Shown here: piece after piece, positions 1 through 52,841 of the stretch
Position numbering within the stretch: the first letter of the stretch is position 1
How the letters are laid out: each line of letters opens with the position of its first letter
From: an uncultured Oscillospiraceae bacterium
GTDB lineage: Bacteria; Bacillota; Clostridia; Oscillospirales; Oscillospiraceae
DNA: 52,841 nucleotides
NCBI GenBank assembly: GCA_949935795.1
Contig: CATLFX010000014.1
Location: 1 to 52,841, forward strand
Direction of reading: 5' to 3'
Position numbers and translations under genes: made by a program
The notes under the pieces: model-generated
Told to the model about the DNA's origin: nothing
What the model saw: the letters and a program-made list of their open reading frames with translations, nothing else
Database searches by the model: none

Positions 1-147
1 GAGGGGGAACTCCCCGCGGCGGAAGCGCCCGCTGAAGAGTCCGCGCCTCCGGCGGAGGAGGCCCCCGCCGTAGAGGAGACCGCCCCGGCCAAGCCCAAGG
101 CGGCCCGGAAGGCCCCCGCCAAAAAGGGCGGCAGGCGCAAACAATAA
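1..147 (+). CDS. C-terminal tail of a probable BMC-locus protein (partial)
   Basis: The window opens inside a reading frame that ends with TAA 33 bases before the next BMC gene. The visible 48 residues are low complexity: an acidic Ala/Pro/Glu stretch followed by a basic Ala/Pro/Lys end (AKPKAARKAPAKKGGRRKQ). No folded domain is visible. Shell proteins of the PduK/EutK kind carry C-terminal extensions, and pduK lies close to pduJ and pduL in classical operons, so a BMC-domain protein with a disordered basic tail is a reasonable guess. The diagnostic domain is outside the window, so the family is inference only. The reading frame and stop codon are clear. Confidence 0.6.
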   Translation, partial: EGELPAAEAPAEESAPPAEEAPAVEETAPAKPKAARKAPAKKGGRRKQ

Positions 148-180
148 GCACGATCGCGAGACGATCACTAGGAGGTAACT

Positions 181-462
181 ATGAATAAGGGTGAAGCTCT
201 CGGCATGATCGAGACCAAGGGTCTGGTGGGCGCCATTGAGGCCGCCGATGCCATGACCAAGTCCGCAAACGTGACCCTGATCGGCTATGAGAAGATCGGC
301 TCCGGCCTGGTCACCGTCATGGTCCGGGGCGACGTGGGCGCCGTCAAGGCGTCTGTGGACGCGGGGTCCGTCGCTGCCGAGAAGGTGGGCGAGGTAGTCT
401 CTGTCCACGTGATCCCCAGGCCCCACACCGACGTGGAGAAGATCCTGCCCAAAGACCTGTAA
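181..462 (+). CDS. BMC-H microcompartment shell protein (PduA/PduJ/EutM type)
   Basis: A 93-residue single BMC-domain protein that forms hexameric tiles of the polyhedral shell, whose central pore passes substrates and products. The start [20 protein letters not shown], the stretch [15 protein letters not shown] and the end [10 protein letters not shown] are the canonical signatures of this family, and the length matches PduA, PduJ and EutM. An AGGAGG-type ribosome binding site lies 5 to 6 bases before the ATG. It is followed 16 bases later by pduL, so it sits where pduJ sits in classical pdu operons. PduA, PduJ and EutM are too similar to separate by eye, so no symbol is given. Confidence 0.95.
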
Positions 463-478
463 TAAGGTGGTATGAACC

Positions 479-1123
479 GTGGAGAAACAGACCTATGAGA
501 TGTTCGTCCAACTGGTCACCCGGCTGGTCATCGAAGAGCTGGAGAAATTCCAGCGCTCGGTGCCCATCGGCGTGTCCAACCGGCACATCCATCTGGACCG
601 GAAGGATATGGACATCCTGTTTGGTCAGGACAGCGAGCTGACCTTTAAAAAGGAACTGGGCCAGCCGGGCCAGTATGCTTGCGAGGAGACCGTTACCCTC
701 CATGGGCCCAAGGGGGAGCTGAGCCGCGTGCGCGTGCTCGGCCCCCTGCGGAGCGAGTCCCAGGTGGAGATTTCCGTCACCGACGGGTTCGCTCTGGGCG
801 TGAGGCCCCCCATTCGGGAGTCTGGCAAGCTGGCGGGCACCCCTGGGGTGACCATCGTGGGCCCCAAGGGGACCATTGAGAAAGACACGGGCACCATTGC
901 CGCACTGCGCCACATCCATCTGACTCCCGAGGACGCCCAGCGCATGGGCGTGAAGGATAAGCAGATGGTGAAGGTGGAGATCCGCGGACTGCGGGGAGGC
1001 ATTTTCCACAACGTGCTCATCCGGGTGTCGGAGCAGTTCGCACCGGAAATGCACATCGACGTGGACGAGGCCAACGCCTTTGGCGTAAAGAACGGCGACC
1101 GGGCCTACATTATTGTGGACTGA
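479..1123 (+). CDS. pduL: Phosphate propanoyltransferase PduL
   Basis: This 214-residue enzyme converts propionyl-CoA and phosphate into propionyl phosphate and CoA inside the compartment, which recycles CoA for PduP. The family's metal-binding histidine motifs are visible: SNRHIHL with H36 and H38, LRHIHL with H145 and H147, and EMHIDVDEANA with H192. The first 25 residues form a likely amphipathic helix, as expected of an encapsulation peptide. The start is GTG; an ATG a few bases upstream is in another frame, and AAGGTGG lies at suitable spacing. It lies between a shell gene and eutJ, as in several Firmicutes pdu operons. Confidence 0.95.
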   Translation: MEKQTYEMFVQLVTRLVIEELEKFQRSVPIGVSNRHIHLDRKDMDILFGQDSELTFKKELGQPGQYACEETVTLHGPKGELSRVRVLGPLRSESQVEISVTDGFALGVRPPIRESGKLAGTPGVTIVGPKGTIEKDTGTIAALRHIHLTPEDAQRMGVKDKQMVKVEIRGLRGGIFHNVLIRVSEQFAPEMHIDVDEANAFGVKNGDRAYIIVD

Positions 1124-1150
1124 GCAAAGACTTGAGGGTGGAGAACGGAT

Positions 1151-1978
1151 ATGAGCCATGACATGGGGGCGTGCAACGAAACCTTAGTGGAGTTTGAGCG
1201 CCTCATTGAAGAACATCGGAATAACCCCTGGACGGGGGTCCTGCGCACCGGCGTGGACCTGGGCACCGCCAACATCGTGCTGGCCGTGGTGGATGAGGAG
1301 AACCGGCCTGTGGCCGGGATCACTTACCCCTCCACCGTGGTGCGGGACGGCGTGGTGGTGGACTATATGGGCGCTGTGCGCACCGTCACCCGGCTGAAGG
1401 CCGAGCTGGAGGACCAGCTGGGCGTAACGCTGGACGCGGCGGGCTGTGCCATTCCGCCGGGCATCGTGTCCGGAAGTGTCAAGGCCATCGGCAACGTGGT
1501 GGAGGCGGCAGGGTTCCGCCTTACCAGCACCGTGGATGAGCCCACGGCGGCGGCCTCTGTGCTGGGTATTACGGACGGGGCAGTGGTTGACGTGGGCGGA
1601 GGGACCACCGGCATCAGCATCCTGAAGGACGGCGAGGTGATCTTCGTGGACGACGAGCCCACCGGCGGCACCCATATGACGCTGGTGCTGGCGGGCTTCC
1701 ACGGGTGCGACACCCACGAGGCCGAGCTGATGAAACGGGACCCGGCCCAGGAGCACAGCGTGTTCCCGGTGATCAAGCCGGTGGTGGAGAAAATGGCCGC
1801 CATCGTCAAGCGCTGCCTGGCGAAATACCCGGTGGACACGGTCTATGTGGTGGGGGGCGCGTGCTGCTTCACCGAGTTCGAGACCGTGTTCCAAAAATAT
1901 CTGGAGATCCCTGTGGTGAAGCCGGCGGCCCCGCTGCTGGTGACGCCGCTGGGCATCGCCATGAACTGCACCAATTAA
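1151..1978 (+). CDS. eutJ: EutJ-type actin/Hsp70-fold ATPase of the BMC operon
   Basis: A 275-residue protein of the EutJ family, proposed to act as a chaperone or reactivation ATPase in ethanolamine and propanediol operons; its exact role is not settled. The actin-fold nucleotide motifs are visible: phosphate 1 GVDLGTANIVLAVVD near residue 36, phosphate 2 VVDVGGGTTGISIL near residue 148, and the adenosine motif YVVGGACCFTEFE near residue 235. EutJ also follows pduL in lactobacillus pdu operons, so a eut-named gene here does not by itself imply ethanolamine use. It starts 27 bases after pduL and ends 15 bases before the next gene. Confidence 0.9.
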   Translation: MSHDMGACNETLVEFERLIEEHRNNPWTGVLRTGVDLGTANIVLAVVDEENRPVAGITYPSTVVRDGVVVDYMGAVRTVTRLKAELEDQLGVTLDAAGCAIPPGIVSGSVKAIGNVVEAAGFRLTSTVDEPTAAASVLGITDGAVVDVGGGTTGISILKDGEVIFVDDEPTGGTHMTLVLAGFHGCDTHEAELMKRDPAQEHSVFPVIKPVVEKMAAIVKRCLAKYPVDTVYVVGGACCFTEFETVFQKYLEIPVVKPAAPLLVTPLGIAMNCTN

Positions 1979-1993
1979 GGCAGGTGAGGACCA

Positions 1994-2833
1994 TTGACAG
2001 AACAGGAACGACATGACCTGGCCATGACCCTGCTGGCGGACGAGCTGGCGGAGCGGGTGGTCCGAAAACTGATAGACCGGCAGAAGCGGGCGCTGGTGAT
2101 CGTCACCGGCGCGGCCATCGGCGTACCCACCGCGCTGGAAGGCTTGAAGGAGCTGCGGAAGGAAGGATTCACCTACCACGTGCTCATGACCCGCAGCGCC
2201 ATGTACGTGACGGGGGAGGAGGCCGTGCGGGCCGCTCTGGACCCGGAGGAGCTCTGGGTGGAGTCGCCGGACGGCTTCCCCGAGCAGGTGGCCGCCCGGT
2301 TTGATACCATCCTGGTGCCCGCCCTGACGGTGCGCACAGCGGCCTATCTGGCCAACTGCATGCCGGAGACCCCCGCCGCCACCATGATTTTCAATGGGCT
2401 GCTGAAGGGAAAAAACGTGGTGGTCGCCGTAGACGGCGCCTGTCCGGACAACCCCATGCGGGCCAAGCTGGGCTATCACATGACCCCCGCCATGCGGGAC
2501 GCGCTCCATGAGAACCTGGAGAAGCTCCAGGCCTATGGAGCCCGGCTGACCCCGGCGGAGGGAATGGCTCAAGCGGTACGCAAGGCCGTCACCAGCTTCC
2601 TGCCCGCCCGGACGGCGGCCAAGAAGGCTGAGGCTCCCGCCAAAACCCAGGGCGGCGGGGCCCGGGACGGCAAGGTGATCCGTCCCGCCATGACAGGCAA
2701 AATCCTCGGCGTGAAGGCGGTGAACACCGCCCCTCAGGGCGCGGTCATCGTTGTGCCCCGCGGCACCATTGTCACCGCCCTGGCCTCCGACGAGGCCCGC
2801 ATGCGGGGCGTGGCCATTCAAATCGAATCATAG
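1994..2833 (+). CDS. Flavoprotein-like BMC protein in the pduM position
   Basis: A 279-residue protein. Residues 1 to 32 form a charged amphipathic helix that could be an encapsulation peptide. The middle has a Rossmann-like flavoprotein (HFCD-like) look: RALVIVTGAAIGVPTALEGL near residue 33, FDTILVPALTVRTAAYLA, and VVVAVDGACPDNP. After an Ala/Lys-rich linker, the last 45 residues contain VVPRGTIVTALASDEARMRGV, which resembles the end motif seen in PduM, EutQ and EutT-like BMC proteins. It occupies the pduM slot between pduL-eutJ and pduN. The start is TTG with AGGTGAGGA upstream. The reaction, if any, is unknown. Confidence 0.7.
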   Translation: MTEQERHDLAMTLLADELAERVVRKLIDRQKRALVIVTGAAIGVPTALEGLKELRKEGFTYHVLMTRSAMYVTGEEAVRAALDPEELWVESPDGFPEQVAARFDTILVPALTVRTAAYLANCMPETPAATMIFNGLLKGKNVVVAVDGACPDNPMRAKLGYHMTPAMRDALHENLEKLQAYGARLTPAEGMAQAVRKAVTSFLPARTAAKKAEAPAKTQGGGARDGKVIRPAMTGKILGVKAVNTAPQGAVIVVPRGTIVTALASDEARMRGVAIQIES

Positions 2834-2847
2834 AAAGGTGGAGCGAA

Positions 2848-3114
2848 ATGTATTTAGGCAGAGTGATCGGCACCGTGGTCTCCACCAGTAAGAACAAGGA
2901 TTTAGTCGGGATGAAGCTGCTCATCGTGGAGAAGCTCACCGAGCGCCTGGAGCGGGAGGGCTCCACCGAGATCGCGGTGGACTCCGTGGGCGCGGGCACC
3001 GGCGAAATCGTCATCGTCAGCCAGGGCAGCTCCGCCCGGTACGTGTTCCAGAACGCCTCGGCCCCCATTGACAAGGCCATCGTGGGCATTGTGGACACGG
3101 TGGAGGTGGGCTGA
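2848..3114 (+). CDS. pduN: BMC vertex (pentamer) protein, EutN/CcmL/PduN family
   Basis: An 88-residue EutN/CcmL-family protein that forms pentamers closing the vertices of the polyhedral shell. The opening MYLGRVIGTVVSTSKNKDL and the later VDSVGAGTGEIVIVSQGSSAR and DKAIVGIVDTVE are typical of the family, and the length fits. It sits directly before pduO, as pduN does elsewhere. Its TGA overlaps the ATG of pduO by one base (TGATG), which points to translational coupling. EutN would be an equally valid name on sequence alone; position favours pduN. Confidence 0.93.
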   Translation: MYLGRVIGTVVSTSKNKDLVGMKLLIVEKLTERLEREGSTEIAVDSVGAGTGEIVIVSQGSSARYVFQNASAPIDKAIVGIVDTVEVG

Positions 3115-4082
3115 TGGCGAACCTCTACACCAAGGGCGGCGACAAAGGCCAGACCAGTCTCGTCGGCGGGGGCCGGGTGAGCAAATCCGACCCCAAGGTG
3201 GAGTGCTACGGCACCATCGACGAGGCCAACTCCATGCTGGGCCTGGCCTATACCCAGACAGACAACGAATTTATCCGCGCCACGGTCCGCAAGATCCAAG
3301 GGCGGCTGTTCTCCGTGGGCGCGGAATTGGCGAGCGATTCCCCGGAGACCGCCGCCGCCCTCAAGGGGAACATCGACCAGGAGGACGTGGCGTTTCTGGA
3401 GGGGGTGGTGGACACCTGCACCCTCACCACCGGCAAGCAGACCCACTTCGTCATCCCCGGCGTGGACCCCGCCTCGGCGGCCCTCCACGTGGCCCGGACC
3501 ATCGTCCGGCGGGCGGAGCGGCGGATGGTGGAACTGCCCGTGCGGGAAGTGCTGGTGCGCTATATCAACCGGCTGTCCGACGCCATCTACGCCATGGCGC
3601 GCCTCCAGGAGGACCTGACCCAGATGCGGGAAAAGGTGACGGATCTGGTGAAAGAGGCGATGGCACAGCAGAATAGCGGCGGTTTTCCTCCCATGAGCCT
3701 GGAGATCCTCCACCGCATGGCAGAGCGGGCCGAGGAGAAATCCAAGGAGCTGGGTGTGCCGGTGGTGTTCTCCGCCGTAGACGCGGGGGGCAACCTGATG
3801 CTCCTTCAGCGGATGGAGGGGGCGCTGGTGGGCAGTGTGGAGGTATCGGCCGGCAAGGCCTATACCGCCTATGCCTTCCAGATGCCTACCCACGAGCTGG
3901 GCGCGGCCTCCCGGCCCGACGGCCCCCTGTATGGCATTGAAAACGCCAACCCGGGCAAGATTGTGCTGTTCGGCGGCGGATTCCCCTACATCGTGGACGG
4001 CAAGGTGGCCGGGGGGATCGGCGTGTCCGGTGGGACGGTGGAGCAGGACATGGAGATCGCGCGTTACGCAATGTCAATTTGA
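3114..4082 (+). CDS. pduO: Cob(I)alamin adenosyltransferase PduO with C-terminal GlcG/HbpS domain
   Basis: A 322-residue two-domain protein. Residues 1 to about 185 are a PduO-type ATP:cob(I)alamin adenosyltransferase, shown by YTKGGDKGQTSLVGGGRVSK, ECYGTIDEANSMLGLAY and VRRAERRMVEL. Residues about 193 to 322 are a GlcG/HbpS-like domain (MSLEILHRMAERAEEK, VSAGKAYTAYAF, GGIGVSGGTVEQDMEIA), which binds heme in Salmonella PduO. It makes adenosylcobalamin for a B12-dependent diol dehydratase or ammonia lyase in the compartment. Its presence argues that the unseen signature enzyme is B12-dependent rather than a glycyl radical enzyme. Confidence 0.95.
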   Translation: MANLYTKGGDKGQTSLVGGGRVSKSDPKVECYGTIDEANSMLGLAYTQTDNEFIRATVRKIQGRLFSVGAELASDSPETAAALKGNIDQEDVAFLEGVVDTCTLTTGKQTHFVIPGVDPASAALHVARTIVRRAERRMVELPVREVLVRYINRLSDAIYAMARLQEDLTQMREKVTDLVKEAMAQQNSGGFPPMSLEILHRMAERAEEKSKELGVPVVFSAVDAGGNLMLLQRMEGALVGSVEVSAGKAYTAYAFQMPTHELGAASRPDGPLYGIENANPGKIVLFGGGFPYIVDGKVAGGIGVSGGTVEQDMEIARYAMSI

Positions 4083-4096
4083 GGAGGGAACCACAT

Positions 4097-5515
4097 ATGA
4101 ACGTAGATGAAAAACTGGTGGCCAGCATTGTCCAGAAGGTGCTCAGCAAAGTGGACATGGGCAGCGCCGAGCCCAACTGCGCCGCCGCGGGCGGCGACTG
4201 GGGCGTGTTCGCCACCATGAACGAGGCCGTGGAGGCCGCTGCCGCCGCCCAGAAGCAGTATCTGAACTGCTCCATGGCCGACCGGGCCAAGTACGTCCAG
4301 GCCATCCGGGACGTGGTTCTGGAAGAGGAGAATCTGGACTACATCTCCCGCCTGGCGGTGGAAGAGACCGGCATGGGCGGCTATGAGTATAAGCTCATCA
4401 AGAACCGCCTGGCGGCCACCAAGACCCCCGGCATTGAGGATTTGACCACCGAGGCCATGAGCGGCGACGACGGCCTGACGCTGGTGGAGTATTCCCCCTT
4501 CGGCGTCATCGGCTCCATCACCCCCACCACCAACCCCACCGAGACGGTGATCTGCAATTCCATCGGGATGCTGGCGGCGGGCAACTCCGTGGTGTTCAGC
4601 CCCCATCCCCGGGCCAAGATGGTGTCCCTGCACCTGATCCAGCTCATCAACCGGGCCCTGGCCCGTGTGGGCGCGCCCGCCAACCTGGTGGTCACCGTGT
4701 CCGAGCCCTCCATTGAGAACACCAACGCCATGATGAACCATCCCGCGGTGCGGATGCTGGTGGCCACCGGCGGCCCCGCTATCGTCAAGACGGTGCTGTC
4801 CAGCGGCAAGAAGGCCATCGGCGCGGGCGCGGGCAACCCCCCCGTGGTGGTGGACGAGACCGCCAACATCGAGAAGGCCGCCCAGGACATCGTGGACGGG
4901 TGCAGCTTTGACAACAACCTGCCCTGCATCGCGGAGAAGGAAGTTATCGCGGTGGACTCCATCGCGGACTACCTCATGTTCAACATGAAGAAGTGTGGCG
5001 CCTACGAGGTGAAGGACCCCGAGATCATCGACAAGCTGGTGAAGCTGGTGGTCAAGGAGGACGGCAAGCACCCCGTTACCGACTACGTGGGCAAGAGCGC
5101 CAAGTACATCCTGGAGAAGGTGGGCATCAGCGTCGGCCCCGAGGTGAAGGTCATCATGATGGAGGCCAAGGAGGAGCACCCCTTCGTGCAGGTGGAGCTG
5201 ATGATGCCCATCCTGCCCGTGGTGCGGGTGCCCGACGTGGACGCCGCCATCGACATGGCCGTCCGGGTGGAGCACGGCAACCGCCACACCGCCATGATGC
5301 ACTCCCGGAACGTGGATAAGCTGACCAAGATGGCCAAGCTGATCCAGACCACCATCTTTGTGAAGAACGGCCCCTCCTACGCCGGCATCGGCGTGGGCGG
5401 CGAGGGCTACACCACATTCACCATCGCCGGCCCCACCGGAGAGGGTCTGACCTCGGCCAAGTCCTTCGCCCGGCGGCGCAGATGTGTGCTGGTCGGAGGC
5501 CTGGACGTCCGATAA
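4097..5515 (+). CDS. pduP: CoA-acylating propionaldehyde dehydrogenase PduP
   Basis: A 472-residue aldehyde dehydrogenase that oxidises propionaldehyde (or acetaldehyde) with NAD+ and CoA to the acyl-CoA. The catalytic cysteine is C277 in NNLPCIAEKE, and cofactor-binding motifs SPFGVIGSITPTTNP and GAGAGNPPVVVD are present. The N-terminus MNVDEKLVASIVQKVLSKV is an amphipathic helix like the encapsulation peptide of characterised PduP. The ATG after GAGGAGGG was chosen over an upstream in-frame TTG that overlaps the ribosome binding site. No alcohol dehydrogenase (pduQ) follows it, unlike in Salmonella. Confidence 0.95.
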   Translation: MNVDEKLVASIVQKVLSKVDMGSAEPNCAAAGGDWGVFATMNEAVEAAAAAQKQYLNCSMADRAKYVQAIRDVVLEEENLDYISRLAVEETGMGGYEYKLIKNRLAATKTPGIEDLTTEAMSGDDGLTLVEYSPFGVIGSITPTTNPTETVICNSIGMLAAGNSVVFSPHPRAKMVSLHLIQLINRALARVGAPANLVVTVSEPSIENTNAMMNHPAVRMLVATGGPAIVKTVLSSGKKAIGAGAGNPPVVVDETANIEKAAQDIVDGCSFDNNLPCIAEKEVIAVDSIADYLMFNMKKCGAYEVKDPEIIDKLVKLVVKEDGKHPVTDYVGKSAKYILEKVGISVGPEVKVIMMEAKEEHPFVQVELMMPILPVVRVPDVDAAIDMAVRVEHGNRHTAMMHSRNVDKLTKMAKLIQTTIFVKNGPSYAGIGVGGEGYTTFTIAGPTGEGLTSAKSFARRRRCVLVGGLDVR

Positions 5516-5533
5516 TCGGAAGGGGTGCGCCTT

Positions 5534-6856
5534 ATGTCTGAAAATTTGATCGCCCAGGTCCAGAGCGCGGGCGTGGTGGGGGCCGGCGGCGCCGGCTTTC
5601 CCACCCACGTCAAGCTCAACGCCAAGGCTGACACGGTCATCATCAACGGGGCGGAGTGCGAACCCCTGCTCCGGGTGGACCAGCAGCTGATGGACCGTCA
5701 GGCGGAAAAGCTGCTCACCGCCCTGGACCTGATCGTGGACCATCTGGGGGCGGAAAAGGGCGTGGTGGCGCTGAAGGAGCACTATCACGCCGCAGCGGAG
5801 TCGCTGAAAAAGGCCCTGCCCGCCCACCCGAAGCTGAGCGTCCACCTGCTGGGGGCTTTTTACCCGGCGGGCGACGAGCAGGTTATCGTCTATGAGGTTA
5901 CGGGCCGCATCGTCCCCGAGGGGGGCATCCCCCTGGCCGTGGGCGTGGTAGTCACCAATGTGGAGACCGCGCTGAACGTGCTGGACGCCTCCCAGGGCAA
6001 ACCGGTGGTGGAGAAATATGTCACCCTCACCGGCGCGGTGCGTACGCCCAAGACCGTCAAGGTGCCTCTGGGCATCACCGTGGCCCAGGCGCTGGCCTTG
6101 GCGGGCGGGCCCACCGTCAGCGACTACAAGGTGGTCAACGGCGGACCCATGATGGGCAAGATCGTCCCCGTGGACAGCACCATCACCAAGACCACCAAGG
6201 GCCTCATTGTGGTCCCGGTGGGGCACCCCTTGCTGGTGAGCCTGGAGCGGCCCGTCACCGACTCCACCCGGAGGGCGGCCACGGCCTGTATGCAGTGCTC
6301 TCTGTGCTCCGAGGTGTGCCCGCGCCATATGCTGGGCCACCGCATCGAACCCCATAAGCTTATGCGGGTGGCGGCCTACGGCAGCCTGTGCGACCCGGAG
6401 CAGACCCCCATGAACGCCTATCTGTGCGTGGGCTGCCGTCTGTGCGAGTACGCCTGCGTCATGGGCCTCCAGCCCTGGAAGCTCAACAACAACATGAAGA
6501 ACATCCTGGCGGGCAAGGGCATCCGCAACGGACTGCACGACCAGCCCGAGCACGCCGCACCCTTCCGGGACTTCAAACGCTATCCGGTGCACAAGCTGAT
6601 CCATCAGCTGGGCCTGGCTGCGTATGACGTGGCCGCGCCTCTGGACGAGACGGTTCCCGCCTATGACAAGGTGACTCTGTCCCTGCGGCAGGGGGCGGGG
6701 GCCCCGTCCCAGCCGGTGGTGAGCGTGGGCGCTCAGGTGAACAAGGGCGACCTCATCGCTCAAATTCCCGAGGGCAAGCTGGGCTCCAGCCTCCACGCCA
6801 GCATTACGGGGACCATCGCGGCCATTGACGGCGACAGCATCGTCATTCAGGCTTGA
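5534..6856 (+). CDS. pduS: PduS, RnfC-like flavin/iron-sulfur cobalamin reductase
   Basis: A 440-residue RnfC-like protein. The N-terminal part has the glycine-rich NADH/FMN motif GAGGAGFPTHVKL near residue 17 and NGAECEPLL. Two [4Fe-4S] motifs follow: C252, C255, C258, C262 and C298, C301, C304, C308. A C-terminal barrel-sandwich (biotinyl-lipoyl-like) segment ends the protein. PduS reduces cob(III)alamin to cob(I)alamin for PduO, and may also return electrons across the shell with PduT. ATG was preferred over an in-frame GTG three codons upstream because AAGGGG is correctly spaced to it. Confidence 0.95.
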   Translation: MSENLIAQVQSAGVVGAGGAGFPTHVKLNAKADTVIINGAECEPLLRVDQQLMDRQAEKLLTALDLIVDHLGAEKGVVALKEHYHAAAESLKKALPAHPKLSVHLLGAFYPAGDEQVIVYEVTGRIVPEGGIPLAVGVVVTNVETALNVLDASQGKPVVEKYVTLTGAVRTPKTVKVPLGITVAQALALAGGPTVSDYKVVNGGPMMGKIVPVDSTITKTTKGLIVVPVGHPLLVSLERPVTDSTRRAATACMQCSLCSEVCPRHMLGHRIEPHKLMRVAAYGSLCDPEQTPMNAYLCVGCRLCEYACVMGLQPWKLNNNMKNILAGKGIRNGLHDQPEHAAPFRDFKRYPVHKLIHQLGLAAYDVAAPLDETVPAYDKVTLSLRQGAGAPSQPVVSVGAQVNKGDLIAQIPEGKLGSSLHASITGTIAAIDGDSIVIQA

Positions 6857-6887
6857 CGAAATCTAGTCATAAGAAAAGAGGACGCTT

Positions 6888-7436
6888 ATGGGAAAGTCGA
6901 TTGGATTGATCGAGCTGAAAAGCATCCCCGCCGGGGTGCAGACCGCCGATGAAATGCTGAAGGCCGCCAATGTGGAGCTGCTGGTGGCCACCGCCATCTG
7001 CCCGGGCAAATACATCATCCTCATCTGCGGGCAGGTGGGGGCCGTCAAGAGCTCGATGGAGCGGGGCCGCCAGGTGGCGGGGACCTACCTGATCTGCCAC
7101 CACACCATTAACAATGTGCACGACTCCGTGCCCGGCGCCCTGATGGGCACCGTGGAGGTGGAGAAGATCACCGCCATCGGCATGGTGGAGACCATGTCCG
7201 CCCTCACCATCGTGCGGGCGGCGGATATCGCGGCCAAGGCCTCCAACGTCACCCTCATGGACGTGCGGGTGGCCCGGGGGCTGGGCGGCAAGGGCTTCCT
7301 CATCCTGACGGGCGAGGTGTCCGCTGTGAAGTCGGCCGTCAACAACTGCCTGACCCAGCTGGCGGACACCGGGGACATCACCAGCACCTGCGTGATCCCC
7401 TCTCCCCACAAGGGCCTGCTGGAGAAGCTGAACTGA
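6888..7436 (+). CDS. pduT: PduT, tandem-BMC shell protein with [4Fe-4S] pore ligand
   Basis: A 182-residue shell protein with two BMC domains (about residues 3 to 88 and 93 to 180), forming trimers that mimic hexamers. PduT of Salmonella and Citrobacter carries a [4Fe-4S] cluster at the trimer axis held by Cys38. Here position 38 is also cysteine, in TAICPGKYIILICG, so the cluster is probably conserved. It follows pduS by 31 bases, which fits the idea that PduS and PduT pass electrons through the shell. The second domain begins EKITAIGMVETMSALT. Confidence 0.94.
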   Translation: MGKSIGLIELKSIPAGVQTADEMLKAANVELLVATAICPGKYIILICGQVGAVKSSMERGRQVAGTYLICHHTINNVHDSVPGALMGTVEVEKITAIGMVETMSALTIVRAADIAAKASNVTLMDVRVARGLGGKGFLILTGEVSAVKSAVNNCLTQLADTGDITSTCVIPSPHKGLLEKLN

Positions 7437-7450
7437 CCTTTTTTGACCAG

Positions 7451-7475
7451 CCCGGCCGGGACGATACCGGTCGGG
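7451..7475 (+). other. Intra-operon stem-loop between pduT and pduU
   Basis: CCCGGCCGG and CCGGTCGGG can pair over nine base pairs with one G-U, leaving a seven-base loop. A run of six T lies upstream rather than downstream, so it is not a normal terminator on the + strand. It may be an mRNA processing or stability element that adjusts pduU and pduV expression; that is inference. Confidence 0.4.
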
Positions 7476-7515
7476 CCGGTCCCATCCAGAAAATCATGAA
7501 GGAGTGTGGCTGGCC

Positions 7516-7914
7516 ATGGACAAGGAACCCCTTGACAGCCTGTTGAAATTCGGCGCGTCAACGGAGGGCAAGATCCGTCTTATCCAGGAGACGGTCCCCG
7601 GCAAACAGGTGACTCTGGCCCATGTCATCGCCAACCCGGACGAGATCATCTATAAAAAACTGGGGCTGGACCCTAATGTGGACTACGCCCAGGCCGCCAT
7701 TGGCATCTGCTGCCTGTGTCCGTCGGAGACGGCGGTTATCGCGGGCGACGTGGCCCTCAAGACCTCCAGGGTGGAGATGGGCTTTATCGACCGTTTCAGC
7801 GGCACGCTGATTTTCACCGGGCGCATTTCCAACGTGCAGTCCGCTATGCAGGGCATCACCAGCTTCCTGCAAAACAAGCTGGGCTTTACGGTGTGTGAGA
7901 TCACCAAGACATGA
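7516..7914 (+). CDS. pduU: BMC shell protein PduU (circularly permuted BMC-H, EutS family)
   Basis: A 132-residue shell protein of the PduU/EutS family, in which the BMC fold is circularly permuted and the N-terminal segment forms a small beta-barrel cap over the pore. KIRLIQETVPGKQVTLAHVIANP is the family signature, and GICCLCPSETAVIAGDVALK and GTLIFTGRISNVQSAMQGI complete the fold. The ATG used here is preceded by AAGGAG at a rather long spacing of 11 bases; an in-frame GTG four codons upstream is the alternative. Its end overlaps the start of the next gene in an ATGA. Confidence 0.93.
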   Translation: MDKEPLDSLLKFGASTEGKIRLIQETVPGKQVTLAHVIANPDEIIYKKLGLDPNVDYAQAAIGICCLCPSETAVIAGDVALKTSRVEMGFIDRFSGTLIFTGRISNVQSAMQGITSFLQNKLGFTVCEITKT

Positions 7915-8417
7915 AGAAGATCATGTTCGTGGGCCGCAGCGAGTGCGGCAAAACCACCCTCACCCAGGCCCTGCGGGGGGGTACTATCCACTACCACAAG
8001 ACCCAGTATGTCAACCACCACAGTGTGGTCATCGACACGCCGGGGGAGTATGCCCAGACCGCCAATCTTGGCCGGGCGCTGGCGCTGTACTCCTATGAGG
8101 CGGACGTGGTGGGCCTGTTGCTGAGCACCATTGAGCCTTATTCGCTATACCCGCCCTGTGTGGCGGCCTGTGCCAACCGGCCCGTGATTGGCATTGTCAC
8201 CCAGATTGACCAGGAGAATGGGGATATTGAGCGGGCTCACCATTGGCTGGAGATGGCCGGGGCCAACCCCATTTTCCACGTCAGCTCTTACACCGGGGAG
8301 GGGATCTGGCAGATCCTCAACTACCTGAAGGAGCCGGGGGACGTGCTCCCCTGGGAGACGGAGGAAGAGGCCAATCAGCGGCGGACGGTGCTGTCCGACA
8401 AAAATCAGGATTTTTGA
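7911..8417 (+). CDS. pduV: PduV/EutP-type small GTPase-like protein
   Basis: A 168-residue P-loop protein of the PduV/EutP family. The Walker A motif GRSECGKTT is at residues 8 to 16, IDTPGEYA is the switch-like G3 motif, and TQIDQEN resembles the G4 NKxD motif in degenerate form. PduV has been linked to positioning or movement of compartments, and EutP to acetate kinase activity in some hosts; which applies here cannot be read from sequence. It is the last gene of the operon, overlaps pduU by four bases and is followed by a terminator hairpin. Confidence 0.92.
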   Translation: MKKIMFVGRSECGKTTLTQALRGGTIHYHKTQYVNHHSVVIDTPGEYAQTANLGRALALYSYEADVVGLLLSTIEPYSLYPPCVAACANRPVIGIVTQIDQENGDIERAHHWLEMAGANPIFHVSSYTGEGIWQILNYLKEPGDVLPWETEEEANQRRTVLSDKNQDF

Positions 8418-8424
8418 ACATCAG

Positions 8425-8454
8425 CCAGTCGGCGGGCAACCGCCGGCTGGTTTT
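8425..8454 (+). terminator. Rho-independent terminator of the BMC operon
   Basis: CCAGTCGGCGG and CCGCCGGCTGG form an 11-bp stem with one wobble around a GCAA tetraloop, followed by TTTT. It lies just after the pduV stop and before the next promoter. Confidence 0.85.
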
Positions 8455-8513
8455 CCGTATCCGTGCCGCAGGGTGAGGCGGCGCGGATTTTTTCTGAAAA
8501 CGTGAAGTTTCTC

Positions 8514-8544
8514 TTGACAAATCTGGGATATAAGCATATGCTTA
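8514..8544 (+). promoter_or_regulatory. Promoter with palindromic operator upstream of psuK
   Basis: TTGACA and TATGCT are separated by 17 bases. The -10 box is embedded in the perfect 14-base palindrome TAAGCATATGCTTA. The kinase encoded just downstream carries its own N-terminal helix-turn-helix, so autoregulation through this palindrome is a natural inference. Confidence 0.7.
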
Positions 8545-8575
8545 ATAAAAAGAGAAAAGTTTAGGAGTGGTGCCC

Positions 8576-9664
8576 ATGACCCAGCGGGAACGGCAGATTC
8601 TGCGGTGGATCGAGGAGAACCCGCTCATTTCCCAGCAGGAGCTGGCGGATAAGGCGGGCATCGCCCGGTCGTCGGTGGCGGTGCACATATCCAACCTGAT
8701 GAAAAAGGGACACATCGCCGGGAAGGGTTATATCGTGTCCGCCGCACCCTACGCCGTGGTGGTAGGGGGCGTGAACATGGACATTGGCGGCGTGTCCTGT
8801 GCGCCGCTGGTGCGGGCGGACTCCAATCCCGGCGTGGTGCGCATGAGCCTGGGGGGCGTGGGGAGGAACATTGCCCACAATATGGCCCTTTTGGGGGTGG
8901 ACACCCGCTTGCTCACCGCCTTTGGAGACGACGGCCACGCCCAGCGCATTGCCGCTTCCTGCGGGGAGCTGGGCATTGACATCAGCCGGGCCCTCCAGGT
9001 GCCGGGAGAGCGCACGTCCACCTACCTCTTCATCGCCGACGAGAGGGGGGAGATGGAGCTGGCCCTGTCCGATATGGACATCTACCGCCATATCACCCCG
9101 GCGTTTTTGGCCTCCCGGGCCCAGCTGCTGCAAAACGCCCAGTTGGTCATCGTGGATGCCAACATCCCGGCCGACGCCATCACGTGGCTGGCCCAGCATG
9201 TGAAGCCCCCCATTTTTGCCGACCCAGTGTCCACCGCCAAGGGGCCAAAGCTTCTTCCAGTGCTGGGCAGGCTCCACACCCTCAAGCCCAACCGCATGGA
9301 GGCCGAGCTGCTGTCCGGGGTAAAAATCACCGATGAGGACAGCCTGAACCGGGCGGCGGACGCGCTTTTGGAGACGGGCCTGCGCCGGGTGTTCATCTCC
9401 CTGGGCGGGGAGGGGGTCCTTGCCGCCGACCATAATGGCCGTGTGCGCCTGCCCTGCATGAAGGGGCGCATGGTAAACACCACCGGCTGCGGCGACGCGT
9501 TCATGGCGGCGCTGGCCTGGGCTTATCTGGAGGGTACCGCCCTGGAGGATACTGCCCGGGCTGGTTTGGCCGCGGCGGCCATCGCCATGGAAAGCGGCGA
9601 GACCATCAACGAGGCCATGAGTGCCGAGGCACTGGTGGAGCGGATGTCTTCTTTTTCTTTCTGA
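8576..9664 (+). CDS. psuK: Pseudouridine kinase-like PfkB sugar kinase with N-terminal HTH
   Basis: A 362-residue protein. Residues 1 to about 55 form a winged helix-turn-helix (RQILRWIEENPLISQQELAD, then ARSSVAVHISNLMKKG). Residues about 59 to 355 are a PfkB-family kinase (VVVGGVNMDIGGVS, LGGVGRNIAHNMALLG, and TTGCGDAFMAALAWAY with the catalytic Asp). With psuG just downstream, the likely role is pseudouridine phosphorylation to pseudouridine 5'-phosphate, and the HTH suggests it also senses or regulates. The ATG after AGGAG was chosen over an in-frame GTG. Its last four residues (SFSF) and TGA stop are encoded by the left arm and loop of a dispersed repeat hairpin. Confidence 0.85.
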   Translation: MTQRERQILRWIEENPLISQQELADKAGIARSSVAVHISNLMKKGHIAGKGYIVSAAPYAVVVGGVNMDIGGVSCAPLVRADSNPGVVRMSLGGVGRNIAHNMALLGVDTRLLTAFGDDGHAQRIAASCGELGIDISRALQVPGERTSTYLFIADERGEMELALSDMDIYRHITPAFLASRAQLLQNAQLVIVDANIPADAITWLAQHVKPPIFADPVSTAKGPKLLPVLGRLHTLKPNRMEAELLSGVKITDEDSLNRAADALLETGLRRVFISLGGEGVLAADHNGRVRLPCMKGRMVNTTGCGDAFMAALAWAYLEGTALEDTARAGLAAAAIAMESGETINEAMSAEALVERMSSFSF

Positions 9665-9719
9665 TGAAAGAAAAAGAAGCAAAAAGAAAGACTTTTGATT
9701 GCGAAACTTCGTTTCGCAA
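9648..9719 (+). repeat. Dispersed hairpin repeat, copy A
   Basis: Two hairpins in series. The first pairs CTTCTTTTTCTTTC with GAAAGAAAAAGAAG over 14 bp around a TGAT loop that contains the psuK stop codon. A purine-rich AAAAAGAAAG segment and CTTTTG follow. The second hairpin pairs TTGCGAAAC with GTTTCGCAA around TTC. Matching copies lie after hypB and after pheS. It ends about 40 bases before the psuG start. Confidence 0.85.
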
Positions 9720-9759
9720 AGGTTCAGCACAGCGAATGAAAATAAGGAGGAATTTTACA

Positions 9760-10677
9760 ATGAGCATGAACAAGTATTTGGACGTATCCCCCGAGGTGGC
9801 CGGGGCCCTTGCCGCCGGAAAGCCCGTGGTGGCCCTGGAGTCCACCATCATCTCCCACGGCATGCCCTATCCCCAAAATGTGGAGACCGCCCTGGCGGTG
9901 GAGAACATCATCCGGGAGAACGGCGCGGTCCCCGCCACCATCGCCGTCATCGGCGGACGGCTCAAGGCGGGCTGTACTAAGGAGGAGGTCGAATACCTGG
10001 GCAGGACGGGCACCGCCGTCACCAAGGCCAGCCGCCGGGATCTGGCCATGCTGTGTGCCCGGGGACAGGACGGGGCCACCACCGTCACCACCACCATGAT
10101 TATCGCCCATATGGCGGGTATCAAGGTGTTTGCCACCGGCGGCATCGGCGGGGTCCACCGGGGGGCGGAGACCACCATGGACATCTCCGCCGATTTGGAG
10201 GAGCTGGCGCATACCCCCGTCATGGTGGTGTGCGCCGGGGCAAAGTCCATTCTGGACCTGGGCCTGACCCTGGAGTACCTGGAGACCCACGGCGTGCCCG
10301 TGCTGGGATACGGCACAAAGGAGCTGCCCGCTTTCTACACCCGTCACAGCGGTTTCGCGGTGGACTACCAGGTAGACACCCCCGAGGAGCTGGCGGCGGC
10401 CTTTAAGGCCAGCCTGGAGCTGGGCTTTGAGGGCGGTATGCTGGTGACCAACCCCATCCCAGAGGAATATTCCATGGACCCGAAGGTCATCAACGCCGCC
10501 ATCGACGAGGCGCTGGCCCAGGCGAAGGCCAGCGGCATCCACGGCAAGGAGACCACCCCCTTCCTTCTGGCAAAGGTGAAGGAACTCACCGGCGGGGACA
10601 GCCTGGACTCCAACATCCAGCTGGTGTTCAACAACGCCCGGCTGGCCGCCCAAACGGCGGCGTGTCTGGCAAAGTAA
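9760..10677 (+). CDS. psuG: Pseudouridine-5'-phosphate glycosidase
   Basis: A 305-residue member of the PsuG/IndA family, which reversibly splits pseudouridine 5'-phosphate into uracil and ribose 5-phosphate. Family signatures are VALESTIISHGMPYPQN near residue 20, AVIGGRLKAG, GGIGGVHRGAETTMDIS and CAGAKSILDLGLTLE, the last holding the expected catalytic lysine. The start is the ATG after AAGGAGG; the frame is open upstream through the repeat element but has no ribosome binding site there. Together with the kinase this gives a complete salvage route from pseudouridine. Confidence 0.95.
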   Translation: MSMNKYLDVSPEVAGALAAGKPVVALESTIISHGMPYPQNVETALAVENIIRENGAVPATIAVIGGRLKAGCTKEEVEYLGRTGTAVTKASRRDLAMLCARGQDGATTVTTTMIIAHMAGIKVFATGGIGGVHRGAETTMDISADLEELAHTPVMVVCAGAKSILDLGLTLEYLETHGVPVLGYGTKELPAFYTRHSGFAVDYQVDTPEELAAAFKASLELGFEGGMLVTNPIPEEYSMDPKVINAAIDEALAQAKASGIHGKETTPFLLAKVKELTGGDSLDSNIQLVFNNARLAAQTAACLAK

Positions 10678-10841
10678 TACGAAGGCCGTAAGCGGCGAGT
10701 TTTTTGGGACGGCGTGGTTTTGGCTAAGCCCCTGTTCATGCTCCCTTTTCAGGAGGAGTCCCCTCTGTCCGCCTTTGCAGCAGGGATAAAGGCCAGCCCC
10801 TCCTCCTGGCTGTGGGCATAGAATTTCTTTACAGAGTAACC

Positions 10842-10878
10842 AGAAGGCCGGCACTTCTTTACGGAGTGCCGGCCTTCT
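10842..10878. terminator. Stem-loop between convergent psuG and cls
   Basis: AGAAGGCCGGCAC and GTGCCGGCCTTCT form a perfect 13-bp stem with an 11-base loop. The two genes converge here, so it probably ends transcription from one or both sides, although no U-run directly follows on either strand. TTCTTTACRGAGT occurs twice nearby (before and inside the loop). The remaining 160 bases of this intergenic gap show nothing else clear. Confidence 0.6.
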
Positions 10879-10898
10879 GCGGGGCGGTGCTTTTTCGC

Positions 10899-12452
10899 CT
10901 ACAGCAGCGGCGAAAACAGCCGCAGCAGATCCCGGAGGGTCCGCCGGAATATTGAGGTGGACCGGCAGTCCTCCAAGGTGACCATCAGGCTTTTGGTCTG
11001 GGTGTCCAAAAAATCCTCCCGGATGTCGGCCACCGACGGGGTTTCATACAGCAGCACGCCGTTCTCAAAGTGGAGGAACATACTGCGGTAATCCAGGTTC
11101 ACCGTGCCCACGGTGGCGAAGCGGTCGTCCACCACGAAGTTCTTGGCGTGGATGAACCCCGGTTCGTACTCAAAGATCTGCACCCCGGCCTCCAGCAGCT
11201 CCTCATAGTGGGAGCGGGTCATCTCGAACACCGTCTTTTTGTCCGGAATGTGGGGGGTGATGATCCGCACGTCCACCCCCGACTTGGCGGCGCTGGTCAG
11301 CGCCATGGTCAGCGAATAGTCGATGACCAGGTAAGGGGTGGTGATATACACGTACCGCTTAGCCCGGTTGATGAGGTGGAGGTACACCGTCTGGCCCACG
11401 GGCTCGTTGTCCCAGGGGCAGTCGTGGTAGGGCTGGACATACCCCACCGTGCCCCCCTGGGCCGGGGCGGGCCGGAAAGGAGTGAAGTGCTCCTCCTCGC
11501 TGTTGGTGAAGTCCCACATGGCCAGGAAGGACACCGTCATGGACCACACCGCGTCCCCCTCCAGCCGGATGGCGGAGTCCTTCCAGTGGCCGAACCGGGG
11601 CTTGACGTTGATGTACTCGTCCGCCATGTTGATGCCGCCGGTGAAGGCCACCCGCCCGTCCACGATCATATACTTCCGGTGGTCCCGGTTGTTCTGCCGC
11701 AGGGACACCACGGGGACGAACCGGTTGAACACCCGGCAGTGGACCCCCAGCTTCTCCAGCCGTACCGGGTAGTCCCCCGGCAGGGTGGCCATGGAGCCGA
11801 TGTCGTCATAGATGACCCGGACCTCCACCCCTTGCTGGACCTTTTCCTTCAAGATGTCCAGGATGGAGTTCCACAGCTTGCCCTCCTCAATGATGAAGTA
11901 CTCAATGAAGATGTAGCGCTCGGCCCCCCGCAGGGCGGCCAGGATGTCGTCGTAGCAGTTGTCGCCCAGAGGGTAGTATTTGGTGCGGGTGTTGCCGTAG
12001 ACGGGGCAGTGGGTGGTCTGCTCCAGGTAGCGGGCCATACAGGCCGCGTCCTCCCCAATCAGCTCCCCCAGGGAGGCGGACCGTCCGCACTCCAGCGCCA
12101 GGTTTTTGCGGATTTTCCGCTCCATGGACCGCAGACGGCGCTGGTTGAAGCCGGACAGGTGATTGCCGCCCAGCAGCAGGTAGGCCAGGGACCCGAAGGG
12201 CATCAGCCCCAGCACGATGATGAGCCAGCCGATCTTATAGCCGGGATTGCTTTTGCTGCCCACGATCCACAGGGCGGACAGCACCGACAGGGTGATGAAC
12301 AGCCACTCCACCCGGTCGAAATACACGCTGTCCCGCAGCACGCCCAGCCCCATGGCGTACAGCGCAATCTGGGCGATGATGAGCACACCCACAATGCCCA
12401 TGCGGTGGAACAGCAGTTTTCCGATTTTGCTTTGGACTCTTCTCTTTTGCAT
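10899..12452 (-). CDS. cls: Cardiolipin synthase (PLD family)
   Basis: A 517-residue membrane enzyme that joins phosphatidylglycerol molecules into cardiolipin and glycerol. The N-terminus has membrane segments (GVLIIAQIALYAMGLGVL, WLFITLSVLSALWIV, IGWLIIVLGLMPFGSLAYLL). Two phospholipase D HKD motifs follow: HRKYMIVDGRVAFTGG near residue 257 and HAKNFVVDDRFATVGT near residue 440. This is the full two-motif form with normal length. It lies 25 bases downstream of dnaE and may be read from the same transcript. Confidence 0.93.
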   Translation of the reverse strand: MQKRRVQSKIGKLLFHRMGIVGVLIIAQIALYAMGLGVLRDSVYFDRVEWLFITLSVLSALWIVGSKSNPGYKIGWLIIVLGLMPFGSLAYLLLGGNHLSGFNQRRLRSMERKIRKNLALECGRSASLGELIGEDAACMARYLEQTTHCPVYGNTRTKYYPLGDNCYDDILAALRGAERYIFIEYFIIEEGKLWNSILDILKEKVQQGVEVRVIYDDIGSMATLPGDYPVRLEKLGVHCRVFNRFVPVVSLRQNNRDHRKYMIVDGRVAFTGGINMADEYINVKPRFGHWKDSAIRLEGDAVWSMTVSFLAMWDFTNSEEEHFTPFRPAPAQGGTVGYVQPYHDCPWDNEPVGQTVYLHLINRAKRYVYITTPYLVIDYSLTMALTSAAKSGVDVRIITPHIPDKKTVFEMTRSHYEELLEAGVQIFEYEPGFIHAKNFVVDDRFATVGTVNLDYRSMFLHFENGVLLYETPSVADIREDFLDTQTKSLMVTLEDCRSTSIFRRTLRDLLRLFSPLL

Positions 12453-12477
12453 TTTTTCACCTTGGATGATTCTGAAT

Positions 12478-15400
12478 CTATTTTGCCTTTAACACCACGT
12501 TCTCCTCGCCCAGAGTCTCCCGCAGCTCGGCCAGCAGGGCGTCGTGGAGGAGGCAGTGGGTCTGGAGCTTTTTCCTGCGGTCCGCCAGGTAGACCACGGC
12601 GGGGTTTTCGCCGGGGAACATGCTCAGCAGCTTTTTCAGCCAGGTGAAAGGCTCGCCGCCGTCGGACAGCTTCACCCAGAGCACCTGCTCCGCGACGGCC
12701 TGCGCCGGGCGCGGGCGCTCTCCGGACAGGGGGATCACCCGGTCCACCATGAGCTGGGGCGCCTTCTCATCCCGGATGGACACCCGCCCCGACACCGCCA
12801 CCGGCAGGTTGGCCTTGAGATAGGCCCCGCTCTCCGTCAGCGTCCGGGAGAAGCACAGCAGCTCTATGGAGCCGGAGGCGTCCTCCAGCATGACGTAGGC
12901 CATGAGGGAGTTGTTTTTGGTGGTTTTGGTGCGCACGGAGGCCACCACCCCCGCCAGGGTCACCTGGGCGCCGTCGCCGTACCGGGAGGGGCCGTTTTCC
13001 TCGCCGGCGGCCATCACCGCGCCGATGGGAACCGCCCCGTATTTCTGGGCCTGCCCGCGGTACTGGTCCATGGGGTGGCCGGACAGGTACAGTCCGGTGG
13101 TCTCCTTCTCCATGGCCATCAGCTCCGCCGGGGAGAACTCCGGAATGTCGGGGAGCACAACGGTGGGGACGGACATGGCCTCCCCTCCCCCGCCGAACAG
13201 GTCGAACTGGCCCTCCAGATTCTTTTTACGGTCCCGGGCGATGGAGTCCACCACCGGCTCGTACACATTCATCAGCTGGGAGCGGCGGCAGCCAAGGCTG
13301 TCGAAGCAGCCTGAGCGGATCAGGCTATCCAGCACCCGTTTGTTCAGGTCCGCGTCGTACATGCGGGCGCAGAACTCCGGGAAGGAGGCGAAGGGCCCGC
13401 CCTTCTCCCGCTCGGCCAGCACCGCCGAGGTAAAGCCCATGCCCACTCCCTTCAGCGCCGCCAGCCCGAAACGGATGTTCTCCCCGGACACGGTGAAGGC
13501 CGCGCCGGATTCGTTGATGTCCGGGGGGAGGAGGCTGATGCCGTTGTCCTTGCACTCGGCGATATACTCCGCCACCTTGTCCTGGGAGTCCAGCACGGAG
13601 GTGAGCAGGGCGGCCATGTACTCTCGGGGGTGGCGGCACTTGAACCAGGCCGTCTGGTAGGCCACGATGGCGTAGGCCAGGGAGTGGGACTTGTTGAAGG
13701 CGTAGTGGGCGAAGTCGTTGATCTCGTCGTAGATGGACTCGGCCACCGCCGCCGGGATGCCGTTGGCCTCGCAGCCGGGGATGTTCCGGGCGGGGTCGCC
13801 GTGGATGAAAAATTCCCGCTCCCGCTGGACGTCCTTCTCCTTCTTTTTGCTCATGGCCCGGCGCACCATGTCCGCCTGGCCCAGGGAGTAGCCCGCCAGC
13901 TTGCGGAAAATCTCAATAACCTGCTCCTGGTAGACGATGCAGCCGTAGGTGTTGGACAGGATGGGCTCCAGTGCCGGGTGCTTGTAGGTCACCTTCGTGG
14001 GGTCCTGGGCGCAGGCCAGGAACTTGGGGATGGAGTCCATGGGCCCGGGGCGGTACAGGGCGATGATGGCGCAGATATCCTCAATGCTCTTGGGCTTGAG
14101 GCCCACCCCCACGCCGGTCATGCCCGCCGACTCCATCTGGAACACGCCGGAGGTCTTGCCCTCGGACAGCATCTGGTAGACCGCCATATCGTCGTCCGGG
14201 ATGTCCTCCAGCCTGAAGCCGGGGATCTCCTTCTGCACCATTTTCACCGCGTCGTCCAGAACAGTCAGGTTGCGCAGGCCCAGGAAATCCATTTTCAGCA
14301 GGCCCAGCTCCTCGATGGTGGTCATGGTGTACTGGGTGACGGGCTGGCCGTCGTTGGTGGCCAGGGGGACATACTCGTACACCGGGCGCTTGGTGATGAC
14401 CACCCCCGCCGCGTGGGTGGAGGCGTTACGGGGCATACCCTCGATCTTCCGGGCCATATCGACGAGCTCCTTCACCCGCTCGTCGCCGTTGTACAGGTCG
14501 CTCAGCCCCTTGGACAGCACCAGCGCTTTGTCCAGGGTCATTTTGGGGTCGAAAGGCACCTGCTTGGCGATGTTGTCCACCTCGGCGTAGGGGAAGTTCA
14601 GCACCCGGCCCACGTCCCGGATGGCGGCCTTGGCCTTCATGGTGCCGAAGGTGACGATCTGGACCACGTGGTCCTCCCCATACTTCCGGCCCACGTAGTC
14701 GATGACCTCCTGCCGCCGCCGGATGCAGAAGTCGATGTCGATATCGGGCATGGTCACCCGCTCGGGGTTGAGGAAGCGCTCGAAAATGAGGTTGTACTTG
14801 ATGGGGTCCACATCGGTGATGCGCAGGCAGTAGGCCACCATGGACCCGGCCCCGGAGCCCCGCCCCGGCCCCACCGGGATGCCGTTCTCCTTGGCGTAGC
14901 CGATGAAGTCGGACACAATGAGGAAATAGTCCACAAACCCCATCTGACGGATGACCCCCATCTCCATGCGCAGACGGTCCTTCAGCTCCTCGCCGCCGCC
15001 GGGGTAACGCTGGGCGAAACCCTTCCAGCACAGTTTTTCAAAGTAGGCGTCACCGTCGGTCTCCCCCTCGGGGAGCTTGAACTCGGGCAGGTGGTATTTG
15101 CCGAACTCGAACTCCACATTGCACAGGTCCGCCACCTTTTGGGTGTTGTCAATGGCCTCCGGGCACTGGGGGAACAGGGCCCGCATTTCCTCCTCGCTCT
15201 TGACGTAGAACTCCTGGGTCTCGAACCGCATACGGTCCTGGTCCTCCACCAGCTTGCCCATTTGGACGCACATCAGCACGTCCTGCATGGCGGCGTCCTC
15301 ACGGGTCAGGTAGTGGCAGTCGTTGGTAGCCACCATGGGGATGCCGGTGTCCTTGCTCAGGCGCATAATGCCCGCGATGACTGCCTGCTGCTCAGGGATC

Positions 15401-15933
15401 TTGTGGTCCTGGATCTCCAGGTAGTAGCCGTCCTCCCCGAACAGCTTCCGCATTTCCAGGGCGTGGGCCTTGGCCCCCTCGTAGTCGCCGTTCCTTAATC
15501 TGCGGGGGATCTCCCCCGCCAGACAGGCGGACAGGGCGATGAGGCCCTTGCTGTGAGCCCGGAGCAGGTCCATGTCGATGCGGGGCTTGATGTAGAAGCC
15601 CTCGGTGAAGGCCATGGACACCATATAGCTCAGGTTGCGGTAGCCCTCCTCGTTCCGGCACAGCAGCACCAGGTGCCGGGCGGAGCCGTCCAGCTCGTGG
15701 ACCCGGTCGAAGCGGGTCCGGGGGGCCACGTAGACCTCACAGCCGATGATGGGCTTGATCCCCGCCGCCTTGCAGGCCTTGTAGAAATCGACGGCGCCGT
15801 ACATGACGCCGTGGTCGGTAATGGCCACGGAGGTCTGGCCCAGGGCCTTCACCCGCTCCACCAGCTGGCTGATCCGGCAGGCGCCGTCCAAGAGGGAGTA
15901 TTCCGTATGCAGATGCAGATGTGTAAAGGCCAT
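12478..15933 (-). CDS. dnaE: DNA polymerase III alpha subunit DnaE
   Basis: A 1151-residue replicative polymerase. The N-terminal PHP domain starts with FTHLHLHTEYSLLDGACR. The polymerase core carries GPGRGSGAGSMVAYCL and the catalytic acidic motif PDIDIDFC. An OB-fold follows near residue 980 (VTLAGVVASVRTKTTKNNSLMAY). There is no 3'-5' exonuclease domain, as expected for DnaE rather than PolC. ATG was chosen because GAGGTG lies just upstream of it; the in-frame GTG three codons earlier overlaps that ribosome binding site. Confidence 0.95.
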   Translation of the reverse strand: MAFTHLHLHTEYSLLDGACRISQLVERVKALGQTSVAITDHGVMYGAVDFYKACKAAGIKPIIGCEVYVAPRTRFDRVHELDGSARHLVLLCRNEEGYRNLSYMVSMAFTEGFYIKPRIDMDLLRAHSKGLIALSACLAGEIPRRLRNGDYEGAKAHALEMRKLFGEDGYYLEIQDHKIPEQQAVIAGIMRLSKDTGIPMVATNDCHYLTREDAAMQDVLMCVQMGKLVEDQDRMRFETQEFYVKSEEEMRALFPQCPEAIDNTQKVADLCNVEFEFGKYHLPEFKLPEGETDGDAYFEKLCWKGFAQRYPGGGEELKDRLRMEMGVIRQMGFVDYFLIVSDFIGYAKENGIPVGPGRGSGAGSMVAYCLRITDVDPIKYNLIFERFLNPERVTMPDIDIDFCIRRRQEVIDYVGRKYGEDHVVQIVTFGTMKAKAAIRDVGRVLNFPYAEVDNIAKQVPFDPKMTLDKALVLSKGLSDLYNGDERVKELVDMARKIEGMPRNASTHAAGVVITKRPVYEYVPLATNDGQPVTQYTMTTIEELGLLKMDFLGLRNLTVLDDAVKMVQKEIPGFRLEDIPDDDMAVYQMLSEGKTSGVFQMESAGMTGVGVGLKPKSIEDICAIIALYRPGPMDSIPKFLACAQDPTKVTYKHPALEPILSNTYGCIVYQEQVIEIFRKLAGYSLGQADMVRRAMSKKKEKDVQREREFFIHGDPARNIPGCEANGIPAAVAESIYDEINDFAHYAFNKSHSLAYAIVAYQTAWFKCRHPREYMAALLTSVLDSQDKVAEYIAECKDNGISLLPPDINESGAAFTVSGENIRFGLAALKGVGMGFTSAVLAEREKGGPFASFPEFCARMYDADLNKRVLDSLIRSGCFDSLGCRRSQLMNVYEPVVDSIARDRKKNLEGQFDLFGGGGEAMSVPTVVLPDIPEFSPAELMAMEKETTGLYLSGHPMDQYRGQAQKYGAVPIGAVMAAGEENGPSRYGDGAQVTLAGVVASVRTKTTKNNSLMAYVMLEDASGSIELLCFSRTLTESGAYLKANLPVAVSGRVSIRDEKAPQLMVDRVIPLSGERPRPAQAVAEQVLWVKLSDGGEPFTWLKKLLSMFPGENPAVVYLADRRKKLQTHCLLHDALLAELRETLGEENVVLKAK

Positions 15934-15948
15934 TGTGGTCACCTCTGT

Positions 15949-16131
15949 TTATTTCTCTGTTTTCCAAAGCCGTTCTGGGTTTTTAACCCGCAGTTCCAGC
16001 CTCCCGCACCTGGGGCAGGCCAGTCCCTCCACTCCACAGAGCTTGAACGGCCCTGTACTGGCCTGCACTTCATACCCATACGCCGCCAGCTGAACCGTCC
16101 GCATTTCCAAGTCACATTCCCGGCACCTCAT
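15949..16131 (-). CDS. Small zinc-ribbon protein
   Basis: A 60-residue protein with two cysteine pairs, CRECDLEM near residue 3 and CPRCGRLE near residue 40, plus an extra Cys at about residue 33. This is a zinc-ribbon layout; similar small proteins of unknown role are common in clostridia. The ATG lies inside the whiA stop (ATGA, four-base overlap), so it is translationally coupled to whiA. It ends 15 bases before the dnaE start. The frame is open further upstream, but that part is antisense-like and lacks a ribosome binding site. Confidence 0.65.
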   Translation of the reverse strand: MRCRECDLEMRTVQLAAYGYEVQASTGPFKLCGVEGLACPRCGRLELRVKNPERLWKTEK

Positions 16132-17048
16132 TTGCCGCCGCCTCCCTTTGTCCCGCTGGCCTCCGCCAGCTCCATGAGCTTGTGTATCCGGTGGCTGAAG
16201 GCCGATTTGCTCACGGGCGGGCCGCACAGCGCCCCCAGCTGGGCCAGATTTAGCTCGGGATTCTCGATTCTCAGCCGCGCCGCCTCCTGGAGCTTGTCCG
16301 GCAGGGCGTCCAGCCGCCCCGACTCCCGCAGGCGCTCGATGGCCGCCAGCTGCTCCCGGGCCGCCGCCACCGTCTTGTCCAGGTTGGCGCTGTCACAATT
16401 CACCTGACGGTTGACGCTCCCCCGGATATCCCGCTCGATTTTGGCGGACATCACCGCCATGGCGGACACCGGAGCCCCCAAAAAGGTCAAAAAGTCCTCG
16501 ATGTGCTCGGACTGCTTGAAGTAGACCACCCGGTTTCCCTTCCGGTCCGTCTCCTTGGGCTCGAACCCCGCCTCCCGCAGCAAGGCGGGCAGTTCCCGCC
16601 CCACATGGTAGTGGGAGGTGGCCAGCTCCAGATGATACCCCTTCATGGGGTCGGTCACCGAGCCCCCGGCCAGGAACGCCCCCCGGAGGAAAGCGGTGCG
16701 GCAGTGCTCCTCCTCCAGCAGGGCCAGATTGATGTGCAAGGACACCGAGGCGTCCCGCTCCAGGTCAAACGCCTCGAAAATAGTCCTCAGTTTGGCCGGG
16801 TCCTCAATGAGGAAAGCGCCTTTCCCCTCCCCCGGCTCGGGGAGCTGGTCGAAGGACACCTTGAACGCCTTCCGAAACAGCATGGGAAGCCGCTCCTTCA
16901 GCGCCCCACACTCCGTGACGATCCGGGCCTGCCGGGGGTGGAAGACCCCGCAGAACAACAGCACGCCGTAGGCCTCCGCCTGGGCGCAGCATCTGCGGCT
17001 GATGTGGGAGCGGCACAGCTCTCCCTTCACGTCGGCGGAAAAAGCCAC
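16128..17048 (-). CDS. whiA: Sporulation/cell-division regulator WhiA
   Basis: A 306-residue WhiA protein. The N-terminal two thirds have the LAGLIDADG homing-endonuclease fold without nuclease function (FLRGAFLAGGSVTDPMKGYH near residue 120). The C-terminal third is a DNA-binding helix-turn-helix (PELNLAQLGALCGPPVSKSA followed by FSHRIHKLMELAE). In Gram-positive bacteria WhiA affects cell division and, in Streptomyces, sporulation. It forms the conserved murB-rapZ-glmR-whiA block, 31 bases after glmR. Confidence 0.95.
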   Translation of the reverse strand: MAFSADVKGELCRSHISRRCCAQAEAYGVLLFCGVFHPRQARIVTECGALKERLPMLFRKAFKVSFDQLPEPGEGKGAFLIEDPAKLRTIFEAFDLERDASVSLHINLALLEEEHCRTAFLRGAFLAGGSVTDPMKGYHLELATSHYHVGRELPALLREAGFEPKETDRKGNRVVYFKQSEHIEDFLTFLGAPVSAMAVMSAKIERDIRGSVNRQVNCDSANLDKTVAAAREQLAAIERLRESGRLDALPDKLQEAARLRIENPELNLAQLGALCGPPVSKSAFSHRIHKLMELAEASGTKGGGGK

Positions 17049-17079
17049 GGCGATTCCTCCTTATAACATGCTCGACCGC

Positions 17080-18081
17080 TTAGGAATATTCCTTGGTCAC
17101 CGCCCTCTGCTCATAGAGCTCCATCACCGCCTGGGCCACCTTCATCCCAGAGTGCCGGGCGTAGCCGCACTCCTGATCCAGCAGAGGGTAATATACCACG
17201 TCCAGCTTCATCCCCTCGAACTGCTGACTGTCCACTGCCATGGGGGCAGCGTCCTCGGCGGAATAGCGCTCCAACAACTCCGGGCCCACCGGGTCGGAAT
17301 TGCACAGGCACAGGTCCACCAGCTCGGCCCCGCCGTGCTCCAGCAGGGCGGCCACGTGGTCCCGGGCGGTCATGCCCTCGGTCTCCCCGTCCTGGGTCAT
17401 GATGTTGCAGACGTAAATTTTCAGGGCCGTACTGTCTATGATGGCCTCGGAGATGCCGTCCACCAGCAGATTGGGGATGACGCTGGTGTACAGGCTTCCC
17501 GGGCCCAGCAGGATGACCTCCGCCCGCCGGATGGCCTCCAGGGCGTCGGGAAGGGCGGGGGCGTGCTCGGGGAGCAGCCGCACGTGGTGGATGCGGCAGT
17601 TCTGCTCCTTCTTGGCGGCGAAAATCTTGGACTCCCCCCGGACGCTGGAGCCGTTGTCAAAGACGGCCTCCAATTGCACATTGGAATTTGTGACGGGCAG
17701 AATACGGCCCGTAATTGCCAAAACCTGGCTCATCCTGGCCACCGCCTGGTCGAAGGAGTCGGAGATGCCGTCCAGCGCCGCCAGCAACAGGTTGCCAAAG
17801 GCCTGCCCCGCCAGCCGCCCGTCAGGGAAGCGGTAGGCCAGCAGCTGCTGCATGAGGGATTCGGTGTCCGCCAGGGCCTCCATGCAGCTGCGGATGTCGC
17901 CGGGAGGGGGCATGCCCAGGTCCTCCCGGAGCACCCCGGAGCCGCCGCCGTCGTCGGCCACGGTGACAATGGCGGTGAGATCGTCGGTGTAAAGCTTTAA
18001 ACCTCTCAGGATGGCGGACAGGCCGTGCCCGCCCCCCAGGGCCACAATGGCGGGGCCCTTGTGCCGCTTCAAATCGTTCAT
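17080..18081 (-). CDS. glmR: GlmR/YvcK UDP-GlcNAc-binding gluconeogenesis factor
   Basis: A 333-residue CofD-like protein of the YvcK/GlmR family, which binds UDP-GlcNAc and promotes entry of carbon into peptidoglycan precursors. Signatures are IVALGGGHGLSAILRGLK near residue 12, TVADDGGGSGVLREDLG and PPGDIRSCMEAL. It starts one base after rapZ ends, so the two are almost certainly cotranscribed. Confidence 0.95.
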   Translation of the reverse strand: MNDLKRHKGPAIVALGGGHGLSAILRGLKLYTDDLTAIVTVADDGGGSGVLREDLGMPPPGDIRSCMEALADTESLMQQLLAYRFPDGRLAGQAFGNLLLAALDGISDSFDQAVARMSQVLAITGRILPVTNSNVQLEAVFDNGSSVRGESKIFAAKKEQNCRIHHVRLLPEHAPALPDALEAIRRAEVILLGPGSLYTSVIPNLLVDGISEAIIDSTALKIYVCNIMTQDGETEGMTARDHVAALLEHGGAELVDLCLCNSDPVGPELLERYSAEDAAPMAVDSQQFEGMKLDVVYYPLLDQECGYARHSGMKVAQAVMELYEQRAVTKEYS

Positions 18082-18082
18082 A

Positions 18083-18946
18083 TTATGCCCTCGTCATGTC
18101 CCGGTGGGTCTCGCCGGCGGCGTAGCCCAGGGACTGGATGTATTCGGTGAGCGCGTGGGTCACCGCCACCGAGCGGTGCCGCCCGCCGGTGCAGCCCACG
18201 GCGATGACCAGGGCGCTCTTGCCCTCCTCCACAAAGTGAGGGAGGAGGAAGTCCATCATGCCCCGCAGCTTCTCCAGCAGTTCCTGGGCGGTGGGGCTGG
18301 CAAAAACGTAGTCCGCTACCCCCTGGTCCAGGCCGGTCTGGGGCCGGAGCTCCTCCACGTAGAAGGGGTTGGGCAGGAAGCGCACGTCGAACACCAGGTC
18401 GGCCTCCAGGGGCAGGCCGTACTTGAAGCCGAAGGAGGTGACGGTGACGCTCATCTCATTGGCGCTCTTGCGGTTGGGGGCGAACATGTCCAGCACCTGC
18501 CCCCGGAGCTTGCGCACGGGCAGGGTGGTGGTGTTGATGATGTAGTCCGCCCGGGCGCGCACCGGGGCCATCACCTGCCGCTCCCGCTCCACCGCCTGGG
18601 CCAGGCCGCCCATCTCCGCCAGCAGGGGGTGGCTGCGCCGGGTCTCCTTGTAGCGCTTGATGATGACGTCGTCCTGCGCCTCCACGAACAGCACCTTGTA
18701 CTGGAATTCCATGGCCCTTAGGGCGTCCATGGCCTCAAAGAGGCCGTCGAAGTTCTCGCCGCCCCGGATGTCGCACACCATGGCCACCCGCTCGTAGGAC
18801 CCAGCCCCCGCCAGGCACACCTCGGCGAACTTGGGGACGAGCACCGGGGGAAGGTTATCCACGCAGAAATAGCCGCTGTCCTCCAAAATGGACATGACGG
18901 TGGACTTGCCCGCCCCGGACAGGCCCGACACAATTAGAAATTCCAT
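18083..18946 (-). CDS. rapZ: RapZ-family nucleotide-binding protein
   Basis: A 287-residue RapZ (YvcJ) protein with Walker A GLSGAGKST at residues 8 to 16 and the C-terminal signature IAVGCTGGRHRSVAV near residue 250. In E. coli it steers GlmZ decay to control GlmS; in Firmicutes it is a nucleotidase-like partner of the glmR locus with a less certain role. Its ATG lies inside the 3' end of murB (13-base overlap). Confidence 0.95.
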   Translation of the reverse strand: MEFLIVSGLSGAGKSTVMSILEDSGYFCVDNLPPVLVPKFAEVCLAGAGSYERVAMVCDIRGGENFDGLFEAMDALRAMEFQYKVLFVEAQDDVIIKRYKETRRSHPLLAEMGGLAQAVERERQVMAPVRARADYIINTTTLPVRKLRGQVLDMFAPNRKSANEMSVTVTSFGFKYGLPLEADLVFDVRFLPNPFYVEELRPQTGLDQGVADYVFASPTAQELLEKLRGMMDFLLPHFVEEGKSALVIAVGCTGGRHRSVAVTHALTEYIQSLGYAAGETHRDMTRA

Positions 18947-19905
18947 CCTTCTCCCTCCATTCCCAGATAGCGGACCTCAGGCTCCAGGGTGATCCCTGTC
19001 TCTTTGAACACCCGGTCCCGCACCTGGGCCATCAATTCTATGATATCCTTGCAGGTGGCCCTGCCCCTGTTGACGATAAAGCCCGCATGCTTCTCCGACA
19101 CCTGGGCCCCGCCCACGGTGAGGCCCTTCAGCCCGCACTGGTCGATGAGGGCGGCGGCGTACACCGGCCTCCCGTCCACCGGGGCCGGGCGTTTGAAGGT
19201 GGACCCGGCGCTGGGGTATTCCAGAGGCTGTTTCTCCCGGCGGCGCTGGGCGAAGTCCTCCATTTTGGCTTTGATTTCGGCGGGGTCTCCCGGCTCCAGG
19301 GAGAAACAGGCTCGGAGAATGAAATCGTCCTGTTCCTGGAACTGACTGTGGCGGTATGAGAATTGCGGATTGACGTACTCCCGCACAAATTCCTCGGAGG
19401 GGCAGCTTACAGAGGACACGCTGGAGATCACCTGTCCCAGTTCCCCGCCGTAGGCCCCGGCGTTCATGTACACGCCGCCCCCCACGCTGCCGGGGATGCC
19501 CTGGGCGAATTCCAGCCCCGCAAGGCCCTGCTCCAGGGCGAACTTGGACAGCCGGGCCAGGGATACCCCGCTGCCCGCCGCGATGGTCCGGCGCCCGGGC
19601 CATTCGCCCTCAGGCAGCAGCTCCAGCCGGTTCAGGCCGTCGTATGCCTTGACGGCCAGCAGGTCCGCCCCCTGGTCGGACACCAGCAGGTTGGTCCCCC
19701 GGCCCATAAAGAAGGGTTTCACGCCAAACTCCAGCACAGCCACGGACAGCACCTGCTGAACCTCTTCTTCATTTTTGGGCAGGGCCATAATGGGCGCCGG
19801 CCCGCCCACCTGGAAGGAGGTGTGGCGGCTCATGGGCTCCTCCCGGCGCAGCTCCAGGGAGGGCGCCTGCTCGCGCAGCCGGTCGTACAGGGCGTTCCAG
19901 TTCAT
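18934..19905 (-). CDS. murB: UDP-N-acetylenolpyruvoylglucosamine reductase MurB
   Basis: A 323-residue FAD enzyme that reduces UDP-GlcNAc-enolpyruvate to UDP-MurNAc. Motifs include MSRHTSFQVGGPAPIMALP, GIPGSVGGGVYMNAGAYGGE, FSYRHSQF, YPSAGSTFKRP with the catalytic Ser, and KHAGFIVNRGRATCKDI. The ATG after GAGGAGGTC was chosen; the frame stays open upstream for 28 codons without a ribosome binding site. It is the first gene of the block leading to whiA. Confidence 0.95.
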   Translation of the reverse strand: MNWNALYDRLREQAPSLELRREEPMSRHTSFQVGGPAPIMALPKNEEEVQQVLSVAVLEFGVKPFFMGRGTNLLVSDQGADLLAVKAYDGLNRLELLPEGEWPGRRTIAAGSGVSLARLSKFALEQGLAGLEFAQGIPGSVGGGVYMNAGAYGGELGQVISSVSSVSCPSEEFVREYVNPQFSYRHSQFQEQDDFILRACFSLEPGDPAEIKAKMEDFAQRRREKQPLEYPSAGSTFKRPAPVDGRPVYAAALIDQCGLKGLTVGGAQVSEKHAGFIVNRGRATCKDIIELMAQVRDRVFKETGITLEPEVRYLGMEGEGWNF

Positions 19906-20002
19906 CTCGGGACCTCCTCGGGGCGCAGAGGGCCCCATCAAGATTTCAGTTATTTTACCACGTTTTGCCGGAAAAGAGAATAGCTTCATGAAATTTTAAG
20001 GA

Positions 20003-20026
20003 GCGGCGCGGCTGACGCCGCGCCGC
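20003..20026 (-). terminator. Hairpin terminator after the Cys-rich protein gene
   Basis: GCGGCGCGGC and GCCGCGCCGC form a perfect 10-bp stem around a four-base loop. Read on the minus strand it is followed by CTCCTTAAAATTTC, a weak U-rich tail. It separates the upstream unit from murB. Confidence 0.6.
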
Positions 20027-20054
20027 CCGAAAGCCTATGCCCGCTTTGGTAATG

Positions 20055-20891
20055 TTACATGCAGCAGTTCTTGGTCTCCTGATACCCCTCCGGCGGAGTG
20101 ATGGTGTTGGGGGGGAAGAACTCCTCCATGGGGAACTGCACCTGACGGAAGATGGCGCAGGGGTCCTCCTGAGCGCCTCCGCCGGCGGTGCACTCCTTGC
20201 TGGGCATGCAGTAGTCGTAGGCGGGGATGAGCAGCTGGCTGTCCCGCTCCAGCCGGATGATGGAGAACTGGCCCAGGGTGACGTACACCCTCCGGCCCTC
20301 GCCCCCCATATTCAGCTCGCCGGGGAAGCATCCGGCGATGCCCGCGGGCACATCCGCCCCGTCGCCGCAGGCGCAGGACGGCGGCTCGCAGGGGTCGGAC
20401 AGGCGCATGCTCAGGATGATGGGGTCTACGGAGTTCACCACCGCGATAGGCAGGTTGGTGCTCATCAGGTTCTGCTCGTCCAGGTCGTCCACCCGGCTGT
20501 TGGAGGAGAACACCTTGGCGCTGCCCTCGCTGCCGAACAGGATGGCCCGCTTGTCGAACACCGCCAGGCCGCAGATGGACACCGGCCGGGCGGCGCCCAC
20601 AAAGGCGTCGGCGGTCACCCGGTAGAAATAGCGCACGTCTACGGTGAAGTAGCCCCGGTTGAAGCCCACGGGCTCCACGTCGATGTAAGCATACAGCAGC
20701 TCGGCCTGGCCGGCCTTTAAACTGATGGCCCGGTCAATGACGGCCTGAGAGCTGACGGTGGGGTAAAGGCGCAGATCTTCGACGCAGTCCTTATCCCGGC
20801 AGGAGTCAAAGATCTTTCGGGTGTGGATGCACACGGCCTCCCGGATACCGGCGGTATCGCAGATCGGGCCCGGCTCGATAAATTCAGCCAT
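20055..20891 (-). CDS. Cys-rich conserved clostridial protein of unknown function
   Basis: A 278-residue protein I cannot assign to a named family. It has no signal peptide or membrane segment. It is cysteine-rich: AVCIHTRKIFDSCRDKDCVEDL near residue 20, DPCEPPSCACGDG near residue 170, DYCMPSKECTAGG near residue 230, and KNCCM at the very end. Much of the middle looks like beta-rich sequence. Terminal CC and scattered Cys pairs recall spore-coat or other cross-linked proteins, but that is a guess. The ATG follows GGGAGGT. It lies 102 bases downstream of the gntR-type gene on the same strand, with a hairpin terminator after it. Confidence 0.75.
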   Translation of the reverse strand: MAEFIEPGPICDTAGIREAVCIHTRKIFDSCRDKDCVEDLRLYPTVSSQAVIDRAISLKAGQAELLYAYIDVEPVGFNRGYFTVDVRYFYRVTADAFVGAARPVSICGLAVFDKRAILFGSEGSAKVFSSNSRVDDLDEQNLMSTNLPIAVVNSVDPIILSMRLSDPCEPPSCACGDGADVPAGIAGCFPGELNMGGEGRRVYVTLGQFSIIRLERDSQLLIPAYDYCMPSKECTAGGGAQEDPCAIFRQVQFPMEEFFPPNTITPPEGYQETKNCCM

Positions 20892-20993
20892 TTTTGTACC
20901 TCCCGATGGTTGATGGGTCGGGGCTGATAGGACGGTCCCCTTCCACCCCCATTGTATGCCGGGGGACAAAACGGGTGAAAAGAGGCTGTGCTG

Positions 20994-21704
20994 TCAGGCC
21001 ATGCCGTAAATCTGCTGGCTGCCGCTGATGGCCTGTTCCAGATATTCGTCAATCCACCGGGCGGCGCCCTCCCGGTCCCGGTTCCGGAGAAGGGCGTACA
21101 GGGTCTGGGTGTTGTGCACCAGGGCGGGGATGCCGTAAAGGCTGCAAAACCGCACCCACAGGGCGATGACCGGAGGCTTGAAGGAGTAGTAGATCAGCGG
21201 GACAATGCTGTTTCCACCCACCAGGGCCAGCTCGTGCTGGAAGGCGAACGCCGCCTCCGCCGCCTCCAGTGGATGGGAGGAGGCGGCCATCCGCTCCAGG
21301 GCCTCCCCCAGCCGCTCCAGCCCCTGGTCGGAGGCGTACAGGATGGCCCGCTCCGCCGCCAGGTGCTCCAGCGCACGGCGCACCTCTAATATGGAGCGGA
21401 TTTCGTCCTTTCCCAGCACCCCTCCCTTATACTGCATGATGGCGATGAGGGTGCTGAGATTTCCCCGGCGGCGGTAGTCGGCCACACAGGTGCCCTGCCG
21501 GGGCCGGACCTCCAAAAAGCCCTGGTCGGACAGCTCGGCCAAACCGCTGTTCACGACGGTGCGGCTCACCTGCATCTGCTCGGCCAGGGTCCGTTCCGGG
21601 GGCAGCTGGGTGCCCACCGGCAGCGCTCCGGAGAGGATCATCCCCTGGAGCTGCTGGACGAACAGGTCCTTCAGGCTGGGGGCGGACAGCTTGGCGAATT
21701 CCAT
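20994..21704 (-). CDS. GntR-family transcriptional regulator, FadR subfamily
   Basis: A 236-residue regulator. The N-terminal winged helix shows the GntR signature VGTQLPPERTLAEQMQVSRT near residue 28 and LSDQGFLEVRPRQGTCV. The rest is an all-helical FCD/FadR-type effector domain (EIRSILEVRRALEHLAAERA; FQHELALVGGNSIVPLIYY). Such domains usually bind carboxylic acids. The ATG has GAGGAGG upstream. It is divergent from the hypB operon, and an FadR-type palindrome sits at the hypB transcription start, so hypB-oxidoreductase-hypA-membrane protein is its likely target. Confidence 0.9.
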   Translation of the reverse strand: MEFAKLSAPSLKDLFVQQLQGMILSGALPVGTQLPPERTLAEQMQVSRTVVNSGLAELSDQGFLEVRPRQGTCVADYRRRGNLSTLIAIMQYKGGVLGKDEIRSILEVRRALEHLAAERAILYASDQGLERLGEALERMAASSHPLEAAEAAFAFQHELALVGGNSIVPLIYYSFKPPVIALWVRFCSLYGIPALVHNTQTLYALLRNRDREGAARWIDEYLEQAISGSQQIYGMA

Positions 21705-21724
21705 GACAATTCCTCCTCTGGTTC

Positions 21725-21735
21725 TGGCCATACCA
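21725..21735. promoter_or_regulatory. Degenerate FadR-type half palindrome before the gntR gene
   Basis: TGGCCATACCA differs at one defined position from the FadR-subfamily consensus TNGTNNNACNA. It lies between the gntR start codon and the middle of the divergent region, where an autoregulatory site would be expected. A wider TGGT-N9-ACCA dyad covers the same bases. Weak by itself. Confidence 0.35.
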
Positions 21736-21829
21736 CATATCACGAGAAGGAGTTTATCATATAAGTTTGACAAAAGCAAGCGGGGAGAACTGTGGATAAA
21801 GCTGAAAATTTGGAAAGATTTTCGGGCGG

Positions 21830-21882
21830 TTGACGCAAAGAGGGGAAAATGGTAAAATTATAACATCACTTGGTTGAACCAG
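21830..21882 (+). promoter_or_regulatory. hypB operon promoter with FadR-type operator
   Basis: TTGACG and TAAAAT are separated by exactly 17 bases. Twelve bases after the -10 box lies TGGTTGAACCA (21871-21881), a perfect five-base dyad around one centre base that matches TNGTNNNACNA. It overlaps the expected transcription start and would let the divergently encoded regulator repress this promoter. Confidence 0.75.
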
Positions 21883-21900
21883 AGAGAGGAGAGGATTTTT

Positions 21901-22578
21901 ATGGATCAGGTCCGAGTCATCGAGGTGAAGCAAAGTGTTTTCGCCGACAACGACAGGCGGGCGGCACAGCTGCGCCGGGAGCTGAAGGAGCGGGGGATTT
22001 TTCTGCTCAACCTGATGAGCTCCCCCGGCGCGGGTAAGACCACCACGCTGAAGCGCACGGCAGAGCTGTTGAAGGACGAGATCAAAATCGGCGTCATGGA
22101 GGCGGACATCGACTCCGACGTGGACGCCCGGGCCATGGCGGAGGCGGGTGTGAGGTCCATCCAGCTCCACACCGGCGGCATGTGCCACCTGGATGCCGAC
22201 ATGACCCGTCAAGGGCTGGACGAGCTGCTGACGGAGGGCGGCGTGGAGCTGGCCATTTTGGAGAACGTGGGCAACCTGGTGTGTCCGGCGGAGTTCGACA
22301 CGGGGGCGGTGAAGAACGCCGCCATTCTGTCGGTGCCCGAGGGGGACGACAAGCCGCTGAAATATCCCCTGATGTTCCAGGTGTGCGACGTGGTGCTGAT
22401 TAACAAAATTGACGTGGCCCCTTACTTTGACTTCGACCTGGAGCGGTGCACGGAGTACATCCGCATGCGCAACCCGGACGCCAAAGTCATTCCCATCTGC
22501 GCCAAGACCGGCGAGGGTGTGGAGGAGTGGGCCAACTGGCTGCGGGGGCAAGTACGCGGCTGGCGTTCTTTTTCTTGA
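21901..22578 (+). CDS. hypB: HypB-type nickel-insertion GTPase
   Basis: A 225-residue SIMIBI-class GTPase. The P-loop is SSPGAGKTTTLK near residue 41. HypB metal-site residues are kept: Cys-His in HTGGMCHLDADM near residue 98 and the Cys in ENVGNLVCPAEFD near residue 130. NKIDV is the guanine-specificity motif. The N-terminal CxxCGC high-affinity nickel site of some HypB proteins is absent. HypB normally delivers nickel to [NiFe] hydrogenase with HypA, which is encoded two genes downstream. No hydrogenase and no hypCDEF are in the window. The last residues (SFS) and TGA come from a dispersed repeat hairpin. Confidence 0.92.
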   Translation: MDQVRVIEVKQSVFADNDRRAAQLRRELKERGIFLLNLMSSPGAGKTTTLKRTAELLKDEIKIGVMEADIDSDVDARAMAEAGVRSIQLHTGGMCHLDADMTRQGLDELLTEGGVELAILENVGNLVCPAEFDTGAVKNAAILSVPEGDDKPLKYPLMFQVCDVVLINKIDVAPYFDFDLERCTEYIRMRNPDAKVIPICAKTGEGVEEWANWLRGQVRGWRSFS

Positions 22579-22605
22579 AAGAAAAAGAACCAAAAAGAAC
22601 TTTTA
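22565..22605 (+). repeat. Dispersed hairpin repeat, copy B
   Basis: GTTCTTTTTCTT pairs perfectly over 12 bp with AAGAAAAAGAAC around a GA loop; TGA spanning the loop is the hypB stop codon. CCAAAAAGAACTTTTAG follows, as in the other copies. The second GCGAAAC hairpin seen in copies A and C is not evident here. Confidence 0.85.
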
Positions 22606-22669
22606 GTCCGCTACGAGATCGGTGCGTTGACCACCGTTTTCCGCACGACAACGAGAGAGGAGAAAGAAT

Positions 22670-25465
22670 ATGGGTAAAACCAATTTTCCCCTGGACGAGA
22701 GCAAGCTGCCCTTTGAAATCCCCAAAACAGACCAGCCCCGGGAGAAGATCGTCAAGCTGGGCAAGATGATCACCGACCGGGTGCCAGCCAAGCTCCACGG
22801 AGTCACCGGGGAGGACCCGGAGTACTGGGGGCTGGCCGGGCTGGTCACCGACGAGATGGCCGACGTGGCCATGAAGATGAAGGTGCGCAAACCCAAAACC
22901 TTTGAACAGATTCAGAAGCTCACCGGCATGGAGCCGGAAAAGCTGCAAAAGGTGCTGGATGAGATGAGCCTCATCGGCCTCATCGAGTACCACTGGGAAA
23001 ACCTGGACGGCAAAAACCCCAACCATGAGAAGCGGTATGTCCTGCCCATGTTCGTGCCGGGCAGCGCCGAGTTCTTCAACATGCGCCGGGCCCAGATCGA
23101 CGAGCACCCCGAGGTGGCCGCCTTCTTCGAGCGGATGACCTTCCTGCCCCTGGAGAAGATTACCCCCATGGTGCCTCCCGGCGGGGCGGGCATCGGCATG
23201 CACGTCATCCCGGTGGAGCAGGCCATCGGCATGGAGAGCAAGTCCATCTCCATTGAGCACATCTCCCACTGGCTGGACAAGTACGAGGGCAAGTACGCCG
23301 CCTCTCCCTGCTCCTGCCGGATGAGCCGGGCCAAGCTGGGGGAGGGCTGCGGCGACGACGCCGACGACTGGTGCGTCGCCGTGGGCGATATGGCGGATTA
23401 CGTGGTGGAGACCGACAAGGGGGGCCGCTACATCACCAAGGAGGAGGCCCTGGAGATCTTCCGCAAGGCGGAGGCCAACGGCTATGTTCACCAGATCACC
23501 AACATTGACGGCGAGGAGAAGATTTTCGCCATCTGCAACTGCAACGTGAACGTCTGCAACGCCCTGCGCACCTCCCAGCTGTTCAACACCCCCAACATGA
23601 GCCGGTCGGCCTATGTGGCCAAGGTGGAGCAGGACAAGTGCGTGGCCTGCGGCGGCTGTGTGGAGGTGTGCCCCGCCGGGGCGGCCAAGCTGGGTCAGAA
23701 GCTGTGCGCCAAGGACGGCGCGCCCATCCAGTATCCCCGGCAGGAGCTGCCCGACGAGGTGAAGTGGGGCCCGGAGAAGTGGTCCATCGACTACCGTGAC
23801 AAGAATCGGATCAACACCCACGAGACGGGCACCGCCCCCTGCAAGACCGCCTGTCCCGCCCACATCGCGGTGCAGGGCTATCTCAAGCTGGCGGCCCAGG
23901 GCAGGTACACCGAGGCCCTGGAGCTCATCAAGAAGGAAAACCCCTTCCCGGCGGTGTGCGGCCGGGTGTGCAACCGCCGGTGCGAGGAGGCGTGCACCCG
24001 GGGGACCATCGACCAGGCCGTGGCCATCGACGAGGTGAAGAAGTTCATCGCCCAGCAGGATCTGAACGCAGAGCACCGCTTTGTGCCGGAAAAGGTGATT
24101 CCCAAGGTGGAGGGGACCTTCTCCCAGAAGATCGCCATCATTGGCGGCGGCCCGGCGGGGCTGTCCTGCGCCTTCTATCTCGCTCTTAAAGGCTATGAGC
24201 CCACCGTGTTTGAGAAAAACAAGGAGCTGGGCGGGATGCTCCGTTACGGCATTCCCTCCTTTAAATTAGAGAAGGACGTGATCGACGCTGAAATCGACGT
24301 GATCCGGGCCCTGGGGGTGGACTTCCGCTGCGGCGTGGAGGTCGGCAAGGACCTGACCCTGGACGATCTGCGGGCCCAGGGCTACGAGGCGTTCTACATC
24401 GCCATCGGCTGCCAGCGGGGCCGCCTGCCCGGCATACCCGGCGAGTCCTCCCAGGGCGTGTGGTCCGCCGTGGAGTTCCTGCGTGAGGCCCTGGCGGACG
24501 AAAGTCTGAAGGCTCCCGGCAAGACCGTGGTAGTGGGCGGCGGCAACGTGGCCATCGACGCGGCGCGGACGGCCCACCGCTGCGGGGCGGACAGCGTCCA
24601 GATGTACTGTCTGGAGCCCCGGGACAAAATGCCCGCCTCCCTGGAGGAGATCGCCGAGGCGGAGGACGAGGACATTACCATTCACTGCGGCTGGGGCCCG
24701 AAAGAGGTGCTTACCGAAAACGGGAAGGTATCCGGCGTGGTGTTCATGCGCTGCACCAGTGTGTGGGACGATCAGGGCCGCTTCGCCCCCCAGTACGATG
24801 AGCAGGACACCGTCACCGTCCCCTGCGACCACGTGGTGCTGTCCATCGGCCAGAGCGTGGAGTGGGGCGAGCTGCTGGAGGGCAGCAAGGTGGAGCTGGC
24901 CCGGGGCGGCTGGGCCCGTGCCGATGCCAAGACCTACCAAACCGCCCAGCCCGACATATTTGTGGGCGGCGACGTGTATACCGGCCCCAAATTCGCCATC
25001 GACGCCATCGCGGCGGGCAAAGAGGCGGCGGTATCCCTCCACCGCTTCGTCCAGCCGGATACCAGCATGACTATCGGCCGGGACCCCCGGTACTTCGTGG
25101 AGCTGGACAAAAACAACATCAAGGTGGAGCAGTACGACACGGCCTCCCGTCAGATTCCCGGCATGGACGGCAGCTTCGACTGGAAAAAGTCCTTCCGGGA
25201 TGCCAAGCGCACCTTCACCGAGGAGCAGGTCAAGGCGGAGACCGCCCGGTGCCTGGGCTGCGGCGCGTCCATTGTGGACCCCAACAAGTGCATCGGATGC
25301 GGGCTGTGCACCACCCGCTGTGAGTTCGACGCCATCCACCTCCACCGGGAGCGGCCCGAGTGCTCCACCATGATCAAGAGCGAGGACAAGATGAAGGCCA
25401 TCCTGCCCAACATGATCAAGCGGGAGATCAAGATCAAGCGGGCCGCCAAAAAGAACAGGAAATAG
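22670..25465 (+). CDS. Multi-domain FAD/NAD(P) and iron-sulfur oxidoreductase (GltD/NfnB-like core)
   Basis: A 931-residue soluble protein. Residues about 45 to 130 look like a winged-helix segment. Cys-rich sites follow (CSC at 214-216, C227, C235, CNCNVNVC at 289-296). A ferredoxin motif uses C324, C327, C330, C334. The GltD-type iron-sulfur domain has C391, C395, C430, C434, C438, C442. FAD binds at IGGGPAGLSC near 491 and NAD(P) at VVGGGNVAIDAAR near 621. A second ferredoxin-like region has C861, C864, C874, C877, C880, C884. It probably moves electrons between NAD(P)H and iron-sulfur partners; substrate unknown. It sits between hypB and hypA, which is unusual. Confidence 0.85.
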   Translation: MGKTNFPLDESKLPFEIPKTDQPREKIVKLGKMITDRVPAKLHGVTGEDPEYWGLAGLVTDEMADVAMKMKVRKPKTFEQIQKLTGMEPEKLQKVLDEMSLIGLIEYHWENLDGKNPNHEKRYVLPMFVPGSAEFFNMRRAQIDEHPEVAAFFERMTFLPLEKITPMVPPGGAGIGMHVIPVEQAIGMESKSISIEHISHWLDKYEGKYAASPCSCRMSRAKLGEGCGDDADDWCVAVGDMADYVVETDKGGRYITKEEALEIFRKAEANGYVHQITNIDGEEKIFAICNCNVNVCNALRTSQLFNTPNMSRSAYVAKVEQDKCVACGGCVEVCPAGAAKLGQKLCAKDGAPIQYPRQELPDEVKWGPEKWSIDYRDKNRINTHETGTAPCKTACPAHIAVQGYLKLAAQGRYTEALELIKKENPFPAVCGRVCNRRCEEACTRGTIDQAVAIDEVKKFIAQQDLNAEHRFVPEKVIPKVEGTFSQKIAIIGGGPAGLSCAFYLALKGYEPTVFEKNKELGGMLRYGIPSFKLEKDVIDAEIDVIRALGVDFRCGVEVGKDLTLDDLRAQGYEAFYIAIGCQRGRLPGIPGESSQGVWSAVEFLREALADESLKAPGKTVVVGGGNVAIDAARTAHRCGADSVQMYCLEPRDKMPASLEEIAEAEDEDITIHCGWGPKEVLTENGKVSGVVFMRCTSVWDDQGRFAPQYDEQDTVTVPCDHVVLSIGQSVEWGELLEGSKVELARGGWARADAKTYQTAQPDIFVGGDVYTGPKFAIDAIAAGKEAAVSLHRFVQPDTSMTIGRDPRYFVELDKNNIKVEQYDTASRQIPGMDGSFDWKKSFRDAKRTFTEEQVKAETARCLGCGASIVDPNKCIGCGLCTTRCEFDAIHLHRERPECSTMIKSEDKMKAILPNMIKREIKIKRAAKKNRK

Positions 25466-25468
25466 GCC

Positions 25469-25813
25469 ATGCACGAACTGGGCATTGTGTTCCACATCAT
25501 CCGCAGTGTGGAACAGGTGGCGGCGGAGAACAACCTGGAAAAGGTGTCCGCCGTGGTGCTGGAGCTGGGGGAGGTGTCCGGCGTGGTGCCGGACTACCTC
25601 ACCGACTGCTGGAGGTGGGCGGCGGCGAAGGAGGAACTGGTCAGCGGCTCGGAGCTGAAAATTGAGACCCTGCCCGCCGTCACACACTGTGATGGCTGCG
25701 GGCGGGATTACCCCACCGTGGCCCACGGCCGGACCTGCCCCCACTGCCGGAGTGAAAAAACCTGGCTGCTGACGGGAAACGAGGTGAGCATCAAAGAGAT
25801 CGAGGCATATTGA
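25469..25813 (+). CDS. hypA: HypA-type nickel metallochaperone
   Basis: A 114-residue HypA protein. The N-terminal MHELGI contains His2, the nickel ligand, and CDGCGRDY plus CPHCRSEK form the structural zinc site (two CxxC pairs, residues about 73 to 93). HypA hands nickel to hydrogenase large subunits together with HypB. It begins three bases after the oxidoreductase stop, so it belongs to the same transcript, yet no nickel enzyme is encoded nearby. Confidence 0.93.
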   Translation: MHELGIVFHIIRSVEQVAAENNLEKVSAVVLELGEVSGVVPDYLTDCWRWAAAKEELVSGSELKIETLPAVTHCDGCGRDYPTVAHGRTCPHCRSEKTWLLTGNEVSIKEIEAY

Positions 25814-25873
25814 CCACATTCAGAAACATCAAAGAGAGAGAATGGGGCGAAGCCCCAAAAGGAGGACAAAGCA

Positions 25874-26917
25874 ATGTTATTTCAAGTCTATGGCGACGGC
25901 GCCGGTTGGCAGCTGCTGGGCTGGCTGCTGGTATTCACGGGGCTGATCCTGGCCAATGAGTTCGCCCGCCGCAGCAAGCTGGGCGGCATCATCTGTTTCC
26001 TGGGCATCCCGGCGGTGCTCACCGTGTATTTCATCGCCATCTACGTCTGCGCCGGAATGGGCATGGAGTGGGCGCTGAACAACCAGACCTACGTCCACAT
26101 GGGCAGCTGGTTCCACTACGCCAAGCTGTACGCCGCCACGGCGGGCTGTATCGGCTTCATGATGCTCAAATATAAGTGGAGCATCGGCAGCACCCAGTGG
26201 TTCAAGTGCTTCCCCTTCGTCATCGTGGCCATCAACATCATGATCGCCGTGGTCAGCGATTTCGAGTCCGGCGTGAAGGGCCTCATGTCCCTGGCCCAGA
26301 ACGGCGACCGCTGGTGGCTGTCCAGCGAGAACGTGTGGCTGTACGGCGGCTGGTGGAACTGGGTCAACGGCATCGCGGGCATCCTCAACATCCTGTGCAT
26401 GACGGGCTGGTGGGGCATTTACACCTCCAAGAAAAAGGACGACATGCTCTGGCCGGACATGACCTTCCTGTACATCCTGGCCTACGACGTGTGGAATTTT
26501 GAGTACACCTACAACAACCTGCCCACCCACGCCTGGTACTGCGGCCTGGCCCTCCTGCTGGCCCCCACCTTCGCCAATGCCCTGTGGAACAAGGGCGGCT
26601 GGATTCAGAACCGGGCCAACACCCTGGCCCTGTGGTGCATGTTTGCCCAGGTGTTCCCCCTCTTCCAGGACGCCAGCCGGTTCACCGTCATCCCCGTGCT
26701 GTACGCCGACGGCGCGATGAACGCCGCGGTCCGTCCCACCGCCGCCGACCCCACCATGCAGGGCGTGGTGGCGGTGCTGGCCCTGGCCGTCAACGTGGTG
26801 GTGCTGGGCATCATCATCAAGCGCTCCATCGAGCAGAAAAAGAACCCCTACAAAAACGAGATATTCACCGACCAGCGGGACTTCCAGCTGGCCATGGCCC
26901 GGGCGGAGGGCAAGTGA
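25874..26917 (+). CDS. Multipass membrane protein of unknown function (possibly DUF5692)
   Basis: A 347-residue integral membrane protein with about nine hydrophobic segments (for example WQLLGWLLVFTGLILANEFA, GIICFLGIPAVLTVYFIAIY, WFKCFPFVIVAINIMIAVV, GVVAVLALAVNVVVLGIIIK). It is rich in Trp and aromatic residues and ends in a charged cytoplasmic-looking tail. I believe it resembles the DUF5692 family but cannot confirm this. It has GGAGG before its ATG, lies 60 bases after hypA and is followed by a strong terminator, so it is the last gene of the hypB operon. A transport or electron-transfer role with the oxidoreductase is speculation. Confidence 0.8.
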   Translation: MLFQVYGDGAGWQLLGWLLVFTGLILANEFARRSKLGGIICFLGIPAVLTVYFIAIYVCAGMGMEWALNNQTYVHMGSWFHYAKLYAATAGCIGFMMLKYKWSIGSTQWFKCFPFVIVAINIMIAVVSDFESGVKGLMSLAQNGDRWWLSSENVWLYGGWWNWVNGIAGILNILCMTGWWGIYTSKKKDDMLWPDMTFLYILAYDVWNFEYTYNNLPTHAWYCGLALLLAPTFANALWNKGGWIQNRANTLALWCMFAQVFPLFQDASRFTVIPVLYADGAMNAAVRPTAADPTMQGVVAVLALAVNVVVLGIIIKRSIEQKKNPYKNEIFTDQRDFQLAMARAEGK

Positions 26918-26953
26918 CCCGCCCACCGTTAAAACGGAATTATCCCGAAAACC

Positions 26954-26993
26954 GTCAACCTGCGGAGGCTCCTCCGCAGGTTGACGCTGTTTT
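26954..26993 (+). terminator. Terminator of the hypB operon
   Basis: GTCAACCTGCGGAGG and CCTCCGCAGGTTGAC pair perfectly over 15 bp around CT, followed by GCTGTTTT. Very stable. Confidence 0.85.
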
Positions 26994-27026
26994 CCCCCCG
27001 CTTAGCCCCGCTTAGACATGATTTCC

Positions 27027-27055
27027 TGGACAAGGCCGGACCTGCTGTGATATAA
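27027..27055 (+). promoter_or_regulatory. Promoter of the alpha/beta hydrolase gene
   Basis: TGGACA and a perfect TATAAT lie 17 bases apart, about 50 bases before the start codon. Confidence 0.75.
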
Positions 27056-27105
27056 TTCAATCTCCGCGCACGATGCGGAAACATCAACCCAAAGGTCGTG
27101 ATGGC

Positions 27106-28059
27106 ATGAAAGAATCCGTCAAAAAACGCCGCGGAGGGCAGATCGCCCTCATTGTGTTGGCCGTCCTGCTGGTGCTCATCGCGGGCGCGCTGACCCTCGC
27201 CGGGAATTACTTATTTAACTTTGCCCTGGACCCCCAGACCGGCGGCATGTTCCACAGTTATGAGGAGGACGAGTGGGAGCTGACAGACAAAATGGTCTGG
27301 CTCGCCGAGAACGCCGAGGACCGCTGGCTCACCAGCCACGACGGGCTGGCCCTCCACGCCCTGTACCTGCCTCGGCCAGAGCCCAGCCACAAATACGCCG
27401 TCATCTGCCATGGCTACGGCGGCATCCCCCAGGGGATGGGCGGCTTCGCCTCCCACTTCTATGACATGGGCTGCAACATCCTGACCCCCGCCGCCCGGTG
27501 CCATGAGCTCAGCCAGGGCCGCTACGCCAGCATGGGCTGGCTGGAGCGGGAGGATATCGTGGACTGGGTGGACGCCCTGGTGGAACAGGACCGGTCGGCG
27601 GAGATTATCCTGTTCGGCGTCTCCATGGGCGGGGCCACGGTGATGATGACCGCCGGGGAGGCCGGTTTGTCCCCCAATGTGAAGTGCATCATTGAGGACT
27701 GCGGCTATTCCTCCGTGTGGGACGAGTTCGCGGGCCAGCTTGAGGAAATGTTTGGCCTGCCCACCTTTCCGGTGCTGGATGCGGCCTCCCTGGTGTGTCA
27801 GGTCCGGGCGGGATTTGGTTTCAAGGAGGCGTCCTCGGTGGAGTCGCTGAGAAAGACCTCCGTCCCCATGCTCTTCATCCACGGGGAGGACGACACCTTT
27901 GTGCCCTACTGGATGCTGGACGTGGTGTATGAAGCCTGTGCCAGCAGGTCAAAGGAGCGGCTTTCCATCCCCGGCGCGGGCCACGGCGAGGCGGCCGCGA
28001 CGGACCCGGAGCTGTACTGGTCCACCGTGGAGGGATTTCTGGCGAAGCATATGGGGTAG
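27106..28059 (+). CDS. Membrane-anchored alpha/beta hydrolase
   Basis: A 317-residue protein with a basic start and one N-terminal membrane segment (IALIVLAVLLVLIAGALTLA), then an extracellular alpha/beta-hydrolase domain. The nucleophile elbow is LFGVSMGGATVMMTA, the acid probably HGEDDTFVPYW, and the base GAGHGEAA. It resembles the peptidase S9/BAAT-like hydrolases of Firmicutes such as YqkD; the substrate cannot be told. The ATG after AAAGG was chosen over an upstream in-frame ATG that has no ribosome binding site. It is monocistronic between its own promoter and a bidirectional terminator. Confidence 0.88.
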   Translation: MKESVKKRRGGQIALIVLAVLLVLIAGALTLAGNYLFNFALDPQTGGMFHSYEEDEWELTDKMVWLAENAEDRWLTSHDGLALHALYLPRPEPSHKYAVICHGYGGIPQGMGGFASHFYDMGCNILTPAARCHELSQGRYASMGWLEREDIVDWVDALVEQDRSAEIILFGVSMGGATVMMTAGEAGLSPNVKCIIEDCGYSSVWDEFAGQLEEMFGLPTFPVLDAASLVCQVRAGFGFKEASSVESLRKTSVPMLFIHGEDDTFVPYWMLDVVYEACASRSKERLSIPGAGHGEAAATDPELYWSTVEGFLAKHMG

Positions 28060-28065
28060 ACCATA

Positions 28066-28101
28066 AAAACACGGCGGAGAGGTGATCTCCGCCGTGTTTT
28101 T
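28066..28101. terminator. Bidirectional terminator
   Basis: AAAACACGGCGGAGA and TCTCCGCCGTGTTTT pair perfectly; A and T runs on the two sides make it work on both strands. It separates the hydrolase from the convergent membrane protein gene. Confidence 0.88.
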
Positions 28102-28103
28102 GC

Positions 28104-28477
28104 CTACAGGTCCTCAATTTTGATTTTCTCCATCTGACGGGCCGCCCTGCGCCGCAGTAACATCCGGCACAGTCCATAAACCATCAGCAGTACCAGGGTC
28201 AGGACGTTTTCCAGCGCAAAGGCAATGGCCAGCAGGCGGCCCCACTCACCCAGTGCGGCAAGCCCCCCAGGCCAGCGAGGCGCAGGATGAAGGTGCCCAG
28301 AGTCCACAGCAGCCACGCGCCGGGGAGGATCAGCCCCAGCCGCCGGTCCTGCTTCAGGGCCAGAAATGCCTCCACTGCCACCGCTGCCACGGCGAGAGCC
28401 AAAATAACGGGGACCTCCCGCCCTTCTATAATAAATAGATCGGCGCCGGGCTCGAAATGAAATCCGGTCTGAAACAT
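28104..28477 (-). pseudogene. Small membrane protein gene interrupted by a frameshift at a G6 run
   Basis: From ATG the frame reads MFQTGFHFEPGADLFIIEGR, two hydrophobic segments (VPVILALAVAAVAVEAFLAL; LGLILPGAWLLWTLGTFIL) and then loses its character after LRLAGLGGL. Another frame carries on convincingly with AALGEWGRLLAIAFALENVL, a further membrane segment and the basic tail RRRAARQMEKIKIEDL. The switch falls at six G (28263-28268 on this strand's complement). Seven G would restore a single protein of about 124 residues. It may be a sequencing error, a phase-variable tract or a real pseudogene. It begins two bases after the DUF2089-like gene, so the two form an operon. Confidence 0.75.
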
Positions 28478-28479
28478 CG

Positions 28480-28770
28480 TTATGCCTCCTTTGCCTTTCG
28501 GTACTCACTGATGAGCAGCTTGGCGGTGTCGAAATCCAACTTGTCCTCCACCGCCAGCCGTTTCACCAGAGCCACATAGGGGTCCGCACCCGCTTCCTCG
28601 CTGAGCTGAATTTTTTGAATCAGCCGGTCCAGCCGCAGGCGAACGGTGGGGTAGCTGACGCCGTACTGTCCCGCCATCTCCTTCAATGAGCCGGAGGCCA
28701 GCACAAAGCGTTTGATAAAGGCCGCGTCCTCGTCCTCAAGGCCGGTCATCCAGATGGGAAGGGCGTCCAT
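28480..28770 (-). CDS. DUF2089-like small HTH protein
   Basis: A 96-residue protein. DEDAAFIKRFVLASGSLKEM followed by AGQYGVSYPTVRLRLDRLIQ is the DUF2089 pattern, with a helix-turn-helix-like segment at about residues 25 to 55. Such proteins usually sit next to a small membrane protein, as here, and are thought to regulate it. ATG was preferred over two in-frame GTGs that overlap the AGGTGG ribosome binding site. Confidence 0.85.
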   Translation of the reverse strand: MDALPIWMTGLEDEDAAFIKRFVLASGSLKEMAGQYGVSYPTVRLRLDRLIQKIQLSEEAGADPYVALVKRLAVEDKLDFDTAKLLISEYRKAKEA

Positions 28771-28796
28771 TTTCACCACCTACTTTCATATTATTT

Positions 28797-28824
28797 ATTA
28801 TAAACTAAATTTTATGAAAGTCAA
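28797..28824 (-). promoter_or_regulatory. Promoter of the DUF2089-like operon
   Basis: On the minus strand TTGACT and TATAAT are 16 bases apart, about 27 bases before the start codon, in an AT-rich stretch. Confidence 0.75.
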
Positions 28825-28852
28825 GATAAATATTTTTTTCAACAAAAGAAAA

Positions 28853-28882
28853 GGAGGGGCGGACCGGCCGGTCCGTCCCTCC
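28853..28882 (-). terminator. Terminator after the DUF711 gene
   Basis: On the minus strand GGAGGGACGGACC pairs with GGTCCGCCCCTCC (one wobble), followed by TTTTCTTTTG. It isolates the DUF711 operon from the downstream DUF2089-like gene. Confidence 0.85.
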
Positions 28883-28914
28883 GGCTTCCGCCCCGGCGGG
28901 GCAGGGTGTGGTAT

Positions 28915-30273
28915 TCAGTTTCTCAGGCTGTGCAGCGGCGCGGGAATCCGCCCGCCCCGGGCCACGAAGTCCCCGGCGCTGCCGGTGTGGCAGGACATCA
29001 CCGGGGCGGAGCCCAGCAGGCCGCCGAACTCCACCACATCCCCCACCTGTTTGCCGGGGGCGGGGATCAGGCGGACTGCGGTGGTCTTCTGGTTCACCAT
29101 GCCGATGGCCGCCTCGTCGGCGATGATGGCGGCCATGGTGGCGGCGGTGGTATCGCCGGGAACGGCGATCATGTCCAGCCCCACTGAGCACACGCAGGTC
29201 ATGGCCTCCAGCTTGTCCAGGGTCAGCGCCCCCGCCTGTGCGGCGGCGATCATGCCCTCGTCCTCGCTCACCGGGATGAAGGCCCCGGACAGCCCGCCCA
29301 CCGAAGAGCTGGCCATCACGCCGCCCTTCTTCACCGCGTCGTTCAGCAGGGCCAGGGCGGCGGTGGTGCCGTGGGTTCCGCACACCTCCAGGCCCATCTC
29401 CTCCAGAATCCGGGCCACGCTGTCCCCGATGGCGGGGGTGGGGGCCAGGGACAGGTCCACGATGCCGAAGGGCACGCCCAGCCGGGTGCTGGCCTCCCGG
29501 GCCACCAGCTGGCCCATGCGGGTCACCTGGAACGCGGTCTTTTTGATGGTCTCCGCCACCACGTCGAAGGGCTGGCCCTTCACCCGCTGGAGGGCATGGT
29601 GGACCACCCCGGGGCCGGACACGCCCACGTTGATGACCCGCTCGGCCTCCCCCACGCCGTGGAAGGCCCCGGCCATAAAGGGATTGTCTTCCACCGCGTT
29701 GCAGAACACCACCAGCTTGGCGCAGCCAAAGCCGCCCTGATCGGCGGTGCGCTCCGCCGCAGCCTTGATGGTCCGGCCCATGAGGGCCACCGCGTCCATG
29801 TTGATGCCCGCCTTGGTGGAGCCCACATTGACACTGGAGCACACCACGTCGGTGACGGCCAGGGCCTCGGGGATGGCGGCGATGAGCTTCTTATCCCCCT
29901 CGGTCATCCCCTTCTGCACCAGGGCGGAGAAGCCGCCGATGAAGTTTACCCCCACCGCCTTGGCCGCCCGGTCCATGGCGGCGGCGAAGGGCACATAGTC
30001 CGCAGTGCGCGACGCCCCGGCCACCAGGGCCATGGGGGTGACGGAAATGCGCTTGTTGACGATGGGTATGCCGAACTCGGTCTCAATATCCTCCCCGGTT
30101 TTCACCAGACGCTCCGCCGAGGTGGTAATCTTGTCGTAGATCTTCCGGCAGGCGGCGTGGGGGTCCGGGTCGCAGCAGTCCAGCAGGGACACGCCCATGG
30201 TGATGGTGCGCACGTCCAGATGCTGGTGGTCGATCATCCGGATGGTCTGTAAAATGTCGTTGGTGTTGATCAT
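28915..30273 (-). CDS. PFL-like family protein, UPF0210/DUF711
   Basis: A 452-residue protein of the UPF0210 (DUF711) family, whose fold resembles pyruvate formate-lyase but which lacks the glycyl radical motif and has no established reaction. Recognisable segments are [20 protein letters not shown] near residue 10, [23 protein letters not shown] and [20 protein letters not shown]. In Firmicutes it is nearly always encoded after a UPF0237 ACT-domain protein, as here (55 bases apart), which suggests that the ACT protein senses a ligand for it. Confidence 0.93.
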
Positions 30274-30328
30274 GGTTTTGGCTCCTCAAATGTAATCACG
30301 CCTCGCCTGTTCGCGACGGCTCGGACGC

Positions 30329-30598
30329 TCAAATACGGTGCATCGCGTCGAAAATATCCTCCCGCTGGACCCGGATGTCCAGGCCCCGCTCCTTGCCGGC
30401 CTCGGCCAGGTCCTCCTTCAGCCGGGCGAAGGGCACCGTGGCCTGGGCGGTATCCACCAGCATGATCATGGTAAAATACTCCTGGAGGACGGTCTGGCTG
30501 ATGTCCAGCACGTTGACGTTCTTTTCGCTGAGCAGGGCGCACACGGCGGCGATAATGCCCACCTGGTCCTTGCCGATGACAGTGACGATGGCTCTCAT
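30329..30598 (-). CDS. ACT-domain protein, UPF0237
   Basis: An 89-residue single ACT domain starting MRAIVTVIGKDQVGIIAAVC, with NVNVLDISQTVLQEYFTMIM in the middle. ACT domains bind amino acids or related small ligands. The length and sequence match the UPF0237 family, the usual upstream partner of DUF711 proteins. Confidence 0.93.
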   Translation of the reverse strand: MRAIVTVIGKDQVGIIAAVCALLSEKNVNVLDISQTVLQEYFTMIMLVDTAQATVPFARLKEDLAEAGKERGLDIRVQREDIFDAMHRI

Positions 30599-30625
30599 AA
30601 GAAACGCTCCTTCATATAATTTCTG

Positions 30626-30652
30626 GGTATCCCCGCCTTCGGCGGGGATACC
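30626..30652 (-). terminator. Stem-loop between the HD and ACT genes
   Basis: GGTATCCCCGCC and GGCGGGGATACC pair perfectly over 12 bp around a three-base loop. On the minus strand it lies between two co-directional genes and is followed by CAGAAATTATAT, not a clean U-run, so it may only partly terminate. Confidence 0.55.
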
Positions 30653-30658
30653 GTGATT

Positions 30659-31234
30659 TTATTGCAGTTCGTCCAGGGTCAGGCTGAACGCCGGGAGGAA
30701 CCGCTCCATAAACCACTCCAGCTCCTCCATCTTCATCTCCTTCAGCGCCGCAAGGGTCTGCTCCGCCGCCTTTTTGAACTCGGAATTGCCCGCCTTCAGC
30801 TCCTCCACACACTTGATGTAGGCGGACAGCTTGTCCGCCGCCTTTACATAGCGCCTGATTTCCAGGTCCGACTCCCGCACCAGGGGAGCGTAGGCCGGGG
30901 CCAGCTCGGGGGGCAGCATGGACAGCAGCTTGTCCTGGGCCGCCGCCTCCACCTGCTTATAGGCGGTTTGCAGGGAGGGGTTGTGGTATTTGACGGGGGT
31001 GGGCATGTCGCCGGTGATGATCTCCGGCGCGTCGTGGAACAAAGCCGCCACGGCGGTCTTGTCCGGGTCCAGGTCCTTGTGGAACACGTCCCGGCCGATG
31101 ACCGCCAGGGCGTGGGCCAGCACCGCCGCCTCGTAGGAGTGCTCCTCCACGTTCTCGGTGCGGGTGTTGCGCATCAGGGCCCAGCGGGCGATGTAGCGCA
31201 TCCGGAAGATGTAGGCGAAAAAGCTGTGGTTCAT
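30659..31234 (-). CDS. HD-domain 5'-deoxynucleotidase, YfbR-like
   Basis: A 191-residue HD-domain phosphohydrolase. The metal-binding residues are visible as His in NVEEHSYEAAVLAHALAV near residue 31, HD in ALFHDAPEIITGDMPTPVK near residue 68, and a later conserved Asp (AADKLSAYIKCVEEL). The PEIITGDMPTPVK stretch is typical of YfbR 5'-deoxyribonucleotidases, which remove phosphate from dNMPs. The ATG with AAGGGGTGG upstream was chosen over an in-frame GTG three codons before it. Confidence 0.88.
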   Translation of the reverse strand: MNHSFFAYIFRMRYIARWALMRNTRTENVEEHSYEAAVLAHALAVIGRDVFHKDLDPDKTAVAALFHDAPEIITGDMPTPVKYHNPSLQTAYKQVEAAAQDKLLSMLPPELAPAYAPLVRESDLEIRRYVKAADKLSAYIKCVEELKAGNSEFKKAAEQTLAALKEMKMEELEWFMERFLPAFSLTLDELQ

Positions 31235-31305
31235 CTGGGCCACCCCTTCAAAAGCTGTCCAGACATTGTACCACGGCGGGAGGAAAATGTACAGACTAAA
31301 ACGCG

Positions 31306-31338
31306 AAAAAGCCGTCCCGCTCAGGGGAGCGGGGCGGC
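31306..31338 (-). terminator. Terminator after the secreted-protein genes
   Basis: GCCGTCCCGCTC and GAGCGGGGCGGC pair over 12 bp with one wobble; on the minus strand TTTTT follows. It ends the unit coming from the HTH regulator and the two secreted proteins. Confidence 0.8.
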
Positions 31339-31369
31339 TGTTTCGCTTTATAGAGGAGGGGCAATAGGG

Positions 31370-31816
31370 TTAGTTGCCGGGGTTGTATGTATATTGGGCC
31401 GCGGCCGCCTGACCAGTGATTTGCTCACCGCTCGGTCCATTGCTTTCAAAAGTGAGATAGAAGGTGCACGCTTTGTTGGGGGTGGGTATGATATACAAAA
31501 ACGTCTCCTCGGAGGTGCCGGGATTAAAGGTTTTCGATGTCAAATATTTGTTGGTAGAATCCAGGAGGGTGACCACGACGGGCTCAGTGCCCTTATTGCG
31601 GAACCAGACACGGAGATATTTGCCGGCACCGGGGGTAGTGGTAAAGGAGGGCCTATAATAGCCGCTCTCCGCACTGATATAATCATCGTTATAGAGCTGA
31701 GCCAGCGGCATAATCCCCTCGTCGCCGTCATCGGGCTCGGCGGCGAAGGCAGGGGCGGTCAGGGACAGGGACATCACCAGGGCCAGCAGCAGGGACAAAA
31801 AGCGCTTCGTTTTCAT
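31370..31816 (-). CDS. Small secreted protein of unknown function
   Basis: A 148-residue protein with a clear signal peptide (MKTKRFLSLLLALVMSLS, then APAFAA as cleavage site). The mature part starts with an acidic EPDDGDEGIMPLAQ and continues as a probable beta-sandwich (YLRVWFRNKGTEPVVVTLLD; ACTFYLTFESNG). There are no catalytic motifs. The 155-residue protein encoded just upstream has a similar design, and the small peptide after blaR1 shares the DDG-GI-P start. GC is lower than in surrounding genes. Confidence 0.8.
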   Translation of the reverse strand: MKTKRFLSLLLALVMSLSLTAPAFAAEPDDGDEGIMPLAQLYNDDYISAESGYYRPSFTTTPGAGKYLRVWFRNKGTEPVVVTLLDSTNKYLTSKTFNPGTSEETFLYIIPTPNKACTFYLTFESNGPSGEQITGQAAAAQYTYNPGN

Positions 31817-31861
31817 AAGAGTAAAGCTCCTTTCCTTATGTTGTGTGGGACATGTATAAGG

Positions 31862-32329
31862 TCAATAGTTCACAAACCCAACCACACGCACAGTTTGAGA
31901 AGAATTGTTCCTAATCGCTATCGAATAACTCCCGCTTTGACTGATTTCAAAAGCCTGATTGATACTACCTCCTCTCACATTGATCGAGTAAAATTTGCCA
32001 TTGGGAGCTATCACGCCAAAGTCTATACTGGCTGACGACGGCGAGTAGGAACAATTAAATGTGACCGTGTCCTTGGCCTGTAAAAAAACCGGTTGGCCTA
32101 CAGTGCATATGGAATGTGCAGAGATGGTCACACTAGCAGGGTTGTTTGCCCGTGGCATGAAACCCCCTTCCCAGTGCTCCACAGTTGACAGGTCTACCCA
32201 TTCCCATCTCAAATCTTCCAACCGTATTTCGTCTTTACTGGTGATTTCGGCCGCATTCGCCGGGATGGTCAAAAGACCTACCGCTGTGGCACATACGCAC
32301 AGTGCACATAAAAAACGCTTCAATTTCAT
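31862..32329 (-). CDS. Small secreted protein of unknown function
   Basis: A 155-residue protein with a signal peptide (MKLKRFLCALCVCATAVG, cleavage near NAA). The mature part ends in a beta-rich domain (ASIDFGVIAPNGKFYSINVR; FEISQSGSYSIAIRNNSSQT) resembling the layout of the next gene's product, so the two are probably distant paralogues. It starts 12 bases after the stop of the membrane-tethered HTH regulator, and the three genes likely form one operon. GC is noticeably lower than in the window at large. Confidence 0.8.
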   Translation of the reverse strand: MKLKRFLCALCVCATAVGLLTIPANAAEITSKDEIRLEDLRWEWVDLSTVEHWEGGFMPRANNPASVTISAHSICTVGQPVFLQAKDTVTFNCSYSPSSASIDFGVIAPNGKFYSINVRGGSINQAFEISQSGSYSIAIRNNSSQTVRVVGFVNY

Positions 32330-32341
32330 AAACTACCACCT

Positions 32342-32833
32342 TTACTCGGCTTCGTCTTTCATAATCACGATCCCGCCGGGTCCAGCGGGTATATTAGTTA
32401 TTTCCGACGGATCAATGTCCTCTCCTATTAAATCGTCGATTCGAATTGGACCGTCCTCCGGTTCTTTGAAAATCGCAGAGCAAATCGTGACCGTAATCAC
32501 TACCACTGTCAGCAAAACGCAGACTACTAAAGCGACAGCCCTTGCCATCTTCCATGTGTCCGTCCTCCTGGAGCGCTGCGCAGCATCCGGATTTTCCTCC
32601 ACCGCCGCCGCTGTGGCGGGCGGTTCCCCGCATTGCGGTTCTCCGTTCACCAGCTCGTCCAGGGAGACGCCGTACAGGCGGCTCAGGGCAATCAGCTTTT
32701 CGGCGGTTGGGGCAATAACGCCCCGTTCCCATTTTGAGACGGTCTGGCGGGTGACCTCCATCTCCCTGGCCAGCCTGTCCTGGGTCCACCCCTGCTTCCG
32801 GCGCAGTCTGGACAGTTTTTCCTTCAGCTCCAT
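32342..32833 (-). CDS. Membrane-tethered XRE-family HTH regulator
   Basis: A 163-residue protein. Residues 1 to about 62 are an XRE helix-turn-helix (LSRLRRKQGWTQDRLAREME, VTRQTVSKWERG, APTAEKLIALSRLYGVSLDE). After a linker comes one membrane segment (MARAVALVVCVLLTVVVITV) and a short acidic outer tail. One-pass HTH proteins of this kind are thought to link a surface signal to local gene expression; the two secreted proteins encoded next are obvious candidates. ATG follows GAAAGGAGA. It has its own promoter, divergent from mtaB. Confidence 0.88.
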   Translation of the reverse strand: MELKEKLSRLRRKQGWTQDRLAREMEVTRQTVSKWERGVIAPTAEKLIALSRLYGVSLDELVNGEPQCGEPPATAAAVEENPDAAQRSRRTDTWKMARAVALVVCVLLTVVVITVTICSAIFKEPEDGPIRIDDLIGEDIDPSEITNIPAGPGGIVIMKDEAE

Positions 32834-32938
32834 TGTAGTTTCTCCTTTCACGCTGTTCAATGATACTTTTGGTTGCGTTGGCGAAGCTTTTTGGTTTCCT
32901 TCGCCTTTTTTGACCCATTTTTGTTACATTCAGTTTCA

Positions 32939-32967
32939 ATTATATCATACGCTTCCGGCCGGTTCAA
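32939..32967 (-). promoter_or_regulatory. Promoter of the HTH regulator operon
   Basis: On the minus strand TTGAAC and a perfect TATAAT are 17 bases apart. The leader between it and the start codon contains GGCGAAG/CTTCGCC, a seven-base inverted repeat. Confidence 0.8.
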
Positions 32968-32984
32968 GAAGCGCCGGGCAGCGG

Positions 32985-33013
32985 TTGCAAACAGGCCCCT
33001 TTGATGGTATAAT
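32985..33013 (+). promoter_or_regulatory. mtaB promoter
   Basis: TTGCAA and a perfect TATAAT are 17 bases apart, 33 bases before the mtaB ATG, back to back with the HTH operon promoter. Confidence 0.85.
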
Positions 33014-33046
33014 AGCGGGAAAATTCCGCTGGAGGGGGCGCAGATC

Positions 33047-34342
33047 ATGAACATCGCCATATACACCCTGGGCTGTAAGGTAAACCAGGCGGAGACTCAG
33101 GCCATGGAGCGGGAGCTGGCCGGACGGGGCCATGCGCTGGTCCCCTTCGACGGCCCGGCGGACGCCTACATTGTCAACACCTGCACCGTCACCGCCGTCA
33201 GCGACAAGAAGTGCCGGAACGTCATCCGCAGAGCCAGGAAAAGCGCTCCGGAGGCGGTGGTGGCGGTGTGCGGCTGCTACGCCCAGACCGACCCGGAGGC
33301 CGTAGCGGCGCTGGGGGTGGACCTGGTGTCGGGCTCGGCGGGCCGGATGGCCTTTTTGGATGAGCTGGAAAAGCTGCTCCGGGCCAGGGGGGAGCAGGTT
33401 GTAACCGTGGACAAGGCGCTGGCCCGCCGGGACTTTGAGCGTATCCCCGCCGGGGGCGGGGCGGGCCGCACCCGGGCCATGCTCAAGGTGGAGGACGGCT
33501 GCGTCAATTTCTGCTCCTATTGCATCATTCCCTATGCCCGGGGGCCGGTGCGCTCCCTGCCGCTGGGGGAGGCGGCGGAGCAGGCCCGCAGGCTGGGGTT
33601 GGAGGGATACCGGGAGGTGGTGCTCACCGGAATTGAGATCTCCTCCTGGGGCCGGGACCTGAAAACCGGAGAGACCCTCATCGACCTGATTGAGGGGGTG
33701 TGCGGGGCCGCGCCGGACCTGCGGGTGCGGCTGGGCTCCCTGGAGCCCCGGACCATCACGGCGGAGTTCTGCCGCCGGGCCGCCGCCCTGCCCAATCTGT
33801 GCCCCCACTTCCACCTGTCCCTCCAGTCTGGGTGCGACGCCACCCTGGCCCGGATGAACCGCAAATATGATACCGCCCGGTATTTTGAGAGCGTTCAATT
33901 ACTCCGGGAATACTTTCCGGACCCGGGGATCACCACCGACCTCATCACCGGATTTCCCGGGGAGACCGGGGAAGAGTTTGTCCAGACCCTGGCCTTTGTG
34001 GAGCGGTGCGCTTTCACCGCCATGCATGTGTTCCCCTATTCCCGCCGTCCCGGCACTCCGGCGGCGGACATGCCGGGGCAGGTGCCCAGGGAGGAGAAGG
34101 AGGACCGGGCCCGCCGGGCCATCGCCCTGGGGGAGTCGCTGGAGCGGCGCTGGCTGGAGGGGCAGGCGGGCCGGACCCTTCCGGTGCTGTTTGAGGAGGA
34201 GAAGGACGGGTTGTGGCAGGGCCACGCCCCCAACTACGCCCTGGTGCGGGCCGGGGGAGAGGACCTGCACAACCGTCTGCTGAAGGTAAAAATCACCGGT
34301 GTGGAGGGAGACGCGCTGAGGGCGGACATCGTCGAGGATTAG
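33047..34342 (+). CDS. mtaB: tRNA t6A37 methylthiotransferase MtaB
   Basis: A 431-residue radical SAM enzyme that adds a methylthio group to t6A at position 37 of ANN-reading tRNAs, giving ms2t6A. The N-terminal cluster cysteines include C10 (TLGCKVNQAET) and C46 (NTCTVTAVSDKKCRN), the third is in CGCYAQTDPE, and the radical SAM motif is CVNFCSYCIIPYARG. A C-terminal TRAM domain follows. The KVNQAET start separates MtaB from MiaB. The start is the ATG after GGAGGGGG. Confidence 0.95.
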   Translation: MNIAIYTLGCKVNQAETQAMERELAGRGHALVPFDGPADAYIVNTCTVTAVSDKKCRNVIRRARKSAPEAVVAVCGCYAQTDPEAVAALGVDLVSGSAGRMAFLDELEKLLRARGEQVVTVDKALARRDFERIPAGGGAGRTRAMLKVEDGCVNFCSYCIIPYARGPVRSLPLGEAAEQARRLGLEGYREVVLTGIEISSWGRDLKTGETLIDLIEGVCGAAPDLRVRLGSLEPRTITAEFCRRAAALPNLCPHFHLSLQSGCDATLARMNRKYDTARYFESVQLLREYFPDPGITTDLITGFPGETGEEFVQTLAFVERCAFTAMHVFPYSRRPGTPAADMPGQVPREEKEDRARRAIALGESLERRWLEGQAGRTLPVLFEEEKDGLWQGHAPNYALVRAGGEDLHNRLLKVKITGVEGDALRADIVED

Positions 34343-34413
34343 CACTCGCGCCGGGAGATTGTGAACGGAGAGTGAACTTTTAGCGCCGCACGCAAATTTT
34401 TTGAAATTGGGGG

Positions 34414-34442
34414 TTGATTTTTCCTGGCAAAGAGGGTATTAT
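34414..34442 (+). promoter_or_regulatory. groESL promoter
   Basis: TTGATT and TATTAT are 17 bases apart, and the CIRCE operator begins 12 bases after the -10 box. Confidence 0.85.
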
Positions 34443-34453
34443 CATACTCGTGG

Positions 34454-34480
34454 TTAGCACTCGAATGAAATGAGTGCTAA
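34454..34480 (+). promoter_or_regulatory. CIRCE operator (HrcA binding site)
   Basis: TTAGCACTC-N9-GAGTGCTAA is an exact match to the CIRCE consensus, positioned at the transcription start of groESL. HrcA, not encoded in this window, is expected to repress here and release on heat shock. A lone exact half-site TTAGCACTC lies at 34339-34347 across the mtaB stop. Confidence 0.97.
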
Positions 34481-34487
34481 CGACATG

Positions 34488-34617
34488 GCGCTGAGCCGTC
34501 GTGAGCAGCGCGGATGGAGCGGAGCGAAAGCAAAAGCCCAAGGCCCGCAGAGCGGGACTGGGTTTTGCTTGAGTCGTAGCGAAGCCGCGCGTTGCGAACA
34601 GGCAAAGCGTGAATACA
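34488..34617 (+). repeat. Structured repeat in the groES leader, copy R1 (long form)
   Basis: The stretch opens with GGCGCTGAGCCG and closes with CGAACAGGCAAAGCGTGA; the same two end blocks recur directly joined between groES and groEL. The interior is a long hairpin: AGCAAAAGCCCA pairs with TGGGTTTTGCT, and inside it CCCGC pairs with GCGGG around AGA; further out GCGCGG can pair with CCGCGC. No open reading frame with a start signal lies in the 312-base gap, so this is the untranslated leader of groES. Confidence 0.7.
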
Positions 34618-34654
34618 GTTAATACGTAAACTATATCATAAGGAGGAACCTGTT

Positions 34655-34939
34655 ATGAATCTCAAACCCCTGTCCGACCGCGTGATCCTCAAGGCCATGG
34701 AAGCGGAGGAGAAGACCAAGGGCGGCATCATCCTCACCGGCGACGCCAAGGAGAAGCCCGAGGTGGCCGAAGTGGTGGCCGTGGGCCCCGGCGGCATGGT
34801 GGACGGCAAGGAGGTCGTCATGACCGTGAAGGCGGGCGACAAGGTGCTGACCAGCAAGTATTCCGGCACCGAGGTCAAGGTGGATGGCGAGAAATACACC
34901 ATCGTCCGCCAGAACGACATCCTGGCCATCGTCGAGTAA
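34655..34939 (+). CDS. groES: Co-chaperonin GroES
   Basis: A 94-residue GroES that caps the GroEL chamber. The start LKPLSDRVILKAMEAEEKTK, the mobile loop TKGGIILTGDAKEKP (about residues 21 to 35), and the end EKYTIVRQNDILAIVE are canonical. AAGGAGG precedes the ATG. It is the first gene after the CIRCE-controlled promoter and its long structured leader. Confidence 0.97.
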   Translation: MNLKPLSDRVILKAMEAEEKTKGGIILTGDAKEKPEVAEVVAVGPGGMVDGKEVVMTVKAGDKVLTSKYSGTEVKVDGEKYTIVRQNDILAIVE

Positions 34940-34942
34940 GAA

Positions 34943-34974
34943 GCGCTGAGCCGCCGCGAACAGGCGAAGCGTGA
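34943..34974 (+). repeat. Repeat between groES and groEL, copy R2 (short form)
   Basis: AGCGCTGAGCCG is followed directly by CCGCGAACAGGCGAAGCGTGA; these blocks correspond to the two ends of the long copy upstream of groES, without its roughly 90-base hairpin interior. CGCT-GA-GCC can pair with GGC-GA-AGCG, leaving a tandem G-A internal loop. Confidence 0.7.
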
Positions 34975-35010
34975 CAACAGTGTTAACACATCTCAAATAT
35001 TTGGAGGTAA

Positions 35011-36642
<1,632 letters not shown>

Positions 36643-36660
36643 GATAGGCTGTTTTGATGG

Positions 36661-36696
36661 AAAGGGCCCTGCCGCAGGCGGCAGGGCCCTTTTTTG
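36661..36696 (+). terminator. groESL terminator
   Basis: GGGCCCTGCCG pairs with CGGCAGGGCCC around a four-base loop, followed by TTTTTT. Confidence 0.93.
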
Positions 36697-36862
36697 CGCT
36701 GCGCTCCATACTGTCAAGAACAGAGGCGGTGCGGCGGGCGGCTGCGCTGTCCAAGGGGTTCGGACGCTGCTGAAATACGGGATTTTTTACCTGGGAGCTC
36801 TGCCGGTTTCCGGCGAGTCAGGCAGGTTTTTGTTTTTCCAGAAAATTTTGTTCAACTTCCTG

Positions 36863-36926
36863 TTGACAAGGGGGGCTTCTGGGGTTACAATAGCAATAGT
36901 TACAATTCAGTTACAAACAGTTACAA
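36863..36926 (+). promoter_or_regulatory. Promoter with four GTTACAA iterons
   Basis: A perfect TTGACA and TACAAT are 17 bases apart. GTTACAA occurs at 36884, 36899, 36910 and 36920; the first overlaps the -10 box and the others run through the transcription start to the ribosome binding site. All four are direct repeats on the same strand, a typical layout for a cooperative regulator. The 165 bases between the groEL terminator and this promoter show nothing else clear. Confidence 0.75.
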
Positions 36927-36943
36927 TTTGTGAGGAGGCTCTC

Positions 36944-37234
36944 ATGGCTGAGAAATCCACTGTACTGACTTACAAGGGCCATCCGCTGCGGCGGAAGGAC
37001 AACCTGATTTACTACGGCTCCATGGCTGACAAATACATCGTCGTGCTCCAGGTGATGAGCACTGAAAAGGACGGCTCTCTGGAACTGGCCAACAAGGTCC
37101 AGGTCCAGCTCCAGCTCACCGACCCCGACCTGAAAAGCCGGGACCGGGTGCAGAAAAAGAGCGAGCAGCCCGATCTGTTTTCCGCCATCGACATGGGTTC
37201 CATCTGGCTGATGCGCGCTCTGGCCGGAAAGTAA
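36944..37234 (+). CDS. Small conserved protein of unknown function
   Basis: A 96-residue soluble protein beginning MAEKSTVLTYKGHPLRRKDN, with a predicted small beta-rich fold (NLIYYGSMADKYIVVLQVMS; KVQVQLQLTD) and a C-terminal helix (FSAIDMGSIWLMRALAG). I do not recognise a named family. The ATG after GAGGAGG was chosen. Its promoter carries four GTTACAA repeats, implying specific regulation. It precedes the NlpC/P60 gene by 44 bases, so cotranscription is likely. Confidence 0.78.
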   Translation: MAEKSTVLTYKGHPLRRKDNLIYYGSMADKYIVVLQVMSTEKDGSLELANKVQVQLQLTDPDLKSRDRVQKKSEQPDLFSAIDMGSIWLMRALAGK

Positions 37235-37278
37235 GCTGTTTTTTACCAAAACGATAATTTTTAATGGGGGTTATACCA

Positions 37279-38199
37279 ATGAATTTGAAAGTGAAGGCGG
37301 TCAAAACCGCAGCCGCTGCCGGGATTATTCTCTCCATGTGCACCGGCGTGGCGTTCGCGTCCATCGGCAGCGCCACGGTCACCGCTGATTCCCTGCGTAT
37401 GCGCAGCGGAGCGGGCACCGATTCAGCCGTCGTCACCCAGGCCCCCAAGGGTGCGCAGGTCTCTGTGGAGGAGGATGCGGGCAACGGCTGGTACAAGGTC
37501 ACCTACGGCGGCAAGACCGGCTACATGTCCGGGGAATGGCTCTCCGTCAGCCTGACGGACGGTACCATCATTCAGGACGAGCCCACCCCCCAGGCCAGTG
37601 AGCCCGAGCAGCAGCGCGGCCTGATCACTGCCAGTGTGCTCAATGTCCGCTCCGGCCCGGACACCACCTATGACAAGGTGGCCACCCTGAGGGGCGGCAT
37701 GGTGGTGGACATCGTGGCCGATACGGGCAGCGGCTGGTATCAGATCGAGTCCGGCTACGTGTCCGCCGAGTACGTCACCCTGGTGGACGCGGATTACGAG
37801 GGCTCCAGCTCCCTGGGCGCCTCCGCCGTGGCCATGGCCCAGAGCCTGCTGGGCTGCCGCTACCGCTCCGGCGCCTCCGGCCCCAGCGCTTTCGACTGCT
37901 CCGGCTTTACATACTACATCTACAAGCAGCTGGGCCATCCCATCGCCCGGGGCTCCTCCAGCCAGTACTACAACAGCGGCTATTTCGTGTCCACCAGCGA
38001 GATGCAGCCCGGCGACCTGATCTTCTTCTTTGACCGCCGTTTTGACAGCTCCGGCGGCACTCTGCCCACCACCCATGTGGGCATGTACGCGGGCGACGGC
38101 CAGTTCATCCACGCGTCCACCACCTCTTACCGGGTGCAGTACGACAGCATCTACGGTTACTATGCCCCCTACATCGTGGGCGCCAAGCGCATTGGCTGA
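37279..38199 (+). CDS. Secreted SH3b-SH3b-NlpC/P60 peptidoglycan hydrolase
   Basis: A 306-residue exported enzyme. The signal peptide is MNLKVKAVKTAAAAGIILSM followed by CTGVAFA. Two bacterial SH3 domains cover about residues 30 to 92 (ADSLRMRSGAGTDSAVVTQA) and 118 to 176 (ASVLNVRSGPDTTYDKVATL). The NlpC/P60 domain follows with catalytic Cys in AFDCSGFTYYIYKQLG near residue 210 and His in TTHVGMYAGDGQFIHAS near residue 263. It probably cleaves stem peptides at D-gamma-Glu bonds. The downstream ATG with GGGGG spacing was preferred to one five codons earlier. Confidence 0.93.
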   Translation: MNLKVKAVKTAAAAGIILSMCTGVAFASIGSATVTADSLRMRSGAGTDSAVVTQAPKGAQVSVEEDAGNGWYKVTYGGKTGYMSGEWLSVSLTDGTIIQDEPTPQASEPEQQRGLITASVLNVRSGPDTTYDKVATLRGGMVVDIVADTGSGWYQIESGYVSAEYVTLVDADYEGSSSLGASAVAMAQSLLGCRYRSGASGPSAFDCSGFTYYIYKQLGHPIARGSSSQYYNSGYFVSTSEMQPGDLIFFFDRRFDSSGGTLPTTHVGMYAGDGQFIHASTTSYRVQYDSIYGYYAPYIVGAKRIG

Positions 38200-38217
38200 A
38201 CAAATATCTAATATTTT

Positions 38218-38255
38218 CCAGCCGCCCGGGCAAATACCGGGCGGTTGGCGCTTCT
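38218..38255 (+). terminator. Terminator after the NlpC/P60 gene
   Basis: CCAGCCGCCCGG pairs with CCGGGCGGTTGG (one wobble) around a seven-base loop, followed by CGCTTCTT; the U-tail is weak. Confidence 0.65.
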
Positions 38256-38280
38256 TAATGGAAAATTATCAATTTGCCTC

Positions 38281-38309
38281 TTTACATTTGGCCTCAACTG
38301 GGATAAAAT
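38281..38309 (+). promoter_or_regulatory. ireB promoter
   Basis: TTTACA and TAAAAT are 17 bases apart, 30 bases before the start codon. Confidence 0.75.
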
Positions 38310-38339
38310 AGGCCTAACAGAAAAAAGGGGGTGCGCCCA

Positions 38340-38594
38340 GTGAACGACATGGACTATACGCGCAAATTCAGCGTAAATTTAAATAAGGACGAGGAGATCC
38401 GCGCCATTCTGTCCTCGGTCTACAACTCCCTGCGGGAGAAGGGCTACAACCCCATCAACCAGATTGTGGGATACATCCTCAGCGAGGACCCCACCTATAT
38501 CACCAACCACAACAACGCCCGCACCCTCATCCGCCAGCTGGACCGGGATGAGCTGCTTCAGGTACTGTTGAAGAGCTATCTTCACGAGAAATGA
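38340..38594 (+). CDS. ireB: IreB family regulatory phosphoprotein (UPF0297)
   Basis: An 84-residue IreB protein. The conserved core [20 protein letters not shown] followed by [20 protein letters not shown] identifies the family. In Enterococcus IreB is a target of the Ser/Thr kinase IreK and phosphatase IreP and lowers cephalosporin tolerance. Usual neighbours ruvX and a zinc ribbon gene are not seen here. GTG was taken as start because AGGGGG lies eight bases upstream; the first ATG is three codons later. Confidence 0.93.
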
Positions 38595-38598
38595 GATG

Positions 38599-38629
38599 GA
38601 GCGTCCGCCTCAGGCGGGCGCTCTTTTTT
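38599..38629 (+). terminator. ireB terminator
   Basis: GAGCGTCCGCCT pairs with AGGCGGGCGCTC (one wobble) around C, followed by TTTTTT. Confidence 0.88.
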
Positions 38630-38655
38630 AAGATTTGCGAAAGGAACTGCTGCTC

Positions 38656-40365
38656 ATGAAAAGGATCGTATCCATGCTGTTGTCCGCCGCCCTGCTGCTG
38701 GGGCTGCTGTCCGCCTGTCAGCCGCCGGCCGAGGAGTCCGGGCCTCCCACCGCCGAACTAGCCGTCACCGACCTGGCCAGTCTGGCCTTTGACCACTCCG
38801 GCCGGGAGGACCAGGAGGGCCTGGAGGGCCTGTACGCCGGGGAGCACAGGGAAGAGCTGGAGGCTTACACTCAGAACGCCTACAAGATGGAGGAGAAGTG
38901 GGAGGACATGGCGGTGATCCGGGCCACCGGGGCCTCCGCCTTTGAGATCGTTGTGGTGCGTATGGAGGACGACGGTGCCGCTGTGCGTGCCGCCACCGCA
39001 TTTATGAGCTACATCTCCGTCAGGCAGGGGGATTTCACCGGCTACGCCCCCGATGAGGCGAATATGGCGGCCAACGGGGAGATTTTGCAAAACGGGCCAT
39101 ATGCCGCCCTGTTCATCTGTCCCGACCCTGCGGGGGCCAGCGCCGCCGTGGAGGCGGCCCTCAGCGCCGGGGAGCTCCCCGTGCCGGGGCCTGAGGATTC
39201 TGTCCCGCCCGTCACCGGCGTGAAGGAGCTGCGGGACCTGCTGGTGGACAGGGAGGGGATAGACGGGCCGGAGCTGGAGAGGCTGGACGACGGCGGCCCG
39301 GACGCGCTGAGCGCCTATATAGGGGACGCCTACGGCCTGACCCGGGACCAGTGGGAGGAGTGCGCCGTTGCCCGGGACGAGGCGACGGCCTTTGAGGTGG
39401 CGGTGTTCCGCTTCCACGGCGCCAGCGGGGTGCAGGATGTGGAGCTCCAGCCAGCGGAGGACGGTTATTATGAGGTGCCGGTCGGCGGCTCCGATGACAA
39501 TTGGGAGAAAGTTTCAGCGGTACAGCAATGTCTGGACGACTACCTGGGGAAGCGGGAGGCGCAGTTCGACAGCGCCGCTGAGCAGGGAAAGCTGCTCCAC
39601 CAGGCCATCACCATCACCTCGGGAGAGTATGTGGTCATGCTGGCCTGCCAGGACGCGGAAGAGGCGGCCATGTCCTTTGTCAGGGCCGCGGGCACAGGGG
39701 GATATGGGTGCTCTCCCCGATACCGGTATTTAAACACCGACCCCAACTTCCCGGACCGCTGCGCGTTCACCCAGCCCAACCAGGACGACATGTCCCTGTA
39801 CGACACTGCCTCCATTCGGGCGGCCTGGGAGAAAGATGATCCGTCCGAGCTGTCCAAGGAGGACCGAAAAATTTATGACGCCGCCAAAAAGGTGCTGAAA
39901 AAGGTGCTCAAGGACGGCATGAGCGACTATGAGAAAGAATTCGCCATCTACAATTGGGTGGTCAACAACGTGGACTACGACTGGACCCACCAGGACCACA
40001 GGCGGGAAACGCCCCGGGAGTCCTTTACCCCCTACGGCGGGCTGGTAAACCATACGGCGGTGTGCCTGGGCTACGCCACCACCTTCCAGTTGCTGTGCGA
40101 CCTGGCCGGGGTGGAGTGCATCACTGTGCCGGGCGCGGCTTTTGCGAGCCAATCGGACCATGGCTGGAACATGGTCCGGCTGAACGGGGAGTGGTACTGT
40201 GTGGACGCGACCTGGGACGCCAACGCCCGGGAGCGGGCGGGCCGGGGCAGGCCGGAGGATTGGAGCTACTTCAATGTCACCAGCCAGGACATGGTGGACA
40301 GCGACCACCAGTGGGACTACGCCAACACCCCGGAGGCCACGGCCACAGACCGGGGGCAGGGCTGA
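38656..40365 (+). CDS. Lipoprotein with two DUF4358-like domains and a transglutaminase-like domain
   Basis: A 569-residue lipoprotein (lipobox LLSAC at residues 17 to 21). Residues about 40 to 165 and 205 to 345 each look like a DUF4358 domain (first: EKWEDMAVIRATGASAFEIV; second: RDQWEECAVARDEATAFEVA). The C-terminal third is a transglutaminase-like domain with Cys in HTAVCLGYATTFQLL near residue 470, His in DHGWNMVRLNGEWYCVDATW and the following Asp, completing the triad. It probably acts on surface proteins or peptides outside the membrane. The fusion of tandem DUF4358 with this domain is notable. The final part of the gene is followed by a clear drop in GC. Confidence 0.85.
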   Translation: MKRIVSMLLSAALLLGLLSACQPPAEESGPPTAELAVTDLASLAFDHSGREDQEGLEGLYAGEHREELEAYTQNAYKMEEKWEDMAVIRATGASAFEIVVVRMEDDGAAVRAATAFMSYISVRQGDFTGYAPDEANMAANGEILQNGPYAALFICPDPAGASAAVEAALSAGELPVPGPEDSVPPVTGVKELRDLLVDREGIDGPELERLDDGGPDALSAYIGDAYGLTRDQWEECAVARDEATAFEVAVFRFHGASGVQDVELQPAEDGYYEVPVGGSDDNWEKVSAVQQCLDDYLGKREAQFDSAAEQGKLLHQAITITSGEYVVMLACQDAEEAAMSFVRAAGTGGYGCSPRYRYLNTDPNFPDRCAFTQPNQDDMSLYDTASIRAAWEKDDPSELSKEDRKIYDAAKKVLKKVLKDGMSDYEKEFAIYNWVVNNVDYDWTHQDHRRETPRESFTPYGGLVNHTAVCLGYATTFQLLCDLAGVECITVPGAAFASQSDHGWNMVRLNGEWYCVDATWDANARERAGRGRPEDWSYFNVTSQDMVDSDHQWDYANTPEATATDRGQG

Positions 40366-40410
40366 GGGGCCGGAAATAAATTTATATGGTTTATTTTGAC
40401 AAATTAATGT

Positions 40411-40446
40411 ATTTCCTATTGACAATTGGAAATAATTTTGTATAAT
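40411..40446 (+). promoter_or_regulatory. blaI promoter with long palindromic operator
   Basis: TTGACA and TATAAT are 16 bases apart. The -35 box lies at the centre of an 11-base-arm palindrome, ATTTCCTATTG-A-CAATTGGAAAT, with ten of eleven pairs matching. Position and symmetry suit the BlaI-family repressor encoded next. Confidence 0.85.
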
Positions 40447-40484
40447 TGAGTTGTTAAAACCCCGGCGAAAAATAGGAGGTTATC

Positions 40485-40871
40485 GTGAAACTGACAAAAA
40501 GTGAGCTAGAGGTCATGGAAACCCTGTGGCAGGGTGGGAAGCCGTTGGCGCGGTATGAGATTCTGGAGCAGTGCGTGGACCCCAGCTGGAGCCCCAGTAC
40601 CATTCATATCCTGCTGAACGGCCTATTGAAAAAGGGGGCGATTCGTGAGGCAGGATTCATTAAGAGGGGAAAAACCTACGGGCGGCTGTACGCCGCGGAC
40701 ATCACCAGGGAGCAGTACTATGGCGAGACCCTGATGCTGGCCAGGAACGCCAGATCCATCCCGGCCTATTTCTCCATGCTGTTGAACAGCGACGGGTTGA
40801 CCATGGAGATGGTGGAGGATTTGGAGCAAAAGCTGGCCGAGCGTAAAAAGGAGCTGGAAGAGAAGACGTGA
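40485..40871 (+). CDS. blaI: BlaI/MecI-family repressor
   Basis: A 128-residue winged-helix repressor of the BlaI family (KLTKSELEVMETLWQGGKPL, then WSPSTIHILLNGLLKKGAI, residues 1 to about 55), followed by a dimerisation helix region. GTG start with AGGAGGT. It overlaps the blaR1-like gene by four bases (GTGA). In this pair type the membrane protease inactivates the repressor when a signal is received. No beta-lactamase or penicillin-binding protein gene follows, so the signal may not be a beta-lactam. Confidence 0.9.
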   Translation: MKLTKSELEVMETLWQGGKPLARYEILEQCVDPSWSPSTIHILLNGLLKKGAIREAGFIKRGKTYGRLYAADITREQYYGETLMLARNARSIPAYFSMLLNSDGLTMEMVEDLEQKLAERKKELEEKT

Positions 40872-42022
40872 TCTCCGGCTCGTCGGTGCTCAGTGCCCTG
40901 GCGATTTATACCTTTGCAATGGTCCCCCTCTTTTTTCTGCGAAAACGGGAACACTTTCTTATGATGGGTGGAATTTCTATTCTGCTGGCAGCATCCTTGC
41001 TGATAGCGGTGCGTCTGCTTTTGCCGTTAGAAATTCCGATTACGCACCCGATTCATTCATGGAATCTTTTGGGTGTTGCCCAAAGATTCATCCGTGCACA
41101 CCCTGATTTCTTTCGATTGTTGCGTGTTATCTGGATTGTGGGAGCGGTAATCGTTGTAACCAGGGATGTGTACATATTGTGGCGTGCCCATAAGGCCTGC
41201 CGTAATTATACCAAGGTGGACAGTCCAGAGGTTCAAAAAATTGCCGAGAGTTTGTCCATCACCTGTCCCGTGGTGGTGTCTCCCCAGGTGTCAGGTCCTT
41301 TTGTTACCGGGCCGTTGCGTCACACGATTTACCTGCCGATCTTGGAACTACCAGAGGAAGAGATTGAGTTAATTCTGCGTCATGAGCGCGAGCATATCCG
41401 CTTTCATGACGCAAAGATCAAGCTTTTCTACGGCGTACTGTCGGCGGTGTTATGGTGGAACCCCGTAGCCCTTGTGTTTCGGAAGGCCCTGGACACTTTG
41501 CTGGAGATGCGCTGTGATAAAAAGGTGATGTCCAGCGTAAGCTCAGAGAAACGGAAAACCTATTATGATATGATTTTGGCCTTGTCCGAGCTGGCCGTGC
41601 TGGAGGAAGAAGAGCTCGCTTTTTCATTAGATGAGTCTGCGGCAATGCGCCGTACCTGTGACGCAAAACGGCGGCTTAATCTTTTATCCAAGTGGGTGGA
41701 CAACCCGCCCCAGAAGCTAAAGCTACCCAGTGTGATTGCTGGGTGTTGCTTGGCGGTAGCGCTGTTCTTTGCTTCTTATTTGGTGGTGTTTCAACCGGCA
41801 AGTATCCCATTAAAAGAAACGTTTGAGCCAGGTGAAGGGATTTTTTACTCAGGAAAGTGTGAAGGTTTTGAACTTAGCCAAGGACCGCAAGACGCATTTG
41901 TTTTGAAGAATTTGGATGGTAAATACCAGCTGTTTGTAAACTACGAATTTAGTAGGTATCTGACATATGATGAGGTTATATCTGAGCAATATAGCAATTT
42001 GCGAATCTATGAGGAGGAATAA
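40868..42022 (+). CDS. BlaR1/MecR1-type M56 membrane metalloprotease, short form
   Basis: A 384-residue membrane protein. Membrane segments lie at the N-terminus and near residue 85 (LRVIWIVGAVIVVTR), and a last one near residue 285 (VIAGCCLAVALFFASYLVVF). The zinc protease motif is HEREH at residues 172 to 176 with ILRHEREHIRFHDAKIK around it. Canonical BlaR1 is near 600 residues because of an external penicillin-binding domain; here only about 80 residues follow the last membrane segment. The sensor is therefore different or lost. Lower GC than neighbours suggests transfer of the cassette. Confidence 0.88.
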   Translation: MISGSSVLSALAIYTFAMVPLFFLRKREHFLMMGGISILLAASLLIAVRLLLPLEIPITHPIHSWNLLGVAQRFIRAHPDFFRLLRVIWIVGAVIVVTRDVYILWRAHKACRNYTKVDSPEVQKIAESLSITCPVVVSPQVSGPFVTGPLRHTIYLPILELPEEEIELILRHEREHIRFHDAKIKLFYGVLSAVLWWNPVALVFRKALDTLLEMRCDKKVMSSVSSEKRKTYYDMILALSELAVLEEEELAFSLDESAAMRRTCDAKRRLNLLSKWVDNPPQKLKLPSVIAGCCLAVALFFASYLVVFQPASIPLKETFEPGEGIFYSGKCEGFELSQGPQDAFVLKNLDGKYQLFVNYEFSRYLTYDEVISEQYSNLRIYEEE

Positions 42023-42024
42023 AT

Positions 42025-42249
42025 GTGAGAAATCGTATCTTAGCTACCTTTATGGCTCTAATATGTGCGGTGATGTTGATGGTAGTGCCTGCACATGCCT
42101 ATGCGCCTCCTAGTGGTGATGATGGGATTGCTCCTTGTGCGGAAGTTGTACAATGGTACTATCGCATGAATAACGGGGTGGAAGAGATGCGGTTGTGGTC
42201 TGTTACTCAAGGCCGATGGCTGACTGGCTGGGTCCCCGTCAACCCCTAA
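42025..42249 (+). CDS. Small secreted peptide downstream of blaR1
   Basis: A 74-residue product with a signal peptide (MRNRILATFMALICAVMLMV, cleavage near AHA) and a mature part of about 49 residues: YAPPSGDDGIAPCAEVVQWY, then RMNNGVEEMRLWSVTQ and a short Trp-rich end. The GDDGIAP start resembles DDGDEGIMP in the small secreted protein at 31370-31816. GTG start two bases after the blaR1-like stop, with GAGGAGG upstream. Possibly the target or the ligand of the BlaI/BlaR1-like pair; function unknown. Confidence 0.72.
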   Translation: MRNRILATFMALICAVMLMVVPAHAYAPPSGDDGIAPCAEVVQWYYRMNNGVEEMRLWSVTQGRWLTGWVPVNP

Positions 42250-42270
42250 ACTACTTACCGAAACGCCAAC

Positions 42271-42300
42271 AGGCGGCGGCATGATTTCATGCCGCCGCCT
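42271..42300. terminator. Bidirectional terminator between the blaI cassette and mnmA
   Basis: AGGCGGCGGCATGA and TCATGCCGCCGCCT pair perfectly over 14 bp around TT. GTCTTATTTT follows on the + strand. The two flanking genes converge here. Confidence 0.85.
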
Positions 42301-42303
42301 GTC

Positions 42304-43383
42304 TTATTTTATCACTTCCGCAATCACGCCGCCCCCCAGCACGGTCCCGGCGGCATCATACACCACCGCCGATTGCCCGGGGGTCACCGCCCGCTGGGGC
42401 TCCTGGAATTCCAGCCGGACCCGGTCCTTTGCCGGGAAGACCGTCACCGGCTGTTCCCGCTGTCGGTAGCGCGTCTTGGCTAAAGCCTGGAAGGGCTCCA
42501 CAGGCGGGTTAACCAGCCAGTTCCAGTCCGCCGCCTCGCAGCGGCCGGAGTACAGCGCCTCCTCCGGCCCCACGGTAACGGTGTTGTCGTCCATGGACTT
42601 GGCGCACACGTAAATCCGCCCGCCGGAGGACACCCCTACCCCCCGGCGCTGGCCGATGGTGAGCCCCACCGCCCCCCGGTGGCGGCCCACCACCCGGCCC
42701 TCCAAGTCCACAATGTCCCCTTCGGGGGAAGGAACGCCGGTGTACCGCTCCATGAACGCCAGGTAGTCCCCGTCGGGGATGAAGCAGATGTCCTGGCTGT
42801 CGTGCTTGCGGGCGTTGACAAAACCCTCCCGCTCCGCGATGGCCCGCACCTCCGCCTTAGTCAGCCCACCCAGGGGGAACAGGGTGTGGGCCAGCTGATC
42901 CCGGGGGATGGGGTAGAGGACGTAACTCTGGTCCCGGCTGAGGTCCGCGGCCTTGGTCAGGCGGAAGCCCCCGCCGGTCTCCAGAATCTGAGCGTAATGC
43001 CCGGTGGCGATATAGTCACAGCCCAGCTCCTGGGCCCGGCGGCGGAGGCGGTCGAATTTCAAATAGCGGTTGCAGTTGACGCAGGGGTTGGGGGTCCAGC
43101 CCCGCCGGTAGGTGTCGATGAAGGGCTGGATGACCTTGGCCTGGAAGTCGCTGGAGAAGTTGAACACATAGTGGGGAATCCCCAGCCGCCGGGCCACCTG
43201 GCGGGCGTCCTCCACGTCGTCCAGTGTACAGCAGGGGTGGCCCTTGTCCAGCCCCGCCTCCTCATTGCTGAACAGCTTCATGGTGACGCCCACGCAGTCA
43301 TAGCCCTGTTCCCGCAGCAGCCACGCCGCCGCGCTGGAGTCCACCCCGCCGCTCATGGCCACCAGCACCCGCTTGCCGCCCAT
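42304..43383 (-). CDS. mnmA: tRNA 2-thiouridylase MnmA
   Basis: A 359-residue enzyme that thiolates U34 of Lys, Glu and Gln tRNAs. The PP-loop is VAMSGGVDSSAAAWLL at residues 7 to 22. The catalytic Cys pair is in NPCVNCNRYLKFD near residue 100 and DSQDICFIPDGDYL near residue 195. It follows pheT by a single base on the same strand and is the last gene of the T-box operon, ending at a strong hairpin. Confidence 0.95.
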   Translation of the reverse strand: MGGKRVLVAMSGGVDSSAAAWLLREQGYDCVGVTMKLFSNEEAGLDKGHPCCTLDDVEDARQVARRLGIPHYVFNFSSDFQAKVIQPFIDTYRRGWTPNPCVNCNRYLKFDRLRRRAQELGCDYIATGHYAQILETGGGFRLTKAADLSRDQSYVLYPIPRDQLAHTLFPLGGLTKAEVRAIAEREGFVNARKHDSQDICFIPDGDYLAFMERYTGVPSPEGDIVDLEGRVVGRHRGAVGLTIGQRRGVGVSSGGRIYVCAKSMDDNTVTVGPEEALYSGRCEAADWNWLVNPPVEPFQALAKTRYRQREQPVTVFPAKDRVRLEFQEPQRAVTPGQSAVVYDAAGTVLGGGVIAEVIK

Positions 43384-43384
43384 A

Positions 43385-45805
43385 TTACCGCAGGACCGCG
43401 CCGCAGTCCCGCTCCAGCGCCTCCAGAATGGACTTCACGTCCTGGTCGGCCTCCTCGCTGGTGAGGGAGCGGTCGTCGGCCCGCAGGACAAGGTTGAAGG
43501 CCACGGACTTTTTGCCCTCGCCCAGATTTTTGCCCCGGTAGATGTCGAACAGAGAGACCTCTTTCAGCAGCCCCTTGGCTCCCCGCCGGATGGCGGCCTC
43601 CAGCGCCCCCACGGACACCTCTTCCCCGCACACCACGGCGATATCCCGGGTGATGGGAGGGTATTTGGGCAGGGGGGCGTACTCCGGGTCGGGGCCCTGG
43701 GCCATCAGCAGCTCGTCGAAGGACAGCTCGGCACAGTACAGCTCTCCATCCACGCCGAAGTTCTGGGCGGCCAGGGGATGAATCTGGCCAAACACCCCCA
43801 CGATGTCGGCGCCGCTGTACACGTAGGCGCAGCGCCCGGGGTGGTAGGAAGGGTCCTCCGTGCAGGGCTCGAAGCGGACGTCGCGGGCCCGGATGCCTTT
43901 CAGCAGGGCCTCCACGGCCCCCTTCATGGTGAAGAAATCCATGCCGTTTCCGTAGGCCCCCAGGGTGAGAATCTGGGCCTCCATGGCCAGGCCGTCCTCC
44001 CCGCCGGGCATGTAGATGCGGCCCAGCTCGTACAGCCACGCGGCTTTGCTGCGGTTGTTCCAGTTGCGGCCCAGCACCTCCAGCATGGAGGGCAGGGTGG
44101 TGGTGCGCATGATGGAGGTGTCTTCCCCCAGGGGATTCAAAATCCTGAAGGACTTCCGGTGGAAATCCTCTTTGCCCCACAGAATCTTGTCATAGGCGGT
44201 GGGGCTGATGAAGGAATAGGTGATGATCTCGCTGTACCCGCAGGTGCGGCACAGCCCGCCCAGCTTGTTCTCCAGCTTCTGCACCGGAGAATAGCCGCCC
44301 TGGGTGGTCTGGCCCCGCATGAGGGTGGTGGGGATGTTGTTGTAGCCGTGGAACCGGGCCACCTCCTCGGCCAGGTCGGCCATACGGCGCACATCGCCCC
44401 GGTAGGAGGGGACGCTGACGGTGAAGCAGTTCGGGTTGACAGCCTGATCGCCGGCGTTGACGAAATCCAGCTTTTCAAAAATCTTGAACATCTCAATGCC
44501 GGAGATGTCGGTGCCCAGCAGGGCGTTGATCTTGTCCGGCTCCACAGTGAGCACGGTGGGCTGGGGAACGTTGTTCAGGATGTCGATGACGCCGTCCACC
44601 ACCTCGCCCGCGCCCAGCAGCTCCACCAGCTCGCAGGCCCGGTTGACGGCGGGCAGGGTGTTCAGCGGGTCCAGGCCCTTCTCAAACTTGGCGGACGCCT
44701 CGGTGCGCATGCCCAGGGCCAGAGCGCCCTTGCGGATGCAGGTGCCGTCGAAGCAGGCGGACTCAAACACCACGTCGGCGGTATCGGCCACGATCTCGGA
44801 GTTCAGGCCGCCCATGATGCCCGCCAGGCCCACCGCCCGGCCTTCGTCGGCGATGACCAGGTGGTTGGCGGTAAGTGTGTGCTCCTTGCCGTCCAGGGTG
44901 GTGAGCTTCTCGCCCTCTTCCGCCCGGCGGACGATGATCTTGCCGCCGTTGACATAGCGGTAGTCAAAGGCGTGCATGGGCTGGCCGTACTCCAGCATGA
45001 CGTAGTTGGTGATGTCCACGATGTTGTTGATGGGCCGGACTCCCATGGCGCGAAGCCGCTCCCGCATCCACTTGGGGGAGGGAGCAATCTTCACGCCGCG
45101 CACCATCCGGGCGGTGTACCGGGGGACCAGATCGGCGGCCGGGGTCTCCACGTCCAGTAGTTCGGGGAGCGCGCCGGGCCCGCCGCCCTTCACCGCCGGC
45201 TCATGGAGATTACACGGTTTGTCGAAGGTGGCGGATGCCTCCCGGGCCAGGCCGATAACGGACAGGCAGTCCGGGCGGTTGGGAGTGATCTCGAACTCGA
45301 CGACATGGTCGTCAAGGCCCACGGCCTCCCGGATGTCCTGGCCCACTGTCAGCCCGTCCAGCTCGGGATCGTCGGACAAAATCCAAATACCGTCGGCGTA
45401 GGCGGCGGGGAAATCCCGCTGGTCCAGGCCCAGCTCGGCAAAGGAGCACAGCATCCCGTTGGAGTCCTCACCCCGGAGCTGGCCCGCGTGGATTTCCTTG
45501 CCCCCGGGGAGGGTGGAGCCGTCCAGCGCCACGGGCACCAGGTCGTTTTCCTTCACATTCTGGGCCCCGGTGACGATCTGGATGGGCTGGCCCTGGCCCG
45601 CGTCCACCTGGCAAATCCACATGTGGTCGGAGTTGGGGTGGCGCACCAGGGACAGCACCCTGCCCACCACGACACGGGAGATCTCGGCGCCCTCCACGGT
45701 GACCCCCTCCACCTTGGAGCCGGACAGGGTCATGGCCTCGGCGAACTCCCGGTCGGGAACGTCCACCTTAACGAATTCATTGAGCCACTTTCGGGATAGA
45801 TTCAT
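43385..45805 (-). CDS. pheT: Phenylalanyl-tRNA synthetase beta subunit
   Basis: An 806-residue PheT of normal length. The N-terminal tRNA-binding (EMAP-like) domain covers about residues 40 to 150 (VVGRVLSLVRHPNSDHMWIC). B3/B4 editing, B5 (AVNRACELVELLGAGEVVDG and following) and the C-terminal anticodon-binding FDX-ACB domain (PKYPPITRDIAVVCGEEVSV) follow. It forms the alpha2-beta2 synthetase with PheS. A dispersed repeat hairpin lies in the 118 bases between pheS and pheT. Confidence 0.95.
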   Translation of the reverse strand: MNLSRKWLNEFVKVDVPDREFAEAMTLSGSKVEGVTVEGAEISRVVVGRVLSLVRHPNSDHMWICQVDAGQGQPIQIVTGAQNVKENDLVPVALDGSTLPGGKEIHAGQLRGEDSNGMLCSFAELGLDQRDFPAAYADGIWILSDDPELDGLTVGQDIREAVGLDDHVVEFEITPNRPDCLSVIGLAREASATFDKPCNLHEPAVKGGGPGALPELLDVETPAADLVPRYTARMVRGVKIAPSPKWMRERLRAMGVRPINNIVDITNYVMLEYGQPMHAFDYRYVNGGKIIVRRAEEGEKLTTLDGKEHTLTANHLVIADEGRAVGLAGIMGGLNSEIVADTADVVFESACFDGTCIRKGALALGMRTEASAKFEKGLDPLNTLPAVNRACELVELLGAGEVVDGVIDILNNVPQPTVLTVEPDKINALLGTDISGIEMFKIFEKLDFVNAGDQAVNPNCFTVSVPSYRGDVRRMADLAEEVARFHGYNNIPTTLMRGQTTQGGYSPVQKLENKLGGLCRTCGYSEIITYSFISPTAYDKILWGKEDFHRKSFRILNPLGEDTSIMRTTTLPSMLEVLGRNWNNRSKAAWLYELGRIYMPGGEDGLAMEAQILTLGAYGNGMDFFTMKGAVEALLKGIRARDVRFEPCTEDPSYHPGRCAYVYSGADIVGVFGQIHPLAAQNFGVDGELYCAELSFDELLMAQGPDPEYAPLPKYPPITRDIAVVCGEEVSVGALEAAIRRGAKGLLKEVSLFDIYRGKNLGEGKKSVAFNLVLRADDRSLTSEEADQDVKSILEALERDCGAVLR

Positions 45806-45838
45806 ATATAAAAACCCCTCTTAAATAATATTGTGAAA

Positions 45839-45902
45839 GCGAAACGCAGTTTCGCGGCTAAAGGTTCTTTTTCGGTTCCTTTTTCTTTCAAGAAAAAGGA
45901 AC
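45839..45902 (-). repeat. Dispersed hairpin repeat, copy C
   Basis: Read with transcription, GTTCCTTTTTCTT pairs over 13 bp with AAGAAAAAGGAAC around GA, then CCGAAAAAGAACCTTTAG, then GCGAAAC pairs with GTTTCGC around TGC. Compared with copy B the stem carries an extra C-G pair changed on both sides, so pairing is kept. It begins about 20 bases after the pheS stop. Confidence 0.85.
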
Positions 45903-45923
45903 GCCTGTCCGGCGAGGACGCCC

Positions 45924-46949
45924 TTAGAACTGTTCCAGGAACCGGATGTCGTTTTCAAAGATCAGCCGCATATCGGCGATTTTGAACCGCCGCAAAGCGG
46001 TGCGCTCCAACCCCATGCCGAAGGCCCAGCCCGACCACTCCTCGGGGTCGATGCCCGCCATCTCCAGCACCCGGGGATGGATCATCCCCGCGCCCAAAAG
46101 CTCGATCCAGCCCTCGCCCTTGCAGGTGGGACAGCCCGCGCCGCCGCATTTGTGGCACTGCACGTCCATCTCGCAGGAGGGCTCGGTGAAGGGGAAGTGG
46201 TGGGGGCGGAACCGGGTGACGGTGCCCTTGCCGAACAGCTCCTCGGCCAGCAGGTTCAGGGTGCCTTTCAGGTCGGCCATGGTGACGTTCTTGTCGATGA
46301 CCATGCCCTCCACCTGGTGGAACATGGGGGAGTGGGTGGCGTCCACCTCGTCCTTGCGGTACACCCGTCCCGGGGCGATGATCCGGATGGGCAGGGGCAT
46401 GGAGTCCATGGCCCGCACCTGCATGGGGGAGGTCTGGGAGCGGAGCATCACCCGGCTGTCCTCGTCAAAGTAGAAGGTGTCCGACCAGTCCCGGCTGGGA
46501 TGGCCCTCCTCGGCGTTGAGGCGGTCGAAGTTCAGCTCGGCCAGCTCGATCTCAGGGCCGTCCAGCACGGTGAAGCCCATGCCGATGAAGATCTCCTTGA
46601 TCTCGTCCAAGGCGGTGTTCATGGGGTGGCGGCGGCCCACCTGCACCTGCCTGCCGGGGATGGTCACGTCCACCGTCTCCGCCTTCAGCTTCAGCTCCAG
46701 GGCGGCGGCCTCCATCTTCTGGGAGGCGGCGTCCAGGGCGCCCTCCAGGGCCGCCCGGACCTCGTTGGCCAGCTGGCCCATGGCGGGGCGTTCCTCGGCG
46801 GACAGCTTGCCCATCTGCTTGAGCACCGCCGTCAGCTCTCCCTTTTTGCCCAGGTACTTCACCCGCAGCTCGTCCAGAGCGGCGGCGTCCTTGACGCTCT
46901 CAAAGGCGGAGAGCGCCTCGGCGCGGATTTTTGCCAATTGTTCTTTCAT
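45924..46949 (-). CDS. pheS: Phenylalanyl-tRNA synthetase alpha subunit
   Basis: A 341-residue PheS. The N-terminal coiled coil (tRNA binding) covers about residues 1 to 85. Class II motifs follow: motif 1 HPMNTALDEIKEIFIGMGF, motif 2 DATHSPMFHQVEGMVIDKN, and motif 3 GWAFGMGLERTALRRF. FTEPSCEMDVQCHKC lies near the active site. It charges tRNA-Phe with phenylalanine as alpha2-beta2 with PheT. It is third in a T-box-controlled operon, after two membrane protein genes. Confidence 0.95.
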   Translation of the reverse strand: MKEQLAKIRAEALSAFESVKDAAALDELRVKYLGKKGELTAVLKQMGKLSAEERPAMGQLANEVRAALEGALDAASQKMEAAALELKLKAETVDVTIPGRQVQVGRRHPMNTALDEIKEIFIGMGFTVLDGPEIELAELNFDRLNAEEGHPSRDWSDTFYFDEDSRVMLRSQTSPMQVRAMDSMPLPIRIIAPGRVYRKDEVDATHSPMFHQVEGMVIDKNVTMADLKGTLNLLAEELFGKGTVTRFRPHHFPFTEPSCEMDVQCHKCGGAGCPTCKGEGWIELLGAGMIHPRVLEMAGIDPEEWSGWAFGMGLERTALRRFKIADMRLIFENDIRFLEQF

Positions 46950-46989
46950 GTCAAAGCTCCTTTTTCATTGTGCTTGTATTTGAAATGTG

Positions 46990-47868
46990 TCACAGGTCCT
47001 GGTTCACCTTGAACACGTCGGCCACGTCGCTGATGGTGATGTAGGCCGAGGGGTCGGCCTCGTGGACGATGTCCCGCATCTGGCTGATCTGGAAGCGGTT
47101 GACCACAAAGTAGACCATGGCCTTCCGGCTCCTGGAATAGCCGCCCCAGGCCTCCATCCAGGTCACGCCGCTCCCGAAGTGCTGGGACAGGGCGTCGCAC
47201 ACCTTTTTGGGCTGGTTGGTAATAATAGTAGCGGCTTTGGAGCGGTCAATGCCCTCCACCACGAAGTCCACCGTTTTCAGGGCGGCGGCGTAAGTGACGA
47301 TGGAGTACAGCGGCAGGATCCAGCTGTTCAGGGCCGCGCCGCACACGATGTACAGCGCCACGTTGTAAATCATCACGAAGGTGCCCACGGTCAGGCCCAG
47401 CCGCTTGGCAAAGATCACCGCCATCACCTCAATGCCGTCGATGGCGCCCCCCAGCCGGATGGTCAGGCCGCTGCCCAGCCCGGAGATGATGCCGCCGAAC
47501 AGGGCGCACAGCAGCAGGTCCTGCCCCGCCAGGGGAGAGGCGATGGCCACGTCGATGGGCAGCACGTAGGTGATGAGCCAGGCGCTCACCGAGTACACCG
47601 CCACGGCGAACAGGGAGTAGATGGTGAACTCCTTCCCCTGCCTGCGCAGCCCGAACAGGAACAGGGGCACGTTGAGCACCGCCAGGAACAGGGACAGGGG
47701 CACCCGCTCCCCGGTGAGCTGGGCCAGCAGCATGGACGTGCCGGAGATACCGCTGTCGTACAGGTTGACCGGATACAGGAAGATGGTCACGCCCAAGGCG
47801 TTGATGACGCCCGCCAGCAGCAGGGCGGGAAACCGGCCCCACTTCAAATTCATTTTACCACTCCGCAT
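46990..47868 (-). CDS. YitT-family membrane protein (DUF161/DUF2179)
   Basis: A 292-residue membrane protein of the YitT family. About six hydrophobic segments (ALLLAGVINALGVTIFLYPV; VPLSLFLAVLNVPLFLFGLR; LLLCALFGGIISGLGSGLTI; FVMIYNVALYIVCGAALNSW) are followed by a cytosolic DUF2179 domain (SKAATIITNQPKKVCDALSQ; YFVVNRFQISQMRDIVHEAD). The function of YitT proteins is not known. Both possible ATGs (this one and one five codons later) have ribosome binding sites; the first has the stronger AGGAGGG. It is the second gene under the T-box. Confidence 0.9.
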   Translation of the reverse strand: MRSGKMNLKWGRFPALLLAGVINALGVTIFLYPVNLYDSGISGTSMLLAQLTGERVPLSLFLAVLNVPLFLFGLRRQGKEFTIYSLFAVAVYSVSAWLITYVLPIDVAIASPLAGQDLLLCALFGGIISGLGSGLTIRLGGAIDGIEVMAVIFAKRLGLTVGTFVMIYNVALYIVCGAALNSWILPLYSIVTYAAALKTVDFVVEGIDRSKAATIITNQPKKVCDALSQHFGSGVTWMEAWGGYSRSRKAMVYFVVNRFQISQMRDIVHEADPSAYITISDVADVFKVNQDL

Positions 47869-47903
47869 TGGGTCCCTCCTTTTTGTTTTCGACGGGTCGC
47901 GCT

Positions 47904-48245
47904 TCAGCGCTCCCGCTCAAAGCCCAGATACCGGGTGCCCTGGAAGGTCAGGCGTCCCCGGTCGCCCTCCGCCAGCGCCCTGTACTCCCTGCCGGAGACG
48001 GAAAACTTCAGCTGGTCACCGCTTTCCACCTGGAAGGTGACTACGCAGTCGGTGGTGGTGTGAAAACCGCTGGCGCCGGTGGGGTCCCCGGCCACGGGCT
48101 GCTGGGTGGTGTAAGTGCGCCTGGATACCACAATGGCCTCCACCGTAAGACGGGGGGAATTATTGTTTTGTATCCACTGGCGGGCGATAGAGACAACGGC
48201 GAAAAGGAAAATCACAAGCATCGCCAGGCTGAAAAATATGGGCAT
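47904..48245 (-). CDS. DUF2500-like membrane-anchored protein
   Basis: A 113-residue protein with one N-terminal membrane segment (IFFSLAMLVIFLFAVVSIA) and an outer beta-rich domain (LTVEAIVVSRRTYTTQQ; DCVVTFQVESGDQLKFSVSG; GRLTFQGTRYLGFER) typical of DUF2500. Function unknown. It is the first gene after the T-box leader; ATG with AGGAGG upstream. The end lies 35 bases before the yitT-like gene. Confidence 0.85.
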   Translation of the reverse strand: MPIFFSLAMLVIFLFAVVSIARQWIQNNNSPRLTVEAIVVSRRTYTTQQPVAGDPTGASGFHTTTDCVVTFQVESGDQLKFSVSGREYRALAEGDRGRLTFQGTRYLGFERER

Positions 48246-48266
48246 AAATACGCGACCTCCTGTCTG

Positions 48267-48505
48267 AAAAACAAAAGCCTTTCCTCCCAAAAGCTGGGAC
48301 GAAAGGCTGACCTTCCGCGGTACCACCCGCATTCCCGCGCACAGCGCGGGCACTCAAGGCCCGGTAACGGCGGGCCGCAAAACCGTCCCCCTCTCAGGGG
48401 CCGCTCCCGGGCGAACAAGCGGCACATACCGGGGCGGCTCTCAGCCGGTGACCGTCCCTCTCTTGGATACGCAAGCCCGCTATTTTCCCGTTCCTCGCAT
48501 TTCGC
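48267..48505 (-). promoter_or_regulatory. T-box leader, phenylalanine specifier
   Basis: Read on the minus strand the leader contains the conserved T-box sequence GGTGGTACCGCGG (near 48315-48328) with antiterminator bases, and then a terminator in which AGCCTTTC pairs with GAAAGGCT, followed by TTTTGTTTTT (48267-48308). In stem I, CGGG/CCCG and AGCGG/CCGCT frame a loop holding TGTTCG. TTC at 48413-48415 is the probable specifier codon (Phe), which fits pheST in the operon. Uncharged tRNA-Phe should favour antitermination. Confidence 0.9.
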
Positions 48506-48512
48506 TTTTCTT

Positions 48513-48541
48513 TTTATATCATATTAGAGGTTGAATTGCAA
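48513..48541 (-). promoter_or_regulatory. Promoter of the T-box operon
   Basis: On the minus strand TTGCAA and TATAAA are 17 bases apart, placing the start a few bases before the T-box stem I. Confidence 0.75.
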
Positions 48542-48574
48542 GGGGAAAATCTCTGCCTCAGCATAATAATATGG

Positions 48575-48603
48575 TTGAAATGCAGGGGGGAACAGGATAT
48601 AAT
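48575..48603 (+). promoter_or_regulatory. nnrD promoter
   Basis: TTGAAA and a perfect TATAAT are 17 bases apart, 26 bases before the start codon, divergent from the T-box operon. Confidence 0.85.
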
Positions 48604-48629
48604 GTGGGAAAATGAAAGGGGGCCGCCAT

Positions 48630-50234
48630 ATGAACCTGTACACCGCCGCCCAGATGCGGGAGGCCGACCGCCGGGCCATCGAGGAGCTGGGCATCCCGTC
48701 CGCCCAGCTGATGGAGAACGCCGCCATGGCGGTGGTGCGGGAGGTGCGCGCCCTGTCCATCCCCGGGCCTGGGCTGGACGGCCCCGTGGGCTGGGTCACC
48801 ACCGACGGCCACGCTCCCACGCCGGAAGAACAGGCGGAGTTCTGGGCCATGCGGCGGCGGTCGGCCATCGTGTGGTGCGGCCCCGGCAACAACGGCGGGG
48901 ACGGGGTGGCCGCCGCCCGGCTGCTGATGGAGATGGGCTGGCGGGTAAAGTGCGTCCTGGTAGGGGACCGGGACAAAATGACCGGCGACTGCCTGGAGAT
49001 GGAGCGCCGCCTTGTGGAAGAGGGGGGCATGCTGGAGGACTTCGACCCGGAGCATAAGGAGCAGTACATGCCCTTTGACGTGGCCATCGACGCCCTGTTC
49101 GGGGTGGGCCTCCGCCGGGACCTGGGGCCGGACGCGGCCCTGGCCGCCCGGATGACCCGCTGGGGCACCGGCTGGGTGGTGTCGGTGGACGTGCCCAGCG
49201 GCATCCACGCCGACACCGGGGAGGTGATGGGCTCGGCGGTGAAGGCCGACCTCACCGTCACCTTCTCCCGAGGCAAGCCGGGATTATACGTGGGCCAGGG
49301 GGCGGTGCACAGCGGCCGGGTGGTGGTGGCCGATATCGGCATCCCGGACGACCTGTACCCGGAGCGGTCCCAGACTGTACTGGCGGGGCGGGAGGACCTG
49401 TACCTGGCTCCCAGGCCCGTGGACGGCTATAAGGGGGATTTCGGCAAGCTGTTCATTTTGGCCGGAAGCCGGGGATACACCGGGGCGGCGGCCCTGTGCG
49501 CCCGTGCGGCGGCCCGCTCCGGCGCGGGCCTGGTGACCCTGGCCGTTCCCGAGGACGTGTACCCCATTCTGGCCGTTAAATGCTGCGATGAGGTGATGGT
49601 ATGGCCCTGGCCAGAGAACGACGGTGAAATTGTAGAAAGGGCCAAGGGCTGCACCGCCGCCGTCATCGGCCCCGGCCTGGGCCAGGGCCAACGGACAGAA
49701 AAGCTGGTCCTCACGCTGCTGCGGGAGCTGACCTGTCCCATTATCCTGGACGCGGACGGTCTAAATATCATTTCCAGACATATAGATGTGTTGGACGAGC
49801 GGGAGGAGCTCACTGTCCTCACCCCCCACGACGGGGAGTTCGCCCGGCTGTCCGGCTGTGAGCTGCCCATCCGGGACCGGCTAGGGACGGCCCGTAGCTT
49901 TGCCGCGAAACACCGATGCGCGGTGGTGCTCAAGGGCCACCGGACCATCACGGCGGCGGAGAGCGGCGGGTGCGCCGTCAACTCCACCGGCAACCCCGGC
50001 ATGGCCAAGGGGGGCAGCGGAGACGCCCTGGCCGGGCTGATGGGGGGGCTGCTGGCCCAGCACGGCGGCCTGGACGAGGCGGTGAAGGCGGTGTGGCTCC
50101 ACAGCCGGGCCGGGGACCTGGCGGCGGAGGACAAGGGGGAGCACGGCATGACTCCCTCCGACCTCATTGAGCGGATTCCCGACGCCCTGAAAGAGCTGGC
50201 CGGACAGAGCGATACACTTTGTGAGATCAAATAG
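48630..50234 (+). CDS. nnrD: Bifunctional NAD(P)H-hydrate epimerase / dehydratase
   Basis: A 534-residue metabolite-repair enzyme. The N-terminal YjeF_N (NnrE) domain epimerises R and S NAD(P)HX (MNLYTAAQMREADRRAIEEL; WCGPGNNGGDGVAAARLL near residue 90; VSVDVPSGIHADTGEVMG). The C-terminal NnrD carbohydrate-kinase-like domain dehydrates S-NAD(P)HX with ADP (KLFILAGSRGYTGAAALC; NSTGNPGMAKGGSGDALAG near residue 455). About 25 residues rich in Pro/Gly in the N-terminal domain (IPGPGLDGPVGWVTTDGHAP) extend a usual loop. ATG after AAAGGGGG was chosen over one six codons earlier. Confidence 0.94.
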   Translation: MNLYTAAQMREADRRAIEELGIPSAQLMENAAMAVVREVRALSIPGPGLDGPVGWVTTDGHAPTPEEQAEFWAMRRRSAIVWCGPGNNGGDGVAAARLLMEMGWRVKCVLVGDRDKMTGDCLEMERRLVEEGGMLEDFDPEHKEQYMPFDVAIDALFGVGLRRDLGPDAALAARMTRWGTGWVVSVDVPSGIHADTGEVMGSAVKADLTVTFSRGKPGLYVGQGAVHSGRVVVADIGIPDDLYPERSQTVLAGREDLYLAPRPVDGYKGDFGKLFILAGSRGYTGAAALCARAAARSGAGLVTLAVPEDVYPILAVKCCDEVMVWPWPENDGEIVERAKGCTAAVIGPGLGQGQRTEKLVLTLLRELTCPIILDADGLNIISRHIDVLDEREELTVLTPHDGEFARLSGCELPIRDRLGTARSFAAKHRCAVVLKGHRTITAAESGGCAVNSTGNPGMAKGGSGDALAGLMGGLLAQHGGLDEAVKAVWLHSRAGDLAAEDKGEHGMTPSDLIERIPDALKELAGQSDTLCEIK

Positions 50235-50261
50235 CCGATCAATACGAGGAGGAAACGCAGG

Positions 50262-50891
50262 GTGCGCAAGATGGTATCTTGTGTACTGATGATAACCCTG
50301 CTGCTGTCCGGCTGCCGGGCCGGGAGCGCGGGCGAGACCCCGGAGGAGGCGGCGCTGGCCCTCCGGGAGGAGTATCAGGCGCTGGCGGGCTGGTCCGCCG
50401 CGGTGGACGTGTCGGTGTGCTACACCGATACGGTGTACGACTTCTCCATGGACGTCCAGTGGCGCAGGGACGGGGAGACGGTGCTCACGGTCACCGCTCC
50501 GGAGCTGGTGGCGGGGGTCACCGCCCGCATCGCCCAGGGGGAGACGGTGCTGGAGTACGACGGCGCGGGGCTGTCCCTGGGGCTGCTGGACGGGGATGGG
50601 CTGACCCCGGTATCTGCCGTCACCGCCTTTATGGAGCAGATCGAGAAGGGCTGGATGGCCAAGTGCGCCTGGTCGGGGGAGAACGATGAGCTTTTGCAGA
50701 TCTCCTTCCGGGACCCGGAGCTGGAGGCCGATACGGGCACCCAGTTCCTGCTCACTTTCGACCGGGCCAGCCGGGCCCTGCTGTCCGCCGAGGTGAGCAG
50801 GTTGGGGGAGACGGTGCTGACAGCCAGCATAAGAAACTTTACAACGGAGAGATCACAGGATGAGACGGGAAACAGCACGCACATGGGCTGA
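50262..50891 (+). CDS. Lipoprotein of unknown function (LolA-like layout)
   Basis: A 209-residue lipoprotein with lipobox LLSGC at residues 14 to 18. After an acidic helix (PEEAALALREEYQALAGWSA) the rest is a run of beta strands (VDVSVCYTDTVYDFSMDVQW; GETVLTVTAPELVAGVTARI; FLLTFDRASRALLSAEVSR), a layout like LolA/LppX-type lipid-binding folds and some Firmicutes germination or sporulation lipoproteins. Function unknown. GTG start with GAGGAGG upstream. The last 32 bases overlap alr in another frame, so the two are coupled. Confidence 0.82.
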   Translation: MRKMVSCVLMITLLLSGCRAGSAGETPEEAALALREEYQALAGWSAAVDVSVCYTDTVYDFSMDVQWRRDGETVLTVTAPELVAGVTARIAQGETVLEYDGAGLSLGLLDGDGLTPVSAVTAFMEQIEKGWMAKCAWSGENDELLQISFRDPELEADTGTQFLLTFDRASRALLSAEVSRLGETVLTASIRNFTTERSQDETGNSTHMG

Positions 50892-51990
50892 GATAAGCCT
50901 GAGCAATTTGGAGCACAATTACCGGGCGCTGCGCGGATGCGCCCCGGACAGCAAATTTTTGGGGACCGTTAAAGCCAACGGCTACGGCCATGGGGCCGTT
51001 CCAATTGCCAGGCGGCTGGTGGAGCTGGGGGCGGACTATCTGGCGGTGGCCTGCCTGGACGAGGGGGCGGCCCTGCGGGAAGCGGGCGTCACAGCCCCCA
51101 TTCTGATTCTGGGGTACACCCAGCCGGAGCTGGCCCCGGAGGTGGTGGACCTGGACCTGACCCAGGGTGTTTTCACCCCGGAGCTGGCAAAAGCCCTGTC
51201 CGAGGCCGCCGGGGCGGCGGGAAAGCGGGCCAAAATCCACCTAAAGGCGGACACGGGCATGAGCCGTTTAGGCGTCCTGGATCACGACCCGGAGGCCGCC
51301 GCCAAGGAGCTGGCGGAGCTGTGCGCTCTGCCCCACCTGGAGCCGGAGGGCATCTTCACCCACTTCGCCGACGCCGACGGGGACGAGGAATACACCATGC
51401 TCCAGTTCACCCGTTTCCTGGACCTGCTGGAGGAGCTGAAGGAAAAATATGGCCGTACCTTTGAAATTCGCCATTGCGCCGCCAGCGCCGCCGTGTTAAA
51501 ATATCCCTGTACGCACCTGGATATGGTACGCCCGGGCATTGCCCTGTACGGGCATTATCCCGCCCCCTCCTGCGAGGGGCTGGACGGCCCGGGGCTCAAG
51601 CCGGTGATGTCCCTTTACAGCCGGGTGGCGGCGGTGCGGGATTTTCCGGGGGATACCCCGGTGAGCTACGGCTGCACGGCCCGGCTGGACGTGAGCGGCG
51701 GGCGGCTGGCGGTGCTGCCCATCGGCTATGCCGACGGCCTCCACCGGGTGCTGTCCAACAAGAGCGGCGTGTGGCTGGGCGGGAAATGCCGTCAGATCGT
51801 GGGCCGGGTGTGCATGGACATGTGTATGGCCGGTTTAGATGAGTCCAGCCAGGTGAAGCGCGGCGACGCGGCAGAGGTGTTCGGCCCCCACCTGCCCATT
51901 GAGCGGCACGCCGAAGCGGCGGGTACCATCTCATACGAGCTGCTGTGCGCCGTCTCCCCCAGAGTGCCCAGGGTCTACCTTGACGCATAG
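50860..51990 (+). CDS. alr: Alanine racemase
   Basis: A 376-residue PLP enzyme supplying D-alanine for peptidoglycan. The PLP lysine is in LGTVKANGYGHGAVPIARRL near residue 38, the substrate-handling motif is HLKADTGMSRLGV near residue 128, and the second catalytic Tyr is in PVSYGCTARLDVSGG near residue 268. The ATG lies inside the 3' end of the lipoprotein gene, with GGAGAG upstream. In many Firmicutes alr is followed by a mazEF-like pair; here only the toxin follows. Confidence 0.95.
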   Translation: MRRETARTWAEISLSNLEHNYRALRGCAPDSKFLGTVKANGYGHGAVPIARRLVELGADYLAVACLDEGAALREAGVTAPILILGYTQPELAPEVVDLDLTQGVFTPELAKALSEAAGAAGKRAKIHLKADTGMSRLGVLDHDPEAAAKELAELCALPHLEPEGIFTHFADADGDEEYTMLQFTRFLDLLEELKEKYGRTFEIRHCAASAAVLKYPCTHLDMVRPGIALYGHYPAPSCEGLDGPGLKPVMSLYSRVAAVRDFPGDTPVSYGCTARLDVSGGRLAVLPIGYADGLHRVLSNKSGVWLGGKCRQIVGRVCMDMCMAGLDESSQVKRGDAAEVFGPHLPIERHAEAAGTISYELLCAVSPRVPRVYLDA

Positions 51991-52032
51991 GATAGCAGGG
52001 GGACTCGCCGGGCAGGGACCCGGCGGTGAGCC

Positions 52033-52072
52033 GCGGCGGCTTTTCCGGAAAATCCGGTATAAAAGCCGCCGC
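52033..52072 (+). other. Strong stem-loop between alr and mazF
   Basis: GCGGCGGCTTTT pairs with AAAAGCCGCCGC over 12 bp; inside, CCGG can pair with CCGG. No U-run follows, so it is more likely an mRNA processing or attenuation structure than a terminator. The 154-base gap has no open reading frame for an antitoxin. Confidence 0.5.
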
Positions 52073-52144
52073 CCCGTGGGAGAATGATAGTACCCGGTCT
52101 ACATACGCTGGCCGGGCACTATATCCGGCGGAGTGTGAGATCCT

Positions 52145-52510
52145 GTGGACAACAGCGTCAAACGCGGCGACATTTTTTACGCGGACCTAAGCCCGGTGGT
52201 GGGCAGTGAGCAGGGTGGCGTCCGCCCGGTGCTCATCGTCCAGAACGACACCGGCAATAAGCACAGCCCCACGGTGATCGCCGCGGCGATCACTTCCCAG
52301 ACGGGGAAGGCCCGTCTGCCCACCCATATCACCCTGGCCTCCCACAGCTGCGGCCTTCCCAAGGACTCGGTGGTCCTGCTGGAGCAGATCCGCACCCTGG
52401 ACAAAAAGCGCCTGCGGGAGCATATGGGACGGGTGGATGACCAGGTAATGCGGCGGGTGGACAGCGCCATCGCCGTCAGCTTCGGGCTGAGTCCGGAGCG
52501 GTTGGTCTAA
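52145..52510 (+). CDS. mazF: MazF/PemK-family endoribonuclease toxin
   Basis: A 121-residue toxin that cuts mRNA at short sequences. [20 protein letters not shown] followed by [11 protein letters not shown], and [14 protein letters not shown], are the MazF/NdoA signature, holding the active-site Arg and the conserved Thr-Ser. The start is GTG. Bacillus-type loci carry the antitoxin gene ndoAI between alr and ndoA; no such gene is visible here or immediately after. The last 60 bases of this gene are duplicated about 150 bases downstream. Confidence 0.93.
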
Positions 52511-52659
52511 ATTTTTAAAAAAGCAAGCTCCTCCTGCCTCCCCCAAATGGGGTCCCCGCAAAAGCGCCTTTCAGCTTTTGTGGGGAGAGGAGGGGCAACG
52601 GAGCGCATGGAGCTTTCGGCGAAGCCGGAAGCGGAAGAAGCGCAGTTTGCCCCGACGAG
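52511..52659 (+). repeat. 149-base segment separating two copies of the mazF 3' end
   Basis: After a short A/T run the segment has a hairpin in which TCCCCGCAAAAGC pairs with GCTTTTGTGGGGA (one wobble, eight-base loop), framed by CTCCTCC and GGAGGGG, which extend the pairing imperfectly. The rest is a mixed purine-rich sequence (GGAGCTTTCGGCGAAGCCGG). It has no transposase gene; it could be a small non-autonomous element or a repeat-derived spacer. Confidence 0.6.
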
Positions 52660-52719
52660 CGGCGGGTGGACAGCGCCATCGCCGTCAGCTTCGGGCTGAG
52701 CCCCGAGCGGTTAGATTAA
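52660..52719 (+). repeat. Duplicate of the mazF 3' end
   Basis: These 60 bases match 52451-52510, the last 19 codons and stop of mazF, at all but five positions. The copy ends ERLD-stop where mazF ends ERLV-stop. It has no start codon or ribosome binding site of its own, so it is a remnant. Confidence 0.9.
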
Positions 52720-52731
52720 GTGTCTCCGCGT

Positions 52732-52765
52732 CCCTTTCCCGCCCCGGCCAGCGGGGCGGGAAGGG
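52732..52765 (+). terminator. Hairpin after the mazF region
   Basis: CCCTTTCCCGCCCC pairs with GGGGCGGGAAGGG (one bulge) around a seven-base loop; CTTTGG follows, a weak U-tail. Confidence 0.6.
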
Positions 52766-52825
52766 CTTTGGTCCCTTCCAGGGGACAGGCTCCCTTCCCA
52801 TTTACCCAACTCCAGGAGGTTACAT

Positions 52826-52841
52826 ATGAAAAAGCTGAAAA
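52826..52841 (+). CDS. Start of a gene running off the window (partial)
   Basis: ATGAAAAAGCTGAAA is preceded by a strong AGGAGGT at seven bases. The first residues MKKLK suggest either a signal peptide or a basic start; nothing more can be said. Confidence 0.65.

Follow-up and report, generated by a model that had tools for sequence, protein, structure and literature searches.

The closest described relatives of the locus reported here are the ∼900-residue homologs that Kronen et al. (2023; PMC10134865) place in 'clade 9' around IsrA, a putative isoprene reductase. As that paper reports, proteomics of Acetobacterium wieringae shows strong induction by isoprene of IsrA together with a HypA, a HypB and a ferredoxin, hypCDEF and a [NiFe]-hydrogenase are lacking in this organism, and nickel is proposed to occupy a six-cysteine 'cluster V'. 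Over 988 homologs the same paper gives co-occurrence values of 0.73 for HypA, 0.56 for HypB, 0.40 for DUF5692 and 0.21 for TetR; it also notes 47–49% homologs in other Acetobacterium that do not reduce isoprene, and proposes hydrogenation of different unfunctionalised C=C bonds, for example those of terpenes, by other clade 9 homologs. The evidence that IsrA itself reduces isoprene is correlative. Similar clusters in strains Y and N are named putative diene reductase clusters in PMC12509576, according to which strain N reduces 1,3-butadiene and has a matching cluster, and in strain Y the oxidoreductase is named as a candidate in PMC9765523. A search of open PMC papers, with most subscription papers and bioRxiv lying outside its range, turned up no clade 9 protein that had been purified or assayed, and mentions of DUF5692 in PMC10134865 alone; nor did the open PMC papers searched yield a nickel measurement in a clade 9 protein.

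The window, by which we mean the whole stretch of 52,841 nucleotides analysed here, carries a compact operon on its + strand (21901–26917) with the gene order hypB, oxidoreductase, hypA and DUF5692 gene, and with a gntR gene reading divergently from it. Its features are as follows.

20994..21704, - strand: GntR/FCD (FadR-type) regulator gene, divergent from the operon (PF00392, E 7.8e-17; PF07729, E 5.1e-13)
21724..21736, + strand: operator-like site CTGGCCATACCAC next to gntR, one letter off the counted motif and recovered by a relaxed pattern
21830..21858, + strand: sigma-70-like promoter TTGACG-N17-TAAAAT, read from the gntR–hypB intergenic sequence
21870..21882, + strand: operator-like site TTGGTTGAACCAG, downstream of the promoter and before hypB, a match to the motif
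21901..22578, + strand: hypB, encoding a nickel-binding GTPase with a CH and C metal site (TIGR00073, 242.9 bits)
22670..25465, + strand: IsrA-type (clade 9) FAD/NAD(P)/Fe-S oxidoreductase of 931 aa, from domain and fold matches
23309..23557, + strand: N-terminal cysteine-rich site of the reductase (C214, C216, C227, C235, C289, C291, C296), from alignment A4
25469..25813, + strand: hypA-like nickel metallochaperone gene (PF01155, E 1.7e-32)
25874..26917, + strand: DUF5692 polytopic membrane protein gene (PF18948, 466 bits)

The likely start of hypB is the ATG at 21901, and that of gntR the ATG at 21704, its open reading frame being listed to 21779. Eight proteins were scanned between 20055 and 28779, and the genes flanking the operon are gntR, a 304-aa open reading frame without a family, an alpha/beta hydrolase and a DUF2089 protein.

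The operon agrees with the published description of IsrA and clade 9 in the ∼900-residue length of its reductase, the PF14691 and PF07992 core, the adjoining hypA and hypB genes and, compared by that description, the order of its two CxC motifs and additional [4Fe-4S] sites (PMC10134865). It differs from the isr operon in gene content. As published, the isr operon includes a second hypA and a separate ferredoxin but lacks DUF5692; the window operon has a single hypA, lacks the ferredoxin, and includes a DUF5692 gene as well as a GntR/FCD regulator. Neither a second hypA nor a 4Fe-4S ferredoxin gene is present among the flanking genes scanned. Because PMC10134865 already reports the oxidoreductase class and its linkage to hypA, hypB and DUF5692, the window operon is a member of the described clade 9 class in a DUF5692-bearing arrangement, and not the isr operon itself. 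A sequence-only reading of this DNA had picked out the four genes as a group and offered it as the main candidate for an undescribed system. The group is real, comprising hypB, the 931-residue FAD/Fe-S oxidoreductase, hypA and the DUF5692 membrane protein, but the claim to novelty falls, since PMC10134865 already contains the class, the gene linkage, the idea that nickel is involved and the observation that A. wieringae lacks a hydrogenase. That reading had allowed that the oxidoreductase and membrane protein might prove to be already characterised together, and as gene neighbours they are, while for their biochemistry no such characterisation was found.

Our preferred interpretation, which we hold tentatively and with slightly less than even confidence, is that the operon encodes a substrate-inducible, nickel-dependent, anaerobic reductase of the IsrA type. 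The reductase would act as an electron sink by reducing an activated C=C bond, and DUF5692 would deal with a lipophilic substrate. In such a system HypB and HypA would supply nickel to the N-terminal cysteine site of the reductase or to a position beside it; NAD(P)H, and perhaps ferredoxin by way of an Nfn-like bifurcating FAD, would feed electrons along the cluster chain to that site, where an activated or conjugated C=C of an organic compound would be reduced. DUF5692 may capture, import or chemically prime the lipophilic substrate at the membrane, and the inducing compound would lift repression by the GntR/FCD protein.

The full-length, ∼900-residue reductase matches PF14691 (DPD domain II) and PF07992 (FAD/NAD(P)), with ferredoxin-type matches at residues 316–338 and 868–889. 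Its core is Nfn/GltD-like, as expected for binding FAD, NAD(P) and [4Fe-4S] clusters, and is flanked by the two further ferredoxin-type sites. The core fold, an NfnB-like diaphorase fold, matches chains of the bifurcating enzymes NfnABC and StnABC (PDB 9bov, 8oh5, 9n5u and 9n5v), with 33–39% identity over reductase residues 388–887, a segment that takes in the FAD/NAD(P) domains and the C-terminal cluster region. The N-terminal 385 residues, in contrast, are hardly covered by these matches. They contain the seven-cysteine site, with CxC motifs at 214 and 289 in the N-terminal third of the protein, and each of the seven cysteines is kept in all 56 rows of alignment A4. By its two CxC motifs we take this site to be the counterpart of the Cys6 'cluster V' described in PMC10134865, and we propose that it is an active-site cluster or a nickel site.

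The resemblance to Nfn raises the alternative that the protein is a bifurcating transhydrogenase or ferredoxin reductase, whose N-terminal clusters serve only as a relay and whose electron partner is DUF5692 or another protein, with no organic substrate reduced by the protein itself. We regard this as unlikely. The window has nickel chaperones beside the reductase and no partner gene for an NfnA subunit was found among the eight proteins scanned, the flanks consisting of gntR, hypB, hypA, DUF5692 and the alpha/beta hydrolase; moreover a pure relay would leave the seven invariant cysteines and the nickel chaperones unexplained, and the induction of the A. wieringae homolog by its substrate, as PMC10134865 reports, also argues against it.

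The reductase-linked chaperones resemble those of [NiFe]-hydrogenase maturation. The window HypB scores 242.9 bits against an equivalog cut-off of 121.2 for TIGR00073, and the metal-site residues that had been thought intact on first inspection are invariant in the alignment, C95, H96 and C128 in 51 of 51 rows; the same is true of HypA, a PF01155 protein in which the nickel residues H2 and E3 and the zinc cysteines C74, C77, C90 and C93 are kept in 62 of 62 rows. HypA differs in falling under the hydrogenase equivalog cut-off TIGR00100 (70.5 vs 88.1 bits). This score, together with the failure to find a nickel measurement for any clade 9 protein in the open PMC papers searched, could be read as meaning that HypA and HypB deliver another metal, such as zinc or cobalt, or aid Fe-S assembly, and that the reductase works without nickel. 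The invariance of the N-terminal MHE site of HypA and of the Cys-His-Cys of HypB speaks against such a role, as does the joining of the operon in three syntenic loci to larB-larC-larE, another nickel pathway, and we think it rather unlikely.

Whether the chaperones could instead belong to a hydrogenase bears on a further claim of the sequence-only reading, that the operon stands without one, and this is mostly so. A PF00374 large subunit was not found in the window's own genome, an assembly that is 69.7% complete, and is absent from 33 of 47 related reductase-bearing genomes; the matches in the other 14 span only about model positions 1–70, in frames mostly near 365 aa, and we infer that they are Ech-type subunits. 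These 14 genomes lend something to the idea that the position of HypA and HypB here is coincidental and that they serve in maturing some unrelated nickel enzyme, such as an Ech-type hydrogenase or CODH. Their linkage to the reductase recurs, however, across Bacillota and Collinsella, and with PF00374 unmatched in the 33 genomes and in the window's incomplete one, coincidence seems very unlikely. The chaperones are nonetheless not always linked to the reductase, since within the flanking DNA of each of 47 well-flanked loci HypA is absent from eight and HypB from 14.

A second connection to nickel biochemistry is seen in three loci (L099, L103 and L105), where larB-larC-larE lie directly upstream of hypB-isrA-hypA-DUF5692, all on one strand. 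Family models identify larB, larC and larE of L103 and larC and larE of L099, and clustering assigns the other lar genes. No LarA (PF09861) match above the cut-off is present in the genomes of these three loci. We consider that the joining of lar genes to the operon gives some independent support for the nickel theme. The genes farther upstream are identical in kind in all three loci, and because the synteny thus extends beyond the operon the joining may be a single event.

Taken further, the lar genes would suggest that the cofactor of the reductase is the nickel-pincer nucleotide that LarB, LarC and LarE produce. LarC is present in 38 of the 47 reductase genomes, 23 of these 38 lacking a LarA match with an E value of 1e-30 or lower (some LarA match above the cut-off occurs in 20 of the 47), and larBCE without larA are reported from ∼15% of genomes in PMC11796402. 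Yet L095 and L096, of the same clade as L099, are in genomes without a LarC match, and in a class sample of 147 genomes – evenly drawn with completeness of at least 90% asked, the window's own (69.7%) being included – there is no association with the reductase, either for LarC (6 of 10 reductase genomes vs 63 of 137 others, P 0.52) or for LarC without a strong LarA (4 of 10 vs 41 of 137, P 0.50), the reductase genomes G036, G039, G060 and G084 lacking LarC altogether. The pincer nucleotide is therefore not generally required; as a general cofactor we rule it out on these grounds and on the synteny of the three loci, and we judge its use by the reductase to be most improbable.

The membrane protein matches PF18948 (DUF5692) at 466 bits against a gathering cut-off of 27, its AlphaFold model has a mean pLDDT of 91 with nine helices of at least 15 residues, and a set of polar residues (N28, E29, R32, K84, C92, N121, D129, D190, D195, D205, H219 and C223) is invariant, each in 50 of 50 rows. 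In the class sample a full-length reductase is found in ten genomes (G000, G005, G023, G036, G039, G047, G060, G084, G132 and G136) and DUF5692 in seven (G000, G023, G039, G060, G084, G136 and G095), all of which except G095 also have the full-length reductase (hypergeometric P 1.1e-7, with genomes taken as independent); the G095 match is a fragment covering 78 positions in a 99-residue frame. By contig positions the two genes are at least ∼79 kb apart in G060 and at least ∼46 kb apart in G136; in G039 they are near the ends of two contigs and so possibly linked, and in the remaining three they are on one contig. Because the genes are unlinked in G060 and G136, the co-occurrence is more than mere linkage: DUF5692 tracks the reductase even when unlinked and occurs without it rarely if ever. 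The reverse fails, with G005, G036, G047 and G132 (4 of 10) having the reductase and no DUF5692. A family-level sample drawn through G047 (10 genomes, two with the reductase) was left out of the statistics.

DUF5692 is present in 5 of 40 genomes of the window's kin, its own included, and the other four have the reductase with hypA adjoining. DUF5692 was not seen in 13 of the 47 well-flanked loci; one of these is L038, which by N-terminal identity (97%) is closest to the window and which has no DUF5692 within 8.2 kb downstream. On a reductase tree of 57 rows, built by a quick method, DUF5692 linkage has switched at least nine times.

The divergent regulator gene raises the question of how the operon is controlled. 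A gntR homolog is present in 14 of 80 related loci, and we searched the 250 bases before matches to gntR, hypB, isrA and DUF5692 for the motif [CT]TGGTNNN[AG]CCA[GAC]. It occurs in 12 of the 14 loci with a GntR homolog and in 2 of the 66 without, where mononucleotide shuffles give chance expectations of 0.1 and 0.41 respectively, the motif having been drawn up after viewing the window and nine of the 14 loci; among the five loci unseen beforehand it is present in four (L045, L067, L077 and L106) and missing from L052. Two sites are seen in the window, one of them exact and the other a letter off. Since TGGTNNNACCA is found there once against 0.67 expected, and is hence not rarer than chance, the evidence lies in the recurrence of the site before hypB in related loci. 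As a counterpart to the window's site at 21724–21736, L040 and L041 have CTGGTCATACCAC at about an equal distance before hypB, and sigma-70-like boxes similar to the window's can be read in the intergenic regions of these two loci. Control by a FadR-type regulator, as suggested earlier from the window by itself, is thus very probable, to judge from the operator sites, wherever the gene for this FCD-type GntR protein is present.

With E. coli FadR and related GntR/FCD repressors the window regulator shares the GntR and FCD domains, and the palindromic CTGGTnnnACCAG site is one that we take to resemble the FadR operator consensus; the protein is nevertheless far below the equivalog cut-offs (40.5 and 42.6 vs 249.2 and 189 bits). 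FCD proteins usually bind carboxylic acids, and on this family basis the regulator may sense an acid, as the sequence-only reading supposed. In some other carriers LysR genes and TetR-like genes adjoin the locus (3 of 135 neighbours each), and a further TetR-like group, read by eye, adjoins the operon in Collinsella. An upstream riboswitch was also considered and rejected: the window has zero Rfam matches, and the 11 that occur across seven related loci belong to group II introns, tRNAs, SRP, Gut-1 and TwoAYGGAY, with none of the nickel/cobalt type.

We also examined the neighbouring genes for clues to the substrate, scanning 135 flanking proteins of 110–620 aa, at most one per side of 80 loci; the flanking reading frames were picked by a heuristic, so that the set may include frames that are not genes and may omit true neighbours. 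Among the 25 largest of 131 Pfam families in these neighbours are GntR and FCD (13 each), the esterase families BD-FAE and Abhydrolase_3 (6 each), and LysR and TetR_N (3 each), with LarE (3) recognized by NCBIfam; oleate hydratase is not among these 25, and no conserved catabolic neighbour among them points to one substrate. Esterase genes adjoin some members that have no nearby DUF5692. The main doubts about the nickel-dependent reductase that we favour arise from this silence of the neighbourhood as to substrate and from the want of any clade 9 assay or nickel measurement in the literature searched.

The carriers of the operon include Butyrivibrio, Pseudobutyrivibrio and Collinsella. Butyrivibrio hydrogenates fatty acids. 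A more specific version of the reductase model is that the DUF5692 operons serve gut and rumen anaerobes in the nickel-dependent biohydrogenation of lipophilic conjugated compounds, for instance terpenoids and fatty acids that are polyunsaturated or conjugated. DUF5692 would then be the membrane enzyme or port that presents the substrate to the nickel/Fe-S site of the reductase. This proposal is prompted by the coupling of DUF5692 to the reductase, the FadR-like operators, the esterase neighbours and the identity of the carriers, and we offer it as a speculative and rather improbable one.

What this analysis adds to the described class is the coupling of DUF5692 to the reductase beyond linkage, the operator motif and the joining of lar genes to the operon. 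The tightness of the DUF5692 coupling and the operator motif provide two direct experimental handles. If the nickel-dependent reductase is confirmed, it would represent a class of nickel enzyme distinct from those known, widespread among anaerobes of the gut and rumen and reducing C=C bonds that have no activating group, and would bear on electron sinks and on how lipids or terpenoids are hydrogenated in gut and rumen.

Three loci that are syntenic with one another, and L061, carry the nickel-pincer nucleotide genes near the reductase operon.

L099:5821-8687, larB-larC-larE directly upstream of hypB-isrA-hypA-DUF5692
L103:5686-8568, larB-larC-larE, likewise directly upstream
L105:5776-8685, larB-larC-larE, likewise directly upstream
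L061:948-3738, larE, larB and larC, ~5-8 kb upstream

No LarA (PF09861) over the cut-off was found in the genomes of L099, L103 and L105; LarA is present in that of L061. At L136 the order hypB-isrA-hypA is followed, all on the same strand, by an ABC transporter that is possibly a metal importer.

L136:3999-6954 (genome G060), FecBCD/BtuCDF-type ABC transporter, including a Peripla_BP_2 binding protein

HypA of the window (25469-25813) keeps its metal ligands, yet scores under the cut-off of the NCBIfam HypA equivalog model (TIGR00100), and the group to which it belongs may deserve a family model of its own. The reductase gene of L147 (4547-7338; genome G132) is shared by two frames, a split reflecting either sequencing error or a broken gene.

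An ORF adjoins gntR in the window, for which neither Pfam and NCBIfam searches at E 0.001 nor tblastn against 80 related loci gave a match.

Window 20055-20969, - strand, 304-aa ORF

In the Collinsella loci L042, L046, L059, L102 and L104 the DUF5692 gene is inverted and adjoins a gene called TetR-like by eye, not GntR.

Five loci, within whose sequences DUF5692 was not found, have a BD-FAE/Abhydrolase_3-type esterase downstream of isrA on the same strand; it is the immediate neighbour in four of them and lies ~2.5 kb off in L092 (Pfam was run on L107 and L092 among the five).

L107:12501-13496
L116:12351-13370
L117:12389-13378
L094:12649-13659
L092:15117-16097

Elsewhere a methyl-accepting chemotaxis protein gene follows isrA on the same strand, possibly indicating chemotaxis toward the reductase substrate.

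L071:12435-13916, identified by Pfam
L101:7985-9454, identified by clustering

At L144 the genes adjoining isrA-hypA-hypB are of TetR, NADH oxidoreductase and CrtI types, and because of these neighbours there is a hint that the substrate there is an isoprenoid or lipid.

L144:11002-14431 (genome G036), TetR-type gene, NADH oxidoreductase-like gene (2Fe-2S domain) and CrtI-like FAD protein
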